Shown here: positions 1 through 64,000 of the stretch, piece after piece
How the letters are laid out: the number at the start of each line of letters is the position of its first letter
Numbering within the stretch: the first letter of the stretch is position 1
NCBI GenBank assembly: GCA_035549195.1
Contig: DASZRK010000023.1
Span: 1-64,000, forward strand
Length of the DNA: 64,000 nt
Source: a bacterium
GTDB taxonomy: Bacteria > Oederibacteriota > Muellerivitia > Muellerivitales > Muellerivitaceae
Reading direction: 5' to 3'
Notes under the pieces: model-generated
Told to the model about the DNA's origin: nothing
Seen by the model: the letters and a program-made list of their open reading frames with translations, nothing else
Database searches by the model: none
Made by a program: the position numbers and the translations under genes

Positions 1-620
1 CCTTTACACCGACCCCGACCAACACTCCCACGGTGACACCGACGCCCACCAATACCGCCGTGATCACGCCTACCCCGACCCATACACCGACCGCCACCCC
101 TACGAAAACCAACACCCCCACCTCGACGCCCACCAACACCAATACCGCCACACCAACCCTTACCCGGACGAATACCCCGACCGATACCTTCACTGCCACA
201 CCCACCTATACCTCCACCGCCACGCCCACCCGGACCTTTACACCGACCCCGACCAACACTCCCACGGTGACACCGACGCCCACCAATACCGCCGTGATCA
301 CGCCTACCCCGACCCATACACCTACCCGGACCCCCACGCCGACCGTGACCCATACCCCGACCAATACGCCCAGCCACACGGCCACCCCGACCCCGACCAA
401 TACCTGGACCCCGACGGCCACTCCGACCCGGACACCCACGAATACGCCGACCAATACTCCCACACCCACCTTTACCGTCACCTTGACCCCAACCCCGACG
501 AATACGCCCACGGTGACACCGACCCCCACCAACACCGCCGTGATCACTCCTACGCCGACCCATACACCTACCCGGACCCCTACGCCGACCGTGACCCATA
601 CCCCTACCGCGACCTATACC
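1..620 (+). repeat. Higher-order DNA repeat inside the Thr-Pro stalk coding region
   Basis: Bases 1-88 are identical to bases 235-322 (offset 234 bases, 78 codons). A third, imperfect copy is in register from about 507, 246 bases (82 codons) after the second. A weaker fourth copy lies near 709. The near-identity at DNA level, including silent positions, points to recent duplication by recombination or slippage rather than ancient protein repeats. Confidence 0.85.
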
Positions 621-2282
621 TCGACCCCCACTCCCACGAACACAGCCACCCCAACCCCGACCCATACCTGGACGCCTACCGCCACCCCAACGGCCACGCC
701 AACGGATACCCCGACCGTGACGACTACCCCGACCCATACCGCGATCATCACGCCCACTCCGACCAGCACGCCGACCCTGACCCCCACCGCGACATGGACC
801 TATACCCCCACACCGACCAATAGCCCGACGAACAGCGCCACCCATACGCCAACGCCCACTTGGACCGATACTTTCACAATGACCTTTACCTGGTCCCCGA
901 CCTCGACCCCGACCTCCACAGATACGCCCACCCCCACTTTCACGGACACTCCCATGATCACCCCCACTTTCACAAGTACCCCGACCAACACACCCACCCC
1001 GACGGACACCCGCACCTGGACACCGACCTCCACGCCGACGGATACGGTGACGGTCACCCCGACATGGACCCCCAGCCCGACCCCGACCGATACCCATAGC
1101 CCGACGCCGACCTTCACTTTCACGCCCACCTTCACACCGACCGAAACATCCACTTGGACGGATACCCCGACCTGGACCCTGACCTTTACGCCGACCCCGT
1201 CCCCGACCGATAGTTTTACCCCGACCCCCACCTCTACACCGACCCATAGCGCCACTTCGACCGCCACCGCGACCGTCTCCAATACCCCGACGCCGACCCG
1301 GACTCCCACCTGGACCCCCACCTTCACCGTCACCTCTACGTCGACCGAAACGGCGACCTCCACGCCCATTGGGATCTACACGGTCCGGATCGGGGTCTAC
1401 AACGCGGCTGGGGAATTGGTGAAGTTGATATTGGCCAAGAGCTTGCCGGACCCCATGGAGAACGTCACCTTAGGGGCCAACCACTCCATCGATAGCCTCG
1501 ATGGCGCCAATCGATCGGTGACGGTCTTTTACGGGGGAGTGCCGGTGGCGGTCTGGGATGGAACGACGGCGGACGGGGGCCTGGCCTCGAACGGGGCCTA
1601 TTACATCAAGGTGGACAACATCGACCCGTCGGGGGTGGACAAGAGCGTTTCCCAACTGGTGACGGTGAGCCGGTCGCTCCTCAAAACGAACATTCTTATC
1701 TATAACGAAGCGGGGGAAGTGGTACGGCACCTTTATGCCATGATCGACGACCCGGGGGATTCATCCCCAATGGGAGCCAGGCTCTCCAGCGACTTGATCC
1801 GGCCCGGAGGAGGGGGAGGGGCCCCTGCCCAGCTTTCCATCGTGTTGAGCAATGGGGTGACAGTGACCTGGGACGGACGGGGGGACGCTTCCAACTATGT
1901 GATGAACGGTCAATACATGATCGAAGTGCATTCCTTCGACGGCCAGGGCGCGGATGTGACCGTCAACCTTCAGGTCACGGTCCAGAACGGCCCGCGGGAC
2001 CTGTCCGGACCCTTACAGGCTTTCCCGAACCTTCTGAACAGCTCCCAAGGTTTCATCGTTATCTTCCAGGATAGTTCCGGTCCGGGACTGACCCTTCGGG
2101 TCCGGGTCTATAGCCTGGCGGGCGAGTTGGTGAAGGCCTGGGATGGGGCGTCGGGGACTTCCCAGGCCACTTGGGATGCCCAAGGCCTGGCCAGCGGTGT
2201 TTACCTGACGTTGGTCGAATCCAAGGATGCCCAAGGCCGGTTCCTGCACCAAAGGCTCCTCAAGATCGCCGTGGTCCACTAA
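3..2282 (+). CDS. Thr-Pro repeat surface protein with three C-terminal FlgD-like beta-sandwich domains (5' end outside window)
   Basis: The reading frame is open at the left edge, so the true start and any signal peptide lie upstream. GTG codons inside the repeat are not credible starts. About the first 460 visible residues are alternating Thr/Pro with Asn, Val, Ser, Trp or His in the third place, a long extended and probably glycosylated stalk. The last 290 residues hold three FlgD-Ig-like units, each with a V-x-I/V-x-V-Y-x-x-x-G-E-L/V-V-K/R strand motif and a later V-x-W-D-G motif. The final unit ends in G-V-Y-L...L-L-K-I, which resembles type IX secretion sorting domains. Role inferred: an exported, surface-anchored stalk protein. 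Two other proteins in the window share this layout. Confidence 0.8.
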
Positions 2283-2297
2283 AGGCCAGGATGGGTC

Positions 2298-2327
2298 TTG
2301 GTCGAAAAGGGCGGGTCCTGGTATAAA
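2298..2327 (+). promoter_or_regulatory. Candidate sigma70-type promoter of the TMEM175-like gene
   Basis: TTGGTC (2298-2303) and TATAAA (2322-2327) are separated by 18 bases and lie 33 bases before the start codon. A purine-rich Shine-Dalgarno, GGAGAG, lies between them and the ATG. This is a match by eye only. Confidence 0.4.
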
Positions 2328-2359
2328 GTTCCCGCGTTGGATCGATACCAGGAGAGAAA

Positions 2360-2932
2360 ATGACCAAGGGGCGTTTGGAAGCCTTCAGCGACGGGGTCTT
2401 CGCCATCCTCATCACCATCATGGTGTTGGAGCTCAAGACACCCCAAGGCGCTTCCTGGGAGGCGCTCTCCAACCTTTGGCCCCTTCTTTTGACCTACCTC
2501 CTGAGCTTCGTCTTCCTGGGTGTTTATTGGAGCAATCACCACCATCTTTTCCACGCCGTCCAGAAGGTGAACGGGGCGGTCCTTTGGGCCAATCTGCACC
2601 TGCTCTTCTGGCTTTCCCTGGTCCCTTTCGTGATGGCCTGGGTGGGGAACCACGGATTGGAGACCTGGCCGGTGGCCTTCTATGGATTCGTCCAGTTCAT
2701 GGCCGGGTTGGGTTATTTCATCCTGGTCCAGGCCCTCCTGCGGCATCACGGCCGGAATTCGGCCTTGTCCCGGGCCTTAGGGTCCGATCTCAAGGGGAAG
2801 TTCTCGGTGGTCGTTTATTTTGCCGCCATACCCCTGGCCTTTTATTTTCCCGTGGCCTCCTATGTCCTCTTCTTCCTCGTGCTCGCGGTCTGGCTGGTGC
2901 CGGACCGTCGTTTCGAGCGTTTGACCGCATGA
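2360..2932 (+). CDS. TMEM175 (DUF1211) family membrane protein, probable potassium channel
   Basis: 190 residues of mostly hydrophobic sequence. The N-terminus carries the family signature R-x-x-x-F-S-D-G-V-F-A-I-x-I-T (residues 5-20), followed by V-L-E. In characterised TMEM175 proteins the F-S-D segment lines the K+ pore. Further helices cover roughly residues 38-60, 75-95, 102-125 and 145-175, close to the six helices of one repeat. Bacterial members have a single six-helix unit and work as tetramers, which fits this length. The ATG is preceded by a GGAGAG ribosome site. The gene stands alone between a stalk-protein gene and a glycosyltransferase gene, so context adds little. The family call is firm; ion selectivity is inferred from family knowledge. 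Confidence 0.85.
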   Translation: MTKGRLEAFSDGVFAILITIMVLELKTPQGASWEALSNLWPLLLTYLLSFVFLGVYWSNHHHLFHAVQKVNGAVLWANLHLLFWLSLVPFVMAWVGNHGLETWPVAFYGFVQFMAGLGYFILVQALLRHHGRNSALSRALGSDLKGKFSVVVYFAAIPLAFYFPVASYVLFFLVLAVWLVPDRRFERLTA

Positions 2933-2958
2933 CCGAAACCCGGTTCTTTAGGTAAGAT
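2929..2958 (+). promoter_or_regulatory. Candidate promoter giving a leaderless transcript of the glycosyltransferase gene
   Basis: ATGACC (2929-2934) and TAAGAT (2953-2958) are 18 bases apart. The -10 hexamer ends 6 bases before the ATG at 2965, so transcription would start at or next to the A of the start codon. No Shine-Dalgarno is visible in front of that ATG. Confidence 0.35.
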
Positions 2959-2964
2959 AGCGTC

Positions 2965-3738
2965 ATGCCCAACACCCGCACCCACCTGGTCATCGGCACC
3001 CCTTGCTATGGGGGCCTGGTCTCCAGCGGTTTCACCACATCCCTCATGCGCCTCCAAGCGGCCTGTGCCCATCGGGGGGACATCGACCTGAGCGTGAACC
3101 TTCTCTCGGGGGATGCCCTCATTCCCCGGGCCCGGCAGAACATCGTGGCCCATTTCCTGAACAACCCGTCGGCGACCCATCTGCTTTTCGTGGACGCGGA
3201 CATCACCTTCGGGCCCGAGCAGGCCCTGCGGTTATTGGACTTCGACGCGCCCTTGGCCGCCGGGGTCTATCCCACCAAACGGGTGGATTGGCCCAAGGTC
3301 ATTTCCTTGGCCAAGGCGGGCATGACCCATTTGGAATCCACGGCCCTTTCCTATGTATTGGAATTGGAGGACCCATCCAAGATCGTCCCCAAGAACGGTT
3401 TCGCGAAGGTCCGCTATGCCGGGACAGGGTTCATGATGATCCAGCGGGAGACGCTCCTCAAAATGATAGAGGCCTATCCGGCCCTTCGCTATAAGCGTGA
3501 GAACCAGGCCGAGGACCCCTTGAGGGACAGCCCCTATCGGTCGGCCCTTTTCAATGGCATGATCGACGAGGCGACCGGCGTTTACCTGAGCGAGGACTAT
3601 AGTTTCTGCCGCCGTTGGACGGACTTGGGCGGGGAGATCTGGGCGGACCTCCAGAGCCGTTTGGACCACGTGGGCACCATGATCTTCCGGGGGGACATGG
3701 CGAGCCAATTCATGGTCCGCTCCGAGGCCAAATCCTGA
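2965..3738 (+). CDS. GT-A fold glycosyltransferase-like protein
   Basis: 257 residues. The start T-P-C-Y-G-G-x-V-S (12-20), the segment D-A-L-I-P-R-A-R-Q-N-I (50-60) and the D-x-D-like F-V-D-A-D-I (75-80) are typical of a soluble family-2-like group that often acts on surface or phage-related glycans. The D-A-D would bind the metal and nucleotide sugar. Y-A-G-T-G-F-M-M-I and S-E-D-Y-S-F-C-R-R (near 205) match the acceptor and catalytic regions of GT2 enzymes. No signal peptide or membrane helix is visible, so it acts in the cytoplasm. Donor and acceptor are unknown. There is no ribosome site before the ATG; a -10-like hexamer sits 6 bases upstream. Confidence 0.75.
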   Translation: MPNTRTHLVIGTPCYGGLVSSGFTTSLMRLQAACAHRGDIDLSVNLLSGDALIPRARQNIVAHFLNNPSATHLLFVDADITFGPEQALRLLDFDAPLAAGVYPTKRVDWPKVISLAKAGMTHLESTALSYVLELEDPSKIVPKNGFAKVRYAGTGFMMIQRETLLKMIEAYPALRYKRENQAEDPLRDSPYRSALFNGMIDEATGVYLSEDYSFCRRWTDLGGEIWADLQSRLDHVGTMIFRGDMASQFMVRSEAKS

Positions 3739-3784
3739 CCCATTCCGGGTGTATGATGGGGCATCACCTTTTCGGGAGGCGCCC

Positions 3785-4495
3785 ATGGGCCTGATGGACC
3801 TTTTCGGCAAGAAGAGCACCCTGCTGGACACGAACCAGAACCTGGTGAATGCACCGGGCAAATTGTCGGGGGCTCCCAGCGCGACCGCCGAGGGCGACTT
3901 CCACGCCCGCTTCGTCCCCGACGACAAGAAATATCTCCTGAACATCAACCAGACCGCCAACCCCAGCGGCCTGCTCGACCTCAAGGTCAAGCTTTTGCCC
4001 CAGGGGGTCCAACCCTTCCTGCAGGCCGTCCAGTCGATGCAGAACAAACCCATTTTCGTGAGCGGTGTCTTGGCCAACGACCAGGCCTTCGCCCACCGGG
4101 TCGTGGTGCAACCGTTGGATATGATCTATTCCCCGGAGGATCCGGAACAATATCCCGGCTGGTTCAAGGCCATCCAGGGGAACTTGAAGGATCCCAACGC
4201 GGTGGCGGTCTATAAGGTGGTGGCCGCCAGTGATGCCTCCAAATCGGCCAAGCCGCCCCGGGCGGACGAGAGCCGGACCCTGAAGGCGGTCTTCCCCTAT
4301 CCACCCAAGCCGAACTTCCCGAAGATCAAACTGGATTTCGAGGTGCGGGCCAGCCTGAACGTCCAGGCCGATTTCCGCCCGGCCAATATGCCCATGAAGG
4401 AAAGGGTCGAGCTGGAAGTGACCTTGGAAACCGCCAAGGAGAACGGGCCCGGCGTTTTCGTGGGCGACCTGGTCATCTATTGGGGCAACGAATAG
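3785..4495 (+). CDS. Hypothetical soluble protein
   Basis: 236 residues from the ATG at 3785, chosen because GGGAGG lies just upstream; an in-frame ATG at 3749 lacks such a site. There is no signal peptide or membrane helix. The start G-L-M-D-L-F-G-K-K resembles short amphipathic N-termini of phage or secretion accessory proteins but is not diagnostic. The remainder is mixed beta-rich sequence with Pro-rich segments, for example P-Y-P-P-K-P-N-F-P near residue 180. I recognise no family. It stands between a glycosyltransferase and a stalk-protein gene and may be a separate transcription unit. Confidence 0.6.
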   Translation: MGLMDLFGKKSTLLDTNQNLVNAPGKLSGAPSATAEGDFHARFVPDDKKYLLNINQTANPSGLLDLKVKLLPQGVQPFLQAVQSMQNKPIFVSGVLANDQAFAHRVVVQPLDMIYSPEDPEQYPGWFKAIQGNLKDPNAVAVYKVVAASDASKSAKPPRADESRTLKAVFPYPPKPNFPKIKLDFEVRASLNVQADFRPANMPMKERVELEVTLETAKENGPGVFVGDLVIYWGNE

Positions 4496-4598
4496 GCCCG
4501 ACAACGGGGCGGGTGGGAAAGTGCCTGGATCCCCTTTAATCCTTTAAGTTTTCCCTTTTGAGGCCGTTAGAATAGGCAACTTTCAAAAGGGAAGACCC

Positions 4599-7331
4599 AT
4601 GTTTCCGTTCCGACGCCCATCCACGCCCCTTCTATTGCTTCTATTCGTCTTTCCGACCCTGGCCTTGGCCCAGACCGCCACTCCGACCCGGACCCCCACC
4701 AATACCCGCACCGACACCGCCACCCGCACCCCCACCAATACCGCGACGGACACCCGCACTTCGACCGTTAGCTCTACTCCGACCAATACGCTTACCCCGA
4801 ACCTGACCCTGACACCTCCTTGCGGAGGTTCCGCGGGTTCCTTCGGGGTGACGACCGCGGCCTTCCTTGGATCGGGTTCTTTTTCCATGCGTGCCAGCCT
4901 GATCTCGGTCAATAAGGCCGTCACGGTCTATAGTCTTTGGCTTTATAACGGGAACGTAAATCCCCAGGTGGTCACCGGGATCTATAACGGGACCGCGGGG
5001 AACATCGGTAGTTTGATCGTCCAGTCCGCCGCGCAAACCTTGGGCTTCGGGTGGAACGGATTCCCGATCAATCCTCCCCAGTATTTGACCCCAGGGACCT
5101 ATTGGCTGGCGGACGCCTATCTTGGCGGTGCTCCGGTCGTTTATGACACGTCCACGGTCGGGGTGAGCGTAGTGGCCTATACTTCCGCAGCGATAACATT
5201 CCCGACCCTTCCGTCGGCGATGCCCCTTCCCGGTTATGACGCCAACGCCGACTCCATTTACGCCGTATACTGCCTTGCCCCCACCTCGACCCCGACGATC
5301 ACGAATACGCCGACCTCCACCTTCACCCCAACGTCCTCTCCAACCCCCACCTCGACCCTGACCGCGACCAATACCGGGACCATCTTCACTTCCACCCCGA
5401 CGGATACGATCACTTTTACTCCCACTCGAACATCTACCGTGACCAACAGCCCGAGCCCCACCTCGTCGCCGACCATTTCTCCGACACCAGACCTAAGCCT
5501 TACCCCTGATTGCGGTGGGGCAGCCCTGTCCTTCGGCGATTCCAATACTGTCGGAGGCCCTGTGACCGCCCTTTCGGCGGCGGCCATCCGGGCATGCCGT
5601 TACACCCTGCCTCAGGATGGCATGGTGGAGACCATGTCGGTTTATCTGCCGTCTTCCGACTCCGGAAAGTACTATTTGGAAACGGCGATCTATTCGAACA
5701 CCGGGGGCAATACCATCGGGAACCTCCTATCTCAATCCACCACCTATGTTTCGGCGGCGGGATGGAACCTCTTGAAGGTCCCCGATGCCCCGGTGACCGC
5801 CGGGGACTATTGGTTGGCCTATCTCTATTCGGGTCCTGTCAGCAGTTTTGCCCTTGTCTACCAACCCACACCCACTAGCGCCAACTCATTCGTTTTCATA
5901 CCGGCCGGATCTTTCCTTTTCCCGGCGACAGGATCCAGTTATCCAGCGAGCCAATACGCTACCAGTTGGCACGAACCCATCGTGGCCAATTACTGCCCCG
6001 GGACCTTTGCCACCTTCACGCCGACCGGGACCCCCACGCAAACGGGGACCCAGTCCCCGACCCTCAGTCCGACCGCCACCCACACCTACACGGAGACCGG
6101 TACCCCGACCTTGACGGCGACCCAGACCCCTTCCGGGACCCCCACCGGGACGGGTACCCCGACCCCGACTTGGACCATCACCCAAACCCCCACGGCCACG
6201 AACAGCCCCACGGATTCGCCGACGGGGACCTTTTCCTTCACTCCGTCCATGACGGGCACCGCCACCGGGACCCCGACGGCATCCCCCACCGCGACGTCCT
6301 CGACCACCCCCACCCCCAGCCAGACGCCAACGGCGTCCCCCACCCCGACTGTAACGGGAACATCCACCCCGACCCCGACCGTGACCGATACGCCCAACCT
6401 GACCTGGTCGCCCACCTCGACCCCGACGGTCACCCCGACCTGGACACCCACTGCCACGGGCACATCCACTTTGACGCCGACACCCAGCCCAACCCCGACG
6501 GATAGTCCGACCTTGACCTTGAGTTCCACAAGGACCCACACCCCGACCACTTCGATGACACCTACGGCGTCCTTCACCGGGACGTCTTCGGATACGCCGT
6601 CCTTCACGGGAACCCCCAGTTGGAGCCCGACACCCACGTGGTCCAGTACCCCCAACCCTACGGATACTTGGACACCCACCCCCGGGGCCGGGCTGGTCAA
6701 AAGCGTTTCCGAGGTGATCGCCCAGCCCAACGATACCCTTACCTATACATTGTCCGTGAACGTCGTTGGGGGTCCCGCCTTCAACCTTTCCATCACCGAT
6801 GTCCTGCCGGCGGGGCTGGAACTGGCGGGGTTCGGGATCGCGCCGCCGGGCGGGGTCACATCCTGGAATCCGTCCACCCGGACGATCGGCTGGACATTCC
6901 CGGTCCTGAATCCAGGCTCCTATTTGATCACCTATCAGGCCACGGTCGACGCCGGGGACCTCCCCGGTCAGGTCCTGACCAACAACGCCCAAATGGACTA
7001 CGCCGGCGCGCCGGCGCTTGTGACCAGTTCGGTCAATGTCGTTTTGGCGGCCACCCGCCCTGTTTTTTATCCCAACCCCGTCCGGGACCAGGGTCCGACC
7101 ACACTTCAGGTCATCCTGGCCCAACCCCAATCGTCCCTGGAGGTGAAGGTCTTCACGACCTCTTTTAGGAAGGTCTATGGGGACAAGGTGCAGAACCTGC
7201 CGGCCGGGGTCTTCCAATACGCCTTGGATCCCACGCGGTTCGAGGGTGGGACCGCCGCCAACGGTCTTTATTATGTTCTCGTGACAACCCCTTCCAATCG
7301 ATGGATGCTCAAGCTATTAATAACCCGGTAA
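4599..7331 (+). CDS. Secreted Thr-Pro stalk protein with two beta-sandwich modules, a DUF11-like domain and a C-terminal sorting-like domain
   Basis: 910 residues. The signal peptide is about residues 1-24 (hydrophobic run, then A-L-A-Q). Two homologous globular modules start with C-G-G (about 75-235 and 300-470). They share the pattern I-Y-x-N-T/G-x-G-x-x-I-G-x-L and end G-x-Y-W-L-A, and are separated by Thr-Pro linkers. A longer Thr-Pro/Ser region (about 475-690) follows. Then comes a DUF11-like segment ([17 protein letters not shown]) as in repeated surface beta-domains. The last 80 residues read F-Y-P-N-P ... G-L-Y-Y-V-L-V ... L-K-L-L-I-T-R, like type-A sorting or FlgD-Ig domains. Role inferred: a surface-displayed adhesin or stalk. 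A strong ribosome site is not evident, but GGGAAG precedes the ATG. Confidence 0.8.
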
Positions 7332-7392
7332 TGTCACCTTCGGCCGGCTTCCGGCGTATCCCAGGGGGAAGGACGTTCTAAAGGAGAGGATC

Positions 7393-7860
7393 ATGGAAAA
7401 AGCCACTTTCGGAGCGGGCTGTTTTTGGGGCGTGGAGGAGACCTTCCGGCGCACGAAGGGTGTGGTGAACACCGCGGTGGGCTACGAGGGCGGCCTCACC
7501 AACAATCCCACCTATAAGGATGTCTGCACGGACCGCACGGGTCATGCCGAAGTGGTTCAGGTGGAGTTCGATCCCAAGCAGGTCTCCTATGACCAGCTCT
7601 TGGACATCTTCTGGCACAGCCACAACCCCACCACGCTGAACCGCCAGGGGCCCGACGTCGGCACCCAGTACCGGTCGGTCATTTTCTTCCACTCGCCCGA
7701 GCAGGAGAAGAAGGCCTTGGCCTCCAAGGAAAAAGCCCAGAAGAAGGATTACAAGAGCCCGATCGTTACCCAGATCGTCCCCGCGACCATCTTTTGGAAG
7801 GCCGAGGATTACCACCAGCAGTACCTGGCCAAGCGGGGCCTAGACAACTGCCACCTTTGA
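7393..7860 (+). CDS. msrA: Peptide-methionine (S)-S-oxide reductase MsrA
   Basis: 155 residues, the normal single-domain length. The active-site G-C-F-W-G is at residues 9-13, with the catalytic Cys at position 10. The G-Y-x-G-G motif, the T-G-H-A-E-V-V-Q-V segment and the N-P-T-T ... [11 protein letters not shown] block are all present. It reduces methionine-S-sulfoxide in proteins, using thioredoxin-like donors to recycle the Cys. One further Cys (C-H-L) sits at the extreme C-terminus and could be the resolving residue. AAAGGAGAGG lies just upstream of the ATG. No signal peptide is seen, so it is cytoplasmic. Confidence 0.95.
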
Positions 7861-7987
7861 GGGCTGTTCCAAAAAGGGCGTAAATCCACCCAAAAAGTCC
7901 CCAAAGAACCCATGTGCCCCGAAAGGCCTTCGAGTAGAATCAGCCCATCCCGGGGACTGCATCCTGGGCAAACTGCTAAAAGGATGG

Positions 7988-8488
7988 TTGATTACAAAAA
8001 ATATGAGGATCAAGCCTTGGGTCAGTGAGGCTGTGGAAGTCAGGAAGAGCGGGATGGAAGGCCAGGGTGTTTACGCCGTCCAAAACATCAAGGAGAACGA
8101 CGTGATCGGTGTCTTTGGGGGCATCGTGATCCCTGAAGGAGAGATCGAAGTCCTGTCCAAGACTGTGCCCGCCGATAAACTCAATCTCGATCATGCCATG
8201 TACATTTACCCGGGGTTCATCATGCTGCATGATTACGAGAACGGATGCGACCCCCTTTGTTTCGTCAATCATGCCTGCGATCCTTCATCCAAGGTGGTCA
8301 ACGGCATCGTCTTGGTGGCCAACCGGGACATCCCCAAGGGGGAAGAGATCAGCTGGGATTACCGGCAGACCGACAATGTTGGCAATTGGACCTACGAGTT
8401 CAAATGCCAATGCGGGAGCGCCAACTGCACCGGTGCCGTCCAAGTGGGTCCCAAATACCGAACAAAGGTCACGGCCGCTTCAAACTGA
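7988..8488 (+). CDS. SET-domain protein, probable lysine methyltransferase-like
   Basis: 166 residues from a TTG at 7988 that has AAAAGGA just upstream; an ATG at 8003 is the alternative. It has the full SET layout: G-x-G-V-Y-A near residues 25-30, F-V-N-H-A-C-D-P-S (about 92-100), G-E-E-I-S-W-D-Y-R (about 118-126) and a C-terminal C-x-C-G-S-x-N-C-x-G resembling the zinc-binding post-SET motif. In known enzymes N-H and the D-Y tyrosine bind S-adenosylmethionine and the target lysine. Bacterial SET proteins are scattered and often look acquired. The substrate is unknown. It is followed by a strong terminator, so it is probably monocistronic. Confidence 0.85.
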   Translation: MITKNMRIKPWVSEAVEVRKSGMEGQGVYAVQNIKENDVIGVFGGIVIPEGEIEVLSKTVPADKLNLDHAMYIYPGFIMLHDYENGCDPLCFVNHACDPSSKVVNGIVLVANRDIPKGEEISWDYRQTDNVGNWTYEFKCQCGSANCTGAVQVGPKYRTKVTAASN

Positions 8489-8501
8489 TCGGTCCGTCCT
8501 G

Positions 8502-8538
8502 AATCCGTGATTTTCTTTGGAAAATCACGGATTTTTTT
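8502..8538 (+). terminator. Rho-independent terminator after the SET gene
   Basis: A perfect 14-bp stem (8502-8515 with 8520-8533) has a 4-base TTTG loop and is followed by a run of seven T (8532-8538). It lies 13 bases after the stop codon. Confidence 0.85.
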
Positions 8539-8553
8539 ATTTCTTGATGACCC

Positions 8554-8590
8554 GATTTTCCAACAAAAATCCGTGATTTGTCGGAAAATT
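8554..8590 (+). promoter_or_regulatory. Second hairpin in the flgE leader that can compete with the terminator
   Basis: TTTTCCAACAAA (8556-8567) pairs with TTTGTCGGAAAA (8577-8588) with one mismatch and can extend by two pairs. Its 9-base loop, AATCCGTGA (8568-8576), repeats the left arm of the preceding terminator and can pair with the terminator's right arm. This arrangement could let flgE transcription read through or stop. Confidence 0.4.
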
Positions 8591-8651
8591 GACCCTACCT
8601 CAGAACTTTTCAACGCCCTTTCACACTTCCAATCCTCCTTTAGGGATCGCC

Positions 8652-10562
8652 ATGGGCCTTCGGGCTATGTTCAGTTCCATCTCTGGCCTCCAATCGGACA
8701 GCATCTGGTTGGACGTCATCGGGAACAATATCGCCAACAGCAACACGGTCGGCTATAAGTCGAGCCGGTTGGAGTTTGCTGACCAATTATCCCAGAACAT
8801 CCTGGGCGGCCAGGCGGGGAACCAGGGACAAGGGACGGGTGGCGTGGATCCCCAGCAGATCGGTTTGGGGACCCGCGTGGGCTCCATCCAGACCCTTTTT
8901 GCCCAAGGGTCCACCCAGATGACCGGGATCTCGACGGACATCTCCATCCAAGGGGATGGGTTCCTTTCCGCCCGGCGGGGAAATGATGTTCTTTTGACGC
9001 GGGCCGGGAACCTGACCTTCGACGGGAACGGTTACCTGGTCAATCCCAATGGGGACCGGATCCAGGGTTTCAATGCCTTGACGGTCTACAACAAGAACAC
9101 CATCAATTCGGCTTTCAACGGCGGCTTTCTCCAGGTGACCAGTGCGGTCCCGACCCTCAACACGGCAGGCCTTTCACAGACCCAGGATATCCAGATCCCC
9201 CGGGATATGACGATCCCGCCGAAAGCCACCACCGAGGTGACCTTCAAAGGGAACTTGGATTCACTCCAGCAGCCCAATCTTCTCGACCTTTTCCCGGGTC
9301 TCTTCACGGGGGCTTCCCCCGGGGCGACACTTCCCGTCGGGCTGACCATCGCCTTCATCGGACCGGCCAATGCCCTCGATACCACACGAATGACGGTCCA
9401 GATCAATGCTTCGGGAGGTTTTACACTCCAACAGGCCGCCAACCTTTCGACCTTCATTCCGGGGAATTTCCCGCCTCCTGCCCCTTTGGAGAACGGCTAT
9501 CTGAGCCTCACGACGGTCCAGGGTTTTGGAGGGAATTATGCCTGGGAGCAATCACCCCCGGTCCCGCCGGCCCACCAGATGTCAGAAACCGTTTATGATT
9601 CCGAGGGTAATTTGCGCCAGATCACCGTTCAGTTCTACCAAGTGAACGACCTGGGGACCAATGGCATCAATAATCCGGCCGGTCCGAATCAGGTTTGCTA
9701 TGCCTGGTACGCCTTTGACACCACCGGCGGCAAGCCAGTCTCTACCGCCGGGCTTCTGGGCGGAACGGGGATCGGCGAGGGGGACCTGCAAGGGGCGGGG
9801 CCCTTCTTTTCCTATGACCGGGGCTTGGTCAACCAGGGATTTTTCGGGGACTTCCTTTGGTTCAATACGGAGGGATCGCTCGCCTCAAGCGGGGGAGTGG
9901 GTGGGTTTCCCGGTCCTCCGGGCTTAGGGGTCAATTATATGTCCATCCCCCGGGTCTATCTTCCTCCGGTCAATTTCAATCCTCCGGTTTCCCCCATCCC
10001 CACCCAGGGCGCGGAGATCACTCCTGTTTCGCTGGACTTCGGGTCTTTCGGCCTCCTGGGGGGCACCCAACAGATCCCCGTCGGGAAAAGGGATGGTATC
10101 TACAGTGATGCGGAAGGGGGTTACCAGGTCGTCAACGGCGTTAACACTTATGTCCCCAAAAATACGGTCTATGCCGCCGACCAGAACGGTTATCCTTCCG
10201 GTGTCCTTCAAGGGATCAATATCGACCAGACAGGGACCATCCAAGGTTCGTTTTCGAACGGTCGGATCCTGCCACTGGCCCAATTGGCGTTGACCCAGGT
10301 CGCCAATCCGGAAGGATTGGCCAAGGTGGGGGATAATGAATTCTCCCTTTCCCAGAATTCGGGTGCGGCCCATGTCGGATTCGGGGGACAATCGGGATTC
10401 GGAAAGGTACTTTCCGGTTCCTTGGAGGGTTCCAATGTGGACCTTTCCGTCGAGCTTTCCAACATGATCATCGCCCAACGGGGTTTTGAGACCAACGCCC
10501 GCATGATCTCGGTGGTCAACCATACTTTGGATACCCTTTCCCATTTGGGTCAGGGCGGCTAA
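8652..10562 (+). CDS. flgE: Flagellar hook protein FlgE
   Basis: 636 residues from the ATG at 8652, chosen because the canonical N-terminus of rod/hook proteins starts there: G-L-R-A-M-F-S-S-I-S-G-L, then N-N-I-A-N-x-N-T-V-G-Y-K. The C-terminus ends with V-D-L-S-V-E-L-S-N-M-I-I-A-Q-R-G-F-E-T-N-A-R, the matching helix that forms the hook inner tube. The middle (about 80-560) is the surface-exposed hook region, longer than in enterobacteria. FlgE polymerises outside the cell into the universal joint between rod and filament. It is exported by the flagellar type III apparatus, so no signal peptide is expected. No other flagellar gene lies in the window. Confidence 0.93.
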   Translation: MGLRAMFSSISGLQSDSIWLDVIGNNIANSNTVGYKSSRLEFADQLSQNILGGQAGNQGQGTGGVDPQQIGLGTRVGSIQTLFAQGSTQMTGISTDISIQGDGFLSARRGNDVLLTRAGNLTFDGNGYLVNPNGDRIQGFNALTVYNKNTINSAFNGGFLQVTSAVPTLNTAGLSQTQDIQIPRDMTIPPKATTEVTFKGNLDSLQQPNLLDLFPGLFTGASPGATLPVGLTIAFIGPANALDTTRMTVQINASGGFTLQQAANLSTFIPGNFPPPAPLENGYLSLTTVQGFGGNYAWEQSPPVPPAHQMSETVYDSEGNLRQITVQFYQVNDLGTNGINNPAGPNQVCYAWYAFDTTGGKPVSTAGLLGGTGIGEGDLQGAGPFFSYDRGLVNQGFFGDFLWFNTEGSLASSGGVGGFPGPPGLGVNYMSIPRVYLPPVNFNPPVSPIPTQGAEITPVSLDFGSFGLLGGTQQIPVGKRDGIYSDAEGGYQVVNGVNTYVPKNTVYAADQNGYPSGVLQGINIDQTGTIQGSFSNGRILPLAQLALTQVANPEGLAKVGDNEFSLSQNSGAAHVGFGGQSGFGKVLSGSLEGSNVDLSVELSNMIIAQRGFETNARMISVVNHTLDTLSHLGQGG

Positions 10563-10579
10563 AAGGTCCCGTCCGGGCG

Positions 10580-10607
10580 TTCAAAAAGCCCATTTCACCG
10601 GTATAAT
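10580..10607 (+). promoter_or_regulatory. Candidate promoter of the ECF sigma operon
   Basis: TTCAAA (10580-10585) and a perfect TATAAT (10602-10607) are separated by 16 bases and lie 55 bases before the sigma gene. The -10 is housekeeping-like, not an ECF-type element. Autoregulation is therefore not indicated by this promoter. Confidence 0.5.
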
Positions 10608-10661
10608 TCCATCTATATCGTTTGTCGTCCCTTTGAAATCCTTATCTTATTTGAGGCTTTC

Positions 10662-11222
10662 GTGACTTCCATTGACCGGGAACTGGTCCAACGCATCTTG
10701 AAAGGCGAACAAACCGCTTTCCAAGAACTCTATAAAACCCATCAAAAGGCCTTGATCCGGGCTTGTTGGTACTTCCTTGGCAACGACGTCGAGGTCGAGG
10801 ATATGGTGCAGGAAACCTTCATCAAGGCCCTCAAAAACCTCGATAAATTCCGGTTCGAATGCTCCCTGGGGACCTGGTTGAACCATATCGCCGTCAACCT
10901 TTGCCGGGATCATCTGGAAAAGAAGAAGAAAACTATGCCGTTCTCGGTGGATTTTTTCGCTTCCCACCCGTCCAGAGAGCAGAACAAAGCCTACCCGGAG
11001 GAAGCCCTCAAGCTCTTGCGGGAGGAGATCCAACACCTGGAGGGGCGGGACAAGGAACTGATCACGTTGCGCGAGATCAAGGGGCTCTCCTACGAAGCCA
11101 TCGCGAACCGGTTGAAGATGCCGGTGGGTAGCGTGACATCAGGCCTTTTCCGGGCCCGTCAAAAACTGATTGAAAAAGTGCGGGAAAAATTGCCAGCGGG
11201 CTGGGAAGAAGGGTTTTCGTGA
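10662..11222 (+). CDS. RNA polymerase ECF sigma factor (RpoE-like)
   Basis: 186 residues. Sigma region 2 covers about residues 12-85, with the core-binding and promoter-melting stretch D-V-E-V-E-D-M-V-Q-E-T-F-I-K-A-L. Region 4 covers about 125-175 (R-D-K-E-L-I-T-L-R-E-I-K-G-L-S-Y-E-A-I-A), a helix-turn-helix ending S-V-T-S-G-L-F-R-A-R. It redirects RNA polymerase to stress or surface-signal promoters. The start codon is GTG. Its last codon overlaps the GTG start of the next gene (GTGA), so the two are translationally coupled, as is usual for sigma/anti-sigma pairs. It fits the general sigma24 group; I cannot assign a subgroup. Confidence 0.92.
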   Translation: MTSIDRELVQRILKGEQTAFQELYKTHQKALIRACWYFLGNDVEVEDMVQETFIKALKNLDKFRFECSLGTWLNHIAVNLCRDHLEKKKKTMPFSVDFFASHPSREQNKAYPEEALKLLREEIQHLEGRDKELITLREIKGLSYEAIANRLKMPVGSVTSGLFRARQKLIEKVREKLPAGWEEGFS

Positions 11223-12082
11223 AATTTTCACCCGAAACATTATTGAGGATCTACCTGGACGGTTCCTTTACCGAGGAGGCCCAGGCGGAGTTCGACGCCC
11301 TGATGCGCCGGGACCCGGCTTTTGCCGAACAGGTCACCCAAGCGGTCGCCGAGCGTTTGGGACCCGTTCCCGAAGCCTCCGTGGAGGCCATCGCTTCACG
11401 TTTGGACGCCCAGGTGATGGATCTTTGGGCCCGGCATAAACCTTCCCCTTGGCTCAAGAATCTTCAACTCGGCGGGAAGGCCCTGGTCGCCCTCGGTGTG
11501 GTGGCACTCGGCTATTGGGGTTTCCGCCATTGGACCTCCATGACGACGATCCAGGCCGGAACGGCCGCCGCACCCGTTCCCGGAACCTTCTTGTCCGGCC
11601 AAGCGGAGGGGGCGAAGAAAAACCCGGCCAAGGAGCTTCCGGACCATTCCACGGTCCGGCAGGTGCGGTCCGTCGCGCGCCCCCCCGAACCGGATAACGC
11701 GGCCCGAGAAGAAGGCGGGACCGCGGGGATCCAAGATCGAAGGACCCTGTCCGCAAAGGCCCCGGCAAATACCCAAGAGAGGAGTCCGATGCCGGTCGTT
11801 CCAGCGGTCTCGACCCAGTCCAAGTCCGCCAGTGCCTTGGGGGACGCCCTCCGGGTGGACATCCATTCGGATAGGCCCGGCCCGGCGACCATCACGATCT
11901 TCGACGCCCATGGGAATTTGGTCCGGCATCTTTTTGCGGGACCTGTGGAAGCGGGCGATCGTTATGTGGATTGGGACGGGAAGGACGACTTGGGTGTCCC
12001 GGTGCTTCCAGGTTCCTATCATGTGGTCCTGGGCCTGAACGGGAAGAAAATGTCAGGGGTCTTGAAGATCCTGCCCAAGTAA
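11219..12082 (+). CDS. Single-pass membrane anti-sigma-like protein with a C-terminal FlgD-Ig-like domain
   Basis: 287 residues from GTG, overlapping the sigma gene by four bases. Residues 1-75 are a small acidic helical cytoplasmic part (E-T-L-L-R-I-Y-L-D-G-S-F-T-E-E) resembling anti-sigma N-termini. It lacks the H-x3-C-x2-C zinc motif. One transmembrane helix is at about 85-102. A Pro/Ala/Ser-rich linker leads to a beta-sandwich at about 212-287: A-T-I-T-I-F-D-A-H-G-N-L-V-R and D-W-D-G-K-D-D-L-G-x-x-V, the same fold signature as the tails of the stalk proteins nearby. Role inferred: it holds the ECF sigma factor and senses envelope or surface-protein state. Function is by position only. Confidence 0.7.
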   Translation: MKFSPETLLRIYLDGSFTEEAQAEFDALMRRDPAFAEQVTQAVAERLGPVPEASVEAIASRLDAQVMDLWARHKPSPWLKNLQLGGKALVALGVVALGYWGFRHWTSMTTIQAGTAAAPVPGTFLSGQAEGAKKNPAKELPDHSTVRQVRSVARPPEPDNAAREEGGTAGIQDRRTLSAKAPANTQERSPMPVVPAVSTQSKSASALGDALRVDIHSDRPGPATITIFDAHGNLVRHLFAGPVEAGDRYVDWDGKDDLGVPVLPGSYHVVLGLNGKKMSGVLKILPK

Positions 12083-12117
12083 CCGTTCGTGTCAAGAACG
12101 GGTCCGCGAAGGTCCCC

Positions 12118-12861
12118 ATGAACCCGGGCGCTCCAAATCTCCACCGGTCCTTCGGGAGGGCCTTGTTCGTCCTTTCGGTCCTTTGTTTTTTTTACTGTGC
12201 CGGAAAGACCCAAGCCCAGGTCGCCACGAATACCCCCACCAACACCCCTTGCGGTCCCTGCACTTTTACCTCCACTCCCACGAATACCCCGACCGCCACA
12301 ACGACTGTCACGCCGACCCACACGCCCACCCTTACTTTCTCCGCTACTCCGACCTTGACCGCGACCCAGACCGCCACGCCTACCTTGACGCCGACCGTGA
12401 CGGAATCGATGACGTCTACCGCATCCCCCACCCCTACTTTCTCGGCTACGCCGTCCTTCACGGCCACCCCGACCTTGACTCCGACCTTGAGCCCTACGCT
12501 GACACCGACCTTCACGCCCACGATCACGGCCACTCCCACGGTCACCTTTTCTCCCAGCCCCACGGCCCCGCCCGGATGCCAAGATCTGGTCAATTACGCC
12601 TATCCCAACCCGGACCCAGGGGACAGCCTCCAATTCCTTTATGTGCTTTGCGAGACCAGCCAGGTCCAGATCCAGATCCTCAACGGAGCGGGTAACCCCG
12701 TGGCGAAATGGGAGACCCTGGGGAACCCGGGGAACAACCTCTATACGGCGGATGTGTCCTCCTTCTCCCACGGCGTTTATTATTTTTATCTGACGGCCCA
12801 GGGAGCTTCCGGATCCAAAAGGTCCTCCTTAGGCAAGTTCGGGCTGACCCGGTCTCCTTAG
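12118..12861 (+). CDS. Short secreted Thr-Pro protein with C-terminal sorting-like beta-sandwich
   Basis: 247 residues from the ATG at 12118; a longer frame upstream would overlap the anti-sigma-like gene and add a non-signal sequence. The signal peptide is about residues 1-34 (hydrophobic L-F-V-L-S-V-L-C-F-F-Y, cleavage near A-Q-V-A). A Thr-Pro stalk follows to about residue 155, with a C-G-P-C near its start. The tail of about 85 residues has Y-A-Y-P-N-P, V-Q-I-Q-I-L-N-G-A-G-N-P-V, G-V-Y-Y-F-Y-L and a closing G-K-F-G-L-T-R, again like type-A sorting domains. It follows the sigma/anti-sigma pair by 35 bases and precedes a PorV-like barrel, so it may be the regulated surface product. Confidence 0.75.
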   Translation: MNPGAPNLHRSFGRALFVLSVLCFFYCAGKTQAQVATNTPTNTPCGPCTFTSTPTNTPTATTTVTPTHTPTLTFSATPTLTATQTATPTLTPTVTESMTSTASPTPTFSATPSFTATPTLTPTLSPTLTPTFTPTITATPTVTFSPSPTAPPGCQDLVNYAYPNPDPGDSLQFLYVLCETSQVQIQILNGAGNPVAKWETLGNPGNNLYTADVSSFSHGVYYFYLTAQGASGSKRSSLGKFGLTRSP

Positions 12862-12895
12862 CCGGTGACCTGTAAGCCGGGCCTATAATGGCCTT

Positions 12896-14293
12896 TTGGT
12901 GAAAGTTCTACGGGGAGTGAATACCCTGATCGAAAATAGATCCTCCAAAAAGCGACCGGTCCTGTGGTGTTGGCTCGCCTGGATGCTCCTGGGCGTGCTA
13001 ACGCAACGGGTTTGGGGTCTTTCCACGGACCCGGCCACAGCTTTCCCGATCCTCTCCTCGGGGATGGGCGCCCGGGCCACGGGAATGGGAGAGAACTTTA
13101 CCGCCGTCGCCGACGATTTTTCCGCCCTGCAATACAACCCCGCCGGACTTGCCCGGATCGACCAAAATCAGTTGAGTGCCGTGCACAATGGTTATTTTGT
13201 GGACGGATTTTATGAGGATCTGGGCGGGACCCTCTCCCTGGAGGGGACCGGAACGATGGCTTTCGACCTGAGTTATCTGAATTACGGACCGATCCCGAAA
13301 CGGGACCCTTCGGGGGCCCTGTTGGGGACCTACAACCCCTTCGACCTGGGGCTGGGAGCCGCCTTCGGATTCCCCCTCCAAAAGGACCTTTCCCTCGGTT
13401 TCGGGAGCCGTTGGATCCGCCAGGATATCGATGGGAGTGTCCACATGGGATTGATGTGGGAGGCGGGGCTCCTGGAAAGGCCTGATGACCACCTGAGCCT
13501 TGGGTTCAACCTCCGTAACGCGGGGGTGGAAACGGGGGGGTATCATTTGCCCACTGAAATGCTGCTGGGCGTGGCCTTGAAGATTCCCTTAGCTTCCCAA
13601 GGGAGCCAGGAGATCCTCATCGCCACGGATGGGGACCTGGGCTTCTTCGGCGGGAACCGCCTGGGGGCAGGGTTCGAGTACGGCATCGAGAAGCGTTATT
13701 TTCTTCGGTGCGGTTACCATGCGGATCTTTTCCAGGAATCCTCCACATCCTTGAATGGATTGAGCTTCGGGGGAGGGGTGAGGATCAGCCAGTTCCAACT
13801 GGATTATTCCTTTTCCTTCCTGGGCGATTTGGGGAACCTGCAGCGTTTTTCGGTGGGTTATTCCTTCCCGGAAAAGCCCAGGCCGAGTTCCACGCCGATG
13901 CCGACCCCTGTGCCTGCGGCGCCCCCGGCCCCGAGCACCTTTTTTGACCTGGGCGCGCCGGTCCCGGGAGCCGCTCCCCAGACCCAGGCCGCGCCCGGCG
14001 CATCGGGAGGCACCGGGGCTGCGGTCACCCTGCAGTTCGAGGTGACGACCGGGGGGGACCTTACGGCCCAACAATGTTTCGATCAGGCCGAAGTGAAGCT
14101 CCGGATGGGTCTCAAGCAGGAGGCCTTGGACCTTTACCTCAAGGCCGTGGAGAAGGACCCCCATTTCCAGAGGGCTTGGGACCGCCTGGGACGCCTTTAT
14201 TTCGACAAATCCCTGGAATCCTACCGGAAACTGCTCGAATTGGACCCCCAGAACGAGCGCTTGCGGGAGTGGTTGAAGCAATATCCCCAATAA
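12896..14293 (+). CDS. PorV/UPF0164-like outer-membrane beta-barrel with C-terminal TPR
   Basis: 465 residues. After an N-terminal hydrophobic segment (about 22-40, ending V-W-G-L-S) comes the family hallmark G-M-G-A-R-A-T-G-M-G-E ... A-D-D-F-S-A-L-Q-Y-N-P-A-G-L-A. About 260 residues of amphipathic beta-strands follow, then a Pro/Ala-rich linker (near 325-385) and a TPR-like helical tail (about 390-460). PorV proteins help shuttle cargo of type IX secretion. UPF0164 members are otherwise uncharacterised barrels. The start is uncertain: TTG 12896, GTG 12899 or GTG 12917. A perfect TATAAT (12884-12889) ends 6 bases before 12896, suggesting a leaderless message. Confidence 0.75.
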   Translation: MVKVLRGVNTLIENRSSKKRPVLWCWLAWMLLGVLTQRVWGLSTDPATAFPILSSGMGARATGMGENFTAVADDFSALQYNPAGLARIDQNQLSAVHNGYFVDGFYEDLGGTLSLEGTGTMAFDLSYLNYGPIPKRDPSGALLGTYNPFDLGLGAAFGFPLQKDLSLGFGSRWIRQDIDGSVHMGLMWEAGLLERPDDHLSLGFNLRNAGVETGGYHLPTEMLLGVALKIPLASQGSQEILIATDGDLGFFGGNRLGAGFEYGIEKRYFLRCGYHADLFQESSTSLNGLSFGGGVRISQFQLDYSFSFLGDLGNLQRFSVGYSFPEKPRPSSTPMPTPVPAAPPAPSTFFDLGAPVPGAAPQTQAAPGASGGTGAAVTLQFEVTTGGDLTAQQCFDQAEVKLRMGLKQEALDLYLKAVEKDPHFQRAWDRLGRLYFDKSLESYRKLLELDPQNERLREWLKQYPQ

Positions 14294-14439
14294 AAAATCG
14301 CAAGATCCATGGAATAAAACAGGGGGATGTCCGTCTAGTAGGCGTAAGGGTTCCAGGACCGACCGAGATGGAAGGCCTCCCCTCACGGTATCGGTGTGTC
14401 CTATTCGCAGACCTATCGATAGTCGTATCCATTGGGCAG

Positions 14440-14475
14440 CCCCGGGTTCCTGTTGTTAAGGACCCGGGGTTTTTT
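14440..14475 (+). terminator. Rho-independent terminator for the plus-strand surface operon
   Basis: CCCCGGGTTCCT (14440-14451) pairs with AGGACCCGGGG (14459-14469) with one bulged base, and six T follow (14470-14475). It lies in the gap between convergent genes. The rest of that gap (14294-14439) shows nothing I recognise. Confidence 0.75.
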
Positions 14476-14490
14476 CATTTCGGGGAAAGG

Positions 14491-15276
14491 TCAGGAGCCG
14501 GTGCTTTCGTACTGGTTGATGCCCCATTTCCAGCAGGCCCGTGCCTCCAGGACGAACAGGACCGCCGCCAGGGGGGCGGCCAGGAAAAGCCAGGGAGCCA
14601 GTCCCTTGTCGAGCAGCAGGCCCGCGGGAAGATAATTGAATGCCCCGTAGGGTAGGAGGAACATCAGGGCATATTGCAGCCAGCCCGGGAAGATGCTCAA
14701 AGGGTAACGAGTGGCCTGGAGCAGGACATGGGGGATCATGAAGTGCATCGAGGTGGGGCCGATGAAACGGAAAGAGAGGCTCCCGAAGATGACCAGGGCC
14801 GAGGTGTACATGACCGAGCCGCAGAGGACGCAGAGGGGCAGGAGGAGCCAAGCTTCCAGGGGGGCGTGGAGGCGGACCAGGGCCAGGCCGGCCAAGCCAT
14901 AGCCCATGAAAAGGTTCCCGAAGGAATGGAGTTCGGGCCGGGTGATCAACAGGAAATAAAGTGAATCGACCGGGTAGGTCATGAGACGGTCCAACTCGCC
15001 CATGACCACGTAGTAAGGAAGCATCCAAATATGGTTGAAAAGCAGCTCCGAGGTGCCCAGAGAAGCCGCCATCACCCCGAAGAGAAGGACAACCTGTTCC
15101 GGCGTCCAATCGTTCAGCCGTGGGGTCTGGCTGAAGACGATCCATAGCAGGCCCAACGCGGACAACTGCAACATGCAGGAAGTCAGTACCCCCAGCACCA
15201 TGTCCACCCGGTATTCGAACTTGGCCTGCAGGGCGGTGTTGAAGGCCATCCAGTAGAGCGCCAGTTTTTCCTTCAT
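14491..15276 (-). CDS. ABC-2 type transporter permease (DUF990-like), second subunit
   Basis: 261 residues, with about six hydrophobic helices and short loops. The N-terminus (Y-W-M-A-F-N-T-A-L-Q-A-K-F-E-Y-R-x-D) matches ABC2 membrane family permeases that occur as a pair with a dedicated ATPase. AAGGAGGA precedes the ATG on the minus strand, and only 3 bases separate it from the upstream permease gene. It would form half of the channel of an exporter in the inner membrane. The cargo is unknown. Confidence 0.85.
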   Translation of the reverse strand: MKEKLALYWMAFNTALQAKFEYRVDMVLGVLTSCMLQLSALGLLWIVFSQTPRLNDWTPEQVVLLFGVMAASLGTSELLFNHIWMLPYYVVMGELDRLMTYPVDSLYFLLITRPELHSFGNLFMGYGLAGLALVRLHAPLEAWLLLPLCVLCGSVMYTSALVIFGSLSFRFIGPTSMHFMIPHVLLQATRYPLSIFPGWLQYALMFLLPYGAFNYLPAGLLLDKGLAPWLFLAAPLAAVLFVLEARACWKWGINQYESTGS

Positions 15277-15279
15277 GGA

Positions 15280-16113
15280 CTATCCTCCTTGGACTTCCAA
15301 CTGTTTGAGGGAACGGCCCATCAGGAAGCGCCCCAGAAGGAAAAGACCGGCGGTCCAGGCGACCTGTTCCCCCAGAAGAGCCCAGGCCTCCGCGCCCCGG
15401 GTGGTCCCCAGGTAAAGGGAGACGGGGGTATAGAGGGTATGGCGGAAGGGGAGCCATTGGCCGATGTTGTAAAGGAAGGCGGGGTAGAGGGTGAGGGGCG
15501 CCGAGATGCCGGAGAAGGTCTGGTGCAGGGCCCCTCGGGCTGCGAAGATCCCGTATCCGCTGTAGGTATAGAAGGCCCCCTGAACGAAGACGAAGCAGAT
15601 GAGGTATTGGATCAGGAAGGCCATCAGGAAACTGGGGATGAAGAAGGCCAAGGCCTCCCCACCGGCCGGGAGGATCTCGTCCCCCAGGAAGATCCAACCA
15701 CATCCGAAGACGACCATCCCCAGGACCCCGTTGAAAAGACCGTCGCTGATGGCCTGGACCCCTTGGGCCATCTGGAAGTCCACGGGCTTCAAAAGGTCGG
15801 TGGCGATCAAGCCCTGGCGGATCCGTTGTCCGATACGGAACTCCACGCTCATGCTCAGGCCATAATTGACGCAACCGGCCATCAAAAGGTAGGGGAACAT
15901 CCGGGTGTGGCTGGCCGCCAAGGCCGGGTTCTGGGCGAAGACCTGCTTCCAGACCAGCATGGGAATGGCGTACATCAGCATGGCCGTCAGCAATGAGGTC
16001 ACGGTGGAGGCCCGGTAGGCGAAGCTCGCCTTGAGCGACCGGACGAAGAGGGATCCGTAGCTTTCCAACATCTGCCCGGCGGTCAATGGGGGTTGGAGGG
16101 ACCGGAAGTTCAT
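15280..16113 (-). CDS. ABC-2 type transporter permease, first subunit
   Basis: 277 residues with about six membrane helices. The cytoplasmic N-terminus S-L-F-V-R-S-L-K-A-S-F-A-Y-R-A-S parallels that of the next permease, so the two are distant homologues forming a heterodimer. The segment R-I-G-Q-R-I-R-Q-G-L-I-A-T-D-L-L-K-P-V-D-F looks like the coupling helix that meets the ATPase. It starts one base after the stop of the ATPase gene, so all three genes are one transcript. Confidence 0.85.
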   Translation of the reverse strand: MNFRSLQPPLTAGQMLESYGSLFVRSLKASFAYRASTVTSLLTAMLMYAIPMLVWKQVFAQNPALAASHTRMFPYLLMAGCVNYGLSMSVEFRIGQRIRQGLIATDLLKPVDFQMAQGVQAISDGLFNGVLGMVVFGCGWIFLGDEILPAGGEALAFFIPSFLMAFLIQYLICFVFVQGAFYTYSGYGIFAARGALHQTFSGISAPLTLYPAFLYNIGQWLPFRHTLYTPVSLYLGTTRGAEAWALLGEQVAWTAGLFLLGRFLMGRSLKQLEVQGG

Positions 16114-16114
16114 T

Positions 16115-17122
16115 TCAGTCCTTCTGCCGGTAGATGCGGGTCACGATGGTCTCGATGTCGGTCTTTTCCAGGGTCAGGTCGGCGACCTTGGGGCCCCTCA
16201 GGAGGGCCTGGGTCAGGGCGGGGGCGGCCCCGGCCTTGCGGTATTCCACCACCAGGCGGTGGCCTTCCGCCTCCAGCACTTTCCCACCATGGCGTTTCAT
16301 CTCGGCGGTGAGCTTCTTCAGGGCCGCCGGGGCGATGGGCCGGTGCAGTTCGGCCACGATACGGGATTCCCGGGCGAAACGGGTCTCGAAGGCCTTGAGG
16401 GAGCCGTCGAAGAGCAAGGTCCCCTTGTCCAGGAGCAGGAGGCGGTCGCAGGTCTCGGTGATGTCCTTCAGGTCGTGGGTGGTGATAAGAAGGGTGGTCC
16501 CGAAACGTTCCTGCATGTCCGCAATGAACTCCCGGACCTGTTCCTTGACCGACAGGTCCAGGCCGATGGTGGGTTCGTCCAGGAAGGCGACGGCGGGTGC
16601 GTGCAGGAGCGCGGCCGCCAGGTCGCAACGCATCCGCTGGCCCAGGGACAATTGGCGCACGGGCGTGCCCAGCAGGGGCTCCAGGCCCAGACGTTTGACC
16701 GCCTGGGAGTAGGTGACCTGATAGACCTCCTCGGGGATGCGATACATGGTCTTCAGGAGCCGGAAGGTCTCGCGCACCGGGATGTCCCAGAGCAGTTGGG
16801 GCCTTTGGCCGAAGACCACCCCGATATTGAGGGCCAGTTCCCGGCGCTGCTTCCAGGGCAAAAGACCCAGCACCTCCAGGGTGCCCCCGGTGGGCACGAT
16901 GATGCCGGTGAGCATCTTCAAGGTGGTGGATTTGCCCGCCCCGTTCTCGCCGATCAATCCCACCCTTTCCCCGCGGCCGATGGTGAAGGAGACCCCCCGC
17001 ACGGCGGGGACGTCCTCGGTCCGGCCCGAAAAGAGGGACTGGATCGAGCCCAAGAGGCCGGGCTTGTGGATGCGGCGGGTATAGCTTTTGGCGAGTTTTT
17101 CGACCTTCAGCGCGAGTTCCAT
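16115..17122 (-). CDS. ABC-2 type exporter ATP-binding protein with extra C-terminal domain
   Basis: 335 residues from the ATG at 17122; a longer frame upstream has no ribosome site. Walker A is [10 protein letters not shown] (about residues 62-71). The signature is Q-L-S-L-G-Q-R-M-R, with Q in place of the second Gly of LSGGQ. Walker B is [13 protein letters not shown], with the H-loop T-T-H-D. A tail of about 85 residues after the nucleotide-binding domain resembles regulatory tails of natA- or multidrug-type ATPases. The N-terminal insertion between strands 1 and 2 ([15 protein letters not shown]) is typical of this DUF990-linked subgroup. It powers the two permeases encoded downstream. 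Confidence 0.9.
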
Positions 17123-17160
17123 GATTTGACCTTGAGTAGGGAGTCCGTTCGAAGTCGAGC

Positions 17161-17188
17161 ATCTTAACAAGGGTCCCGGAGGGTCGAA
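17161..17188 (-). promoter_or_regulatory. Candidate promoter of the ABC exporter operon
   Basis: Read on the minus strand, TTCGAC (17188-17183) and TAAGAT (17166-17161) are separated by 16 bases, about 38 bases before the ATPase start codon. Confidence 0.4.
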
Positions 17189-17277
17189 AGGGCCCATTTT
17201 AGGGCCGGATGGCCGGTGGAAATCCTGTCCCAAGAGGCGTAACCTTTTTAAGCGGGGTCTTTTGAAAGGAGAACGTC

Positions 17278-17511
17278 ATGGACAACCACAATCTTTCGGA
17301 TCCTAAGGACGTCGAATTGGAAGCGGATATCAGCCGCGTCATCCGCAACCGGGGCATGGGCATCCATGTCACGGTCCGCAGCAGGGTCGTTTCCCTCTCG
17401 GGAGTGGTGGATGATTTCGCGACCAAGCGGGATATCGAGTCCGCGGTCCATGGGGTGGCGGGAGGCTGCACCATCCATAACAATATCCGGGTGGCCCGCA
17501 TCGCCGACTGA
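17278..17511 (+). CDS. Small BON-domain protein
   Basis: 77 residues, essentially a single BON domain: L-E-A-D-I-S-R-V-I-R, then V-T-V-R-S-R-V-V-S-L-S-G-V-V-D-D and a final I-H-N-N-I-R-V. BON domains bind membranes or phospholipid and occur in osmotic-stress and secretin-linked proteins such as OsmY. There is no signal peptide here, so this copy is probably cytoplasmic. AAAGGAGAA precedes the ATG. It is divergent from the ABC operon and followed by its own gap, so likely monocistronic. Confidence 0.8.
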   Translation: MDNHNLSDPKDVELEADISRVIRNRGMGIHVTVRSRVVSLSGVVDDFATKRDIESAVHGVAGGCTIHNNIRVARIAD

Positions 17512-17532
17512 AGGGGCTGGTCCGGCACCGGG

Positions 17533-17561
17533 ATGAAACTCCAACTTCCATGGGTTATACT
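17533..17561 (+). promoter_or_regulatory. Candidate promoter of the FKBP pair
   Basis: ATGAAA (17533-17538) and TATACT (17556-17561) are 17 bases apart, about 32 bases before the first FKBP start, which has AAGGGAGGGA as ribosome site. Confidence 0.4.
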
Positions 17562-17593
17562 CTCGCCTTTCGCACCATCCAAGGGAGGGACCC

Positions 17594-18061
17594 ATGCTGA
17601 AGACCTTGTTGCTTGCCGCCAGCCTTGCCATTCCTGCTGCCGCCGTCCTGGCCGATGACGCGCCCGCGTCGACCCCGGCCCCCACGACCGTCGCCAAGAC
17701 GAAAACCGTCAAGTCCGCCAAGGTCGTCACCACCGCCGATGGCTTGAAATACCAGATCCTCAAGACGGGCAAGGGGAAGGCCGCCAAGGCCGGCCACCGG
17801 GTCTCCGTCCACTATACGGGTTGGCTCACGGACGGCACCAAGTTCGATAGTTCGGTGGACCGGGGCCAGCCTTTCCAGTTCAACCTCGGCGCCGGCCAGG
17901 TCATCCGGGGCTGGGATGAGGGTGTGGAGGGCATGAAGATCGGCGAGAAGCGTAAGCTGACCATCCCTTCCTCCTTGGGCTATGGAGAACGGGGAGCGGG
18001 CGGCGTCATCCCACCCAACGCGACCCTGATCTTCGATGTGGAACTCCTGGGCGTCGAGTAG
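17594..18061 (+). CDS. FKBP-type peptidyl-prolyl isomerase, exported
   Basis: 155 residues. The signal peptide is about 1-20 ([17 protein letters not shown]). A linker leads to one FKBP domain at about 48-155, with [22 protein letters not shown] and the closing loop G-Y-G ... I-P-P-N-A-T-L-I-F. The tyrosine, Asp, Trp and Ile that line the proline pocket are all present. It speeds cis-trans prolyl isomerisation, here probably of exported proteins in the periplasm, a plausible job in a cell with very Pro-rich stalk proteins. It lies 9 bases before a close paralogue. Confidence 0.92.
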
Positions 18062-18070
18062 GGCGGCCCC

Positions 18071-18535
18071 ATGGAAACGCGTTTCGTTATCGGCGTCCTT
18101 GTCATCATGCTGGCCGCCGGAGCCCTTTATTGGGTTCGTTCGAAGCGGGGGGGCTTTCCTCCGTCCGGCCCCTTGGAGGTCCCGGCTTCTGCTTCCACCA
18201 TCACCACCGCTTCCGGGCTCCGCTATCTGGTCCTCCAGGAAGGAACGGGAGAAGGGGTCCCGGCGGGCAAGAAGGTCACCGTCCATTACACCGGTTGGCT
18301 GACCAACGGCACCAAGTTCGACAGTTCCCTGGACCGGGGACGTCCCTTCGAATTCACCTTGGGGGTCGGCCAGGTCATCAAGGGATGGGACGAGGGCGTC
18401 CAGGGCATGAAAGTGGGCGAAAAGCGGAAGCTCCTCATCCCCTCGGCGCTGGGTTATGGTCCCCGGGGCGCGGGGGGCGTGATCCCTCCCAACGCCGACC
18501 TGGTCTTCGAGGTCACCTTGCTGGGTTATCAATAA
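18071..18535 (+). CDS. FKBP-type peptidyl-prolyl isomerase, membrane-anchored paralogue
   Basis: 154 residues. An N-terminal hydrophobic helix (about 5-20, [16 protein letters not shown]) is followed by basic residues R-S-K-R, which suggests a membrane anchor rather than a cleaved signal. One FKBP domain occupies about 45-154. Most of it is identical to the preceding protein ([25 protein letters not shown]). The pair arose by tandem duplication. The two differ in anchoring, so they may serve soluble and membrane-bound clients. Confidence 0.9.
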
Positions 18536-18551
18536 GGAAGAACGGCATTCC

Positions 18552-19646
18552 ATGGCCCGATCCAAGATCCGATGCATCGGCATCCTGACCGCCGGGGGCG
18601 ATTGCCCGGGGTTGAACGCGGTCATCCGCGCAGTGGTCAAGAGCGCCAACTTTTCGGGCATGGACGTCGTGGGGATCCAGGATGGCTTCCGGGGCCTGGT
18701 CGAGAAGAACATGAAGGTCCTGGCCCCGGAGGACGTCTCGAACATCCTTACCTTGGGGGGGACCATCCTGGGTTCCTCCAACAAGGACAACCCCTTCCAT
18801 ATGCCGGTCACCGTCCGGGGCAAGGCACGCTTCCGGGATTGCGCCTCCGAGATCCCGCAGAGCCTGCGGCGCCTGGGCATCCAGGCCTTGGTGATCCTGG
18901 GCGGCAACGGTAGCATGACGGTGGCCCACCGACTGGCCCGCATGGGGGTCAAGATCGTCGGGGTTCCCAAGACCATCGACAACGACCTGGAGGGGACCGA
19001 CCAGACCTTCGGCTATGACACGGCGGTATCGGTGGCGTCGGAAGCCATCGACCGCCTGCACACCGTGGCGGCTTCCCATCACCGCGTCATGGTGGTGGAG
19101 GTCATGGGCCGCAATGCCGGGTGGTTGGCCCTGGGGGCGGGAATGGCCTCGGGAGGGGATATCATCCTCCTCCCCGAATTACCCTATGACGAGTGGAAGG
19201 TCGCGGAGACCATCCATGACCGCCGTAAGCGCGGCAAAAAAAGCAGTATCGTGGTCATCGCGGAAGGGGCCCATCCCAAGGGTGGAGGAGTGGTATTGGA
19301 CCGCCCGAATCCCAGGTCCAAGGGAAGGATCCGCTTGGGGGGCGTCGGCCGGGAGCTGGCGCATCACTTGGAGACCAAATCGGGCATCGAGACCCGATCG
19401 GTCGTGCTGGGCCACATTGTCCGGGGCGGCACCCCCACCGCCTTCGACCGGAAATTGGCGACCCTTTTCGGGGTCCATGCTTTGGAACTGGTGAAGGACG
19501 GCCGGTTCGGCCGGATGGTCTCCCTGAAGAACCAAGCCATGGATTCGGTGCCCTTGGAGACCGCCGCCGGCAAGACCCGGATCGTGCCCAAGGACCATGA
19601 GTGGGTCCTGGCCGCCAAGCGCATCGGTGTGGATTTCGGCGTTTGA
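18552..19646 (+). CDS. pfkA: 6-phosphofructokinase (ATP or mixed type)
   Basis: 364 residues, in the range of group III phosphofructokinases. Visible motifs are the nucleotide loop G-I-L-T-A-G-G-D-C-P-G-L-N, P-K-T-I-D-N-D with the catalytic Asp, M-G-R-N-A-G-W-L-A, and R-S-V-V-L-G-H-I-V-R-G-G with the substrate-binding Arg. The enzyme phosphorylates fructose-6-phosphate. K in P-K-T-I-D-N-D is the residue seen in pyrophosphate-linked and mixed enzymes. The glycine-rich loop reads G-G-N-G-S, whereas most family members have G-G-D-G/D-S/T; that Asp helps hold Mg2+. The phosphoryl donor is therefore uncertain. The next gene starts inside its stop codon. Confidence 0.9.
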   Translation: MARSKIRCIGILTAGGDCPGLNAVIRAVVKSANFSGMDVVGIQDGFRGLVEKNMKVLAPEDVSNILTLGGTILGSSNKDNPFHMPVTVRGKARFRDCASEIPQSLRRLGIQALVILGGNGSMTVAHRLARMGVKIVGVPKTIDNDLEGTDQTFGYDTAVSVASEAIDRLHTVAASHHRVMVVEVMGRNAGWLALGAGMASGGDIILLPELPYDEWKVAETIHDRRKRGKKSSIVVIAEGAHPKGGGVVLDRPNPRSKGRIRLGGVGRELAHHLETKSGIETRSVVLGHIVRGGTPTAFDRKLATLFGVHALELVKDGRFGRMVSLKNQAMDSVPLETAAGKTRIVPKDHEWVLAAKRIGVDFGV

Positions 19647-20134
19647 ACATCCCTTCCTTGACCGCGGAACAACTGATCCATCTGCTCGACCTAAAGCCCC
19701 ATCCGGAAGGAGGCTATTTCTGCGAGACCTACCGGGGGCCGTCCCTCATCCCGGGCCATCAGCCTAGCCGCCATTATTCGACCGCCATTTATTACATGCT
19801 GGTCCCGGGGGCGGTTTCCAAAATGCATCGGTTGGGTTCGGACGAGATCTTCCACTTTTACCTGGGGGACCCGGTGACCTGGGTCCTTTTGGAGAATGGG
19901 GGGAATTGGCGGAAGGTCGTCTTAGGGTCCGACCTTGGGATGGGGCAGACGGTCCAATGGGTGGTCCCCGCAGGTACTTGGTTCGGGGGCTATTTGAAGG
20001 AAGGCGGGAGGTTCGCCTTGATGGGGACGACGGTGGCGCCAGGCTTCGATTTCGAGGACTTCCAGTTGGGGTCCCGGGACCTCTTGTTGAAGGAATTTCC
20101 GGGAGCGGAAGCGGAGATCATGCGTCTAACTTGA
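19643..20134 (+). CDS. DUF985 (cupin_5) family protein
   Basis: 163 residues from a TTG whose last two bases are part of the phosphofructokinase stop codon (TTGA overlap). That TTG is the first plausible start, because upstream in-frame codons lie within the other gene. Family features are H-P-E-G-G-Y-F-C-E-T-Y-R, S-T-A-I-Y-Y-M-L, H-R-L-G-S-D-E-I-F-H-F-Y-L-G-D-P and the late G-F-D-F-E-D-F. This is a small double-stranded beta-helix protein; the His/Glu set could bind metal. No biochemical role is established for the family that I can use here. Confidence 0.85.
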   Translation: MNIPSLTAEQLIHLLDLKPHPEGGYFCETYRGPSLIPGHQPSRHYSTAIYYMLVPGAVSKMHRLGSDEIFHFYLGDPVTWVLLENGGNWRKVVLGSDLGMGQTVQWVVPAGTWFGGYLKEGGRFALMGTTVAPGFDFEDFQLGSRDLLLKEFPGAEAEIMRLT

Positions 20135-20194
20135 AACTTCCCCGTGGGTGGTGGCGTAATAAAGGGGGCTGGAATTTCATTTCGGAGGGATTCT

Positions 20195-20605
20195 GTGAGA
20201 AAAGCATGGGTGATGGCCTTGGGCCTGACAATTTTGGCCGCCGGGACGATGGTCCGGGCGCATGACATGGATAAGGATGGGGGGGCCAAGAAAGCCACCT
20301 TGACCGGTACTTTGGTGGATGTGGCCTGCTATCTCGGGGATAACGAGACCGGCAATGACCATATGGGAATGAAAAAGTGCGGCACTGAATGCCTCAAGAG
20401 CGGGAGCCCGGCGGGATTGCTGGTCGATAAGAAACTTTATGTCCTGGCCTTCCCAGCCTCGGCTTTCGCCGAGTACGTGGGCAAACAACTGGAGTTGACC
20501 GGCGAGGTCTATCCCGGTGACGTCCTGATCCCCAAGAAAGCCGCCGAAGTGGATAAGGATGGCAAAAAGAAGAACATTAATATCCGCGGCAAGGCGATGA
20601 TGTAA
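20195..20605 (+). CDS. Exported small protein of unknown function
   Basis: 136 residues from GTG at 20195, chosen because GGAGGGA lies just upstream. The signal peptide is about 1-23 (R-K-A-W-V-M-A-L-G-L-T-I-L-A-A-G-T, cleavage near V-R-A-H). The mature part begins H-D-M-D-K-D-G-G-A-K-K and contains T-L-T-G-T-L-V-D-V-A-C-Y and C-G-T-E-C-L-K-S-G-S-P-A-G-L-L. This is a pattern I have seen in small periplasmic OB-fold-like proteins, with three Cys and a His/Asp-rich start that could bind metal. It ends in a Lys-rich segment. No family name can be given. Confidence 0.7.
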   Translation: MRKAWVMALGLTILAAGTMVRAHDMDKDGGAKKATLTGTLVDVACYLGDNETGNDHMGMKKCGTECLKSGSPAGLLVDKKLYVLAFPASAFAEYVGKQLELTGEVYPGDVLIPKKAAEVDKDGKKKNINIRGKAMM

Positions 20606-20642
20606 AACGACCGCCCTTTGGAAGCGAAGGTGCGTGGATTCA

Positions 20643-20797
20643 GGGGTTGTCTCGACCCCAAGCCGAGGTCCGAGGGTGATACGGGCTACCGCTGGTTTTT
20701 GAAGGTTTTCAAATGGAACGGTTTGTCCACCCTGGAATGAAGGTTCAGGGTCGGACAATGAAAGGCCATGAGCCCCTGGGGTTCCCGGGGGCTTTTT
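20643..20797 (+). ncRNA. Candidate structured RNA ending in a terminator
   Basis: The 228-base gap before the phosphatase gene can fold into several hairpins. A short GGGGT...ACCCC hairpin lies at 20643-20659. A long stem pairs TTGTCCACCCTGGA (20723-20736) with a nearly complementary arm (20744-20758). The terminator hairpin follows at 20771-20797. No known RNA family is recognised, and no promoter is clear. It could be a small RNA or only the 3' region of the preceding gene. Confidence 0.25.
20771..20797 (+). terminator. Rho-independent terminator
   Basis: AGCCCCTGGG (20771-20780) pairs with CCCGGGGGCT (20784-20793) with one wobble pair around a 3-base loop, followed by T residues (20793-20797). 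Confidence 0.75.
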
Positions 20798-20833
20798 GTT
20801 TTTAGGCCTTCTTCTTCCTTGTAGAATGGCCCC

Positions 20834-21616
20834 ATGAAAACCACCTTTTCCGCCCAAGAACTCCGATATTTCCTGTCCGTCGCCCGGAAGGCCGCCCAAG
20901 CGGGGGGCGCGCGGGCCCTGCGTTATTTCCAAAAGAACGTTCCGGTCATCAAGAAGGTGGACCGCTCGCCCGTGACCCGGGCCGACCGGGAAGCCGAAAA
21001 GGTCATTCGGGGCATGCTGGCCAAGGCTTTCCCGGATCACCAGCTTTGCGGGGAAGAATTCGGCTGGGATAAAAGCTCCAAAAACGATTTCAAATGGTGG
21101 ATCGATCCCGTGGACGGCACCCGGCAGTTCATCCGGGGCATTCCCTTTTGGAGCACCCTGTTGGGGCTCGAATATAGAGGGGAGGTGGTGGCCGGGGTCA
21201 TCCACTTTCCGGCCCTGAAGAGTACCCTTTGGGCGGCGAAGGGCCAAGGTTGTTTTGCGGACGGGAAAAGGGCCCATGTGTCCAGGATCCAGGACCTAAA
21301 GAATGGCACCCTGACCTATGGGGGGCTACGGCTCACCTCCCGTTCTTACCGAAAACGTCTGACGGACCTTATCGGAAAATGCTACGACGACCGGGGTTTC
21401 GGGGATGCCTTCGGCCATGCTTTGGTCATCCAGGGGAAGGTCGAAGCTATGTTGGACCCGGTGGTGAAAGCCTACGACGTGGCTCCCATCAAGATCTGCG
21501 TGGAGGAAGCGGGCGGCCAATTCACCGACCTTAAAGGGGCCAGGACCATCCATGGGGGCAATGCCCTTTCCAGCAATGGACTGACCCATGGACAGGTACT
21601 AAAAACTATCCGTTAA
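20834..21616 (+). CDS. hisN: Inositol-monophosphatase-family phosphatase, probable histidinol-phosphatase HisN
   Basis: 260 residues. The metal-binding set of the IMPase fold is present: G-E-E (about 72-74), W-I-D-P-V-D-G-T-R-Q-F (about 90-100) and the late Y-D-V-A-P (near 215). Q-F-I-R-G-I-P in place of N-F x-x-G-x-P, and the K-K-V-D-R-S-P-V-T-R-A-D-R-E segment, point to the HisN-type histidinol-phosphatase subgroup. Inositol- or fructose-bisphosphatase activity cannot be excluded. It uses Mg2+ to hydrolyse a phosphomonoester in the cytoplasm. No other his gene is nearby. There is no ribosome site, and TAGAAT (20822-20827) ends 6 bases before the ATG, so the message may be leaderless. Confidence 0.8.
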   Translation: MKTTFSAQELRYFLSVARKAAQAGGARALRYFQKNVPVIKKVDRSPVTRADREAEKVIRGMLAKAFPDHQLCGEEFGWDKSSKNDFKWWIDPVDGTRQFIRGIPFWSTLLGLEYRGEVVAGVIHFPALKSTLWAAKGQGCFADGKRAHVSRIQDLKNGTLTYGGLRLTSRSYRKRLTDLIGKCYDDRGFGDAFGHALVIQGKVEAMLDPVVKAYDVAPIKICVEEAGGQFTDLKGARTIHGGNALSSNGLTHGQVLKTIR

Positions 21617-21635
21617 TTTCATTTCTAGGGGATCT

Positions 21636-22379
21636 ATGATCTACAAAAAGAAGATCGTGGTGGTCATGCCAGCCTATAACGCCGCCAAGACCCTGAAAAA
21701 GACATATGACGAGATCGATCGGACCATTGTGGACGATATCATCCTGGTGGATGACGCGAGCCGGGACGAAACCGCCCAATTGGCCAGGAAGTTGCGGATC
21801 AGGACCATCATCCATCCCAAAAACCTTGGTTATGGAGGAAATCAAAAGACCTGTTATGCCGCCGCCCTCAAGTTGAAGGCCGATATTGTCATCATGTTGC
21901 ATCCGGACTATCAATACGACCCCAAGCTCATCCCGGCCATGGCCTATATGCTGGGGTCAGGGCTTTATGACACCGTCCTGGCTTCCCGTATCCTTGGCGG
22001 ACAAGCCCTTCAAGGGGGGATGCCCCTTTATAAATACATCAGCAACCGGTTCCTGACCCTCACCCAGAACCTCCTGATGGGCGCCAAGCTCTCCGAATAC
22101 CACACGGGCTACCGGGCTTTCACGCGCAGGGTGCTGGAGTCCATCCCTATGGAAAGGAACTCGGATGATTTCATCTTCGACAATCAAATGCTCTCCCAGA
22201 TCCATTACCAGGGTTTCCGCATCGCCGAGGTGACTTGCCCGGCCAAGTATTTCGCCGAGGCTTCTTCCATCAATTTCGTTCGCAGCTCAAAATATGGGTT
22301 GGGTTGCCTTTGGACGGCTTTGCAATTCCGCTTCAATAAAATGGGTTTGAAAACGGCCCTTTTCGATTTAAAAAAATGA
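21636..22379 (+). CDS. Family 2 glycosyltransferase (DPM1/polyprenol-phosphate sugar type)
   Basis: 247 residues, soluble. Motifs are V-V-V-M-P-A-Y-N-A-A-K-T-L (8-20), D-D-I-I-L-V-D-D-A-S-R-D-E-T (33-46), N-L-G-Y-G-G-N-Q-K (about 63-71) and the metal-binding variant H-P-D-Y-Q-Y-D-P (88-95) where D-x-D is expected. The later Y-H-T-G-Y-R-A-F-T matches acceptor-site residues of dolichol-phosphate mannosyltransferase-like enzymes. It would transfer a sugar from a nucleotide donor to a lipid or glycan at the inner face of the membrane. It lies 19 bases after the phosphatase and probably shares its transcript. Confidence 0.88.
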   Translation: MIYKKKIVVVMPAYNAAKTLKKTYDEIDRTIVDDIILVDDASRDETAQLARKLRIRTIIHPKNLGYGGNQKTCYAAALKLKADIVIMLHPDYQYDPKLIPAMAYMLGSGLYDTVLASRILGGQALQGGMPLYKYISNRFLTLTQNLLMGAKLSEYHTGYRAFTRRVLESIPMERNSDDFIFDNQMLSQIHYQGFRIAEVTCPAKYFAEASSINFVRSSKYGLGCLWTALQFRFNKMGLKTALFDLKK

Positions 22380-22463
22380 TGGTTTTGGGATAGGGGTCCA
22401 TGGGGACGGATCCCCGCTTTACTCTTTGGCCTCTATTGTGAAAATGTTTTGGGTGGAGATTTT

Positions 22464-23954
22464 ATGTCCAAATTGATCCTAGCCATCGATCAGGGGACCA
22501 CAGGGACCCGGACCTACCTTTTCGATCCGACGGGCAAGGTCGTGGGAAGCGCCTACCAGGAGTTCACCCAGTATTTTCCAAAGCCGGGTTGGGTCGAGCA
22601 TGACGCCCTGGAAATATGGGATTCGGTCGAAACCACAGGCCGGAAAGCCCTTAAAAGCGCCGGGGTGAAGCCGTCCCGGATCGCCGGGATCGGTATCACG
22701 AACCAACGGGAGACCGTGGTCCTCTGGGACCGGAAAACCGGCAAACCGATCCACAAGGCCATCGTCTGGCAATGCCGTCGTACCGCCCACCGTTGCGACC
22801 AATTGAAGGCCCAAGGGAGAGCGGGCCTTTTCCAGAAAAAGACCGGGCTGGTGTTGGACGCCTATTTCTCCGGGACCAAGGTGGAATGGCTCCTTCAGAA
22901 CGTCCCGGGCGCTGCGAAACGTGCGGCCAAGGGGGAACTGGCCTTCGGGACCATCGATAGCTGGCTTTTATGGAAGCTCACGGGAGGCCATTCCCACGCG
23001 ACGGACTTCACCAATGCTTCCCGCACCCTTTTATTCAACATCCGTACCAAGCAATGGGACGACCAGCTTTTAAAGCTGCTCCATGTCCCGCGGGCGATCC
23101 TCCCGAAGGTCCATCCTTCCGCCGGAAGGTTCGGCGAGACCTCCAAGAAGAGCTATCTGGGTGGAGGCATCGAGATCAGCGGGATCGCCGGTGACCAGCA
23201 AGCCGCCCTTTTTGGACAGGGCTGCCATACGCCCGGGACCCTGAAGAACACCTATGGCACCGGTTGTTTCCTCGTGCTCAACCTGGGGAAGCAATTCCTG
23301 CTCTCCAAGAACAAGCTCCTGACCACCCTCGCCTGTGACCCTCATGGACAGCCTTGTTATGCCCTGGAAGGTGCGGTCTTCATCGGAGGGGCCGCCATTC
23401 AGTGGCTGCGTGACGGGCTCCAGGTCATCAAAACCTCGCCTGAATCGGAAGTCTTGGCCCGAAAGGTCCCGGATACGGGTGGGGTCTACCTGGTCCCGGC
23501 TTTCGTCGGATTGGGCGCACCCTATTGGGATCCCCATGCCCGGGGTGCTTTGATCGGGATCACCCGGGGCACGAAGCGGGAACATGTGGTGCGGGCCGGG
23601 CTGGAATCGCTCGCCTACCAGACGAAGGACCTGGTGGACGCCATGGTGAGGGATTCGAAGATGCGCTTAAGGGAGTTGCGCGTGGATGGGGGGGCCTGCA
23701 AGAACGACCTGCTCATGCAATTCCAGGCGGACATTTTGAACGTGCGCATCGACCGTCCTAAAATGGTGGAGACCACCGCGCTGGGCGCCGCGGCCCTGGC
23801 TGGCCTGGGTGTGGACCTTTGGGGTCCGGGCGCCCGGGTCCCCCATATCCGAAAGACGGATAAACGATTCACACCGAAAATGAAGGGCTCGAAAAGGGAA
23901 AGACTTTGGGCCGGTTGGAAGGACGCGGTCGGCCGCGTCCTGACCCGAGGATGA
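22464..23954 (+). CDS. glpK: Glycerol kinase
   Basis: 496 residues, the usual GlpK length. It has the FGGY two-domain ATPase fold: D-Q-G-T-T-G-T-R near the start, N-Q-R-E-T and W-Q-C-R-R-T for glycerol and ATP binding, D-A-Y-F-S-G-T-K, Y-G-T-G-C-F and the signature G-L-E-S-L-A-Y-Q-T-K-D-L-V-D-A-M, followed by L-R-V-D-G-G-A. It phosphorylates glycerol to glycerol-3-phosphate in the cytoplasm for lipid synthesis or catabolism. The ATG at 22464 is preceded by GGTGGAG; an in-frame upstream ATG lies before the ribosome site. No glpF or glpD is adjacent. Confidence 0.95.
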   Translation: MSKLILAIDQGTTGTRTYLFDPTGKVVGSAYQEFTQYFPKPGWVEHDALEIWDSVETTGRKALKSAGVKPSRIAGIGITNQRETVVLWDRKTGKPIHKAIVWQCRRTAHRCDQLKAQGRAGLFQKKTGLVLDAYFSGTKVEWLLQNVPGAAKRAAKGELAFGTIDSWLLWKLTGGHSHATDFTNASRTLLFNIRTKQWDDQLLKLLHVPRAILPKVHPSAGRFGETSKKSYLGGGIEISGIAGDQQAALFGQGCHTPGTLKNTYGTGCFLVLNLGKQFLLSKNKLLTTLACDPHGQPCYALEGAVFIGGAAIQWLRDGLQVIKTSPESEVLARKVPDTGGVYLVPAFVGLGAPYWDPHARGALIGITRGTKREHVVRAGLESLAYQTKDLVDAMVRDSKMRLRELRVDGGACKNDLLMQFQADILNVRIDRPKMVETTALGAAALAGLGVDLWGPGARVPHIRKTDKRFTPKMKGSKRERLWAGWKDAVGRVLTRG

Positions 23955-23966
23955 AAAGGAAGACCT

Positions 23967-24224
23967 ATGATCGTTTGTCCGAAATGCAATCAAACCAGCG
24001 CCAATGATAAGTTCTGCACCAACTGTTGGACCGACTTGGCGGCCAAGCCCAGGAAACGGAAGCCGGAAGGGGACCGGTTGGGTGAGAAACAGAAGAGCGT
24101 CCTTATCTTGGGCGGTCTTGCGATCTTGGCATTTTTGATGTTGAGCATGCTCCTCGAACTGATGAAGAACAACGCCAGGGAACGGTCGGAGCCTGTTCCC
24201 GTTGCGACCGTCACCGTTCCTTAA
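23967..24224 (+). CDS. Small zinc-ribbon membrane protein
   Basis: 85 residues. The first 22 hold a C-P-K-C ... C-T-N-C zinc ribbon. A basic stretch, P-R-K-R-K-P-E-G-D-R, follows, then one transmembrane helix (about 44-64, V-L-I-L-G-G-L-A-I-L-A-F-L-M-L-S-M) and a short tail. The positive charge before the helix puts the ribbon in the cytoplasm. This is a common architecture of unknown role. GGAAG precedes the ATG, 12 bases after glpK. It faces a convergent lipoprotein gene only 3 bases away. Confidence 0.7.
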   Translation: MIVCPKCNQTSANDKFCTNCWTDLAAKPRKRKPEGDRLGEKQKSVLILGGLAILAFLMLSMLLELMKNNARERSEPVPVATVTVP

Positions 24225-24227
24225 GGG

Positions 24228-24848
24228 TCACCCTTTGCCGGTCATTTCCTGGATCCGTTCCAGGACCTGGTTCTCCTCTTGTGTGGTCGCCTCCACCGGG
24301 ATGGTCCAGGACCTTCCCTTTCTCCCGCCCCACCAATAGCGATCCTCGAGCAGGACCCGGGTCCCGATGCCGATAACCTTCACCAGGGTTTCATCCGACC
24401 CTTGGGGAATGAGATGGACCTGGATGTCCTCCGTGAGGTCCAGCGGATGCCCATAGCGGTCGGTGTAGACCTGGGTCCGGCAAATGGCTTTTCCCCCACA
24501 GCTCACATAGACATCGTTCTCGTTGATCACTTCCTTGAAGATCGTGATGGCGGACGGATGCCTCTTTCCCCTCCAATAAAGTTCATAGGGAGGAGGTGGG
24601 ATGAGACCTTCAGTGAAGATACCCTCCGGGTGTTCTTCCCAAAGGGCTTCGATCGCTTTTTGGACCTCGAAAACCGATCCTTTCACGATGGCCTGAGTGG
24701 GAAGCGGGTGGTCCAAGGGATGGGTCACCAACTGAGGCTCCCGACATCCGGCCAGAAGCCCAAAACTCCCAAAAAACATTAAAAATAAGCCATTTTTAGC
24801 CTTTTTAAGTCTTGGGTGTTGATTCACTTGGATCCCCTTAAAAACCAT
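24228..24848 (-). CDS. Putative lipoprotein of unknown function
   Basis: 206 residues. The N-terminus has K-K-A-K-N, a hydrophobic run G-L-F-L-M-F-F-G-S-F-G and the lipobox L-L-A-G-C, giving a lipidated Cys at about residue 35. The mature part has R-E-P-Q, so sorting to the outer membrane is possible. It contains Y-V-S-C-G-G-K-A-I-C (a likely disulfide) and several aromatic strands, with no family I recognise. The first ATG is used here; an internal ATG at residue 24 would shorten the signal. It diverges from the dcw cluster, so its promoter lies near the mraZ regulatory region. Confidence 0.7.
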   Translation of the reverse strand: MVFKGIQVNQHPRLKKAKNGLFLMFFGSFGLLAGCREPQLVTHPLDHPLPTQAIVKGSVFEVQKAIEALWEEHPEGIFTEGLIPPPPYELYWRGKRHPSAITIFKEVINENDVYVSCGGKAICRTQVYTDRYGHPLDLTEDIQVHLIPQGSDETLVKVIGIGTRVLLEDRYWWGGRKGRSWTIPVEATTQEENQVLERIQEMTGKG

Positions 24849-24923
24849 GAAAATCGTTCCAGTTTAGCTGGCTCCCACCCCTCTAAACCAATGTAAATTC
24901 CCTAATTTTTAAGCGAAAAGTAA

Positions 24924-24951
24924 TTGACGGTGGGGAAAACAAGTAGATAAT
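24924..24951 (+). promoter_or_regulatory. Promoter of the dcw cluster
   Basis: TTGACG (24924-24929) and GATAAT (24946-24951) are separated by 16 bases. The -10 overlaps the first base of the TGGGT box at 24951, so a protein bound to the box array would cover the start site. The leader before mraZ would be about 110 bases. Confidence 0.7.
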
Positions 24952-24985
24952 GGGTCAAAGTGGTAAACAGTGGGATAAAGTGGTT
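24931..24985 (+). promoter_or_regulatory. MraZ operator: TGGKN boxes at 10-base spacing
   Basis: TGGGG (24931), TGGGT (24951), TGGTA (24961), TGGGA (24971) and TGGTT (24981) all start at exact multiples of 10 bases. Only the position at 24941 is missing. Spacers in the 24951-24985 run are 5 bases. MraZ of enterobacteria binds TGGGN direct repeats with 5-base spacers upstream of its own gene, and this layout agrees with that. Autoregulation of the whole cluster is inferred. Confidence 0.82.
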
Positions 24986-25071
24986 TTTAACAGAAACCCT
25001 TATATTCCCGCATAAAAATGACATTTTGGACCCGCCCTTCAAGGCGGTTGGTTCTTTGGAAAGTGGGAAGC

Positions 25072-25530
25072 ATGTTCCGCGGGATCTTTCACAACACCCT
25101 CGACGACAAAGGCCGCCTGAGCATCCCGGCCCGCTTCCGGGAGCAGCTTAAGAACGACCACGAATCGCCCCTGGTGCTGACCTTGGGGTTCGACCAATGC
25201 CTGTTCCTTTATCCGATGGATGTATGGAAGAAGATCGAGGAGAAGCTCTCTTCGCTGGACACCTTGAACGCGGACGTGAGGCAGTTCCAACGCACGGTGC
25301 TCAAGGCCACCGATGAGGTGGAGGTGGACCCGCAGGGGCGCATCACCATCTCGCCGGTCCTCCGCAAGGAGGCGGGGCTCGCGAAGGCCGTGGTCATCGC
25401 GGGGATGCTGAACCGCATCGAGATCTGGGACAAGGCGCGGCATGAAGGGTATCACGCCCAGACCTCCCAGTCGCTGGAGATGCTGGGGCAGAAGCTTTCG
25501 GACAAGGGAATTCAATCCTTGAACCTTTGA
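25072..25530 (+). CDS. mraZ: MraZ, transcriptional regulator of the dcw cluster
   Basis: 152 residues from the ATG at 25072; the longer in-frame extension encodes nothing MraZ-like. It has the two AbrB-like half-repeats: L-D-D-K-G-R-L-S-I-P (about 9-18) and V-D-P-Q-G-R-I-T-I-S (near 85-94), each with the D-x-x-x-R core that makes the swapped hairpin barrel. MraZ rings bind arrays of TGGGN boxes in front of their own gene and repress the operon. A matching array lies 90-140 bases upstream. It is the first gene of the cluster, as in most bacteria. Confidence 0.96.
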   Translation: MFRGIFHNTLDDKGRLSIPARFREQLKNDHESPLVLTLGFDQCLFLYPMDVWKKIEEKLSSLDTLNADVRQFQRTVLKATDEVEVDPQGRITISPVLRKEAGLAKAVVIAGMLNRIEIWDKARHEGYHAQTSQSLEMLGQKLSDKGIQSLNL

Positions 25531-25543
25531 CCGGGGTGGGGAA

Positions 25544-25897
25544 ATGAACATCGGGATCGAGGTCCGTGAGCATTTTTCGCTGGTCCATGTCGATGGGGAC
25601 CTGACGAGCGAGGATTTTGAAAGGCTGGGGACGGCCATCGATCGTTTGATCAACAAGGGTTACCGGCATGTGGTCCTGGAGATGACCGGCGTCGCCGAAA
25701 TGGACGCCAAGGGGGTGGGGACCCTCGTCAATCACTGGAACCATGTGCGCTTCAAGAGGGGGGATCTCCGCATCGTCGGCCTGAACGGCCGGTTGGCGCA
25801 CCTGTTCCGCGCCATGGGTGTGGATGGGTTGTTCGGCAAGGCGAGGACCTTGGCCGAACTCCTGGAACAAAAAGCTTCGACCGCCGTTTCGGCGTAG
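25544..25897 (+). CDS. STAS-domain protein A (anti-anti-sigma-like)
   Basis: 117 residues, a single STAS domain with the usual strand-helix order: V-H-V-D-G-D-L, V-V-L-E-M-T-G-V, L-R-I-V-G-L-N-G-R-L-A-H-L-F and G-L-F-G-K. In SpoIIAA the phosphorylated serine lies in M-D-S-S-G. Here the same place reads M-D-A-K-G-V-G, so the serine is Ala. It cannot be switched by the classical kinase mechanism. GGGGTGGGG precedes the ATG, 13 bases after mraZ. Its place between mraZ and rsmH suggests a role in division or envelope control. No partner kinase is in the window. Confidence 0.85.
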   Translation: MNIGIEVREHFSLVHVDGDLTSEDFERLGTAIDRLINKGYRHVVLEMTGVAEMDAKGVGTLVNHWNHVRFKRGDLRIVGLNGRLAHLFRAMGVDGLFGKARTLAELLEQKASTAVSA

Positions 25898-25913
25898 GGA
25901 AAGGGAGGGGACC

Positions 25914-26249
25914 GTGGCCGTTTCAACGCAGACCGACACCGTGACCGTGCTGCGCCTTTCGGGCGACCTGGGCCTTTCCGACATGGAGGACCTGGTCCGC
26001 GTCCTCAACAGCCTGGTCCTGGAGAACAAGTGCCGGGTGGTCCTCAATTTCCGGCGCGTGCGCCACGTTTCCCTGAGCGCCATCGCGCTCCTGGCGGACC
26101 GCAACCGCCGCTTCCGCGACCTGGGCGGCGACATCAAATTGACCTCCTTGATCCCCTATGTGGCCAATCTCTTCAAGTTGGTCGGGGCCTTCAGCGTCTT
26201 CGACATCGTGACGGACGAGGACGAAGCCGCGGCCCGTTTTGAAAGCTGA
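25914..26249 (+). CDS. STAS-domain protein B (anti-anti-sigma-like)
   Basis: 111 residues from a GTG preceded by AAGGGAGGGG. It is a STAS fold: T-V-L-R-L-S-G-D-L-G-L, R-V-V-L-N-F-R-R-V, D-I-K-L-T-S-L-I-P-Y-V-A-N-L-F-K and F-D-I-V. At the D-S-S-G position it has S-L-S-A, losing the Asp, the phospho-serine (now Leu) and the Gly. It is a distant paralogue of the preceding protein. It ends with an acidic tail D-E-D-E-A-A-A-R-F. The stop overlaps the start of rsmH by 11 bases, so the three are translated together. Confidence 0.85.
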   Translation: MAVSTQTDTVTVLRLSGDLGLSDMEDLVRVLNSLVLENKCRVVLNFRRVRHVSLSAIALLADRNRRFRDLGGDIKLTSLIPYVANLFKLVGAFSVFDIVTDEDEAAARFES

Positions 26250-27201
26250 CGTTCCCCACGTTCCTGTCCTTTTGAGGGAAGCCGTGGAGTGGTTGTCGCC
26301 CCCGCCCGACGGGGTGGTGCTGGACATGACGGTCGGGATGGGCGGCCACTCGAGCGAGCTCTTGAAGCTCCTGCCGAAGGGCCGTTTGGTCGGGTTGGAC
26401 CAGGACGCCGATGCCTTACAACACGCTGGCCGAGCACTCAGGAAAGACCCTCGGGTCTCCCTGTTCAAGGCTAACTTCGCCGACGTCCTGTGGGTGCTGA
26501 AGGATCTCTCGATCAGCGAGGTCGACAGCGTGTTGATGGATATTGGCGTATCCTCCCTTCAATTGGACACCCCCGAGCGGGGTTTCTCCTTCGGACATGA
26601 CGGTCCTTTGGACATGCGCATGGACCAGCACGCGGGACACACCGCGGCCTGGGTCGTCAACACCTATTCCGAACAAGAGCTGACCAAGATCATCTTTGAA
26701 TTTGGCGAGGAGGCCAAAGCGAGGGCCCTGGCCCGCGCCATCGTGGCCGACCGGGTCCAAAAACCCTTCGAGACCACGGGCCAACTCGCGGCCCTGGCGC
26801 AGCGCATTGTCCCTTCCGGCAAGAAGCCCGGCGAAAAGCACCCGGCGACCCGTCTTTTCCAAGCCCTTCGCATCGAAGTGAACCGTGAACTGGAAGTCCT
26901 CCAAAAAGGTCTGAAAAGCGCCCTTTCGGCGCTCAAGCCCGGGGGCCGTCTGGCCGTCATTACCTTCCATTCCCTGGAGGACCGCATCGTCAAGCATTTC
27001 ATGCAGGACGAGGCCGTCGATTGCCTCTGTCCCCGGGACCTTCCCCAATGCGCGTGCGGCCATAAGGCTTCCTTGAAGATCCTCACCCGAAAACCCGTCA
27101 CGGCTTCCGAATCCGAACTGGAACAGAACCCACGGGCCCGCAGCGCCAAGTTGCGCGTGGCCGAAAAACTACCTCCTGCCGCCGTTCCCTCGAAGGCATA
27201 G
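26239..27201 (+). CDS. rsmH: 16S rRNA (cytosine(1402)-N4)-methyltransferase RsmH
   Basis: 320 residues, normal for MraW/RsmH. N-terminal H-V-P-V-L-L-R-E-A-V is followed by the SAM-binding loop D-M-T-V-G-M-G-G-H-S, the family motif D-I-G-V-S-S-L-Q-L-D, R-G-F-S-F and P-L-D-M-R-M-D, and the late S-L-E-D-R-I-V-K-H-F. A C-terminal C-P-R-D-L-P-Q-C-A-C cluster is present. It methylates N4 of C1402 in the decoding centre. The start is TTG, inside the end of the STAS B gene; no ATG candidate keeps the H-V-P-V-L motif. Confidence 0.96.
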   Translation: MKADVPHVPVLLREAVEWLSPPPDGVVLDMTVGMGGHSSELLKLLPKGRLVGLDQDADALQHAGRALRKDPRVSLFKANFADVLWVLKDLSISEVDSVLMDIGVSSLQLDTPERGFSFGHDGPLDMRMDQHAGHTAAWVVNTYSEQELTKIIFEFGEEAKARALARAIVADRVQKPFETTGQLAALAQRIVPSGKKPGEKHPATRLFQALRIEVNRELEVLQKGLKSALSALKPGGRLAVITFHSLEDRIVKHFMQDEAVDCLCPRDLPQCACGHKASLKILTRKPVTASESELEQNPRARSAKLRVAEKLPPAAVPSKA

Positions 27202-27207
27202 GCCGGC

Positions 27208-27639
27208 ATGGAAAGCGTCGAAACATTGAATGTCGGGATGCGGAAGGCCGGGGAGATCCTGGACGCCGGTCTCTTCTGGCGGGGCAACCTGGCCAAGGCG
27301 GTCAAACGCCGGGATTTTCGGGGGACGGTCTGGGGGATCGGGGGCTTGAGCCTTTTCCTGTTCCTCTATGTCTGGCTCCACATGCAGGTGGTGAAGCTCA
27401 GTTACGAGGTCCAGGGCCTGCGGCAGCAGAAGCAACAGCTGACGAACGAATACTACTACCTGAAGTACCGGATGCATGACGTGAACAGCCTTTCCCGCAC
27501 CGAGCAGGTGGCGCGGGAAAAACTCGGGATGGTGACGCCCCGCTCCGACCAGATCGTGATCCTGGAGGAGGACGGCGAGGGGGCCCCGGGCTGGCTCGCC
27601 TTTTGGGACCGCTGGATGAAACGCTGGAACGGCAAGTGA
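27208..27639 (+). CDS. ftsL: FtsL-like cell division protein
   Basis: 143 residues. Topology is FtsL: a basic cytoplasmic N-terminus (about 1-42, K-R-R-D-F-R-G), one membrane helix (about 43-60, I-G-G-L-S-L-F-L-F-L-Y-V-W-L), then a coiled coil (about 62-95, V-Q-G-L-R-Q-Q-K-Q-Q-L-T-N-E) and the A-R-E-K-L-G-M-V-T-P motif common to FtsL/DivIC proteins. It links FtsQ and FtsW-FtsI in the divisome. FtsL is poorly conserved, so the call rests on topology, motif and position between rsmH and ftsI. Confidence 0.85.
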   Translation: MESVETLNVGMRKAGEILDAGLFWRGNLAKAVKRRDFRGTVWGIGGLSLFLFLYVWLHMQVVKLSYEVQGLRQQKQQLTNEYYYLKYRMHDVNSLSRTEQVAREKLGMVTPRSDQIVILEEDGEGAPGWLAFWDRWMKRWNGK

Positions 27640-27643
27640 GGCC

Positions 27644-29785
27644 ATGGGCTCGATAAGGAACTACAACCCGGTGCAGAAAAGGATCCTCCTGGTGGAGGGG
27701 GTGGTCCTGCTATCCATCCTGGCGGTGGAGGCCCGGCTGGCCTATCTCCAGATCCTCAAACACGCCGAATTCCACCGCATGGCCTATCACCAGCAATATT
27801 CCCCCAAGGAGACCCGGGCTTCCCGCGGCATGATCGAGGACCGATCGGGCGACCTGCTGGCCATGAACATCGACCTCTTCAACGTCTGCGCCCATCCGAA
27901 CCAGATCCAGGACAAATCGGGGACCGCCCGGGCCCTGGCCCAGGCCCTGGGCAGTTCCTACGCCGAGATGCTCGCCAAGGTTTCCGGCGACCGTTCCTTC
28001 GTCTGGATCGCACGCCAAGTGCCCTATGAACGTTCGGAAGCGGTGGAGAACCTGAAGCTCGAGGGGGTCGAGGCCACCCGGGAACAGCGCCGCTTCTATC
28101 CGGACCACGAGATGGCCGCCCACGCGCTGGGATTCGCGGGGCTGGACAACCAGGGGCTGGACGGCCTGGAAAAGCGCTACAACGCCTCCCTGACGGGCAA
28201 GAAGGGGCTGGTCATGACCGAACGGGACGCCCGGGGGCGGGTCGTGCTGGCCGACAACAAGATGAAGACGGCCAACGTGGACGGGCTCAACGTGGTGACC
28301 ACGCTGGACAAGACCATCCAGCATATCGCCCAGGTCGAGCTCCAGAAGGCCTACGAGAAATACCGCTGCAAGGCCGCCTCCATCGCGGTGATGGACCCCA
28401 AAACGGGCGAGATCCTGGCCCTGGCCGATTTCCCCAACTACGACCCCAACCACTATAAGGACTTCTCCACCGGGGTCTGGCGCGACCGCATGGTGAACGA
28501 TTCCTTCGAGCCCGGCTCCACCTTCAAACTCATCGCCGCCTCGGGGGTCCTGGAGGAGGGCGTGGTGAAGGAGGACGACAAGTTTTTCTGCGAGAACGGC
28601 GCCTACCACACCGATTACGGCCGCGTGGTCTCCGACCACGAAAAGCACGGCTGGCTCACCTTCCGGGAGATCTTCGGCTATTCCAGCAACATCGGCATGG
28701 TCAAGGTCAGCGCCAAGCTGGGCAAGGAAAAGCTCTACGAGTACGCCAAGAAGTTCGGGTTCGGGACGCCCACGGGCGTGGACCTGCCCGGCGAAGCTGC
28801 GGGCAAGCTCCGGCCGGTCTCCGAATGGAGCGGTCTTTCCATGACCACCATCCCCTATGGCTACGAGGTCTCGGCCTCGCCCATGCAGGTCCTCGACGCC
28901 TATGCGGCCATCGCCAACAAGGGGGTGATGATGCGCCCCTACCTGGTCAAGCGCCTGGAGACTCCCTCGGGCCAAGTGGTGAAGGAGTTCAAACCCCGCC
29001 GGATCCGGCGGGTGGTCTCGACCGAGACGGCGGAGCGCATGACCGCCCTGATGCGCTGGGTGGTGAAGAAAGGGACGGGGACCGCCGTGGACCTTCCCGC
29101 CTACGACATCGCGGGGAAGACCGGGACGGCCTACAAGTTCATGAACGGCCATTACTCCCGCTGGAACTATGTTTCCTCCTTCGTCGGTTTCGTCCCCGCC
29201 GAGGACCCCAAATACGTCATCTATGTCTCCCTGGACGACCCCCGGGGCATCTACTGGGGCGGCTACACCGCCGGTCCCGTGTTCAAGGAAGTGGCCAAGC
29301 GCGCCCTGGCCTATGCCTTGGTGCCGGGCAAGGACGAGGCGCCGGTGGAAGTGGATGCGCGTCAAGGCGCCTCCATCCCCGCCTTCGTGGGGCTCACCCA
29401 GGAGCAATGCAAGTGGCTCGCCGGCCGGAACGGCATCCGCGTGGTCTTCAACGGCAAGGGCAAGCGGGTGGCGGTGCAGTCGGCCACCCCGGGTTCGCCC
29501 CTGCCCTCGCAGGACCTGGCCCATTTCAAGGTCCTCTTGACCATGGGCGAGGTGGAGGAGGCCCAGGCCAAGGGACCCATGCCGGACCTGAGGGGCAAGA
29601 CCAAACGGCAGGCCCTGGCGTTGCTGGCTCCTTTGGGATTGAAGATCAATTTCCGGGGCGAAGGGGTGGTCCGTTCCCAATTCCCGCCCGCCGGACGGAT
29701 CGTGGAACCCAATAGTCCCTGCGACCTGGCCTGCGATATCCCCGTGGCCGACACCCGGGGCCTGGGACCGGGAGGACACTCGTGA
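27644..29785 (+). CDS. ftsI: Class B penicillin-binding protein (FtsI/PBP3) with two PASTA domains
   Basis: 713 residues. One N-terminal membrane helix (about 12-32), then the pedestal domain with R-G-M-I-E-D-R-S-G-D, then the transpeptidase domain. The active-site motifs are S-T-F-K (Ser at about 292), S-S-N (347-349) and K-T-G-T (492-495). Two PASTA domains follow (about 573-636 and 645-702). PASTA tails are usual in Gram-positive and some diderm lineages but absent from proteobacterial FtsI. It crosslinks septal peptidoglycan with FtsW. It starts 4 bases after ftsL, and its stop overlaps the murE start. Confidence 0.95.
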   Translation: MGSIRNYNPVQKRILLVEGVVLLSILAVEARLAYLQILKHAEFHRMAYHQQYSPKETRASRGMIEDRSGDLLAMNIDLFNVCAHPNQIQDKSGTARALAQALGSSYAEMLAKVSGDRSFVWIARQVPYERSEAVENLKLEGVEATREQRRFYPDHEMAAHALGFAGLDNQGLDGLEKRYNASLTGKKGLVMTERDARGRVVLADNKMKTANVDGLNVVTTLDKTIQHIAQVELQKAYEKYRCKAASIAVMDPKTGEILALADFPNYDPNHYKDFSTGVWRDRMVNDSFEPGSTFKLIAASGVLEEGVVKEDDKFFCENGAYHTDYGRVVSDHEKHGWLTFREIFGYSSNIGMVKVSAKLGKEKLYEYAKKFGFGTPTGVDLPGEAAGKLRPVSEWSGLSMTTIPYGYEVSASPMQVLDAYAAIANKGVMMRPYLVKRLETPSGQVVKEFKPRRIRRVVSTETAERMTALMRWVVKKGTGTAVDLPAYDIAGKTGTAYKFMNGHYSRWNYVSSFVGFVPAEDPKYVIYVSLDDPRGIYWGGYTAGPVFKEVAKRALAYALVPGKDEAPVEVDARQGASIPAFVGLTQEQCKWLAGRNGIRVVFNGKGKRVAVQSATPGSPLPSQDLAHFKVLLTMGEVEEAQAKGPMPDLRGKTKRQALALLAPLGLKINFRGEGVVRSQFPPAGRIVEPNSPCDLACDIPVADTRGLGPGGHS

Positions 29786-31293
29786 GGTTCCACCAATTGA
29801 TCAAAGGGTTGAAGGGCTCCCTGCAAGGGGCCCCGGGGGATCCGACGCTCAGGGGCGTGGCCGAGAATTCCAAACTCGTCAAGAAAGGCGATCTTTTCAT
29901 CGCCGTGCCGGGCGCCAAAGCCGACGGCCGGGAATTCGCGAAGGAGGCCGTGGCCCAAGGGGCGGCCGCCCTTTTGGTGGAAAAGCGGGCGATCGACGGC
30001 CTACAAGTCCCCCAGTTCGTGGTGCCCGAAGTCCGGGCGGCTTTGGCCCGGGTGGCCCATCGCTTCTACGGTGCCCCCTCCCAAAAGGTGAAGGTCATCG
30101 GCGTGACGGGGACCAAGGGCAAGACCACCACCACCTTCCTCATCCGTTCGCTCCTGCGGTCCGCGGGACAGAAGACCGCTTTGTTCGGGACCATCGCCTA
30201 TGAGGTCGGGTCCAAACGGATCGAGGCGAACAACACGACCCCTTCCGCCCTGGTCCTGGCCCAACTGCTCGCCCAGGCCCGGAAAGCCGGTTGTTCCTGG
30301 GCGGTCATGGAAGTGTCGTCCCACGCCCTGGACATGGGCCGCGTGAAGGGCATCGAGTTCCGGGGGGCGGCGTTCACCAACCTGGGCCGCGATCACCTGG
30401 ATTACCACAAGGATTTCGCCCATTACTTCGCCGCCAAGAAGAGGCTTTTCACCCAGTTCCCGACCATCCGGGCCCGGGTCGCCAACGCGGACGACGCTCA
30501 TGGAAAAAAACTCCTGCGCGCCCTGGGGAAGAAGGGGGTGGGTTACGGGATCGAGACCCCCTGCCGCTATCAGGCGAAGGACGTGGACCACCGTCCGGGC
30601 CATATCCGTTTTTCCGTCCAGGGCCATCCCTTCGAAGCGCCCATCTCCGGTCTCTTCAATATTTACAACGCCCTGGCCGCCGTGGCGGTCCTGAGGGAAC
30701 TGGGGTTTTCCTGGACGGCCCTGCAAAGGGGCCTGGAACATGCCCCCGCGGTGCCGGGCCGCTTCGAAAAGGTGAACGCGGGGCAGGACTTCACCGTGCT
30801 GGTCGATTACGCCCACACCTCCGATGCCTTGGAACAAGCCCTGACCGCCGCCCGGGAGATCCTGGAGACGCCGGACCAAAAGCTCATCTCGGTCTTCGGT
30901 TGCGGTGGGGACCGGGACCGGACCAAGCGTCCCCTGATGGGTCGCATCTCCGCCCAACTGGCGGACCTGACCGTGGTCACCTCGGATAACCCGAGGACGG
31001 AGGATCCCAAGGCCATCCTGAAGCAGATCGTGAAGGGCATCCCCGCGGGTCTCCAACGCAATGGACACCAGCGGGTCTTCGTCCAGCAGGACCGGGGGGC
31101 GGCCATCCGTCTGGCCCTGTCCAAGGCGCGTGCCGGGGATCTGGTCCTCATCGCCGGAAAGGGCCACGAGACCTACCAGATCCTGGGGAACAAGAAGATC
31201 CATTTCGACGACCGGGAGGTCGCGAAAACGATACTGAAAAGGCTTTTACCGCGAAGAAGCGAAGTCCGCGAAGCAAGGAATAAAAATGATTGA
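29782..31293 (+). CDS. murE: UDP-MurNAc-L-Ala-D-Glu:meso-diaminopimelate ligase
   Basis: 503 residues from GTG overlapping the ftsI stop (GTGA). P-loop G-T-K-G-K-T-T-T-T (about 112-120), carbamylated-Lys region V-M-E-V-S-S-H-A-L-D, and S-D-N-P-R-T-E-D-P near residue 400. The D-N-P-R Arg contacts meso-diaminopimelate, so the wall is of the mDAP type. It adds the third residue of the stem peptide. The last 16 residues or so (from L-L-P-R-R-S-E-V) are encoded by the left arm of an inverted-repeat cassette; the family normally ends near K-T-I-L-K-R-L. The C-terminus has thus been rewritten by the repeat. Confidence 0.95.
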   Translation: MRFHQLIKGLKGSLQGAPGDPTLRGVAENSKLVKKGDLFIAVPGAKADGREFAKEAVAQGAAALLVEKRAIDGLQVPQFVVPEVRAALARVAHRFYGAPSQKVKVIGVTGTKGKTTTTFLIRSLLRSAGQKTALFGTIAYEVGSKRIEANNTTPSALVLAQLLAQARKAGCSWAVMEVSSHALDMGRVKGIEFRGAAFTNLGRDHLDYHKDFAHYFAAKKRLFTQFPTIRARVANADDAHGKKLLRALGKKGVGYGIETPCRYQAKDVDHRPGHIRFSVQGHPFEAPISGLFNIYNALAAVAVLRELGFSWTALQRGLEHAPAVPGRFEKVNAGQDFTVLVDYAHTSDALEQALTAAREILETPDQKLISVFGCGGDRDRTKRPLMGRISAQLADLTVVTSDNPRTEDPKAILKQIVKGIPAGLQRNGHQRVFVQQDRGAAIRLALSKARAGDLVLIAGKGHETYQILGNKKIHFDDREVAKTILKRLLPRRSEVREARNKND

Positions 31294-31363
31294 ACCTTCT
31301 TGGGTTCGGGCCGGGATCCTTTTTGTTTTTCTTCGCGATCTTCGCGTCTTCGCGGTGAAAAGG
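31244..31363. repeat. Inverted-repeat cassette, GCGAAG family, between murE and murF
   Basis: The left arm (31244-31278) contains repeated GCGAAG units starting TTTTACCGCGAAGAAGCG. The right arm (31328-31363) is its near-complement, ending CTTCGCGGTGAAAAGG. The left arm is inside the murE reading frame. The right end supplies AAGGGG 8 bases before the murF TTG. Confidence 0.85.
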
Positions 31364-31372
31364 GGTTTTTAG

Positions 31373-32710
31373 TTGTTGCCGTGGACCTTGAGGGAAGTGG
31401 CCGCCCTGACCAACGGGCGGATGGTGGGCGATCCCGACAGGGTGGTGAAAGGCGTGGTGCATGACACCCGTAACGTGAAAAAGGGAGACCTTTTCACGGC
31501 CATCCGGGGGGCGAGGTTCGACGGGCACCGCTTCGTGAAGGAAGCGGCGGAGAAAGGGGCCGCGGCGGTCCTGGTCACGAAGAGGGTGACGACCAAGGTG
31601 CCCCAGGTCCTGGTGGCGGATACCACCCGGGCCTTGGGGGACCTGGGACGTTCCCAGCGCCTCCAATGGGGAGGTCCGCTGGTCGCGGTGACGGGAAGCG
31701 TGGGCAAGACCACCGTCAAGGATATGACGGCCTGGCTCTTGGAAGGGTCCCGGAGGGTCCTTAAGACCGAGGGGAATTTGAACAACCATTGGGGGCTGCC
31801 GCTGACCCTCCTGCGGTTGGAAAAGGGTCATCAAGCGGCGGTGGTGGAACTGGGCATCAACCATCCGGGCGAGATGGAGGGGCTTTCGGATATCGCCCGG
31901 CCCGATGTGGCGGTGGTGACGCGCATCGGGGAAGCCCATCTGGAGTTCTTCCGGGACCGCCGGCAGCTGGCCCGGGAAAAGATGATGATCGCCGCTCATT
32001 TACGTGAAGGGGGAAGGAATATCTTGAACGCCAACGATGCCTTGTTGAGGACGAACGTGGAGAACGTGGTCACCTTCGGGTTGAAACTGGGACAAGTGCG
32101 GGCCCTTAACCTGGAATCGGAAGGCTTGGGCACCCGGTTCGAGATCGCCGCCCAGGGTGAACGGGTCCCGGCCGAACTGCACATGCCCGGCCTCCACAAC
32201 GTCTCCAACGCCACGGCGGCGGTCGCCGCGGGACTCGCCCTGGGCCTTCCCCTGAGGAAACTGGTCCAGAGGCTCGCCTCCTTCCGGTCCCAGGCCCCCA
32301 TGCGCATGGAGATCAAGAACTTGAACGGGATCCTTTTCGTGAACGACGCTTACAACGCCTCCCCGACCTCCATGGAGGCGGCGCTCCTGACCTTCGACCG
32401 CATGCAGGGCCCCAAGCGCAAGTGGGCCGTGCTGGGGGACATGCTGGAGTTGGGCGAGTTCTCGCCCGAGACCCACTACCGGATCGTGAAGCGGGCCTTG
32501 GAGACCTCCATCGACCGGGTGGTGCTGGTGGGGCCCCGGATGGGACGGGCCTTCGAGCGCCTGGAGCATCCGCGGAAGGAAAAGGCCCAGGTCTTCGAGG
32601 ACGTGAACGAGGCCCGGGCTTTCTTGCGCCGCTCCTCCCAAAAGGGCGACGCGGTGCTGCTGAAGGCTTCCCGGGGAATGAAGCTCGAACGCGTCCTGGA
32701 GGGCTTTTAA
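31373..32710 (+). CDS. murF: UDP-MurNAc-tripeptide--D-alanyl-D-alanine ligase
   Basis: 445 residues. The N-terminal uridine-binding domain (P-W-T-L-R-E-V-A-A-L-T-N-G) is followed by the P-loop V-T-G-S-V-G-K-T-T-V-K (about 102-112), T-E-G-N-L-N-N-H-W-G-L-P-L, V-V-E-L-G-I-N-H-P-G-E-M and the late N-D-A-Y-N-A-S-P-T-S-M. MurF adds D-Ala-D-Ala to complete the pentapeptide. The start is TTG at 31373 with AAGGGG upstream, itself the end of the inverted-repeat cassette. The stop is directly followed by the mraY start. Confidence 0.95.
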   Translation: MLPWTLREVAALTNGRMVGDPDRVVKGVVHDTRNVKKGDLFTAIRGARFDGHRFVKEAAEKGAAAVLVTKRVTTKVPQVLVADTTRALGDLGRSQRLQWGGPLVAVTGSVGKTTVKDMTAWLLEGSRRVLKTEGNLNNHWGLPLTLLRLEKGHQAAVVELGINHPGEMEGLSDIARPDVAVVTRIGEAHLEFFRDRRQLAREKMMIAAHLREGGRNILNANDALLRTNVENVVTFGLKLGQVRALNLESEGLGTRFEIAAQGERVPAELHMPGLHNVSNATAAVAAGLALGLPLRKLVQRLASFRSQAPMRMEIKNLNGILFVNDAYNASPTSMEAALLTFDRMQGPKRKWAVLGDMLELGEFSPETHYRIVKRALETSIDRVVLVGPRMGRAFERLEHPRKEKAQVFEDVNEARAFLRRSSQKGDAVLLKASRGMKLERVLEGF

Positions 32711-33799
32711 TTGCTCTACCACCTCCTCTACCCGTTGTCGAACCACTTCCACGGGTTCAACGTCTTTCGCTATGTGACCTTTCGGAGCGTCTACGCCGCC
32801 TTTACGGCCTTCCTGCTCTGCCTGCTACTGGGCCGGGCCATCATCGAGCGCATCCGCTCCGCCCAGATGGGCGAGAAGATCCGGAGCGACGGCCCCTCCT
32901 CCCACTCGAAGAAGGCGGGCACCCCCTCCATGGGCGGGATCCTGATCCTGGTGACCCTGGGCCTGAGCATGCTGCTGTGGGTGCGGTGGGATTCCAAGTT
33001 CCTCTGGATCGCCTTCTTCGCCCTGGTCTGGTACGGACTGCTCGGTTTCGCCGACGACTACATGAAGCTCAAGGGCATCGGGAAGAGCCGGGGCATCCCC
33101 AGCTTCTGGAAACTGGTCCTTCAGACCCTGGGGGCCATCCTCATCGTTTATGGCTATCTGGACGCCATGCCTGACGACTTCGTCCTGAAGACATCGATCA
33201 CCGTTCCATTCTTCAAGCATCCCCTGAACCTGGACACCCTTTATCCGCTCTTCGCCGTGTTGGTCATCGTCAGCGCCTCCAATTCGGTGAACCTCACCGA
33301 CGGGCTGGACGGATTGGCCATCGGTTGCACGACCTTCGCGGCCATGGCCTTCGTGGTCATCACCTACGTGGTGGGCAACGTCAAGTTCAGCGAATACCTC
33401 AAGATCATCAATGTGCCCGGGGCCGGAGAACTGACGGTCCTTTGCGCGGCGCTGGTGGGGGCCGGGCTGGGTTTCCTCTGGTTCAATGCCCCGCCGGCCC
33501 AGGTCTTCATGGGCGACACCGGGTCCCTGGCCTTAGGCGGGCTTTTGGGGACGGTCGCGGTCTTGGTCAAGCAGGAATCGCTTCTCCTGATCGTGGGCGG
33601 CATCTTCGTGGCGGAAGCCCTCTCGGTCATCATCCAGGTCACCTCCTTCAAGATGAGCGGCAAGCGGGTCTTCAAGATGGCCCCCCTACACCATCACTTC
33701 GAGCTTTCGGGCGTTCCCGAGAGCAAGCTGATCGTCCGTTTCTGGATCGTGGCCATCATCCTGACGCTGGTCACCTTGTCGACGCTGAAACTCCGTTAA
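32711..33799 (+). CDS. mraY: Phospho-MurNAc-pentapeptide translocase
   Basis: 362 residues, normal for MraY, with about ten membrane helices. Catalytic and signature segments are K-A-G-T-P-S-M-G-G-I-L-I (about 76-87), F-A-D-D-Y-M-K (the D-D pair near 115), N-L-T-D-G-L-D-G-L-A (about 195-204) and H-H-H-F-E-L-S-G late in the chain. It transfers phospho-MurNAc-pentapeptide to undecaprenyl phosphate, making lipid I in the inner membrane. The TTG start follows the murF stop without a gap, and GGAGGG (32698-32703) inside murF is the ribosome site. Confidence 0.96.
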   Translation: MLYHLLYPLSNHFHGFNVFRYVTFRSVYAAFTAFLLCLLLGRAIIERIRSAQMGEKIRSDGPSSHSKKAGTPSMGGILILVTLGLSMLLWVRWDSKFLWIAFFALVWYGLLGFADDYMKLKGIGKSRGIPSFWKLVLQTLGAILIVYGYLDAMPDDFVLKTSITVPFFKHPLNLDTLYPLFAVLVIVSASNSVNLTDGLDGLAIGCTTFAAMAFVVITYVVGNVKFSEYLKIINVPGAGELTVLCAALVGAGLGFLWFNAPPAQVFMGDTGSLALGGLLGTVAVLVKQESLLLIVGGIFVAEALSVIIQVTSFKMSGKRVFKMAPLHHHFELSGVPESKLIVRFWIVAIILTLVTLSTLKLR

Positions 33800-33807
33800 A
33801 GAAGAGG

Positions 33808-33898
33808 AATTACCGCGAAGACGCGAAGGGAAGCGAAGTGAAAAGAAGCCGAAAAGACGAACAAGAACAAAACATTCGCATCTTCGCGGTGAAAAGGA
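33808..33898. repeat. Inverted-repeat cassette, GCGAAG family, between mraY and murD
   Basis: The left arm AATTACCGCGAAGACGCG... (33808-33838) and the right arm ending CATCTTCGCGGTGAAAAGG (to 33898) are near-complements around an A-rich loop. It starts 9 bases after the mraY stop and ends 14 bases before murD. Same family as the copies at 31244 and 57913. Confidence 0.85.
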
Positions 33899-33911
33899 CC
33901 TGAGGGTTTTT

Positions 33912-35297
33912 ATGCACTACGTACATGGAAAACAAGTGGCGGTGATCGGCCTGGGAAGGTCCGGGTTGGCCGCCGCGCGCCTTCTCACGGTCCACGGGGG
34001 CCATGTGACGATCCTGGACGATAAGACCCCCGAGAAGCTCGCCGCCTGGATCGAGAAGGCCAAAGACCTGCCCCATACGAAACTGGTCCTAGGAGGGGTC
34101 CAACCCTCGACGGTCCTGGCCTGCGACATGGTAGTGGTCTCGCCGGGTGTCCCTTATGGCCATCCGGTGCTGGAGGCTGCCCGCTCCAAGGGATTGCCCG
34201 TGATCGGCGAAATGGAGCTGGCCTTCGGTTATTGCCAGGCCCCCATCGCCGCCCTGACCGGTACCAACGGCAAGACGACCACCACGACGCTGCTCACGGC
34301 GATGATCAACGGCGGGGGCAAGAAGGCCGTCGCGTGCGGGAACATCGGAAAGGCTTTTGCCGAGACGGTCTTTGAACTCTCGGCCGAGGATTGGGCGGTC
34401 TTGGAGGTCTCGAGCTTCCAATTGGAGACCATCGAGGAGTTCCGGCCCAATGTGGCCGCCATCCTGAACGTCACCCCCGACCACCTGGACCGCCATGACG
34501 GCATGCAGGCCTATGTGGAGACCAAGGGCCGCATTTTTGAGAACCAGAAGGGCGGCGATTCGGCCATCTTGAACGCTTCGGACAAGTACACCCCTATTCT
34601 CTCCAGCCTGGCAAAAGGCCCTCTCTATTACTTCGGCTTTCCAGGGGACCGGGGCGCCGCGAAGCCTGGCTGTTACGTGGTCGGAGACCACATCGAGCTC
34701 CTGGGCCGTCCTTTGATCCCGGCTTCCGAACTCAAGATCCCCGGGCCCCACAACCTGGAGAACGCCTGCGCGGCGGCCCTGATGGCCTCCCTCTGCGGCG
34801 TGAAGGACGACGACATCGCCCGGACCCTTTCGGAGTTCCAGGGGGTCGAGCACCGGCTGGAGAACGCCGGCGAAGTGGAGGGGGTTCGGTTCATCAACGA
34901 TTCCAAGGGCACCAACGTGGACTCGGTGGAGAAGGCGCTCCAGAGCTTCCCAAAGCCCATCGTGCTGATCCTGGGCGGCCGCGACAAGGAAGGGGATTTC
35001 ACCAAGCTCATCCCCCAGATCAAGGAGAAGGTCACCCGGGTGGTGGCTTTCGGCGAATGCAAGTCCAAGGTGGTCCGGCAATTGTCCCCGGCGGCCACCG
35101 TGGTGGAATCGGGGACCTTGGAAGAGACGGTCAATGGGGCTTTCGCGGCGGCGGAAAAGGGCGGGGTGGTGCTGTTCTCGCCCGGATGCGCCAGCTTCGA
35201 CATGTTCCAGAACTATGAGGACCGTGGCCGGCAGTTCAAGGCCGTGGTGGAGAAGATGCGCCAAACGAAGGCGGGTAAAAGTCCTGCCGGAGTTTGA
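33912..35297 (+). CDS. murD: UDP-MurNAc-L-alanine--D-glutamate ligase
   Basis: 461 residues. N-terminal V-A-V-I-G-L-G-R-S-G-L-A-A (9-21), P-loop A-L-T-G-T-N-G-K-T-T-T-T (about 113-124), V-L-E-V-S-S-F-Q-L-E (about 163-172), N-V-T-P-D-H-L-D-R-H and H-R-L-E ... N-D-S-K-G-T-N-V-D-S are all present. MurD adds D-Glu to UDP-MurNAc-L-Ala in the cytoplasm. GAGGG precedes the ATG. The C-terminal G-C-A-S-F-D-M-F closes the active site as in known MurD. Confidence 0.96.
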   Translation: MHYVHGKQVAVIGLGRSGLAAARLLTVHGGHVTILDDKTPEKLAAWIEKAKDLPHTKLVLGGVQPSTVLACDMVVVSPGVPYGHPVLEAARSKGLPVIGEMELAFGYCQAPIAALTGTNGKTTTTTLLTAMINGGGKKAVACGNIGKAFAETVFELSAEDWAVLEVSSFQLETIEEFRPNVAAILNVTPDHLDRHDGMQAYVETKGRIFENQKGGDSAILNASDKYTPILSSLAKGPLYYFGFPGDRGAAKPGCYVVGDHIELLGRPLIPASELKIPGPHNLENACAAALMASLCGVKDDDIARTLSEFQGVEHRLENAGEVEGVRFINDSKGTNVDSVEKALQSFPKPIVLILGGRDKEGDFTKLIPQIKEKVTRVVAFGECKSKVVRQLSPAATVVESGTLEETVNGAFAAAEKGGVVLFSPGCASFDMFQNYEDRGRQFKAVVEKMRQTKAGKSPAGV

Positions 35298-35334
35298 GGT
35301 CTGGTTTTGACGTTTTGGCCGTTCGATGGTCGGA

Positions 35335-35468
35335 GCTGAAAGCTGTCAGCGGCTAGCTGTCAGCCGATCTTAGGAAAAGGAGGGCTTTCATCCTTACGTT
35401 CGGATTCTGACAGCAACGCTTTTCAACACCTTTCCAACACCTCCAACACTCTGCTCGGAATCCGAACG
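35335..35468. repeat. Inverted-repeat cassette with AGCTGTCAGC units, between murD and ftsW
   Basis: AGCTGTCAGC occurs at 35341-35350 and 35355-35364, and its complement CTGACAGC at 35407-35414. CGTTCGGATTC (35397-35407) has a perfect inverted copy, GAATCCGAACG, at 35458-35468. The rest of the 262-base gap, to 35547, shows no gene. It is followed by the ftsW ribosome site GGAGGG (35548-35553). Confidence 0.7.
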
Positions 35469-35559
35469 AAGGGATGAACGCGGGGGCCTGATGGCCCCGG
35501 ACGCCGCCGTGGCCTTGCGCCCCGGGACCTTAATGACGTGACCCGTTGGAGGGAAAAAG

Positions 35560-36714
35560 TTGGGCTTTAAGACGAAAGAAAAATCTTCGCCGGATTTCCT
35601 GATGTTCCTGCTCACCCTGATCCTGGTGACGGTGGGGCTCATCATGATCTATAGCGCCTCGGCCATCCTGGCCCATGACCGCTACGGCAATTCCTATTAC
35701 TTCTTCGGACGCCAGCTCCTTTGGGTCCTGGTCGGGTGCGCGGGCATGTTCCTGGCCTCCCGGGTGGACCTGGAGCGTTTGCGGGCCCTGGCCATCCCGG
35801 CCCTCTTTGTTTCCATCCTTCTCATGGCCCTGGTCTGCGTTCCGGGGATCGGCAAGACCGTGGGCGGCGCCCAACGCTGGTTCCGGCTGGGCCCTTTCTC
35901 CTTCCAGCCCTCCGAAGTGCTCAAGATCGCCCTCATCTTCTACCTGGCCGATTCCCTGGACCGGCGCCGCCAGGCCCTGGCCCAACTTTCCGGGCTGGTG
36001 CCCTACCTGGTCATCCTGGGCGTCTGCATGGCCCTGCTCGAGAAACAACATGACTTCGGGACGGCGGTCCTCCTGGCCATGGCCACTTTGCTGCTCCTGT
36101 TGCTGGCCGGGGTCCAATGGACCTACTTCCTGGTGCCCTTGGCCATCCTCATCCCGGTCTTCATCTTCCTGGTGGAATCGGCCAGTTACCGGATGAAGCG
36201 CATCACGGCCTTCCTGAACCCCTGGGAGGACCCCCAAGGGACCGGCTTCCAGCTCATCCAGAGCCTCATCGCTGTGGGGAACGGGGGCCCGGTGGGGGTC
36301 GGACTTTCCAACAGCACCCAGAAGCTTTTCTACCTCCCTGCGCCCCATACGGATTTCATCTTCGCCATCATCGCCGAGGAGATGGGCTGGATCGGGGCGG
36401 GGACCTTGGTCTTCCTCTTCGCGGTCTTCATCCTGCGCGGCTTCAAGGTGTCCTCCTTCGCCAGCACCCGGGAGAACGGCCTTTTTTCTTCCCTCCTGGC
36501 GGCGGGGATCACAGGTCTCATCGGCTTTCAGGCGATCCTGAACCTGGGGGTGGTGACGGGACTTTTGCCTACCAAGGGCATTCCCCTCCCCCTCATCTCC
36601 TACGGCGGATCCTCCATGGTCTTCACGCTCACCTCCATCGGGATCCTGTTCAACATCTCGCGGGGCATGAAGCTCCCGTCGCCGCTGGGTCCTGCCCAGG
36701 CGGTGGGAGCGTGA
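35560..36714 (+). CDS. ftsW: Septal peptidoglycan glycosyltransferase FtsW (SEDS family)
   Basis: 384 residues, ten membrane helices expected. SEDS motifs are I-Y-S-A-S-A-I (about 30-36), G-G-A-Q-R-W-F-R-L-G-P-F-S-F-Q-P-S-E (about 102-119), the catalytic-region E-K-Q-H-D-F-G-T (about 161-168), H-T-D-F-I-F-A-I-I-A-E-E and the late P-L-P-L-I-S-Y-G-G-S-S. It polymerises lipid II at the septum together with FtsI. TTG is the start, with GGAGGG 6-7 bases upstream; no ATG or GTG fits. The stop overlaps the murG start (GTGA). Confidence 0.95.
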   Translation: MGFKTKEKSSPDFLMFLLTLILVTVGLIMIYSASAILAHDRYGNSYYFFGRQLLWVLVGCAGMFLASRVDLERLRALAIPALFVSILLMALVCVPGIGKTVGGAQRWFRLGPFSFQPSEVLKIALIFYLADSLDRRRQALAQLSGLVPYLVILGVCMALLEKQHDFGTAVLLAMATLLLLLLAGVQWTYFLVPLAILIPVFIFLVESASYRMKRITAFLNPWEDPQGTGFQLIQSLIAVGNGGPVGVGLSNSTQKLFYLPAPHTDFIFAIIAEEMGWIGAGTLVFLFAVFILRGFKVSSFASTRENGLFSSLLAAGITGLIGFQAILNLGVVTGLLPTKGIPLPLISYGGSSMVFTLTSIGILFNISRGMKLPSPLGPAQAVGA

Positions 36715-37805
36715 CCAAGGTGATCATCACGGGCGGGGGGACGGGCGGGCACATCTTCCCGGGCATCGCGGTGGCCCGGGAGTTGGGGAACCAAAAGGAG
36801 GCGCAGGTGCTTTTCGTAGGCAAGACCGAGGGTTTGGAATCACGCTGGGTACCGGACGCGGGCTTTGCGTTCGAGGGTGTCCGGGCCGTGCCTTTTCCGA
36901 GGACGCTGGGCGCTCGGTTGCTCACCTTTCCCTTCGACCTTTTGAGGTCCCTTTCCCAAGCAGGCAGGGTCCTGGCGGGTTTCTCGCCCCAGGTGGTGCT
37001 TTCCACCGGGGGTTACGTGTCGGTGCCGGTTTCGCTGGCGGCGGCCTTCCGGGGGATCCCGGTGGCGCTGTTCGAACCGAATGTCGTGCCGGGCCTGGCG
37101 GCCCGTTTCTCATCCGTTTTCGCAAGGAGGGTTTTCGTCGGGTTTCAAGGCACTCTACAACACTTTTCCAAAGGGAGGACCCAATGGACGGGAATACCGG
37201 TGCGGGAAGAGATCGTGACGGCCGAGAAGGAGACTTCGAGGAGGAGCTTCGGTCTGCATCCACAGACCCCGACGGTGTTGATGTTGGGCGGGAGCCAAGG
37301 GTCGCGCGCCCTGAACCAATGCATGACCGACGTGATCCGGTTCCTGGGGGAAGGGGAACAGCCGGTGCAGGTGCTGATGATGACGGGATGGGACGACTAC
37401 CGCAAGACGGTGGACCAACTGGACAAGTGCCCCCTCAAGGCGGTCCTGAGGCCTTTCTTCGGCAACATCCACGAGGCTTACGGGGCCGCGGACCTGGTCG
37501 TGGCGAGGGCGGGGGCGATCACCTGCGCGGAGATCCTAAGCCGCGGATTGCCGGCGGTCCTTATTCCTTATCCGCACGCTTCCGGGCACCAGGAGAGGAA
37601 TGCGAGGACCTTGGAAGCGGCTGGGTCGGCTCTCGTGATTACCGAAAAAGAGCTAAACGAAGAAAAACTGGCCCGGACAGTGATCTCCCTCCTGAACGAC
37701 GGGGAGCGGCTTAAGGGGATGGGCGAGGCGGCCGGACGTCTGGCCAAACCCCAGGCGGCGGCCGAGATCGCCAAGGGGTTGTTGGAACTGGCGGAAAAGC
37801 AATGA
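36711..37805 (+). CDS. murG: UDP-GlcNAc:lipid I N-acetylglucosaminyltransferase
   Basis: 364 residues from GTG overlapping the ftsW stop. The frame runs open far upstream through ftsW, but those codons are not MurG. Motifs are G-G-G-T-G-G-H-I-F-P-G (8-18), S-T-G-G-Y-V-S-V-P (near 100), L-G-G-S-Q-G-S (near 190) and R-A-G-A-I-T-C-A-E ... P-Y-P-H-A-S-G-H-Q (residues about 265-295), the nucleotide-sugar site. MurG makes lipid II on the inner face of the membrane. Family members usually read P-x-P-x-A-x-D-x-H-Q; here S-G replaces the middle residues. Confidence 0.95.
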   Translation: MTKVIITGGGTGGHIFPGIAVARELGNQKEAQVLFVGKTEGLESRWVPDAGFAFEGVRAVPFPRTLGARLLTFPFDLLRSLSQAGRVLAGFSPQVVLSTGGYVSVPVSLAAAFRGIPVALFEPNVVPGLAARFSSVFARRVFVGFQGTLQHFSKGRTQWTGIPVREEIVTAEKETSRRSFGLHPQTPTVLMLGGSQGSRALNQCMTDVIRFLGEGEQPVQVLMMTGWDDYRKTVDQLDKCPLKAVLRPFFGNIHEAYGAADLVVARAGAITCAEILSRGLPAVLIPYPHASGHQERNARTLEAAGSALVITEKELNEEKLARTVISLLNDGERLKGMGEAAGRLAKPQAAAEIAKGLLELAEKQ

Positions 37806-37813
37806 AAGACCAT

Positions 37814-37915
37814 TTGAACCACGGAGGACACGGAGAGCACGGAGAAAATCGAAAAGGGGAACGAATCTTCAAATGTTCAAACTCGTTGTCCTCTGTGCTC
37901 TTTGTGGTGAAAAGG
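37814..37915. repeat. Inverted-repeat cassette, CACGGAG family, between murG and murC
   Basis: The left arm (37814-37844) has 9-base units, CACGGAGGA, CACGGAGAG, CACGGAG. The right arm (37886-37915) is the near-complement, CCTCTGTGCTCTTTGTGG, ending GGTGAAAAGG. Its end provides AAAAGG as ribosome site for the murC GTG 8 bases further on. Confidence 0.85.
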
Positions 37916-37923
37916 ATCTTGGC

Positions 37924-39327
37924 GTGAAAAAAATGAAATACCAACCGAACCAGGCTTTGGGCAATGTGAAGCGGGTGCATTTCATCGGCATCGGCGGTGC
38001 GGGCATGAGCGGCATCGCGGCCGTATTGCTTTCCCTCGGCTACAAGGTCTCGGGAACCGACCTGAAGCCTTCCGACGTTACCGAACGCCTGCAGGATATG
38101 GGGGCCAAGGTGCATTTCGGGCATAAGGCGGCCCATGTGCAGGGCGCCGACGTGGCGGTCTATTCGGCGGCGGTGCCGATGGACAATCCGGAGATCGTGG
38201 AGGCCCACCGGGAGGGGATCCCGGTCATTCCCCGCACCGAGATGCTGGCCGAACTCATGCGCCTGAAATACGGGATCGCCGTCTCGGGCACCCACGGCAA
38301 GACCACCACCACCTCCATGATCGGACTGGTCATGACCGAGGGAAAACTGGATCCCACGCTGGTCATCGGGGGCCAGGTGGATGCCTTCAAGTCCAACGCC
38401 AAGCTGGGGCAGGGCCCCTACCTGGTGGCCGAGGCCTGCGAGGCCTTCGGGGAGTTCTTCCTGCTGGCGCCCATGATCTCGGTGGTGACCAACATCGACG
38501 ACGACCACCTGGACTACTACGGATCCATCGACAAGGTACGGGGCGCTTTCGTGGAGTTCGCCAACAAGGTGCCCTTCTATGGCTGCGTCATCCTGGGGGC
38601 CGACGACCCGCAGGTGCGCATGATCCTGCCCCAACTGAAGAGGCGGTCGGTCACCTATGGTTTCGCCAAGGATGCCCAGGTGGCGGCCCGCAAGGTGAAA
38701 CTGGAAAAGTCCGGGTCCGTTTTCGAGTTGGAGCACGACGGCAAGAGACTGGGAACGGTCCGACTGCATGTGCCGGGCCGGTTCAATATCCAGAACGCCC
38801 TGGCGGCGGCGGCCGTGGGACTCGAGTTAAAGGTGCCCTTCGCCCGCATCGCGGCGGGCTTGGCCCGGTTCCATGGGGCCAAGCGGCGTTTCGAGATCAA
38901 GGGCTCCTACAAGGGCGCGGTGGTGGTGGACGATTACGCCCATCACCCCACCGCGGTGGCCGAGACCCTCAAGGCGGCCAAGCATTTCGCGGGTAACAAG
39001 AAACTGCTGGTGGTCTTCCAGCCCCATCTTTTCTCCCGTACCCAGCTCCTCCGGGACAAGTTCGGCAAGTCCTTCGCCGAGGCCGACGAGGTGGTCATCG
39101 CCGCCATCTATCCCTCCCGGGAGAAGCCCATCCCGGGGGTGACGGGCATGACATTGGTCGAGGCCTTGCGGGAGAACAAGCACCCCGACGCCCGCTCCAT
39201 CGAGGACCGGACCTCCCTGGTGGACTACCTCAAGACGCACCTGACCGATAAACACGTGCTCTTGACCATGGGGGCCGGGGACATCTGGAAGGTCGGCGCC
39301 GACCTCGTCCAGAAGCATAAAGGATAG
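37924..39327 (+). CDS. murC: UDP-N-acetylmuramate--L-alanine ligase
   Basis: 467 residues from GTG at 37924. An in-frame ATG at 37873 is rejected because its 17 extra codons are the repeat arm; ATG 37933 is a second option. Motifs are V-H-F-I-G-I-G-G-A-G-M-S-G-I-A (near 11-25), G-T-H-G-K-T-T-T-T (P-loop, about 117-125), V-A-E-A-C-E-A-F-G-E-F, N-I-D-D-D-H-L-D-Y-Y-G and R-R-F-E ... V-V-D-D-Y-A-H-H-P. The P-loop H is the MurC type. It joins L-Ala to UDP-MurNAc, the first stem-peptide step. Confidence 0.95.
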   Translation: MKKMKYQPNQALGNVKRVHFIGIGGAGMSGIAAVLLSLGYKVSGTDLKPSDVTERLQDMGAKVHFGHKAAHVQGADVAVYSAAVPMDNPEIVEAHREGIPVIPRTEMLAELMRLKYGIAVSGTHGKTTTTSMIGLVMTEGKLDPTLVIGGQVDAFKSNAKLGQGPYLVAEACEAFGEFFLLAPMISVVTNIDDDHLDYYGSIDKVRGAFVEFANKVPFYGCVILGADDPQVRMILPQLKRRSVTYGFAKDAQVAARKVKLEKSGSVFELEHDGKRLGTVRLHVPGRFNIQNALAAAAVGLELKVPFARIAAGLARFHGAKRRFEIKGSYKGAVVVDDYAHHPTAVAETLKAAKHFAGNKKLLVVFQPHLFSRTQLLRDKFGKSFAEADEVVIAAIYPSREKPIPGVTGMTLVEALRENKHPDARSIEDRTSLVDYLKTHLTDKHVLLTMGAGDIWKVGADLVQKHKG

Positions 39328-39330
39328 GCC

Positions 39331-39426
39331 ATTGAACCACCGAGAGCACGGAGGGCACGGAGATGGAATTGAAAAGACAGGAACAGGAAAGGTCTTTTCG
39401 GTGACCTCTGTGTCCTCTGTGGTTCG
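39331..39426. repeat. Inverted-repeat cassette, CACGGAG family, between murC and murB
   Basis: The left arm, ATTGAACCACCGAGAGCACG onward (39331-39362), and the right arm, CCTCTGTGTCCTCTGTGGTT (39405-39424), are near-complements with 9-base unit spacing. The cassette starts 3 bases after the murC stop. Confidence 0.85.
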
Positions 39427-39462
39427 AGGGATTCAGTCGTGCTTTTAGCCGAAAGGAATAAC

Positions 39463-40443
39463 GTGGATTTGGCGGAACTGAAGAAGATCGTGAAGGGCAA
39501 GGTGCTCCTGGACCACTCCATCGCGCCCTACACGACCTACTACTTGGGCGGTAAGGCGGGGGCTTTCGTGGAGCCGCAAGGGGTGGAGGACCTGGCCGAA
39601 CTCCTGCGGACCCTGACCCATGGAAGGGTCCCTTATTTGATGCTGGGGGGCGGCAGCAACCTTTTGTTCGCCGACGAGGGTTTCCGGGGCGTCGTGATCC
39701 GCTTGGGACGGGGGTTCCAGGGGATCCAGATCGAGGGCGACCGGGTGCGGGTCCAGGCCGGGACCCAGTTGGTGAAGGTGCTGGCCAAGACACGGGAAGC
39801 CGGATTGGGCGGGGTGGAGTTCTTCGCGGGCATCCCGGGCACCTTGGGTGGCGCGGTGGTGGGGAACGCCGGGGCGAAGAAAGCCTGGATCGGGCCCACG
39901 GTCGAGGAACTGACCATCGTCACCCCGCAGGGTGAAGTGAAGCGTTTGAAAAGGGCGGACTACCACTACGGTTACCGCAACAGTTCCTTGAAGCTGACGG
40001 GCCATGTGCTGGTAGAGGCGGTCTTGAAGCTCAAGAAGGAGCCCAAGGACGCCATCGAGAAGAAGGTGAAGGAATATTTCAAGGTCCGCCGGGGCAAGCA
40101 ACCCAAGACGGAGAAGAACGCCGGGAGCGTGTTCAAGAACCCCGAGGGGGATTTCGCGGGGCGCTTGACGGAGTCGTTGGGTCTGAAGGGGTTCAAGGTG
40201 GGCGGCGCCCGGATCAGCGAGATCCACGCCAATTTCATCATCAACGACGGGACGGCGACGGCCCACGACGTGGTGGCGGTGATGCGGGAGGTCCAGGGAA
40301 GGGTCCAGAAGGAATACGGGATCCGCTTGGAGCCGGAGATCCTTCCCTTGGGCGATTGGGACCGGGAAGAGATCAAGGATGTGTTCTGGAATTGGAAGCC
40401 GAAGGGTTCGAACGACGCCTCTGACCACAAAGATGGGAAATAA
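39463..40443 (+). CDS. murB: UDP-N-acetylenolpyruvoylglucosamine reductase
   Basis: 326 residues from GTG at 39463, which has AAAGGA 5 bases upstream; GTG 39439 is an alternative with no such site. It has the FAD-binding P-Y-L-M-L-G-G-G-S-N-L-L (near 57-68), a V-E-F-F-A-G-I-P-G-T-L-G-G-A-V loop (about 121-135), Y-G-Y-R-N-S and the catalytic-region N-A-G-S-V-F-K-N-P, G-G-A-R-I-S-E-I-H-A-N-F. Y-R-N-S with S-V-F (Ser proton donor) fits type II MurB. It reduces the enolpyruvyl group with NADPH to give UDP-MurNAc. Confidence 0.94.
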   Translation: MDLAELKKIVKGKVLLDHSIAPYTTYYLGGKAGAFVEPQGVEDLAELLRTLTHGRVPYLMLGGGSNLLFADEGFRGVVIRLGRGFQGIQIEGDRVRVQAGTQLVKVLAKTREAGLGGVEFFAGIPGTLGGAVVGNAGAKKAWIGPTVEELTIVTPQGEVKRLKRADYHYGYRNSSLKLTGHVLVEAVLKLKKEPKDAIEKKVKEYFKVRRGKQPKTEKNAGSVFKNPEGDFAGRLTESLGLKGFKVGGARISEIHANFIINDGTATAHDVVAVMREVQGRVQKEYGIRLEPEILPLGDWDREEIKDVFWNWKPKGSNDASDHKDGK

Positions 40444-40461
40444 AGGCGAACGGAGAAAGGG

Positions 40462-41394
40462 ATGAAAGTCGGAGTCCTGATGGGGGGCTGGAGCCCCGAA
40501 AAGAAGGTCTCGATGATGTCGGGCAAGAACGTGGTCGAGGGACTGCGCAAGGCGGGTGTGAAGGCCGTCGGCGTGACGCTCACCAACGCCGACAAGAACG
40601 CCCAGCGCCTGGGAAAGCGCTTGAAGGCCGGGAAGTTCGACCTGGTCTTCATCGCCCTGCACGGGACCTTCGGGGAGGACGGGCAATTGCAGGCCCTGCT
40701 GGACAAATGGGGGATCCCCTACACGGGATCGGGGGCCTTGGCCTGCGGACTGGCCATGCACAAAGGCTGTTCCAAGCTGGTCTTCGAGGCCGGGAAATTG
40801 CCGACGGCCCCTTGGGTCGCCGTCCACCGCTCCACCGCGCCCAAGGCCTGGGCCCAGGGTGTGAAATTCCCCTTGCCCTGGGTGGTGAAACCGGCGGACT
40901 CGGGTTCCGCCATCGGGGTGACCCTGGTCCGGGACAAGAAGGCGTTCCCGGCGGCGGTCCGCAAGGCCTTCCGGACCAGCGAGTGGGCGGTGGTGGAGCG
41001 ATACGTGGCCGGGACCGAGGTGACCGTGTCCGTGCTGGGGGAAAGGGCCCTGCCGGTCATCGAGATCCTGCCGGTGAACGAATTCTACGATTACGACTCG
41101 AAATACACACCGGGTCATTCGGCCCACATCATCCCGGCCCGTATCCCGGCGAGCGCCCGGGCCAAGGTCCAGGCCCTGTCCCTGAAGGCGGGGAAGGCCC
41201 TGGGATGCCGGGACTACTACCGGGTGGACCTGATCGTTCCGGCCAAGGGGGAACCCCAGATCCTGGAGGTGAATACGGCCCCGGGTATGACCGCCACCAG
41301 CCTGGTGCCGGACGCGGCCAAGGCCGCCGGGATCGCTTTTCCGGCCCTTTTGAAAAGGATCTGCCAGATGGCCCTGAAGAAGGGGAGGAATTAA
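40462..41394 (+). CDS. ddl: D-alanine--D-alanine ligase
   Basis: 310 residues, the short DdlB-like size. ATP-grasp motifs are V-L-M-G-G-W-S-P-E-K-K-V-S (5-17), A-L-H-G-T-F-G-E-D-G (near 56-65), P-Y-T-G-S-G-A-L-A, V-V-K-P-A-D-S-G-S-A-I-G-V, and the closing E-V-N-T-A-P-G-M-T (near 271-279). In most Ddl proteins M-G-G-x-S-x-E-R/H comes first; here W-S-P-E-K is a mild variant. It makes the dipeptide used by MurF. GGAGAAAGG precedes the ATG, 18 bases after murB. Confidence 0.95.
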   Translation: MKVGVLMGGWSPEKKVSMMSGKNVVEGLRKAGVKAVGVTLTNADKNAQRLGKRLKAGKFDLVFIALHGTFGEDGQLQALLDKWGIPYTGSGALACGLAMHKGCSKLVFEAGKLPTAPWVAVHRSTAPKAWAQGVKFPLPWVVKPADSGSAIGVTLVRDKKAFPAAVRKAFRTSEWAVVERYVAGTEVTVSVLGERALPVIEILPVNEFYDYDSKYTPGHSAHIIPARIPASARAKVQALSLKAGKALGCRDYYRVDLIVPAKGEPQILEVNTAPGMTATSLVPDAAKAAGIAFPALLKRICQMALKKGRN

Positions 41395-41398
41395 GGGG

Positions 41399-42412
41399 AT
41401 GCATTACCGGGGGAAGCGGGTCCCACTGAGCGAGAGGTCGCCCTTGTTCCAAAGGGCGGGGATCCCCTCCCGGCCGTCCGTTGTGAAACGAACGGAGGAG
41501 AAAAAGCATTTTTTCGCCTGGCCCCAAGCGTCCCAGGAGAAGGGGGAAAAGGAAAGGCAGGTGTCCGGATCTTTCTACCGTCCGGGGCGGTCCGCGGAAG
41601 CGACCGGCTTTTACCGGGCCCCCGTGGCCGGGACGGGTCCGGTGGAACCGGCGAAGGGGCGTGGGAGCCGGGGATCCTGGCTCCGGTTGGCCCTCCGGTT
41701 GTCGGCCTTGGGGTTGTTGATCGGGGTGTTGGTCTGGTCGAAGGAAAGGACGGTGAGCCTGCTCCAGGACATGGCGGGCTTGAAACTCGAAAAGGTGATG
41801 GTGGAAGGGAACCGGTTCCTGGCCGCCGATGAGGTCGTGAAGACCGTGGCCCTGCCCCTGGGGGAGAGCATGTTCAAACTGGACCTCAAAAGCGCCACGG
41901 AAAGGGTGCGGGCCATGGATTGGGTCCAGCGGGTCTTCATCGAGAGGCGCCTGCCCCGGTCCATCCTGGTCACGATCAAGGAACGGAGGCCCGTGGCCCT
42001 GCTGGAGAAGGGCGATCTTTACGGGGTGGACGCCCAAGGACGGGTACTTCCCCCGGCGCCGCTCTTGATGCGACAGGACCTGCCCCTGATCTCGGGGCTG
42101 GATTTCCCGGCGGAGGCGGTGGGCACCACCGAGGAGGCCGAAGCCCTGGGGCCGGCCCTGGATTTCCTGGCCTTCCTGGGCAAGAAGGACCCGGCCTTGG
42201 CCCAGGACGTATCGGAAGTGAACCTGTCGGATGCGGATTCCCTGAAGGTGACCTTCATGGACGGCCTGCAGGCCCGCTTCGACCCGCCGGTGTCGGAGAC
42301 CGAGTTGGAACGGATGGCCCTGGTGGTCAGCGACCTCCAGGAGAAGGGCCGCAAGGCGGCCACGATGGACTTCCGGTACCGAGGGTTGGTGCTGGTCAAA
42401 CCAAGGCTCTAA
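41399..42412 (+). CDS. ftsQ: Cell division protein FtsQ/DivIB
   Basis: 337 residues. A long basic, Pro-rich cytoplasmic tail (1-95) leads to one membrane helix (about 98-115, L-R-L-S-A-L-G-L-L-I-G-V-L-V-W) and a periplasmic POTRA domain (K-L-E-K-V-M-V-E-G-N-R-F-L-A-A-D-E-V-V). The FtsQ-like segment W-V-Q-R-V-F-I-E-R-R-L-P-R-S-I-L-V-T-I follows, with E-R-R-P-V-A-L. It recruits the FtsL-FtsB complex and FtsW-FtsI to the septum. Position between ddl and ftsA is canonical. The cytoplasmic tail is longer than in E. coli. Confidence 0.92.
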   Translation: MHYRGKRVPLSERSPLFQRAGIPSRPSVVKRTEEKKHFFAWPQASQEKGEKERQVSGSFYRPGRSAEATGFYRAPVAGTGPVEPAKGRGSRGSWLRLALRLSALGLLIGVLVWSKERTVSLLQDMAGLKLEKVMVEGNRFLAADEVVKTVALPLGESMFKLDLKSATERVRAMDWVQRVFIERRLPRSILVTIKERRPVALLEKGDLYGVDAQGRVLPPAPLLMRQDLPLISGLDFPAEAVGTTEEAEALGPALDFLAFLGKKDPALAQDVSEVNLSDADSLKVTFMDGLQARFDPPVSETELERMALVVSDLQEKGRKAATMDFRYRGLVLVKPRL

Positions 42413-42422
42413 GGAGGGGAAC

Positions 42423-42572
42423 ATGAAATCCACGGTCCGAAAGGTCCGAAAGACCCACGCTCCCCCGAGGGGCGGGGAAAAGGACCGGCGGGATCTGGTC
42501 CGCGGGTTGAAGGTCTGTTTCGGTCCCTGCCGGTGCTACGCCACGGGGAAAAAACAGAAGGAGAACCAGTAA
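42423..42572 (+). CDS. Small basic Cys-containing protein (49 residues) between ftsQ and ftsA
   Basis: An ATG at 42423 opens a 49-codon frame with a near-perfect ribosome site, AAGGAGGGG, ending 4 bases before it. The product is strongly basic (many K and R) and carries C-F-G-P-C-R-C near residues 32-38, a possible metal or redox knuckle, then ends K-K-Q-K-E-N-Q. No membrane helix or known family is seen. It starts 10 bases after the ftsQ stop and would be co-translated with the divisome genes. It is short enough to be a chance frame, but the ribosome site argues for translation. Confidence 0.6.
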   Translation: MKSTVRKVRKTHAPPRGGEKDRRDLVRGLKVCFGPCRCYATGKKQKENQ

Positions 42573-42642
42573 TTTTAAATTTTTAATTTTGGATCGAGGC
42601 GGCCTGAAAAGGAGGGCCCGGTTCCATTAAGAATTCAAAACC
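42571..42642. repeat. AT-rich inverted-repeat cassette (AATTTTAA family) before ftsA
   Basis: AATTTTAAATTTTTAATTTT (from 42571) is approximately complementary to ATTAAGAATTCAAAACC (42626-42642). It is strikingly AT-rich against its neighbours. A related, longer copy lies at 60292-60381. The left arm begins at the stop codon of the 49-codon gene. Confidence 0.65.
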
Positions 42643-42677
42643 AAGGTCAAAAATCGCTTTAGAGAGGGGTGGAGAAG

Positions 42678-43928
42678 ATGGCGAAAGAGCAAAAACAGGA
42701 CATCGTGGTGGGGCTGGACCTGGGAACGACCAAGGTCTGCACCATCATCGGGGAAAGGGATGATGAGGGCCAGGTCCACATCATCGGTGTGGGGACCACG
42801 CCCTCGACGGGCCTCAAGAAGGGGTCGGTGGTGAACATCGAACAGACCATCCAATCCATCAAGAAATCCGTCCAGGACGCCGAACGCATGGCGGGGGTCG
42901 AGATCGGCTCCGCCTTCGCCGGCATCGCCGGGGGCCACATCAAGGGCCTCAACAGCCGGGGGGTCATCGCGGTCTCCCGCAAGGACAAGGAGATCACCGA
43001 GGACGACCGGGAGAGGGTCATCGAGGCCGCCCAGGCCATCGCCATCCCGCTGGACCGGGAGATCATCCACGTGATCCCGCAGGAATACATCGTGGACGAC
43101 CAGGACGGCATCAAGAACCCGGTGGGCATGTCGGGGGTGCGCCTGGAAGCCGAGGTCCACGTGGTGACGGGGGCCGTCACCAGCGTGCAGAACATCGTGC
43201 GCAGCGTCGAGCGGGCGGGCCTGCAGGTGTCCGACATCATCCTGCAGCCATTGGCCTCGGCCGAGGCCATCCTCTCCCAGGACGAGAAGGAACTGGGGGT
43301 GGTGCTGGTGGATATCGGCGGGGGGACCACGGACATCGCGGTCTTCATCAACGGCTCCCTCTGGCACACGGGCATCATCACCCTGGGGGGCGCCCTGGTC
43401 ACCAGCGACGTGGCCGTGGGGCTCCGGACCCCCAACACGGAGGCGGAGGCCATCAAGATCCAATTCGGCTGCGCCTACACCGCCATGGTGAAGGAAGAGG
43501 AGGAGATCACGGTCCCGGGCGTGGGCGGGCGGCCGGACCGGCGCATGCCGCGCCGGGTCCTCTCCGAGATCATCGAAGCCCGCATGGAGGAGATCTTCGA
43601 ACTGGTGGCCGCCGAGCTCAAGAAGTTCGGTTTCGAGGACCGGATCCCGGCGGGGGCGGTCATCACCGGGGGCGCGGCCCTGATGGAAGGGACCGCCGAA
43701 CTGGCCGAGAAGATCCTCCAATTGCCGGTCCGGATCGGTTCGCCGAAACGGGTCGGCGGCCTGACGGACGTTGTGTCCAACCCCAGCTATTCCACCGCAG
43801 TGGGGCTGGTGCTCATGGGCATGCAGTCCCAGGCTCCTTCTGCCAAGAAGGTCTCCTTCGGCAGCGGGGCTGATGCGATGAACGGGATCCTGGACCGGAT
43901 GAAGAAATGGTTCGGCGACTCGATCTGA
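42678..43928 (+). CDS. ftsA: Cell division protein FtsA
   Basis: 416 residues. Actin-like ATPase: V-V-G-L-D-L-G-T-T-K-V-C (near 10-21), the subdomain with S-A-F-A-G-I-A-G-G-H-I, V-D-I-G-G-G-T-T-D-I-A-V-F (phosphate 2 loop, near 205-217) and G-A-V-I-T-G-G-A-A-L-M-E-G. The C-terminal M-K-K-W-F-G-D is the amphipathic membrane-targeting helix. FtsA anchors FtsZ to the membrane and activates septal wall synthesis. ATG 42678 is preferred, with GAGGGG 8 bases upstream; a GTG at 42669 is in frame. Confidence 0.95.
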   Translation: MAKEQKQDIVVGLDLGTTKVCTIIGERDDEGQVHIIGVGTTPSTGLKKGSVVNIEQTIQSIKKSVQDAERMAGVEIGSAFAGIAGGHIKGLNSRGVIAVSRKDKEITEDDRERVIEAAQAIAIPLDREIIHVIPQEYIVDDQDGIKNPVGMSGVRLEAEVHVVTGAVTSVQNIVRSVERAGLQVSDIILQPLASAEAILSQDEKELGVVLVDIGGGTTDIAVFINGSLWHTGIITLGGALVTSDVAVGLRTPNTEAEAIKIQFGCAYTAMVKEEEEITVPGVGGRPDRRMPRRVLSEIIEARMEEIFELVAAELKKFGFEDRIPAGAVITGGAALMEGTAELAEKILQLPVRIGSPKRVGGLTDVVSNPSYSTAVGLVLMGMQSQAPSAKKVSFGSGADAMNGILDRMKKWFGDSI

Positions 43929-44007
43929 TATTCGGGAAGCTCACCACGTTGTGGTCCGGGGATCCGATCTTAGGGATCGCCGGGAAGGTCAAGGAGGTGC
44001 AGGTCGG

Positions 44008-44095
44008 GTGAAGGTCGAAGGGAAGTGAAGGTCGTAAGCCGTAAAAGCAGGGGGGCTGTTAGCGGATGGCCCAACCATCGGCTCTCGGCTAACAG
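44008..44095. repeat. Repeat cassette between ftsA and ftsZ (GTGAAGGTCG direct repeats and CTGTTAGC inverted repeat)
   Basis: GTGAAGGTCG occurs at 44008-44017 and 44025-44034. CTGTTAGC (44056-44063) has a perfect inverted copy, GCTAACAG, at 44088-44095, with GGATGG and CCATC inside it, so the RNA folds into a hairpin 26 bases before the ftsZ start. The GCTGTTAGC unit resembles AGCTGTCAGC in the murD-ftsW gap. Confidence 0.65.
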
Positions 44096-44120
44096 TAAAA
44101 AATAAAAAGAGGGGGAAGTC

Positions 44121-45281
44121 ATGATCGAGTTCGCGGAAGAGGATGTGACGCAGTACCTGGCCCATTTGAAGGTCATCGGGGTGGGCGGCGGCGGATGCAA
44201 CGCCGTCAACAAGATGATCGAGGCCGGTATCGAAGGCGTGGAGTGTATCGCGGCCAACACCGACTACAAGTCGCTGCGCCGCAGCAAGGCCTTGAAGAAG
44301 ATCCAGCTGGGCAAGGCCCTGACCAAGGGCTTGGGTTCGGGCGGGAATCCCACGATGGGCAAGGAAGCGGCCCTGGAGTCCGCCGAGGAGATCCAGAAGA
44401 ACCTGGAGGGGGCCGACATGGTGGTGGTCACCGCCGGGATGGGCGGGGGTACGGGCACGGGCGCGGCCCCGGTGGTCGCCGAGATCGCCAAGAAACTGGG
44501 CATCCTCACCGTCGGGGTGGTGAGCCGCCCCTTCGAGCATGAGGGACCGGTGCGCAAGGCCCAGGCCGAGGACGGCCTCAGGTCCATGCTGCCCCATGTG
44601 GACGCCATCGTGGTGATCCCCAATGAGCGCATCAACGTGGTCTGCGAGCAGGACGTGGAGCTGACCACGGCCTTCGCGCGGGTCGATGACGTGCTGGTGC
44701 AGGCCATCCAGGGGATCTCGGGCATCATCCACTCGGAAGGCATCATCAACCGCGATTTCGCGGACGTGAAGCGCATCCTGACCGCCAAGGGCAAGGTCTT
44801 GATGGGCATGGGCGCGGCCGCGGGCGAGGAGAGGGCCATGAAGGCGGTGCAGAAGGCCGTCCACAGCCCCTTGCTCGAGGACGTGGACATCGCCGGGGCC
44901 AGCGCGGTGCTGGTCCTGATCACGGCGGGCGCCAATTTCACCCTCAACGAGTTCAACCAGATCAACGGGTTCCTGCAGAAGGCCGCCCGTCCGGGCGCCG
45001 AGATCATCCCGGGCATCGTGCGGGACGAGAACCTGAAGGATGGGATGCGGGTCACCATCATCGCGACCGGGTTCGAACAGGCCCGCAGCGAGGAGGCGGC
45101 CACCATCATCGACCTGAAGAACTTCGTGACGCCGAACTTCAAGACCGACAAGGCGGCTTCCAACGCGCCCCAGGCGTCGGAAGAGGCGGAGGGCGACCTG
45201 ACGCTCAAGCTCTCCGACGGCCAATACGACATCCCGGCCTACTTGCGGCGCCGGCTGGCCAGCAAGTCGTTCCATAACTGA
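44121..45281 (+). CDS. ftsZ: Cell division protein FtsZ
   Basis: 386 residues. Tubulin-like GTPase: G-V-G-G-G-G-C-N-A-V-N (near 19-29), A-N-T-D and the signature G-M-G-G-G-T-G-T-G-A-A-P (near 107-118). The T7 loop is N-R-D-F-A-D-V, where N-L/V-D-F-A-D-V is usual; the catalytic Asp pair is intact. A spacer of about 45 residues precedes the C-terminal peptide Y-D-I-P-A-Y-L-R-R-R, which binds FtsA. It polymerises into the division ring. GAGGGGGAAG precedes the ATG. Confidence 0.97.
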   Translation: MIEFAEEDVTQYLAHLKVIGVGGGGCNAVNKMIEAGIEGVECIAANTDYKSLRRSKALKKIQLGKALTKGLGSGGNPTMGKEAALESAEEIQKNLEGADMVVVTAGMGGGTGTGAAPVVAEIAKKLGILTVGVVSRPFEHEGPVRKAQAEDGLRSMLPHVDAIVVIPNERINVVCEQDVELTTAFARVDDVLVQAIQGISGIIHSEGIINRDFADVKRILTAKGKVLMGMGAAAGEERAMKAVQKAVHSPLLEDVDIAGASAVLVLITAGANFTLNEFNQINGFLQKAARPGAEIIPGIVRDENLKDGMRVTIIATGFEQARSEEAATIIDLKNFVTPNFKTDKAASNAPQASEEAEGDLTLKLSDGQYDIPAYLRRRLASKSFHN

Positions 45282-45286
45282 GGACT

Positions 45287-45407
45287 TCCAACAAAATGCC
45301 TTGGAACAGGGATAAGGAAGGGTGGATGGGATGGAAAACTTGAAGGATCCAAAGGGTTTTCTCCGGGTCCATCGGTGTCCATCCCTGTTCTTCAGGTCTT
45401 GTTGGGG
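45287..45407. repeat. Inverted-repeat cassette, GGATGG/ACAGGGAT family, after ftsZ
   Basis: CCAACAA (45289-45295) matches TTGTTGG (45399-45405). GAACAGGGAT (45304-45313) matches ATCCCTGTTC (45381-45390). GGTGGATGGGATGG (45321-45334) faces CCATCGGTGTCCATCC (45369-45384). The transcript forms a long hairpin between ftsZ and the deacetylase gene. Confidence 0.75.
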
Positions 45408-45433
45408 ATCGTAAGGAATAAAGAAAGGAAGTC

Positions 45434-46747
45434 ATGCGGAACGTCCATCGGACAATAGGATCGGGGTGGTTGGTCGGCGTCCTGGGGTGCCTTTTCTTGC
45501 CCCTGGGCGCCTTCGCCTCCCCCGCGTCCTCCCCGGTGGCGCCTACGGCCTCGCCCGCGGCGTCCGCCGACCAGGAATTCTTCGTGCTCTGTTACCACCG
45601 GTTCCTGAACAAGCCCATTCCTGTCCAACAGGAGGACCCATCCCGTTCCCCCACGGGAGAGGACCCGGGCCAAAAAGGACCGAAACAGACCGAGTACGAG
45701 ACCTCGATGGACGATTTCAAATGGCAGATGCAGTACCTGAAGGAGAACGGGTTCACCCCCATCTCCCAGGAACAGCTCATGGGCTACTGGTTTCAAGGGA
45801 GACCCCTCCCCTTGAAACCGGTGCTCCTGACCTTCGACGATGGTTTCGAGAGCATCTACCGGGACGCTTTCCCGGTGGTCCAGAAGATGGGGTTCCCTTC
45901 CATCCTTTTCCTTTACACGGATTTCGTAAGGAACCGGGAAGTCGCGGACCGCAACCGTGAGAAGAAGATCGCGGCGAAGTCCGAGGATCCCGAACACCCA
46001 AAAAAGGTCCTGTCCGAAATTTCGCCCCAAATGCGGTTCGACGCCCTTTCGGACGCCCAGATGGCCGAAATGCAGAAGGCGGGCATGGTGATCGAATCCC
46101 ACACCACCCACCACCTCAACATGGGGTTGGTCCGGGAGAAGAAAGGGGAGGCGGCCTTCGCCAAGATCCTCTGGAACGAACTGACCGAGCCCTTGACCTA
46201 TATCTCGACGAGGTTCGGCCGAAAGCCCCAATGGCTCGCCTATCCTTTCGGGGTCTATGACCCGGTCATCCTGGAGGCCACGAAGAAGGCGGGTTACCAA
46301 CTGGCCTTCACCGTCAATCCCGGTCCCAATGACCGTACGATCCCGCCCCTCCTGCTGAAGCGCAACCTGGTCCTATGGCCCTTCGGGCGGGAGGCCTTCC
46401 AGCGGATCTTCCGGGACAAGGTGCTCCACTGCGAGGACCTGGCCCCCGGGGACGGGGCTTCGATCGATGCGGTCCGGCCGGTGATCTCGGCCAAGATCAC
46501 CGATGACGTGGACCCCAAGTCGGTCCGGCTCCAGATCGGCGCCCATGTCATGAAACTGCGTTATGACCCTGGGACGGGCGCCTATTCCCATGCCATCAAG
46601 GCCGACCTGACGCAGGGTGGACATATCTTCTGTCTTTCCGCCGTCGACCGGCAGGGCCAGCACCGGGTCCTCAATTGGTATTTCCGGATCAAACACAAGA
46701 AATTGGCCCATCACCCGGGAAGGAAGGGGGCCGCGGATGTCCTTTAG
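45434..46747 (+). CDS. Exported polysaccharide deacetylase (NodB/PgaB-like)
   Basis: 437 residues. The signal peptide is about 1-29 (W-L-V-G-V-L-G-C-L-F-L-P-L-G-A-F-A-S). NodB-domain motifs are C-Y-H-R-F (near 53), L-L-T-F-D-D-G-F-E-S (MT1, near 132-141), S-H-T-T-H-H (MT2, near 218-223) and L-A-Y-P-F-G-V-Y (MT3). The Asp and the two His bind the metal that deacetylates N-acetyl sugars in the periplasm. The C-terminal 110 residues form a beta-rich domain that may bind carbohydrate. Overlap with the following amidase gene suggests joint action on peptidoglycan. Confidence 0.9.
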   Translation: MRNVHRTIGSGWLVGVLGCLFLPLGAFASPASSPVAPTASPAASADQEFFVLCYHRFLNKPIPVQQEDPSRSPTGEDPGQKGPKQTEYETSMDDFKWQMQYLKENGFTPISQEQLMGYWFQGRPLPLKPVLLTFDDGFESIYRDAFPVVQKMGFPSILFLYTDFVRNREVADRNREKKIAAKSEDPEHPKKVLSEISPQMRFDALSDAQMAEMQKAGMVIESHTTHHLNMGLVREKKGEAAFAKILWNELTEPLTYISTRFGRKPQWLAYPFGVYDPVILEATKKAGYQLAFTVNPGPNDRTIPPLLLKRNLVLWPFGREAFQRIFRDKVLHCEDLAPGDGASIDAVRPVISAKITDDVDPKSVRLQIGAHVMKLRYDPGTGAYSHAIKADLTQGGHIFCLSAVDRQGQHRVLNWYFRIKHKKLAHHPGRKGAADVL

Positions 46748-48077
46748 ATCCTTGCCCATCCTGGCCCTTGCCCTTTTGACCCTGGCTTGGCCCTCTCCCG
46801 CCCTGGAAGAGGGCGGGAAGGTGGCGCTCCGCTATACCTATAAGACCGACGTCCTTTCCGTCCCTGTGGTCGAGGGGGCGAAGGGACAGGTTTATCTGCC
46901 CTTGATGGACCTGAGCCGTTTTTTCGGCATCCAGGTGGATTTCGAACCCCAGATCCGGCGGGTCACCCTTTCGAAGGGGAAGAACAAGGTGAAAGTGGTA
47001 CTGTCCCAGCCTGTTTACCTCTCCCTGGCGCCCGAGGTGTCCTATCCCATCGATCCCCTGGAGGTCCTTTCGGGGCAATTGAGCATCCCGGCCACCAGTG
47101 CCGAGGACCTGTTGGGGACCCTCCTGGGGATCCCCGTCCATTACCTGCCGGACCAAGGACTCCTCATCGCGGGCGGCGTGACGGACAAGGAACTCCAGCA
47201 GGAGATCCTGGCCGACCCAGGCCCATCGACATCCTCATCCCCCCAACCCGCCTCCAGCGCCGCCGCTGGGCCCACTCCGGTGGAAAGCCCCGCGGCGGCC
47301 CCTTCCTCCCAGGAAGCCGTCGCTGTTCTGGAGGAACCGACCCGCTCGCCGACGGTCGAACCCCTTCCCCTCCAACCTCCCCGGGACCAAGTGGAGCATG
47401 TGCGGCGCATCATCATCGACCCGGGCCACGGCGGCTATGACGCCGGCGCTCCCGGTTACGACCGCCGTTTCCATGAGAAGAGCGCCACGCTGGACATCGC
47501 CCAGCAGGTCGCGAAATTCCTGCGGGAGGAACAAGGCCTGGAGGTCCTGATGACCCGAAAGGAGGACCGTTACATCACCCTGAAATACAGGACGGATTTC
47601 GCCAAGAGCCACAACGGGGATCTTTTCGTTTCCATCCATTGCAATTCCAATCCCCGTAAGGGCGCCCATGGGACCGAGATCTATAAGTATGGATTGAGGG
47701 CGACCAGTCATGCCGCGGCCGCCGCGGCCGCCCGTGAAAACTTCGGGGGCGGCGACCTGGATTTCATCAAACAGGACCTGACCGCGGTGCGCTACAAGAG
47801 CCGCAGCCAATGCCTGGCCGAACATGTGGAGATGGAGATCAAGGAAAAACTGGGCCAGCCTTTCCGCAACATCCAGGAGGCGCCCTTTTACGTGCTGGCC
47901 CACGCCGAAATGCCGGCCATCCTGATCGAGACGGCCTTCATCAGCAACAAGGACGAGGAGAACAAGCTCCGGGACCCCTATTGGCGCGAGAAGATGGCGA
48001 AGGCCATCACGGCCGGGATCCTGGAATACAAGGACATCGTGGAGGGGAATCTTGACGACCGTGAAGCTCGGCGCTGA
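46737..48077 (+). CDS. N-acetylmuramoyl-L-alanine amidase (AmiC-type, amidase_3)
   Basis: 446 residues from an ATG that overlaps the deacetylase end by 11 bases; GGAAGGGGG lies upstream. The signal peptide is about 1-22. An N-terminal region with copper-amine-oxidase-N-like strands (V-Y-L-P-L-M-D-L-S-R-F-F-G) and a Pro/Ser linker (about 165-215) lead to the amidase_3 domain. Zinc and catalytic residues are in I-I-I-D-P-G-H-G-G-Y-D-A-G, F-H-E-K, V-S-I-H-C-N-S and A-I-L-I-E-T-A-F-I-S-N. It cuts the bond between MurNAc and L-Ala, usually for septum splitting. Confidence 0.93.
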   Translation: MSFRSLPILALALLTLAWPSPALEEGGKVALRYTYKTDVLSVPVVEGAKGQVYLPLMDLSRFFGIQVDFEPQIRRVTLSKGKNKVKVVLSQPVYLSLAPEVSYPIDPLEVLSGQLSIPATSAEDLLGTLLGIPVHYLPDQGLLIAGGVTDKELQQEILADPGPSTSSSPQPASSAAAGPTPVESPAAAPSSQEAVAVLEEPTRSPTVEPLPLQPPRDQVEHVRRIIIDPGHGGYDAGAPGYDRRFHEKSATLDIAQQVAKFLREEQGLEVLMTRKEDRYITLKYRTDFAKSHNGDLFVSIHCNSNPRKGAHGTEIYKYGLRATSHAAAAAAARENFGGGDLDFIKQDLTAVRYKSRSQCLAEHVEMEIKEKLGQPFRNIQEAPFYVLAHAEMPAILIETAFISNKDEENKLRDPYWREKMAKAITAGILEYKDIVEGNLDDREARR

Positions 48078-48894
48078 AGCCGTCCGCCTAAGCGAAGGAG
48101 GACTGGACTATCTCCAATTCCCCCGTTTCGCCGATCCCAAGTTGGTGCCCCATGCGGTCACGACCCGTGTCGGAGGGGTCAGCCGCGGGGACTACCGTGG
48201 ACTGAACCTGAGCTTCAAGGTGGGCGACGAGAAGGTGCGGGTGGAAGAGAACCGTTCCCTCCTGGGACGGACCCTGGGGATGGACCTGGCCCATGCCGCC
48301 TGGGTGGAACAGGTCCACGGGGACGAGGTGGCGGTCCTGACCGCCGCGAACATCCCCGTCCGGGGAGGCTCCCTCGGGAAGGCGGACGCGCTCATCACCC
48401 AGCAAAAAGGGATCCCCATCCTCATCCAGGTCGCCGATTGCCTGCCGGTCCTTTTTTATGATCCGGTCCACCAGGCCATCGGCCTGGCCCATGCCGGATG
48501 GCGGGGGACCGTCAGCCACATCGCGGTCAAAGCCTTGCTGGCCATGGGCGAGCATTTCGGGACCAAACCGGAGGATGTCCGGGCGGTGTTGGGTCCTTGC
48601 ATCGGGGCTTGTTGCTATGAGGTGGGGGAGGATGTCCGCCAGGAATTTATCCGGGTGTTTCCCTGGGGGGCCGAGGTCTTCAGCCCCTACCAAAAGGGGC
48701 AGTGGAAACTGGACCTGGCCCAGGCCAATGGGCGGCAATTGGTGGAAATGGGCATGAAACAAGAAAATTTGATCGCGTCAGGGCTTTGTACGGTGGGCCA
48801 TTCGGGGCTGTTCTTTTCCCATCGGGCGGAAGCGGGGCCGGAGCGGAACACCGGTCGATTCGGTGTTTTGTTAATGTTAAACGGAAGACCATGA
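48052..48894 (+). CDS. pgeF: PgeF (YfiH/laccase-domain) peptidoglycan editing factor
   Basis: 280 residues. The TTG at 48052 has GGAGGGG 4 bases upstream and lies inside the end of the amidase gene. Family motifs are T-R-x-G-G-V-S, W-V-E-Q-V-H-G-D-E-V, V-A-D-C-L-P-V-L, G-L-A-H-A-G-W-R-G-T and L-G-P-C-I-G-A-C-C-Y-E-V. The H-G, C-L and H-A-G-W set binds one metal. E. coli PgeF hydrolyses UDP-MurNAc-L-Ser and keeps Ser out of position one of the stem. Related proteins act on purine nucleosides. The peptidoglycan context supports the editing role. Confidence 0.9.
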   Translation: MTTVKLGAEAVRLSEGGLDYLQFPRFADPKLVPHAVTTRVGGVSRGDYRGLNLSFKVGDEKVRVEENRSLLGRTLGMDLAHAAWVEQVHGDEVAVLTAANIPVRGGSLGKADALITQQKGIPILIQVADCLPVLFYDPVHQAIGLAHAGWRGTVSHIAVKALLAMGEHFGTKPEDVRAVLGPCIGACCYEVGEDVRQEFIRVFPWGAEVFSPYQKGQWKLDLAQANGRQLVEMGMKQENLIASGLCTVGHSGLFFSHRAEAGPERNTGRFGVLLMLNGRP

Positions 48895-48900
48895 TAGAAT
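48871..48900 (+). promoter_or_regulatory. Candidate promoter within the pgeF end
   Basis: TTAATG (48871-48876) and TAGAAT (48895-48900) are 18 bases apart, 25 bases before the next start codon. The -35 match is weak. Confidence 0.3.
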
Positions 48901-48924
48901 GAGCCGCATTCAGGGGGTCGTGCC

Positions 48925-49656
48925 ATGAAGAAAGTCGAACTTGCCGTTCTGTTGTTCCTACTCCTATCCGGGAAACCGCTCCTCGCCCAGGATCAAGCCG
49001 CGCAGCCGGCCGTACCGGTCCCCGCGGGCATTCCTGCGGTCCCGCAAGTCCCCACGGAAAGCGATTTTTATTCCCAAGCCTTGCAGGCCTATCTGGCGGG
49101 CAATTACGACCAGGCGATCCTGCTGGATTCCCGGGCCCTCCAAGCCGATCCCAAGGACGCCAAGGCCCAGGCCCTCCTGAGCATCCTGGTCAATGAAAAG
49201 GACAAGGCCAACCAGAGCGTCATCTGGATCGGCAAGGAGAACAGCGGGGAGGTGGCGCTTGCGCCGGCCCCCGTCACTGTGATCCAGGAAAAGATCGTCC
49301 AACGGCCCGCGGCGCCCAGGCCCGCGGCGAAGACCCAAGGGCTGGCCGAGCTCGAAGCCCGGGTCAATGCGGTGGCCTTCCTCCTGGAAAGGGACCAGAA
49401 CAGCCAATACCGCGAATTGACCGGTGCCCAGGTCGCGGTCCAAAAGCGGCTGGATGAGATCAACCTCAACCTCCATGACCTCCACCAGGGGGCCACGATC
49501 GGCAACATCCTTTTCCTGGTGGCCTTGCTGGTGGCCCTGGCGGCCCTTTGGAAGAGCTGGCGCAACGGCGAGGATATGCGCCGGCAACTGGGACACCTGG
49601 AATATGGCAAGGACCGGGACGAGAGCGGCCGCGTCGTTCAAATGAGGAAGATGTGA
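48925..49656 (+). CDS. Exported TPR/coiled-coil protein with C-terminal membrane helix
   Basis: 243 residues. The signal peptide is about 1-21 (L-A-V-L-L-F-L-L-L-S-G, cleavage near L-A-Q-D). One or two TPR units (about 45-85) include A-L-Q-A-Y-L-A-G-N-Y-D-Q-A and A-D-P-K-D. A coiled coil (about 140-185) precedes a membrane helix (about 190-208, I-L-F-L-V-A-L-L-V-A-L-A-A-L-W), and a charged cytoplasmic tail follows. The topology suggests a periplasmic assembly or scaffold factor. No defined family. The stop overlaps the next start (GTGA). Confidence 0.7.
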   Translation: MKKVELAVLLFLLLSGKPLLAQDQAAQPAVPVPAGIPAVPQVPTESDFYSQALQAYLAGNYDQAILLDSRALQADPKDAKAQALLSILVNEKDKANQSVIWIGKENSGEVALAPAPVTVIQEKIVQRPAAPRPAAKTQGLAELEARVNAVAFLLERDQNSQYRELTGAQVAVQKRLDEINLNLHDLHQGATIGNILFLVALLVALAALWKSWRNGEDMRRQLGHLEYGKDRDESGRVVQMRKM

Positions 49657-49847
49657 CGTCCTTGATCGGGTGGTTGAAGGACATCCTCAGAAAGCTCTAT
49701 CTCCTGGACCGTCCCGTGGTCCAAAGGTCCAAGAAGGACCGTCGGCATAACGACCGGCGTTGGCAGGGGGCGGAGGGCGACAAGCCGAAAGCGGCCGCCG
49801 ATCCACGGCGGCGCAAGGAACGCCGCAAGACCCGCCGCCGGGGCTGA
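49653..49847 (+). CDS. Small very basic protein, coupled to the TPR protein
   Basis: 64 residues from a GTG overlapping the upstream stop. A short amphipathic helix (W-L-K-D-I-L-R-K-L-Y-L-L-D) leads to a Lys/Arg-rich rest: K-K-D-R-R-H-N-D-R-R and P-R-R-R-K-E-R-R-K-T-R-R-R. Such sequence could bind nucleic acid, acidic lipid or a ribosome. No family is recognised. Translational coupling and the GAGGAAG site make expression likely. Confidence 0.55.
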   Translation: MTSLIGWLKDILRKLYLLDRPVVQRSKKDRRHNDRRWQGAEGDKPKAAADPRRRKERRKTRRRG

Positions 49848-49854
49848 GGATCCC

Positions 49855-50205
49855 GTGGGCCCTACCGAACGACCTTCCTTGGACCCGAAGCGGCCCTGGA
49901 TCCTGACCCTCCTTTGCGTCCTCGCCTTCCTGGGTTGCTTCCTCAAGATCTACTACGTCTTTTCCAGCGAGATCCGGGCGGTGGCCCGCTGGTATCCCGT
50001 TTATGTTTCGATGAGCACCCTTCTCTTGATGGCCTCCCTTTTCGGACTGATGCAGATGAGGAGGTGGGGTTTCCATCTTTTCATCCTCTTCTTCCTGGTC
50101 CATCAGGTGGTCCAGATCGCGGTGGGGAAATGGGACATCGCGTCCAGCCTTCTTTTCTCCGCCCTTCTGCTGGTAGGATCCCTCCGCTATAAGACGTTGG
50201 TTTGA
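49855..50205 (+). CDS. Small multi-pass membrane protein of unknown function
   Basis: 116 residues from GTG. About four hydrophobic helices at 14-36, 46-65, 68-88 and 94-110 are connected by very short loops, and the ends are charged. No family is recognised. It sits 7 bases after the basic protein and may be part of the same transcript. Confidence 0.6.
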   Translation: MGPTERPSLDPKRPWILTLLCVLAFLGCFLKIYYVFSSEIRAVARWYPVYVSMSTLLLMASLFGLMQMRRWGFHLFILFFLVHQVVQIAVGKWDIASSLLFSALLLVGSLRYKTLV

Positions 50206-50231
50206 ACCCCGCCTTTCCCTTGAGGTGACCC

Positions 50232-51203
50232 GTGGTCCAAGGCCGGCTCCATCCTCCTGAACCCTTTTCCCTGGGACTCACCCTTCTTTGCGGCCAGTGT
50301 TTCCGTTGGAAGGACCCGGATCCGCAAGGTGGGTTCGAAGGGGTCGCCGGCGGCGCTTTTTGGAAGTTGCGCCAGGAAAACAAGGAGCTTCATTGGGAAT
50401 GTTCCTTGCGCCAGGTCCGGGGGAAGGAACCGGGGGCCTGGCTGGCGCGCTATCTTGGCCTGGAGGACGACCTGGCCCCCGCCGCCGCCCTTTTCCGGGA
50501 CCATCCGGTGCTCCGCGAACCTTGGGCGGGGTTGCGGGGACTGAGGCTGATGCGTCAGGAGCCGTGGGAGTGCGCCGTCTCCTATATGTTCGCCCAAGGG
50601 CTCTCGGTGCAGGTCATCCAAAAGGCCATCGAAAGGTTCTGCGGCCGTTTCGGGGAACCCTTGGAAGGCGTCCCCGAAGGACGGGACTTCCCATCACCCG
50701 GTACCCTGGCGGCCCTGACGCCCGATCAGCTTCGGGCCTACACGAACAATTACCGGGCCCGGGCCCAAAGGATCATCCTTCTCGCCCGCGTGGTGATGGC
50801 CCAGGTCCTTTCCTTGGAGCATCTGTCCCAAGTTCCTTGCGACGACGCTCGGGAGACCCTCTCCCGGTTGGAGGGCATCGGTCCTAAGATCGCCGATTGC
50901 ATCCTTTTGTTCTCCCTGGGCCAGGAGGACGCTTTTCCGGTGGACCGTTGGGTGCTGCGGGCCATGAAGCGCTATTTCCCCTCGGTCCGGTTAGGGGGGC
51001 GGTTGGAGGCACCCACCCCCACCCAATACACACGGATCGTTCGAAAGGCACGGAAGGTCTTCGGTCCCTATTCGGGATTGGCCAGTGAGTATCTCTTCCT
51101 CTATTTAAGGTTGAAGGAAGACCCCCCCCTTGCCCGGAAATTGGCCCCTTTTTTGCCTTTGGGGGGTGAAAATACAGTCAAAAATACCCTTGAAAACCCA
51201 TAA
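50232..51203 (+). CDS. ogg: 8-oxoguanine DNA glycosylase/AP lyase (OGG1 type)
   Basis: 323 residues. The N-terminal OGG domain includes C-G-Q-C-F-R-W-K (about 17-24), which matches eukaryote-type OGG1 and AlkA-like starts. The helix-hairpin-helix with G-P-D is L-E-G-I-G-P-K-I-A-D-C-I-L-L-F (near 215-229), followed by F-P-V-D-R-W-V. The Lys in G-P-K-I-A-D-C is the Schiff-base nucleophile and the Asp in P-V-D assists. It removes 8-oxoguanine from DNA. GTG is the start. No other repair gene is adjacent. Confidence 0.92.
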   Translation: MVQGRLHPPEPFSLGLTLLCGQCFRWKDPDPQGGFEGVAGGAFWKLRQENKELHWECSLRQVRGKEPGAWLARYLGLEDDLAPAAALFRDHPVLREPWAGLRGLRLMRQEPWECAVSYMFAQGLSVQVIQKAIERFCGRFGEPLEGVPEGRDFPSPGTLAALTPDQLRAYTNNYRARAQRIILLARVVMAQVLSLEHLSQVPCDDARETLSRLEGIGPKIADCILLFSLGQEDAFPVDRWVLRAMKRYFPSVRLGGRLEAPTPTQYTRIVRKARKVFGPYSGLASEYLFLYLRLKEDPPLARKLAPFLPLGGENTVKNTLENP

Positions 51204-51208
51204 AATTC

Positions 51209-51237
51209 TTGCTCGGGGCCCTGGAATTGGCTATAAA
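51209..51237 (+). promoter_or_regulatory. Promoter of the HU-type gene
   Basis: TTGCTC (51209-51214) and TATAAA (51232-51237) are 17 bases apart and lie about 33 bases before the start codon, with a strong GGAGGTGGA between. Confidence 0.6.
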
Positions 51238-51269
51238 TAAAGCGGATTTCAATATCCAGGAGGTGGACG

Positions 51270-51545
51270 TTGACCAAAAGTGAATTGCTGGGGACTTTGG
51301 CCGAGCAGACCGGCTTGAAAAAGAAGGATGTTGATAACGTTATGCAAGCTTTAAGGAGCACGATTTACAAGACCTTAAAGAAGGAATACAAGATCAAGCT
51401 GGATGGCCTGGGCGTGTTCCAGTTGAAGGACCGCAAAGCCCGCATGGCCCGGAATCCCCGGACCGGCGAAATGGTCAATGTTCCGGCCAAGAAGGTCGTT
51501 AAGTTCCGCGTTTTGAAGGACCTGAAAGAAGCCGTTCTTTCCTAA
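51270..51545 (+). CDS. HU/IHF-family DNA-binding protein
   Basis: 91 residues from TTG with GGAGGTGGA as ribosome site. Features are T-K-S-E-L-L-G-T-L-A (helix 1), V-M-Q-A-L-R (helix 2), L-D-G-L-G-V-F-Q-L and the arm K-A-R-M-A-R-N-P-R-T-G-E, with the R-N-P-x-T-G motif and Pro that intercalates in DNA. It is a nucleoid protein that bends DNA as a dimer. HU versus IHF cannot be settled, since the protein is a likely homodimer with no partner gene here. It has its own promoter and terminator. Confidence 0.94.
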   Translation: MTKSELLGTLAEQTGLKKKDVDNVMQALRSTIYKTLKKEYKIKLDGLGVFQLKDRKARMARNPRTGEMVNVPAKKVVKFRVLKDLKEAVLS

Positions 51546-51565
51546 TAAGTCCTCGGATCCGCTTA

Positions 51566-51598
51566 AAGCACCCCGCTCTTCGGTGGGGTGCTTTTTTT
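51566..51598 (+). terminator. Rho-independent terminator after the HU gene
   Basis: AAGCACCCC (51566-51574) pairs with GGGGTGCTT (51585-51593) around a 10-base loop, with T residues to 51598. Confidence 0.9.
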
Positions 51599-51636
51599 AT
51601 TTCAGGATAAAATAACGACCAAAAACGGGGGTTTTT

Positions 51637-53778
51637 TTGCCCAGGCCCAAGGAAAATGTTTCCCACGTTCCGGGGAAATGGTGGCTGCTCCCGGTCTTTT
51701 TCCTATGGACGGTTTGGGTTTTTGCCCATTTTTTTCCTGCGCTTTATCGTGACCCGCTATCCTTCACCTCCCCCTTTGACCCGGCCCCCAACAGCACGGC
51801 CTCGCCGGACATTCTTCACCGTTGCCTGGACTGGCTGGCTTTCCTCCCGCCCCTTTCGTCCGCGGCCCTTTGCGTCGGCTTCTTCTGGGTGTTCGGCCGG
51901 AAGGCACTCCCTCTTTTTGGTTTGGAACCAAAAGGTCCGGTCCGTTTCCTTTTGGAAACCACCTTGGGGATGGCGCTGGCCGATTGGTTGTGGTTGGGCC
52001 TGGGATTAACGGGGCTCTGGTCCGGGGTGCTCGGCATCCTTGTCTTGCTGGCCGGGACCTGGCTCCTTCTGCGGCCGATCTTGGCGCTTCCAAGGGCCCG
52101 GCTGGAATTCCCGAAGCTCAAGGGTTGGGATCGGCCGATGGCGGCCCTTCTTTGCGTTTACGCGGTCCTGTTGGTCCTGCAGGACCTCCTTCCGGAGACC
52201 TTTTATGATTCCCTGAACTACTTCCTGGGCATCCCCGCCTATTGGTGGAGCCGGCACGGGATGGTGGACCAACCTTTCCACGCCCTTTCGGGTTATCCCT
52301 TCGGCGGTTCCTTGATCTACCTGAACGCCTTCCTACTGGCCGGAGGCCAGGGAGCCAAGGTCCTGGCCGGGGCCTTCTTGATGGCCACCGCGCTCCTCGC
52401 CTGGGCCTGGACGGAAGAAAAGGGTTATCCCCGCTGGACCATGGCCGTGGCGGTCCTGACCTTCCCACTCCTTTATTTGAACGCCTGGGCCACCCGGGTG
52501 GATTCCCTGGTGACCCTCGTGCTCCTGCTTTTCTTCTATTGCGTCCAAAAGGTCTTGGAAGGGAAGCGGGACTCCGCCTGGATGGCGCTTGGGGGACTGC
52601 TGGCAAGCCTCGCCCTTTCGATCAAGCCCACCGCCTTGGTCCCGGTACTGGGCGGTGTGGCGGGTCTTCTCCTGGCCGGAAAGGGTGCAAGGTTCCTGGG
52701 CCGGGCCCTGGGGGGGTGGGGCCTCTCCTTCCTCTTGGGGATGGGACCCTGGCTTCTCAGGGACCTGGTCCATACGGGCGATCCTTTTTTTCCTTACGTC
52801 CAGGCGCTTTCGGGGATCCGGGCGCTTCCCGTGGCGGGTTACCTGAGGATGGTCCATGAGAACCAACAGTTCCTTCCGATGGACCATGGCCTTGGGTCTT
52901 GGGTCACCCTGCCTTGGCGGTTGACCATGCCGGGCGCGGGCGATGGGCAGTTCTTGGGGCCGATCCCCCTGGCGGTCCTTCCTTTGCTGGTCTGGTTGGC
53001 CTTGCGCCGGGGTCCCGTGCGTCCCATGGCCTGGATCTTTTGGCTGACGGCGGTCGCGGGACTGGGCCTATCCCATATGCTTCGCTTCTCCCTGCCGGTC
53101 CTTACCTTCGGGTTGTTGCTGACCGGTGTCCTTTTTTCGTCGCTCAAACCAAGCCCTTGGAGGGCGGTTTGGCCCGGGGTCGTGCTCCTGAACGCGGTCC
53201 TTTGCTTTCCCCAATTGCTTTCGCTTTCGGCCCAATGGTCGGCGGGCGGGCCCTTCTGGACCGGAGCGGAGGACGCGGATCAATATCTTTCCCGGAGGCT
53301 TGGGCCGGCCGATATGGAAATGACCCGGATCGTGGACCGGAACCTTCCAAGGGATTCCCGGTTGCTTTTGGTCGGGGATTCACGCGCCCTTTATTACGAC
53401 CGCCAGGTCCTGGCCCAATCGGCTTTCGACGAGCCCTTTTTCGCTACGGCCGTCCGGAAAGGAAAGGATGAAGAGGGCGTCTTGAGGGAATTGAGGAGAT
53501 CGGGCATCGACTATGTGGTGGTGGACCGGGGCCTGGGAAGCCTTTATTCCCGTGAATACCACCAGTACGACGCACTGACACCGGTCGATCAACAAAGCCT
53601 GAAAAGGTTCTCCCAAAGGGGGTTGGAGTTTTTGGCCGCCCGGGGTTCCCTGGGACTTTTCCGGGTCCGCGACCGGTTGATCCCTCCGGACCCAAGGACC
53701 CCGGATCCCTTCTCCTTTTTGTCCGACCCGGCGGCGGACCGCCCGCGATCCCGTTCGGGGAAAGGGCGAGGCTCATGA
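51637..53778 (+). CDS. Polytopic membrane protein, GT-C glycosyltransferase-like (paralogue 1)
   Basis: 713 residues from TTG 51637 (the only candidate near the 5' end; a weak G-rich site precedes it). Ten or more membrane helices fill residues 15-510. The segment E-T-F-Y-D-S-L-N-Y-F-L-G-I-P-A-Y-W (near 187-203) matches the extracytoplasmic D-x-L-x-Y-H-L-x-x-P motif of GT-C enzymes that use lipid-linked sugars, its Asp being the presumed base. The last 170 residues are a soluble domain with L-L-L-V-G-D-S-R-A-L-Y-Y-D-R, also in the next protein. Inferred role: transfer of sugars onto an exported glycan or protein at the outer face of the inner membrane. Acceptor unknown. Confidence 0.7.
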   Translation: MPRPKENVSHVPGKWWLLPVFFLWTVWVFAHFFPALYRDPLSFTSPFDPAPNSTASPDILHRCLDWLAFLPPLSSAALCVGFFWVFGRKALPLFGLEPKGPVRFLLETTLGMALADWLWLGLGLTGLWSGVLGILVLLAGTWLLLRPILALPRARLEFPKLKGWDRPMAALLCVYAVLLVLQDLLPETFYDSLNYFLGIPAYWWSRHGMVDQPFHALSGYPFGGSLIYLNAFLLAGGQGAKVLAGAFLMATALLAWAWTEEKGYPRWTMAVAVLTFPLLYLNAWATRVDSLVTLVLLLFFYCVQKVLEGKRDSAWMALGGLLASLALSIKPTALVPVLGGVAGLLLAGKGARFLGRALGGWGLSFLLGMGPWLLRDLVHTGDPFFPYVQALSGIRALPVAGYLRMVHENQQFLPMDHGLGSWVTLPWRLTMPGAGDGQFLGPIPLAVLPLLVWLALRRGPVRPMAWIFWLTAVAGLGLSHMLRFSLPVLTFGLLLTGVLFSSLKPSPWRAVWPGVVLLNAVLCFPQLLSLSAQWSAGGPFWTGAEDADQYLSRRLGPADMEMTRIVDRNLPRDSRLLLVGDSRALYYDRQVLAQSAFDEPFFATAVRKGKDEEGVLRELRRSGIDYVVVDRGLGSLYSREYHQYDALTPVDQQSLKRFSQRGLEFLAARGSLGLFRVRDRLIPPDPRTPDPFSFLSDPAADRPRSRSGKGRGS

Positions 53779-56030
53779 GCAACTTCAAGGCTTCCTCTCC
53801 CCGGTCCGGTTGGGTGCCGGCCTTGGGAGCGCTCTGGGCGCTGGCCGTGGGATATGGCTATCTTCAAAAGGTGGGGACGGCCTTCGGTTATTACGGCGCA
53901 CCTTTTTCCCTTCTCGCCCCTTCCGGGGCGACGGTCTTCCATCCGCAGGTCTGGATCGTGACCTTGGAGGCGGTGGGGACGGCGATGCTTGTCCTGGCCG
54001 TTACCCTGCGTTGGGGGGCAAGGTTGGGGCGCTTCCTGGGCCTGGGAGAGCGGGATGCGGGTGTGCTGTTCGGGGCCCATTTCGCCCTGGGTATGATCTT
54101 TCTGGACCTGCTCTGGTTCTCCTTGGGCGTCGCGCACCTTTGGTGGAGGCACCTTTTATTCCCCTTGGGAGGTCTCTTGGCCCTTGAGGCGGTCCTGACC
54201 ACCCCTTGGGGTGGGTGCTTCCAGGCCATCCGAGATTCCTGGAGATCGCGCCCTCGGGGGGACCTGGGGATCCTCTTGTTGATCCTGGCCGGCCTCCTGT
54301 TCTGGGGCTTCACTCTCCTGAAAGGCCTCCTGCCCGAGGTCTTCTATGATTCCATGGTCTATCACCTGGCGGTGCCGTCCGCTTGGGTCCAGGGCCATGG
54401 GATCGGGGACCTGCCGGGGAATTTCTTTTCCAATTATCCCTTTGGCGGGGAATTGTTCTTCTTCAATGGCCTCTACTTTCAAGGCACGGAGGCGGCGATC
54501 CTGCTCCATGTTTTCGGCTTTCTCGCCACCGCCCTGACCGCTGCGGGATGGGTCCGGGAAGCGAAGGGCCCGGAAGCGGGCGGTTTGACCCTGGGATTGG
54601 TCCTGACCTTGCCCCTTTTCGTCATGAATGCCGGGACCACCCAAGTGGAGGCCCTCTTGGCCCTGCCCCTCACCCTATGCGCCTATTGCGTGTTCGGCGG
54701 CCTGAGGGAGGAACGGTCGGGCCGTTTCCTCGCGTGCCTTTTCGGCGGGGGAGCTTTGGCGGTCAAATACACCTCGGCCTTGGCCCTGGCGGCCCTGGGA
54801 ACGGGAGCGATCCTGGAGGGTTCCTGGCGGCGTTGGTGGGATCGTGGAAAAGGGTGGGCGGAATTCCTCGGGGCCGGGCTGGTCACCTGGGCGCCTTGGG
54901 TCCTGAAGAACGCGGTCTTCACGAAGGAGCCCTTTTTTCCCTATGGGGCGTCCCTGTTCGGGGGTCGGGCCCTTTCCGCGACCGCCTACCACTCCCTATG
55001 GATGGAACAACAAGGGCGCATCGCCCACGGTTGGGAGAGCCTGATGGTGCCTTGGAAGGCCGTGGTCTCCAATCCGGACGCCTTCAACTTCGTGGGACCC
55101 ATCGCCCTGGCTTTCCTTCCGGCGGTGCTGCTCACCGTCGGCCGGGGACCCGCCCGGGTCTTCGGACGGGTGGTCGTTCCGGTCTTTTTCGTCCTGGGTT
55201 TCCTGACGACCCATATCCTCCGTTTCCTGAGCCCGGGATTCGTATGGATCTATGTCCTTTTCGGCCTGGCCTGGGAAGGGGAAGCCCACCCCGGATGGCG
55301 CAAGGCCCTGGCTTGGGCCGGGGCCCTTTCCGCGGTCCTTTGTTTCGGGTTCCTGGCGGCCATCAGCGGACGTTATGAAGGGGGCGCCGGGGTCTGGACG
55401 GGATTTCAAAGCCGGGCGGACTACCTGATGGCCCCCAACAAGATCACTTCCTATTATTCCCTGGCGCAATGGGTCAACGCGAATACGCCGGACGATTCCC
55501 ACCTGCTGATCGTGGGGGATGCCCGGGGGCTTTATTACGACCGGCCTTTCCTGTCCAATAGCGTCTTTGACGGCCAGGAGCTGGCCCTTCTGGCCCGATC
55601 GAAGAAGGACGCTGCGGGGATACGCAAAGGCCTTTTGGAGAAGGGGATCGATGATCTGGTGGTCAACGGTCCCGAGGGGATCCGGGTGGCCGCCGATTAC
55701 GGGCATTACGACCTGACCTCGGAGGAATGGGAAAGGTTGGACGACTTCATCCAGCGATACACCGAACCCGTCCATCTCGAGGGATTGCAAGGAGTTTACC
55801 GGCTCCTTCCGGACCCCAAGGACGGCCCCCGGCCCCAAGCCCTGGACCTGTTGTTGTTCTTCTCCGGGCCCGCTTCCCGGTTCGTCAAGGAAGTGGACCG
55901 GAAGCAATGGCTGTCGGCCCGGGAGGACCTGGATCAGGCGGTTCGGCTTTATCCCTTCTCCGGGTTTTGGAAGGAACAAAAGCGGAGGCTCGACGAGGCT
56001 TTCCGCAACGCGAATGGGGTGGCCCGATGA
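53775..56030 (+). CDS. Polytopic membrane protein, GT-C glycosyltransferase-like (paralogue 2)
   Basis: 751 residues. The ATG overlaps the preceding stop (ATGA). The layout matches its neighbour: many helices, E-V-F-Y-D-S-M-V-Y-H-L-A-V-P-S-A-W near residue 190, Y-P-F-G-G-E-L-F-F-F-N, then a soluble tail with L-L-I-V-G-D-A-R-G-L-Y-Y-D-R and G-I-D-D-L-V-V-N. Clear but divergent paralogy indicates an old tandem duplication and probably a different acceptor or linkage. The final section (about 690-751) has a TPR-like helical stretch. The stop overlaps the next start. Confidence 0.7.
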   Translation: MSNFKASSPRSGWVPALGALWALAVGYGYLQKVGTAFGYYGAPFSLLAPSGATVFHPQVWIVTLEAVGTAMLVLAVTLRWGARLGRFLGLGERDAGVLFGAHFALGMIFLDLLWFSLGVAHLWWRHLLFPLGGLLALEAVLTTPWGGCFQAIRDSWRSRPRGDLGILLLILAGLLFWGFTLLKGLLPEVFYDSMVYHLAVPSAWVQGHGIGDLPGNFFSNYPFGGELFFFNGLYFQGTEAAILLHVFGFLATALTAAGWVREAKGPEAGGLTLGLVLTLPLFVMNAGTTQVEALLALPLTLCAYCVFGGLREERSGRFLACLFGGGALAVKYTSALALAALGTGAILEGSWRRWWDRGKGWAEFLGAGLVTWAPWVLKNAVFTKEPFFPYGASLFGGRALSATAYHSLWMEQQGRIAHGWESLMVPWKAVVSNPDAFNFVGPIALAFLPAVLLTVGRGPARVFGRVVVPVFFVLGFLTTHILRFLSPGFVWIYVLFGLAWEGEAHPGWRKALAWAGALSAVLCFGFLAAISGRYEGGAGVWTGFQSRADYLMAPNKITSYYSLAQWVNANTPDDSHLLIVGDARGLYYDRPFLSNSVFDGQELALLARSKKDAAGIRKGLLEKGIDDLVVNGPEGIRVAADYGHYDLTSEEWERLDDFIQRYTEPVHLEGLQGVYRLLPDPKDGPRPQALDLLLFFSGPASRFVKEVDRKQWLSAREDLDQAVRLYPFSGFWKEQKRRLDEAFRNANGVAR

Positions 56031-57955
56031 ACCGGCGGCTGGTGATGCTATTGACGGGTTCCCTTCTTTTTTGGGTCCCCTTGGCTTTTTTCTCTCCGAG
56101 CGTCGATGCCTTCCTCCTGCCCAAGGACCTGCTGGGGTTGGTGGTCGGGTCCGTCCTGGCCGTTCTTTGCGCTTTCCAATGGCCCGGGGCCTTCCGGCAG
56201 GCCTGGGTCCGGGTCCTCCTTCTTTTCATGGCGTGGATGGTGGTGGATGGGGCGGCCGTCGGATATTCATCCCTCGCTGTTGGGCGAGAGGCCGTTCATT
56301 TCATCCTTTGGCTCGGGGCCGCCGCGGGTTGCCTTCTGCTGGGAGAGGGGGAAGGGACCCTGGAAAAAATGACCGCCTTCGCCCTGGCCGCCGGTTCCTT
56401 CATGGCCTTGCACGGGCTTCTGCAGGCCTTGGGGCTGCACGAGGCCGCTTGGACCACCCGTTTCGAGGGACGGGCCTTCTCGACCCTGGGCAATCCCGAT
56501 TACCTGGGCGGCTACTTCGCCGCCCTCCTTCCTTTGGCCTGGGTGATGACCCTTCGGGCCAAGTCCCATGCCGGCTGGTGGACCTTCCGGGTGGCGACCA
56601 TGTTGTTGTTCGTCGGGCTCTTGGTCACCCGGGTCCGGGGATCCTTCCTGGCCCTGGGGGTGGCCGGTCTTTTCCTGCTCGCCGCCTTGGTGTCCCCTTG
56701 GGGCCGGGGCCTTTGGCGGGCCAACAAGGGTTTTGTCCTGGCGACCTTGGCCGTCGCCCTGGTGGGCGCGGGAGCTTTTTGGTTCCGCCATGGGGGGCTT
56801 TCAGCCTTCAGCCTGGAGCAGGCCTCCTTCCAACAACGCCTGGACACCTATCGGATCGCCTGGACCATGGTGAAGGACCATCCCTGGTGCGGGGTGGGGC
56901 TGGGTCATTTCGCCCTGGATTTTCCCCTTTACCAGGCCAAGCCCTGGCCCCAGGGTGGGCATCCTTATATCTACTCCAGCCACGTCCACAACGAGTTCCT
57001 TCGCTTTTGGGCCGAGGGGGGGACCATCGGCCTGGTCCTTTTCGTTCTTGTCCTTCTTTATTACGTCCGGGGGATGGTCCGAACGGTGAACGATCCCGGG
57101 ACCGCGGAGAGCGAACGGACCTTGCTGGTGGGCATGGGGGCCGGGATGGCGGGACTTTTAGGCCAATCCCTCACCAACTTTCCATTACAGGTGGCCCCCA
57201 CGGCCATCCTGTTCGGGTTCTTCCTGGCGGGGCCCTTCGTCCTGAGGCGCAAGGCGCCGGAAGGAACGGGGGATCCGAAAGGCGGAGCGGCCCCGGTCGT
57301 GGTCCTCGCGCTTTTTTTCATCCTGGGAGCCTGGGCGTCCCGCGAAATGGCGGCCTCCATCGCCCTCCGGGACACCCTTGGGGAAGCGGGCCTGGGACAC
57401 GGGGACCTAGCGATCCGCTATGGCCAAAGGACGGTGTCCCTTTCCTCCGCCGATCCCAAGGCTTGGAGCGCCCTGGGCCGGGCCTATCGCTCGGCAGGCC
57501 AAGGGGACGGGGCCCTGGTCGCTTTTCAAAAGGCCGTGGCCCTCGATCCGAACGACGTGGAGGACCGGGCCCTGATGGCCCAGCTCCTTCTTGACTCGGG
57601 ACATCCGGGGGACGCAGTGAAGTTCGGCCGGGAAGCGCTGGCCATCGCGCCCAATGACCTGGGCGCCCTTTGGACCCTGGCCGTCAGCCAGTTCCAGTCC
57701 GGGGACATCCAAGGCGCGGTGGGGAGCTTCACCACCTATGCCTCCGATTCCCCGAGCGAATACCAACCTTATCTGAACCTGGGCGTCTGCTACATGCGCC
57801 TGGGCCAAAGGGAAAAGGCCCGAGAAGCCTGGGAGAAGGCGAAGGCCTTGAATCCGGCCGACCCGCAGGCCGATCTTTATCTCAAGTCCCTAAACCAAAA
57901 GACAAAGTCAAAGGTCTTTCACCGCGAAGAAGCGAAGGGGCGGAAAGGGACCTAG
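56027..57955 (+). CDS. O-antigen ligase/polymerase-like (Wzy_C) membrane protein with TPR tail
   Basis: 642 residues from an ATG overlapping the upstream stop (ATGA). About ten membrane helices cover residues 5-420. The family marker H-V-H-N-E-F-L-R-F-W-A-E-G-G (near 320-333) with an upstream L-G-N-P-D-Y-L-G-G-Y and G-V-G-L-G-H-F matches WaaL/PglL ligases, in which the periplasmic loop His is catalytic. Residues 455-630 carry about five TPR units (A-D-P-K-A-W-S-A-L-G-R-A-Y). PglL-type enzymes often have such TPRs, so an O-linked protein glycosyltransferase is possible. The last 13 codons are cassette-derived. A role on Thr-rich stalks is speculative. Confidence 0.8.
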   Translation: MNRRLVMLLTGSLLFWVPLAFFSPSVDAFLLPKDLLGLVVGSVLAVLCAFQWPGAFRQAWVRVLLLFMAWMVVDGAAVGYSSLAVGREAVHFILWLGAAAGCLLLGEGEGTLEKMTAFALAAGSFMALHGLLQALGLHEAAWTTRFEGRAFSTLGNPDYLGGYFAALLPLAWVMTLRAKSHAGWWTFRVATMLLFVGLLVTRVRGSFLALGVAGLFLLAALVSPWGRGLWRANKGFVLATLAVALVGAGAFWFRHGGLSAFSLEQASFQQRLDTYRIAWTMVKDHPWCGVGLGHFALDFPLYQAKPWPQGGHPYIYSSHVHNEFLRFWAEGGTIGLVLFVLVLLYYVRGMVRTVNDPGTAESERTLLVGMGAGMAGLLGQSLTNFPLQVAPTAILFGFFLAGPFVLRRKAPEGTGDPKGGAAPVVVLALFFILGAWASREMAASIALRDTLGEAGLGHGDLAIRYGQRTVSLSSADPKAWSALGRAYRSAGQGDGALVAFQKAVALDPNDVEDRALMAQLLLDSGHPGDAVKFGREALAIAPNDLGALWTLAVSQFQSGDIQGAVGSFTTYASDSPSEYQPYLNLGVCYMRLGQREKAREAWEKAKALNPADPQADLYLKSLNQKTKSKVFHREEAKGRKGT

Positions 57956-58004
57956 GGGAAAAGGGCCTTTTATCCGTGTCTTCGCTCCTTCGCGGTGATC
58001 GGAC
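57913..58004. repeat. Inverted-repeat cassette, GCGAAG family, at the end of the ligase gene
   Basis: The left arm GGTCTTTCACCGCGAAGAAG (from 57913) and the right arm CTTCGCTCCTTCGCGGTGAT with flanks (57979-58004) are near-complements. The left arm codes for the last residues of the ligase, V-F-H-R-E-E-A-K-G-R-K. Same family as the cassettes next to murF and murD. Confidence 0.85.
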
Positions 58005-58101
58005 CTTGCCGGCGTTGTTTTGGGGTTTTAAGGGATGTTAAAGTAGATCTGGTGAAGGGTCGTCCTTCGGCTTGGGCCGGGGGACGCGACAAAGGACCGT
58101 C

Positions 58102-60288
58102 ATGACCATCCAATCGCTCCTGGAAAAGCCCGCGACGGGCGCCGCCAGCGGGCCCGAGTCCTCATTGGACCGGGCCCTCATCCAAAAGGCCTATGCCTTC
58201 GCCCAGAAGGCCCATGAGGGCCAGAAGCGCCTTTCCGGGGACAACTACCTGACCCACCTGGTGGGCGTCGCCGACATCCTGGCCGAACTCAATATGGACT
58301 CGGTCACCATCGCCGCCGGGCTCCTGCACGACATCCTCGAGGACACTCCCGTCACCTACGACCAGTTGAAGGTCGAGTTCGGCGAGGAGATCGCCAACCT
58401 GGTGGAGGGCGTCACCAAGATCTCCACGCGCCAGTTCCAGGACACCGCCATCCGCCAGGCCGAGAGCACCCGCAAGATGCTGGTGGCCATGGCCAAGGAC
58501 GTACGGGTGATCCTCATCAAGCTGGCCGACCGGACCCACAACATGCGGACCCTGGAATTCCTTCCGCCCGACCGCCGGGAGAAGATGGCCCGGGAAACCC
58601 TCGACATCTATGCCCCGCTGGCCCACCGGCTGGGGATCGCCAAGATCAAGGGCGAGCTCGAGGACCTTTGCATGCGCTACCTGGAACCGGAGGTCTACCA
58701 GGACCTGGTGAAGAAAGTGGCCATGAAAAAGTCGGAACGGGAAAAGGCCCTCCAGGAGGTCATCAGCCTCATCGAGGCCAAGCTCAAGGAGCACGGCATC
58801 ACGGCGGTGGTCCAGGGCCGCACCAAGCATTTCACCAGCATCTACCACAAGATGAAACAGCAGAGCAAATCCTTCGACGAGATCTACGACCTGATGGCCA
58901 TCCGGGTGCTGACCAAGAGCATCAAGGAGTGCTACGAGGCGCTGGGGATGGTGCATACCATCTGGAAGCCCCTGCCCGGACGCTTCAAGGACTATGTGGC
59001 CATGCCGAAGAACAACATGTACCAATCCCTGCACACGACCGTCATGGGGCCCGACGCCCAACCCTTGGAGATCCAGATCCGCACCTTCGAGATGCACCGG
59101 ACCGCCGAGGAGGGCATCGCGGCCCACTGGATCTATAAGGAAGGCCGCAATGTGGGCAAGGAGGACCAGAAGTTCGCGTGGATGCGCCAGCTCCTGGACC
59201 TGCAGCAGGACATCAAGGACACCACCGAGTTCTCCGAGGCCATGAAGGTGGACCTTTTCGACGACGAGGTCTTCGTGTTCACGCCCAAGGGCGAGGTGAA
59301 GGAGCTTCCGAAGGGGGCCACGGCCCTGGATTTCGCCTACGCGGTCCATACCGACGTGGGGACCCACACCATGGGGGTCAAGGTGAACGGCCACATGACG
59401 CCCCTGCGCTACCCCTTGAAGAACGGGGATATCGTAGAGGTCCTGACCCAGTCCTCCCGCACGCCCAGCCGCGACTGGCTCAAGATCGTCACCACCAGCC
59501 GGGCCAAGAACAAGATCCGGCACTGGTTCCGGACCCACTTGTCGGCGGAGGAGATCGAGAAGGGCAAGACCCTCATCGAGAAGGAGGCGGCCCGGATGGG
59601 CGTGGATTTCAACGCGGCCCTCAAGTCGGGGGCGGTGGAGGAGATCCTGAGCGTTTTCGGGTGCCATACGGTCCAAGAACTTTTCGCCAACACGGGCCAT
59701 GGGGAAGTGACGGCCCGGCAGGTCCTCAACAAGCTTCTGCCCAAGCCCGAGGAACAGCCCAAGCCGAAGCCCGAATCGGCCCCGGCGAAGGGTTCCAGGC
59801 CCGAGGCCGTAGCACCGGGCGCCCCGGCGGGGACCCTGGTCAGGGGCATCTCCATCGGGGGCGAGAAGGATTTCCTGGTCCGCTTCGCCCGTTGCTGCAC
59901 GCCGGTGCCGGGGGACCCCATCGTGGGTTACGTCACCCGGGGCCGGGGCGTCTCCATCCACCGCACCGACTGCCCCAATACGCTGGCCTTGCCTGAGGCC
60001 GAAGGGCGGTTGATGCCCGTTTCCTGGGAGGGGAACGACGGCCAGGTCTATGAGGTCGCCATCGAGGTCAAGGCCAAGGACCGGGAGAAACTCCTCACCG
60101 ACATGCTTTTGGCCATCTCCGAGGAAGGCGTGATCATCAACGAGGCCAACGCCAAGGCCACGGGGGGCGGGTTCGCCCAGGGTTATTTCGTCATCGCCGT
60201 TTCCAAGTCGGACCAGTTGGAAAAGGTCCTCAAGAAGCTCCAGCGGGTGAAGGGCGTGGTCAGCGCGAGACGGACGGAACCGCGATAG
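58102..60288 (+). CDS. rel: Bifunctional (p)ppGpp synthetase/hydrolase (Rel)
   Basis: 728 residues from ATG 58102, which has AAAGGA upstream. HD hydrolase domain with Y-L-T-H-L-V and G-L-L-H-D-I-L-E-D-T (near 60-100); synthetase domain with G-R-T-K-H-F-T-S-I-Y-H-K-M and Y-D-L-M-A-I-R-V, A-M-P-K-N-N-M-Y-Q-S-L-H-T-T-V (near 300-320); TGS domain D-E-V-F-V-F-T-P-K-G-E-V (near 385); zinc-finger-like R-C-C-T-P-V-P-G-D-P-I-V-G-Y; ACT domain at the end. Both catalytic sites look intact, so it makes and destroys the alarmone. The linker before the zinc-like part is unusually Pro/Lys-rich. Confidence 0.95.
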   Translation: MTIQSLLEKPATGAASGPESSLDRALIQKAYAFAQKAHEGQKRLSGDNYLTHLVGVADILAELNMDSVTIAAGLLHDILEDTPVTYDQLKVEFGEEIANLVEGVTKISTRQFQDTAIRQAESTRKMLVAMAKDVRVILIKLADRTHNMRTLEFLPPDRREKMARETLDIYAPLAHRLGIAKIKGELEDLCMRYLEPEVYQDLVKKVAMKKSEREKALQEVISLIEAKLKEHGITAVVQGRTKHFTSIYHKMKQQSKSFDEIYDLMAIRVLTKSIKECYEALGMVHTIWKPLPGRFKDYVAMPKNNMYQSLHTTVMGPDAQPLEIQIRTFEMHRTAEEGIAAHWIYKEGRNVGKEDQKFAWMRQLLDLQQDIKDTTEFSEAMKVDLFDDEVFVFTPKGEVKELPKGATALDFAYAVHTDVGTHTMGVKVNGHMTPLRYPLKNGDIVEVLTQSSRTPSRDWLKIVTTSRAKNKIRHWFRTHLSAEEIEKGKTLIEKEAARMGVDFNAALKSGAVEEILSVFGCHTVQELFANTGHGEVTARQVLNKLLPKPEEQPKPKPESAPAKGSRPEAVAPGAPAGTLVRGISIGGEKDFLVRFARCCTPVPGDPIVGYVTRGRGVSIHRTDCPNTLALPEAEGRLMPVSWEGNDGQVYEVAIEVKAKDREKLLTDMLLAISEEGVIINEANAKATGGGFAQGYFVIAVSKSDQLEKVLKKLQRVKGVVSARRTEPR

Positions 60289-60291
60289 AGG

Positions 60292-60381
60292 CAATTAAGA
60301 ATTTTGAATTATGAATTTTAAATTGTGGGGATTTTCGCGTAGCGAAAATTTCGCTCATTCTTAATTCAGAATTCAAAATTG
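60292..60381. repeat. AT-rich inverted-repeat cassette between rel and ridA
   Basis: The left arm CAATTAAGAATTTTGAATTA (from 60292) and the right arm ending CAGAATTCAAAATTG (60367-60381) are near-complements with about 11-base AATT periodicity. Inside is a perfect small hairpin, ATTTTCGC (60331-60338) with GCGAAAAT (60342-60349). It begins 4 bases after the rel stop. Confidence 0.85.
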
Positions 60382-60414
60382 GGCACTATGCCCGGAACAA
60401 GGATGGCCGACCGA

Positions 60415-60804
60415 ATGATCGATCGAAGAGTCGTATTGACCCAAGGTGCCCCCACGCCCATCGGGCCCTATTCCCAGGCCATTGAGGCGGGTGGCTTCAT
60501 CTTCTGCTCCGGGCAGATCCCCCTGGACCCGGTGACGGGTCAACTGGTGCAAGGCGACATCCAGGCCCAGGCCAAGCGTATCCTGGCCAATTTTGAGGCG
60601 GTCCTTTTAGCGGCGGGAAGCGACCTGTCCCAGACCGTCAAATTGACCGTCTATCTGACCCAGATGGGGGACTTCGCGGCCCTCAACGAGGTCTTGTCGA
60701 AAACCTTCACCTACAAGCCTCCCGCCCGGGCGGTGGTGGAGGTCAAGGCGCTCCCCAAGGGCGCCCAGATCGAAATGGACCTGATCGCGGTCAAAAGAAG
60801 CTGA
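60415..60804 (+). CDS. ridA: RidA family 2-iminobutanoate/2-iminopropanoate deaminase
   Basis: 129 residues from the ATG at 60415, which fits the usual family start; in-frame ATGs at 60388 and 60403 and a TTG at 60379 are alternatives, and the ribosome site is not decisive. Motifs are G-A-P-T-P-I-G-P-Y-S-Q-A, F-C-S-G-Q-I-P-L-D-P, T-V-K-L-T-V-Y-L-T and P-P-A-R-A-V-V-E-V, with the substrate Arg. It hydrolyses reactive enamine/imine products of PLP enzymes. It follows rel across a repeat cassette. Confidence 0.92.
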   Translation: MIDRRVVLTQGAPTPIGPYSQAIEAGGFIFCSGQIPLDPVTGQLVQGDIQAQAKRILANFEAVLLAAGSDLSQTVKLTVYLTQMGDFAALNEVLSKTFTYKPPARAVVEVKALPKGAQIEMDLIAVKRS

Positions 60805-60886
60805 GATTTAACCCTGAAGGTTCGGGCCGACGGGTTTAAAATTAGGACATCACCGATATCCAAGGCCTTTTCCGGGAGCGAGCCGC

Positions 60887-62149
60887 ATGGCCGACAGTTT
60901 CTGCGTCAAACATTTCGACGTGAAGGCCGTGGGGAACTGTGGCATCTGCAACAAGCCCTACTGCGCCGATTGCCTGGACGTGGAGACGGCCAAGCCGATC
61001 TGCTCCAATTGCAAGGAACTGAAGGCCAAGGAAGCCTTGAAGGCGGCGGTCGCGGGGCCCGGTCCCTCCCTGAACTTCAAGGCCGCGGGCTTGGATGACG
61101 ACCCCCTGGGGTTGCTGGGTGGCAAGCCGTCCGCCCCCAAAGTGGAACCTCCGAAAACGCCAATGCCTTCGCCGGCGGCCCCGACGATCAACCCGGCGGA
61201 TATTCCCGACCTCAAGACCCTGGGAACCCCCGGCCCCAAGCCTGTCATGCCGATGGGCTCTTTGGACCTCAACGATCTTTCCGCTCCGGTGAAACCGGCC
61301 ATGCCAGCCCCCGCACCCAAGCCGAACCCGGGTTTGGACCTATCAGGCATTCCGGCTCCTCCCCCGAGGTCCTCGGCCCCCTCTTCCTCTCCGGTGGCCG
61401 GTATCGATGGTCCCAATCCGCTCGAAACGCCTCTCAAGGCCAAAAAACCTTCCTTGGTGAAGGTCTGGACCAAGTACCTTTTCCGCCGTTCCTCCGAGAT
61501 CTTCGAGCCCTTGGCCCGGAAGACCAAGGTCCCGGCCTTTCTTTTCCCGGTCCTGATCCTGGTCCTTTTGGCCGGGGGGGTCGTGGGATTCCTGGCCCTG
61601 ATCGGCAAACCATCCCTCAAGGTCGTGTCCCGCATCCAGCCGCTCCATTTCGTGCAGGTCACAGCCTCCCAGATCAGTGACATGGACATCACCGCCTATA
61701 GCGACATCCAGAACCAATTGAAGACCATGGGCTTCACCCCGATCCTGCAGGTGACCGTTCCCCAGTTGCCTTCGTCGAATTTCTTCGATGTCTATTCCAA
61801 GGCGGATTCGGGCACCTATGCGGAGATCCTCAAGGTGCCGAGCACGATCGCCCCGCGGCTTTCCTTCGTCACGGTGTTCTCCAACGGGGTCTGGTATTCC
61901 ACGAACGCCTGGGCCTCGAAGGGGACGACGGGGGAATACCTGGTCAGCGAATCCTTCCCTAACGACACACCGGACCAGCTTTATACCCACCACGTCCAAG
62001 GGCTCGAAAAGTTGAAGGAGGATAAGGACTGGCAGGTGTCCAGCATGAGCGAGAACCGCTATATGGCCGCCCTCTCGGACCATCTGCGGTGGTTCATGGA
62101 GAAGAACAACCTCCAGGCTTACCAAGCCGAATTCAAGCTTTGGAATTAA
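60887..62149 (+). CDS. Membrane protein with N-terminal B-box-like zinc finger
   Basis: 420 residues. The first 42 residues are C-V-K-H ... C-G-I-C-N-K-P-Y-C-A-D-C ... C-S-N-C, a B-box-like double zinc site. A Pro/Ala-rich disordered region covers about 55-185. One membrane helix lies at about 218-238 (L-F-P-V-L-I-L-V-L-L-A-G-G-V-V-G-F-L). The extracytoplasmic domain (about 245-420) is mixed alpha/beta and ends F-K-L-W-N. The whole resembles uncharacterised envelope proteins that place a zinc finger in the cytoplasm. Role unknown. GGGAGCG precedes the ATG. Confidence 0.7.
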   Translation: MADSFCVKHFDVKAVGNCGICNKPYCADCLDVETAKPICSNCKELKAKEALKAAVAGPGPSLNFKAAGLDDDPLGLLGGKPSAPKVEPPKTPMPSPAAPTINPADIPDLKTLGTPGPKPVMPMGSLDLNDLSAPVKPAMPAPAPKPNPGLDLSGIPAPPPRSSAPSSSPVAGIDGPNPLETPLKAKKPSLVKVWTKYLFRRSSEIFEPLARKTKVPAFLFPVLILVLLAGGVVGFLALIGKPSLKVVSRIQPLHFVQVTASQISDMDITAYSDIQNQLKTMGFTPILQVTVPQLPSSNFFDVYSKADSGTYAEILKVPSTIAPRLSFVTVFSNGVWYSTNAWASKGTTGEYLVSESFPNDTPDQLYTHHVQGLEKLKEDKDWQVSSMSENRYMAALSDHLRWFMEKNNLQAYQAEFKLWN

Positions 62150-62183
62150 CAAAATAGCAGGGTTTGGTTATAGGGGCTTCTTC

Positions 62184-62564
62184 TTGAATAGAACCAAGAT
62201 TTATCTGTCTCTGTTCTTGTTTTCTTGTTTGGCTGTGGTGACGGTTTTCATTACTTCAAAGGAATTCAAAAGATACTTCCGGATATATATGTTTACCCGG
62301 AAGATGGATCCACCTGATCGCCTTTCTTTTGCCGCTCAGCTATTCAAGGCGAAAAACAAGAGATGGCCAGTTAGTTCTCCTGAACTAATGGAATTCGCGG
62401 AAGATCAGTATGTTGGGATCGACTTTTCGAAAATGAAAAGTTTGTCGGTTCACGCGATATCGGACGATAAATTCGCTTTGATTTTTACCCGGGAAAACGG
62501 GGATGGGGAGGAGTGGATCGTTGTTCCGTTGCCAAAGGAAGTATCCTCCTTGTTCGCGCAATAG
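62184..62564 (+). CDS. Single-pass membrane protein, AT-rich orphan gene
   Basis: 126 residues from TTG at 62184 (AGGGG upstream). An N-terminal membrane helix (about 6-26, L-S-L-F-L-F-S-C-L-A-V-V-T-V-F-I) precedes a small globular part ending E-W-I-V-V-P-L-P-K-E-V. Its DNA is clearly richer in A/T than its neighbours, and codon choice differs (many ATT, TTT, AAA), as in recently acquired DNA. No family is recognised. It is probably expressed from the upstream operon or an internal promoter. Confidence 0.6.
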   Translation: MNRTKIYLSLFLFSCLAVVTVFITSKEFKRYFRIYMFTRKMDPPDRLSFAAQLFKAKNKRWPVSSPELMEFAEDQYVGIDFSKMKSLSVHAISDDKFALIFTRENGDGEEWIVVPLPKEVSSLFAQ

Positions 62565-62580
62565 CCTAAAGTCAGGCCCG

Positions 62581-62609
62581 TTGACACTCCCGTAACCTGC
62601 GCTTATAGT
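62581..62609 (+). promoter_or_regulatory. Consensus sigma70 promoter of guaB
   Basis: A perfect TTGACA (62581-62586) and TATAGT (62604-62609) are separated by exactly 17 bases. Transcription would begin near 62616, about 20 bases before the ATG, with AGGGGG as ribosome site. Confidence 0.88.
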
Positions 62610-62611
62610 AA

Positions 62612-64000
<1,389 letters not shown>

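Follow-up and report, generated by a model that had tools for sequence, protein, structure and literature searches.

Few gene clusters of bacteria are as stable as the dcw cluster. What, then, are two tandem genes for STAS-domain proteins doing between mraZ and rsmH in the 64,000-nt stretch of DNA analysed here (the window)? A domain-profile search of the window gave the order mraZ - STAS1 - STAS2 - rsmH - ftsL - ftsI, and ftsA and ftsZ were recognised by eye farther downstream in the same cluster. The features at the head of the cluster are listed below, with start codons as predicted.

24951..24985, + strand: candidate MraZ box array, TGGGT-N5-TGGTA-N5-TGGGA-N5-TGGTT, with a 10-nt period (motif scan; MraZ binding putative)
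25072..25530, + strand: mraZ, with its ATG at 25072 (PF02381 119.6 bits and TIGR00242 144.7 bits, above cut-off)
25544..25897, + strand: STAS1, 117 aa, motif D-A-K-G (Ser58 replaced by Ala), the family-specific second copy (PF01740 57.5 bits)
25914..26249, + strand: STAS2, 111 aa, GTG start, motif S-L-S-A (Ser58 replaced by Leu), the phylum-conserved copy (PF01740 44.2 bits)
26239..27201, + strand: rsmH (mraW), with a TTG start at 26239 (PF01795 386.9 bits, TIGR00006 366.1 bits)
27208..27639, + strand: ftsL, the next gene of the operon (PF04999 26.9 bits)

The start of rsmH lies inside STAS2, giving an 11-nt overlap that is found at the same length in most relatives of the family. The view of the first-pass annotation that the STAS pair belongs to the dcw operon is supported. 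For mraZ, an alternative in-frame ATG is possible at 25018. The array upstream of it is the sole run in the window of at least four TGG at a 10-nt period, the layout of the known MraZ box; a four-TGG run arose in none of 2000 dinucleotide-shuffled versions of that region, and four-TGG arrays also precede mraZ in other members of the family. At 17594-18535 the window contains two tandem genes for FKBP-type peptidyl-prolyl isomerases followed by a phosphofructokinase gene, as judged by eye from the translations.

Both intervening genes encode STAS-domain proteins. Each passes the curated PF01740 cut-off of 22.6 bits, and AlphaFold2 predicts a complete STAS fold for both (mean pLDDT 87.7 for STAS1 and 84.0 for STAS2). 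Among solved structures, the best Foldseek matches are 1th8_B for STAS1 (E 1.5e-8) and 1thn_B for STAS2 (E 7.1e-10), both of them SpoIIAA in complex with SpoIIAB. Coordinates, profile scores and predicted folds all agree on two STAS reading frames between mraZ and rsmH, as initially annotated. With narrower models, the two proteins score just under the cut-off of TIGR00377, which describes anti-sigma factor antagonists (51.9 and 47.1 bits; cut-off 53.45), and far under that of TIGR02886, which describes SpoIIAA equivalogs (33.7 and 38.2 bits; cut-off 114.75). Neither matches the MlaB model at E<=0.001, and their genomic context is the dcw cluster, not an Mla operon.

We introduce the name dcw-STAS for STAS genes that lie between mraZ and rsmH, encode a residue other than Ser or Thr at the position of SpoIIAA Ser58, and form one group; both genes of the window have all three properties. 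The solved structure 4hyl was considered as a dcw-STAS and ruled out, as it retains an S-S-A-G motif. In most dcw-STAS loci the STAS reading frame runs up to or into the start of rsmH.

Alignment to solved SpoIIAA sequences, including the D-A-S-G variant in 1tid, places the switch residue one after the Asp, and with a large alignment these sequences identify the Ser58 equivalent as Ala in STAS1 and Leu in STAS2. Ser58 switching had been proposed to be lost in both proteins. This holds, and it is general to dcw-located STAS rather than to STAS overall: 118/120 dcw-located sequences have no Ser or Thr at this position, compared with 2/102 STAS encoded elsewhere. The comparison (p ~1e-58) overstates the case because the sequences are related, and its non-dcw set, in which 100/102 have Ser or Thr at position 58, consists of best-scoring matches and loci that happened to be retrieved rather than a random sample. 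Tyr is the commonest dcw-STAS residue at position 58 (65 of 120), followed by Leu (11), Val (10), Ala (10) and others; the two exceptions, at loci L052 and L281, have Ser. Many dcw-STAS have a Ser or Thr one residue past position 58, and they may be phosphorylated there or at another site.

Position 58 is also the column most diverged between the dcw and non-dcw classes. Next is 67 (Arg), then 96 and 86 (Tyr), so that Tyr at 86 is within the top four; Glu at 66 is within the top seven. Positions 66-67 belong to the helix next after the switch loop, which suggests that the partner-binding face of dcw-STAS may have been re-specified. The dcw-STAS apparently form a STAS lineage outside phosphorylation control altogether.

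Some individual STAS genes outside dcw clusters deserve mention. On contig C50 of the window's own genome (locus L072, around 2882), a STAS gene with the motif D-A-T-V and no phospho-Ser lies beside genes for an RsbW-like kinase and a SpoIIE phosphatase; it is one of only two phospho-Ser-less cases outside dcw. The non-dcw STAS nearest to dcw-STAS in the grouping (L113 and L121) keep the Ser (I-N-S-T-A), and by eye an apparent prepilin peptidase gene is located downstream of them.

The closest named RsmH relatives of the window (79-80% identity) include two MAGs of candidate division FCPU426, both with the order mraZ-STAS-STAS-rsmH, and the window accordingly comes from a bacterium of this division; this search by RsmH returned only the window's family and distant controls. 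The analysis covered 45 genomes of the phylum, in 39 of which rsmH and its upstream region are readable. A STAS gene lies between mraZ and rsmH in 32/39 of these, representing 12 of 15 families. In the other three families (f2, f4 and f12) mraZ adjoins rsmH, and thus STAS is not required for the mraZ-rsmH module.

The tandem pair is restricted to the window's family, and nearly all other lineages have one copy. Within that family, one genome (G004) has STAS2 alone, preceded by ~375 nt free of any STAS gene, and the contig of another (G005) begins just before STAS2. Because the pair is limited to one family, and G004 has only STAS2, we regard STAS2 as the conserved gene and STAS1 as the addition. 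The closest relatives of STAS2 in A1/A2 are dcw-located STAS. In the tree STAS1 forms a long branch among dcw-STAS, which fits a duplication, and it was probably added by this means in the window's family. The first-pass annotation had proposed a search of relatives for the same insertion, and this recovers it phylum-wide, mostly in single copy. Absence of the pair from related clusters, which it had named as counter-evidence, is found outside the window's family for the tandem form, but the single-copy form is widespread. The STAS1-less stretch of G004 (L018, 780-1172) holds repeated GATGAACGCAGATGAACGCCGAT-like stretches. A contig titled Proteobacteria bacterium (L074, JAJPJW010000184.1) contains an FCPU426-type STAS pair and matches the locus of G006, an apparent mislabel.

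We also searched 386 genomes by profile and read the gene neighbourhood of the best matches; many of the genomes used in this analysis are MAG-like assemblies. The order mraZ-STAS-rsmH was found in G045; in G050, G059 and G060; in G071, G217 and G354; in G322 and G186; and in G075, G176, G312, G255 and G178. The phylum of G322 has a match in 62/68 genomes, and all 62 best matches lie beside rsmH; second matches are present only in G469 and G483, where they are encoded elsewhere in the genome and keep the Ser. The arrangement occurs in 3/3 genomes of the phylum of G071, in 10/10 of that of G176, in 3/4 of that of G050 (the fourth contig is cut) and in the single genome of that of G045. As G075, G255 and G178 fall outside the phyla searched whole, at least seven phyla carry dcw-STAS. 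None of the 18 control loci with both mraZ and rsmH (Firmicutes, Bacteroidota, Desulfovibrio and others) has a STAS gene between them. Two loci differ in other ways: in an Omnitrophota MAG (L085, ~2718-3010) a non-STAS reading frame of ~90 aa with a Cys pair lies between mraZ and rsmH, and in G057 (L043) rsmH has no upstream mraZ and is preceded by an apparent RNase P RNA gene and a tRNA gene, recognised by eye.

In a tree computed with the switch columns removed, the dcw label changes 3 times, compared with 35.8 in shuffles, and a topology with dcw-STAS as one clade is not rejected and has the higher likelihood (p-AU 0.95). As dcw-STAS group even when the motif is not part of the data, the loss of Ser58 was probably a single event followed by long retention rather than many independent ones. 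For pairs of other family members in which dS is unsaturated, dN/dS is ~0.07-0.15 in STAS1 and in most cases 0.1-0.25 in STAS2; it is higher (~0.14-0.45) in pairs that include the window's own copies. Purifying selection acts on both genes of the window. With dN/dS well below 1, recurrence across the phylum and 18/18 control loci free of STAS, the insertion is not a product of chance. Divergence of STAS follows that of RsmH with a Spearman coefficient of 0.47 overall, and co-divergence was set aside as a sign of contact because among distant pairs the coefficient is 0.17, compared with 0.55 for MraZ and RsmH.

Several known systems resemble dcw-STAS in part. SpoIIAA/RsbV proteins share their length, STAS fold and sequence kinship (profile E 4e-17 to SpoIIAA; Foldseek E 7e-10), but dcw-STAS reside in the dcw cluster, lack the Ser or Thr at position 58 and have no adjoining kinase or sigma gene. 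An adjoining cognate HATPase_c_2 kinase gene, which characterises the SpoIIAA/RsbV switch proteins, was not found beside the dcw-STAS pair of the window. The Ser58-to-Ala variant of SpoIIAA (1tid/1til) has the same D-A change as STAS1; in dcw-STAS, however, this is the natural state family-wide, with Tyr, Leu, Val or Ala. Stressosome STAS proteins are phosphorylated. Those of the RsbS/RsbR type share the fold, and RsbS is a good structural match to STAS2 (TM 0.87), but the sequence match is weak (E 0.04-0.15) and dcw-STAS have no adjoining partner kinase. MlaB, of Mla lipid transport, is likewise a stand-alone STAS protein that is not an anti-anti-sigma factor; it differs in its operon and in its weak sequence match (E 0.49).

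Two loci of the window's genome, on C59 and C50, clearly encode RsbW-like kinases, and both include a STAS gene of their own and a gene for a SpoIIE-type phosphatase; the contig of the window has no HATPase_c_2 kinase at E<=0.001. RsbW-like kinases occur in 33/45 genomes of the phylum. No PF13581 (HATPase_c_2) kinase was found at E<=1e-8 in G001, G007 or G042, all of which have dcw-STAS; G001 is 99% complete and keeps the STAS pair. At that threshold, these genomes speak against a canonical kinase as the partner of dcw-STAS. A partner kinase or anti-sigma factor with a working phosphosite had been named as a finding that would refute the proposal; the kinases on C59 and C50 adjoin STAS genes of their own, and the pair in G001 persists with no such kinase at E<=1e-8.

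Our preferred reading, held tentatively, is that dcw-STAS are permanently active binding proteins of the MraZ-RsmH end of the cluster, with MraZ and/or RsmH as the putative partner. In the ancestral state STAS2 alone would have stood between mraZ and rsmH, with translational coupling to rsmH and regulation through the MraZ box. STAS1 would have joined it in the window's family, making the tandem pair a lineage-specific form of the widespread dcw-STAS. The SpoIIAA fold is retained, but phosphorylation at the canonical position is no longer possible, and binding would therefore most likely be permanently active. It may proceed through the face that in SpoIIAA contacts the kinase/anti-sigma factor, with a partner most likely drawn from the same operon (MraZ and/or RsmH). 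That STAS acts at the MraZ-RsmH end is suggested by its strict position between mraZ and rsmH, its coupling to rsmH and the MraZ-box control; there it may tune MraZ repression against an opposing activity of RsmH. MraZ represses the cluster, and MraW (RsmH) is antagonistic to MraZ in E. coli according to PMC8475190, which refers to Eraso et al. 2014. No Rosetta-stone fusions of STAS with MraZ or RsmH were found; this, the three families without STAS, the weak co-divergence among distant pairs, the Ser of L052 and L281 and the frequent Ser or Thr one residue past position 58 count against the reading.

Two alternatives assign other partners. The proteins could serve as a septal or polar scaffold, binding FtsL, FtsI, FtsA or FtsZ to mark or stabilise the division site, with STAS1 and STAS2 as a heterodimer in the window's family. 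The operon shared with divisome genes and a missing switch fit this role, but the gene lies strictly at the mraZ/rsmH end and not beside the divisome genes, and a single copy is enough in most lineages; we consider it unlikely. The first-pass annotation had suggested a fixed heterodimer, and this cannot be the general mechanism, because most lineages are single-copy: the pair is seen in no family but that of the window, and even there G004 has STAS2 alone. A constitutive anti-anti-sigma factor is a rather more doubtful proposition. Like the Ser58-to-Ala SpoIIAA, it would hold a remote RsbW-type anti-sigma kinase and leave a sigma factor free in dividing cells. The same fold, the best matches to SpoIIAA/RsbV and the RsbW-like kinases of the window genome and the phylum agree with it; the presence of dcw-STAS in G001, G007 and G042, where no such kinase was found at E<=1e-8, the bulky Tyr that prevails at position 58 across phyla, and the attachment of the window genome's kinases to other STAS genes argue against it.

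STAS domains bind ligands or transporter components in other contexts. A MlaB- or SulP-like role, with a nucleotide, a lipid or an ABC ATPase such as FtsE as the partner, would accord with this and with the MlaB model being weakly matched by 2/41 family members, but the match to MlaB itself is poor and we noted no transporter gene among the dcw genes of the window; we think this role improbable. Least credible of all is a neutral passenger that entered the operon once and was merely inherited. A single clade, conservation below that of RsmH and absence from three families of the phylum are what such a gene might show, but it is hard to reconcile with purifying selection, with retention always at the same spot in nearly all genomes of a second phylum, and with near-absolute loss of Ser58 while the fold is retained.

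The literature search found no paper in which the STAS domain appears together with mraZ and dcw or together with mraW, in a coverage that mostly excludes subscription journals, and the remark that such genes have no described role accordingly stands within that coverage. The one paper combining 'anti-sigma factor antagonist' with mraZ is, by its title and abstract, a Yersinia proteome list and was discarded. A published reconstruction makes the dcw cluster an ancient set of at most 17 genes, shaped mainly by loss and likely without gain (PMC8871954). The clusters examined here have the same operon and order otherwise, but dcw-STAS is an extra gene between mraZ and rsmH. This would be an eighteenth gene, always in the same place across several whole phyla, with nearly all copies devoid of the phospho-switch residue. 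It is possible, at somewhat less than our confidence in the binding role as such, that dcw-STAS is an ancient core part of the cluster in at least seven phyla, kinase-free, which directly binds MraZ or RsmH and balances dcw transcription against RsmH activity. A supposedly closed, ancient cluster would then have an unrecognised member, both in the soil bacterium of the window and in whole other phyla. There is little explanation of why the cluster starts with mraZ and rsmH, or of how their products counteract one another, and the protein encoded between them may offer a direct handle on both questions.
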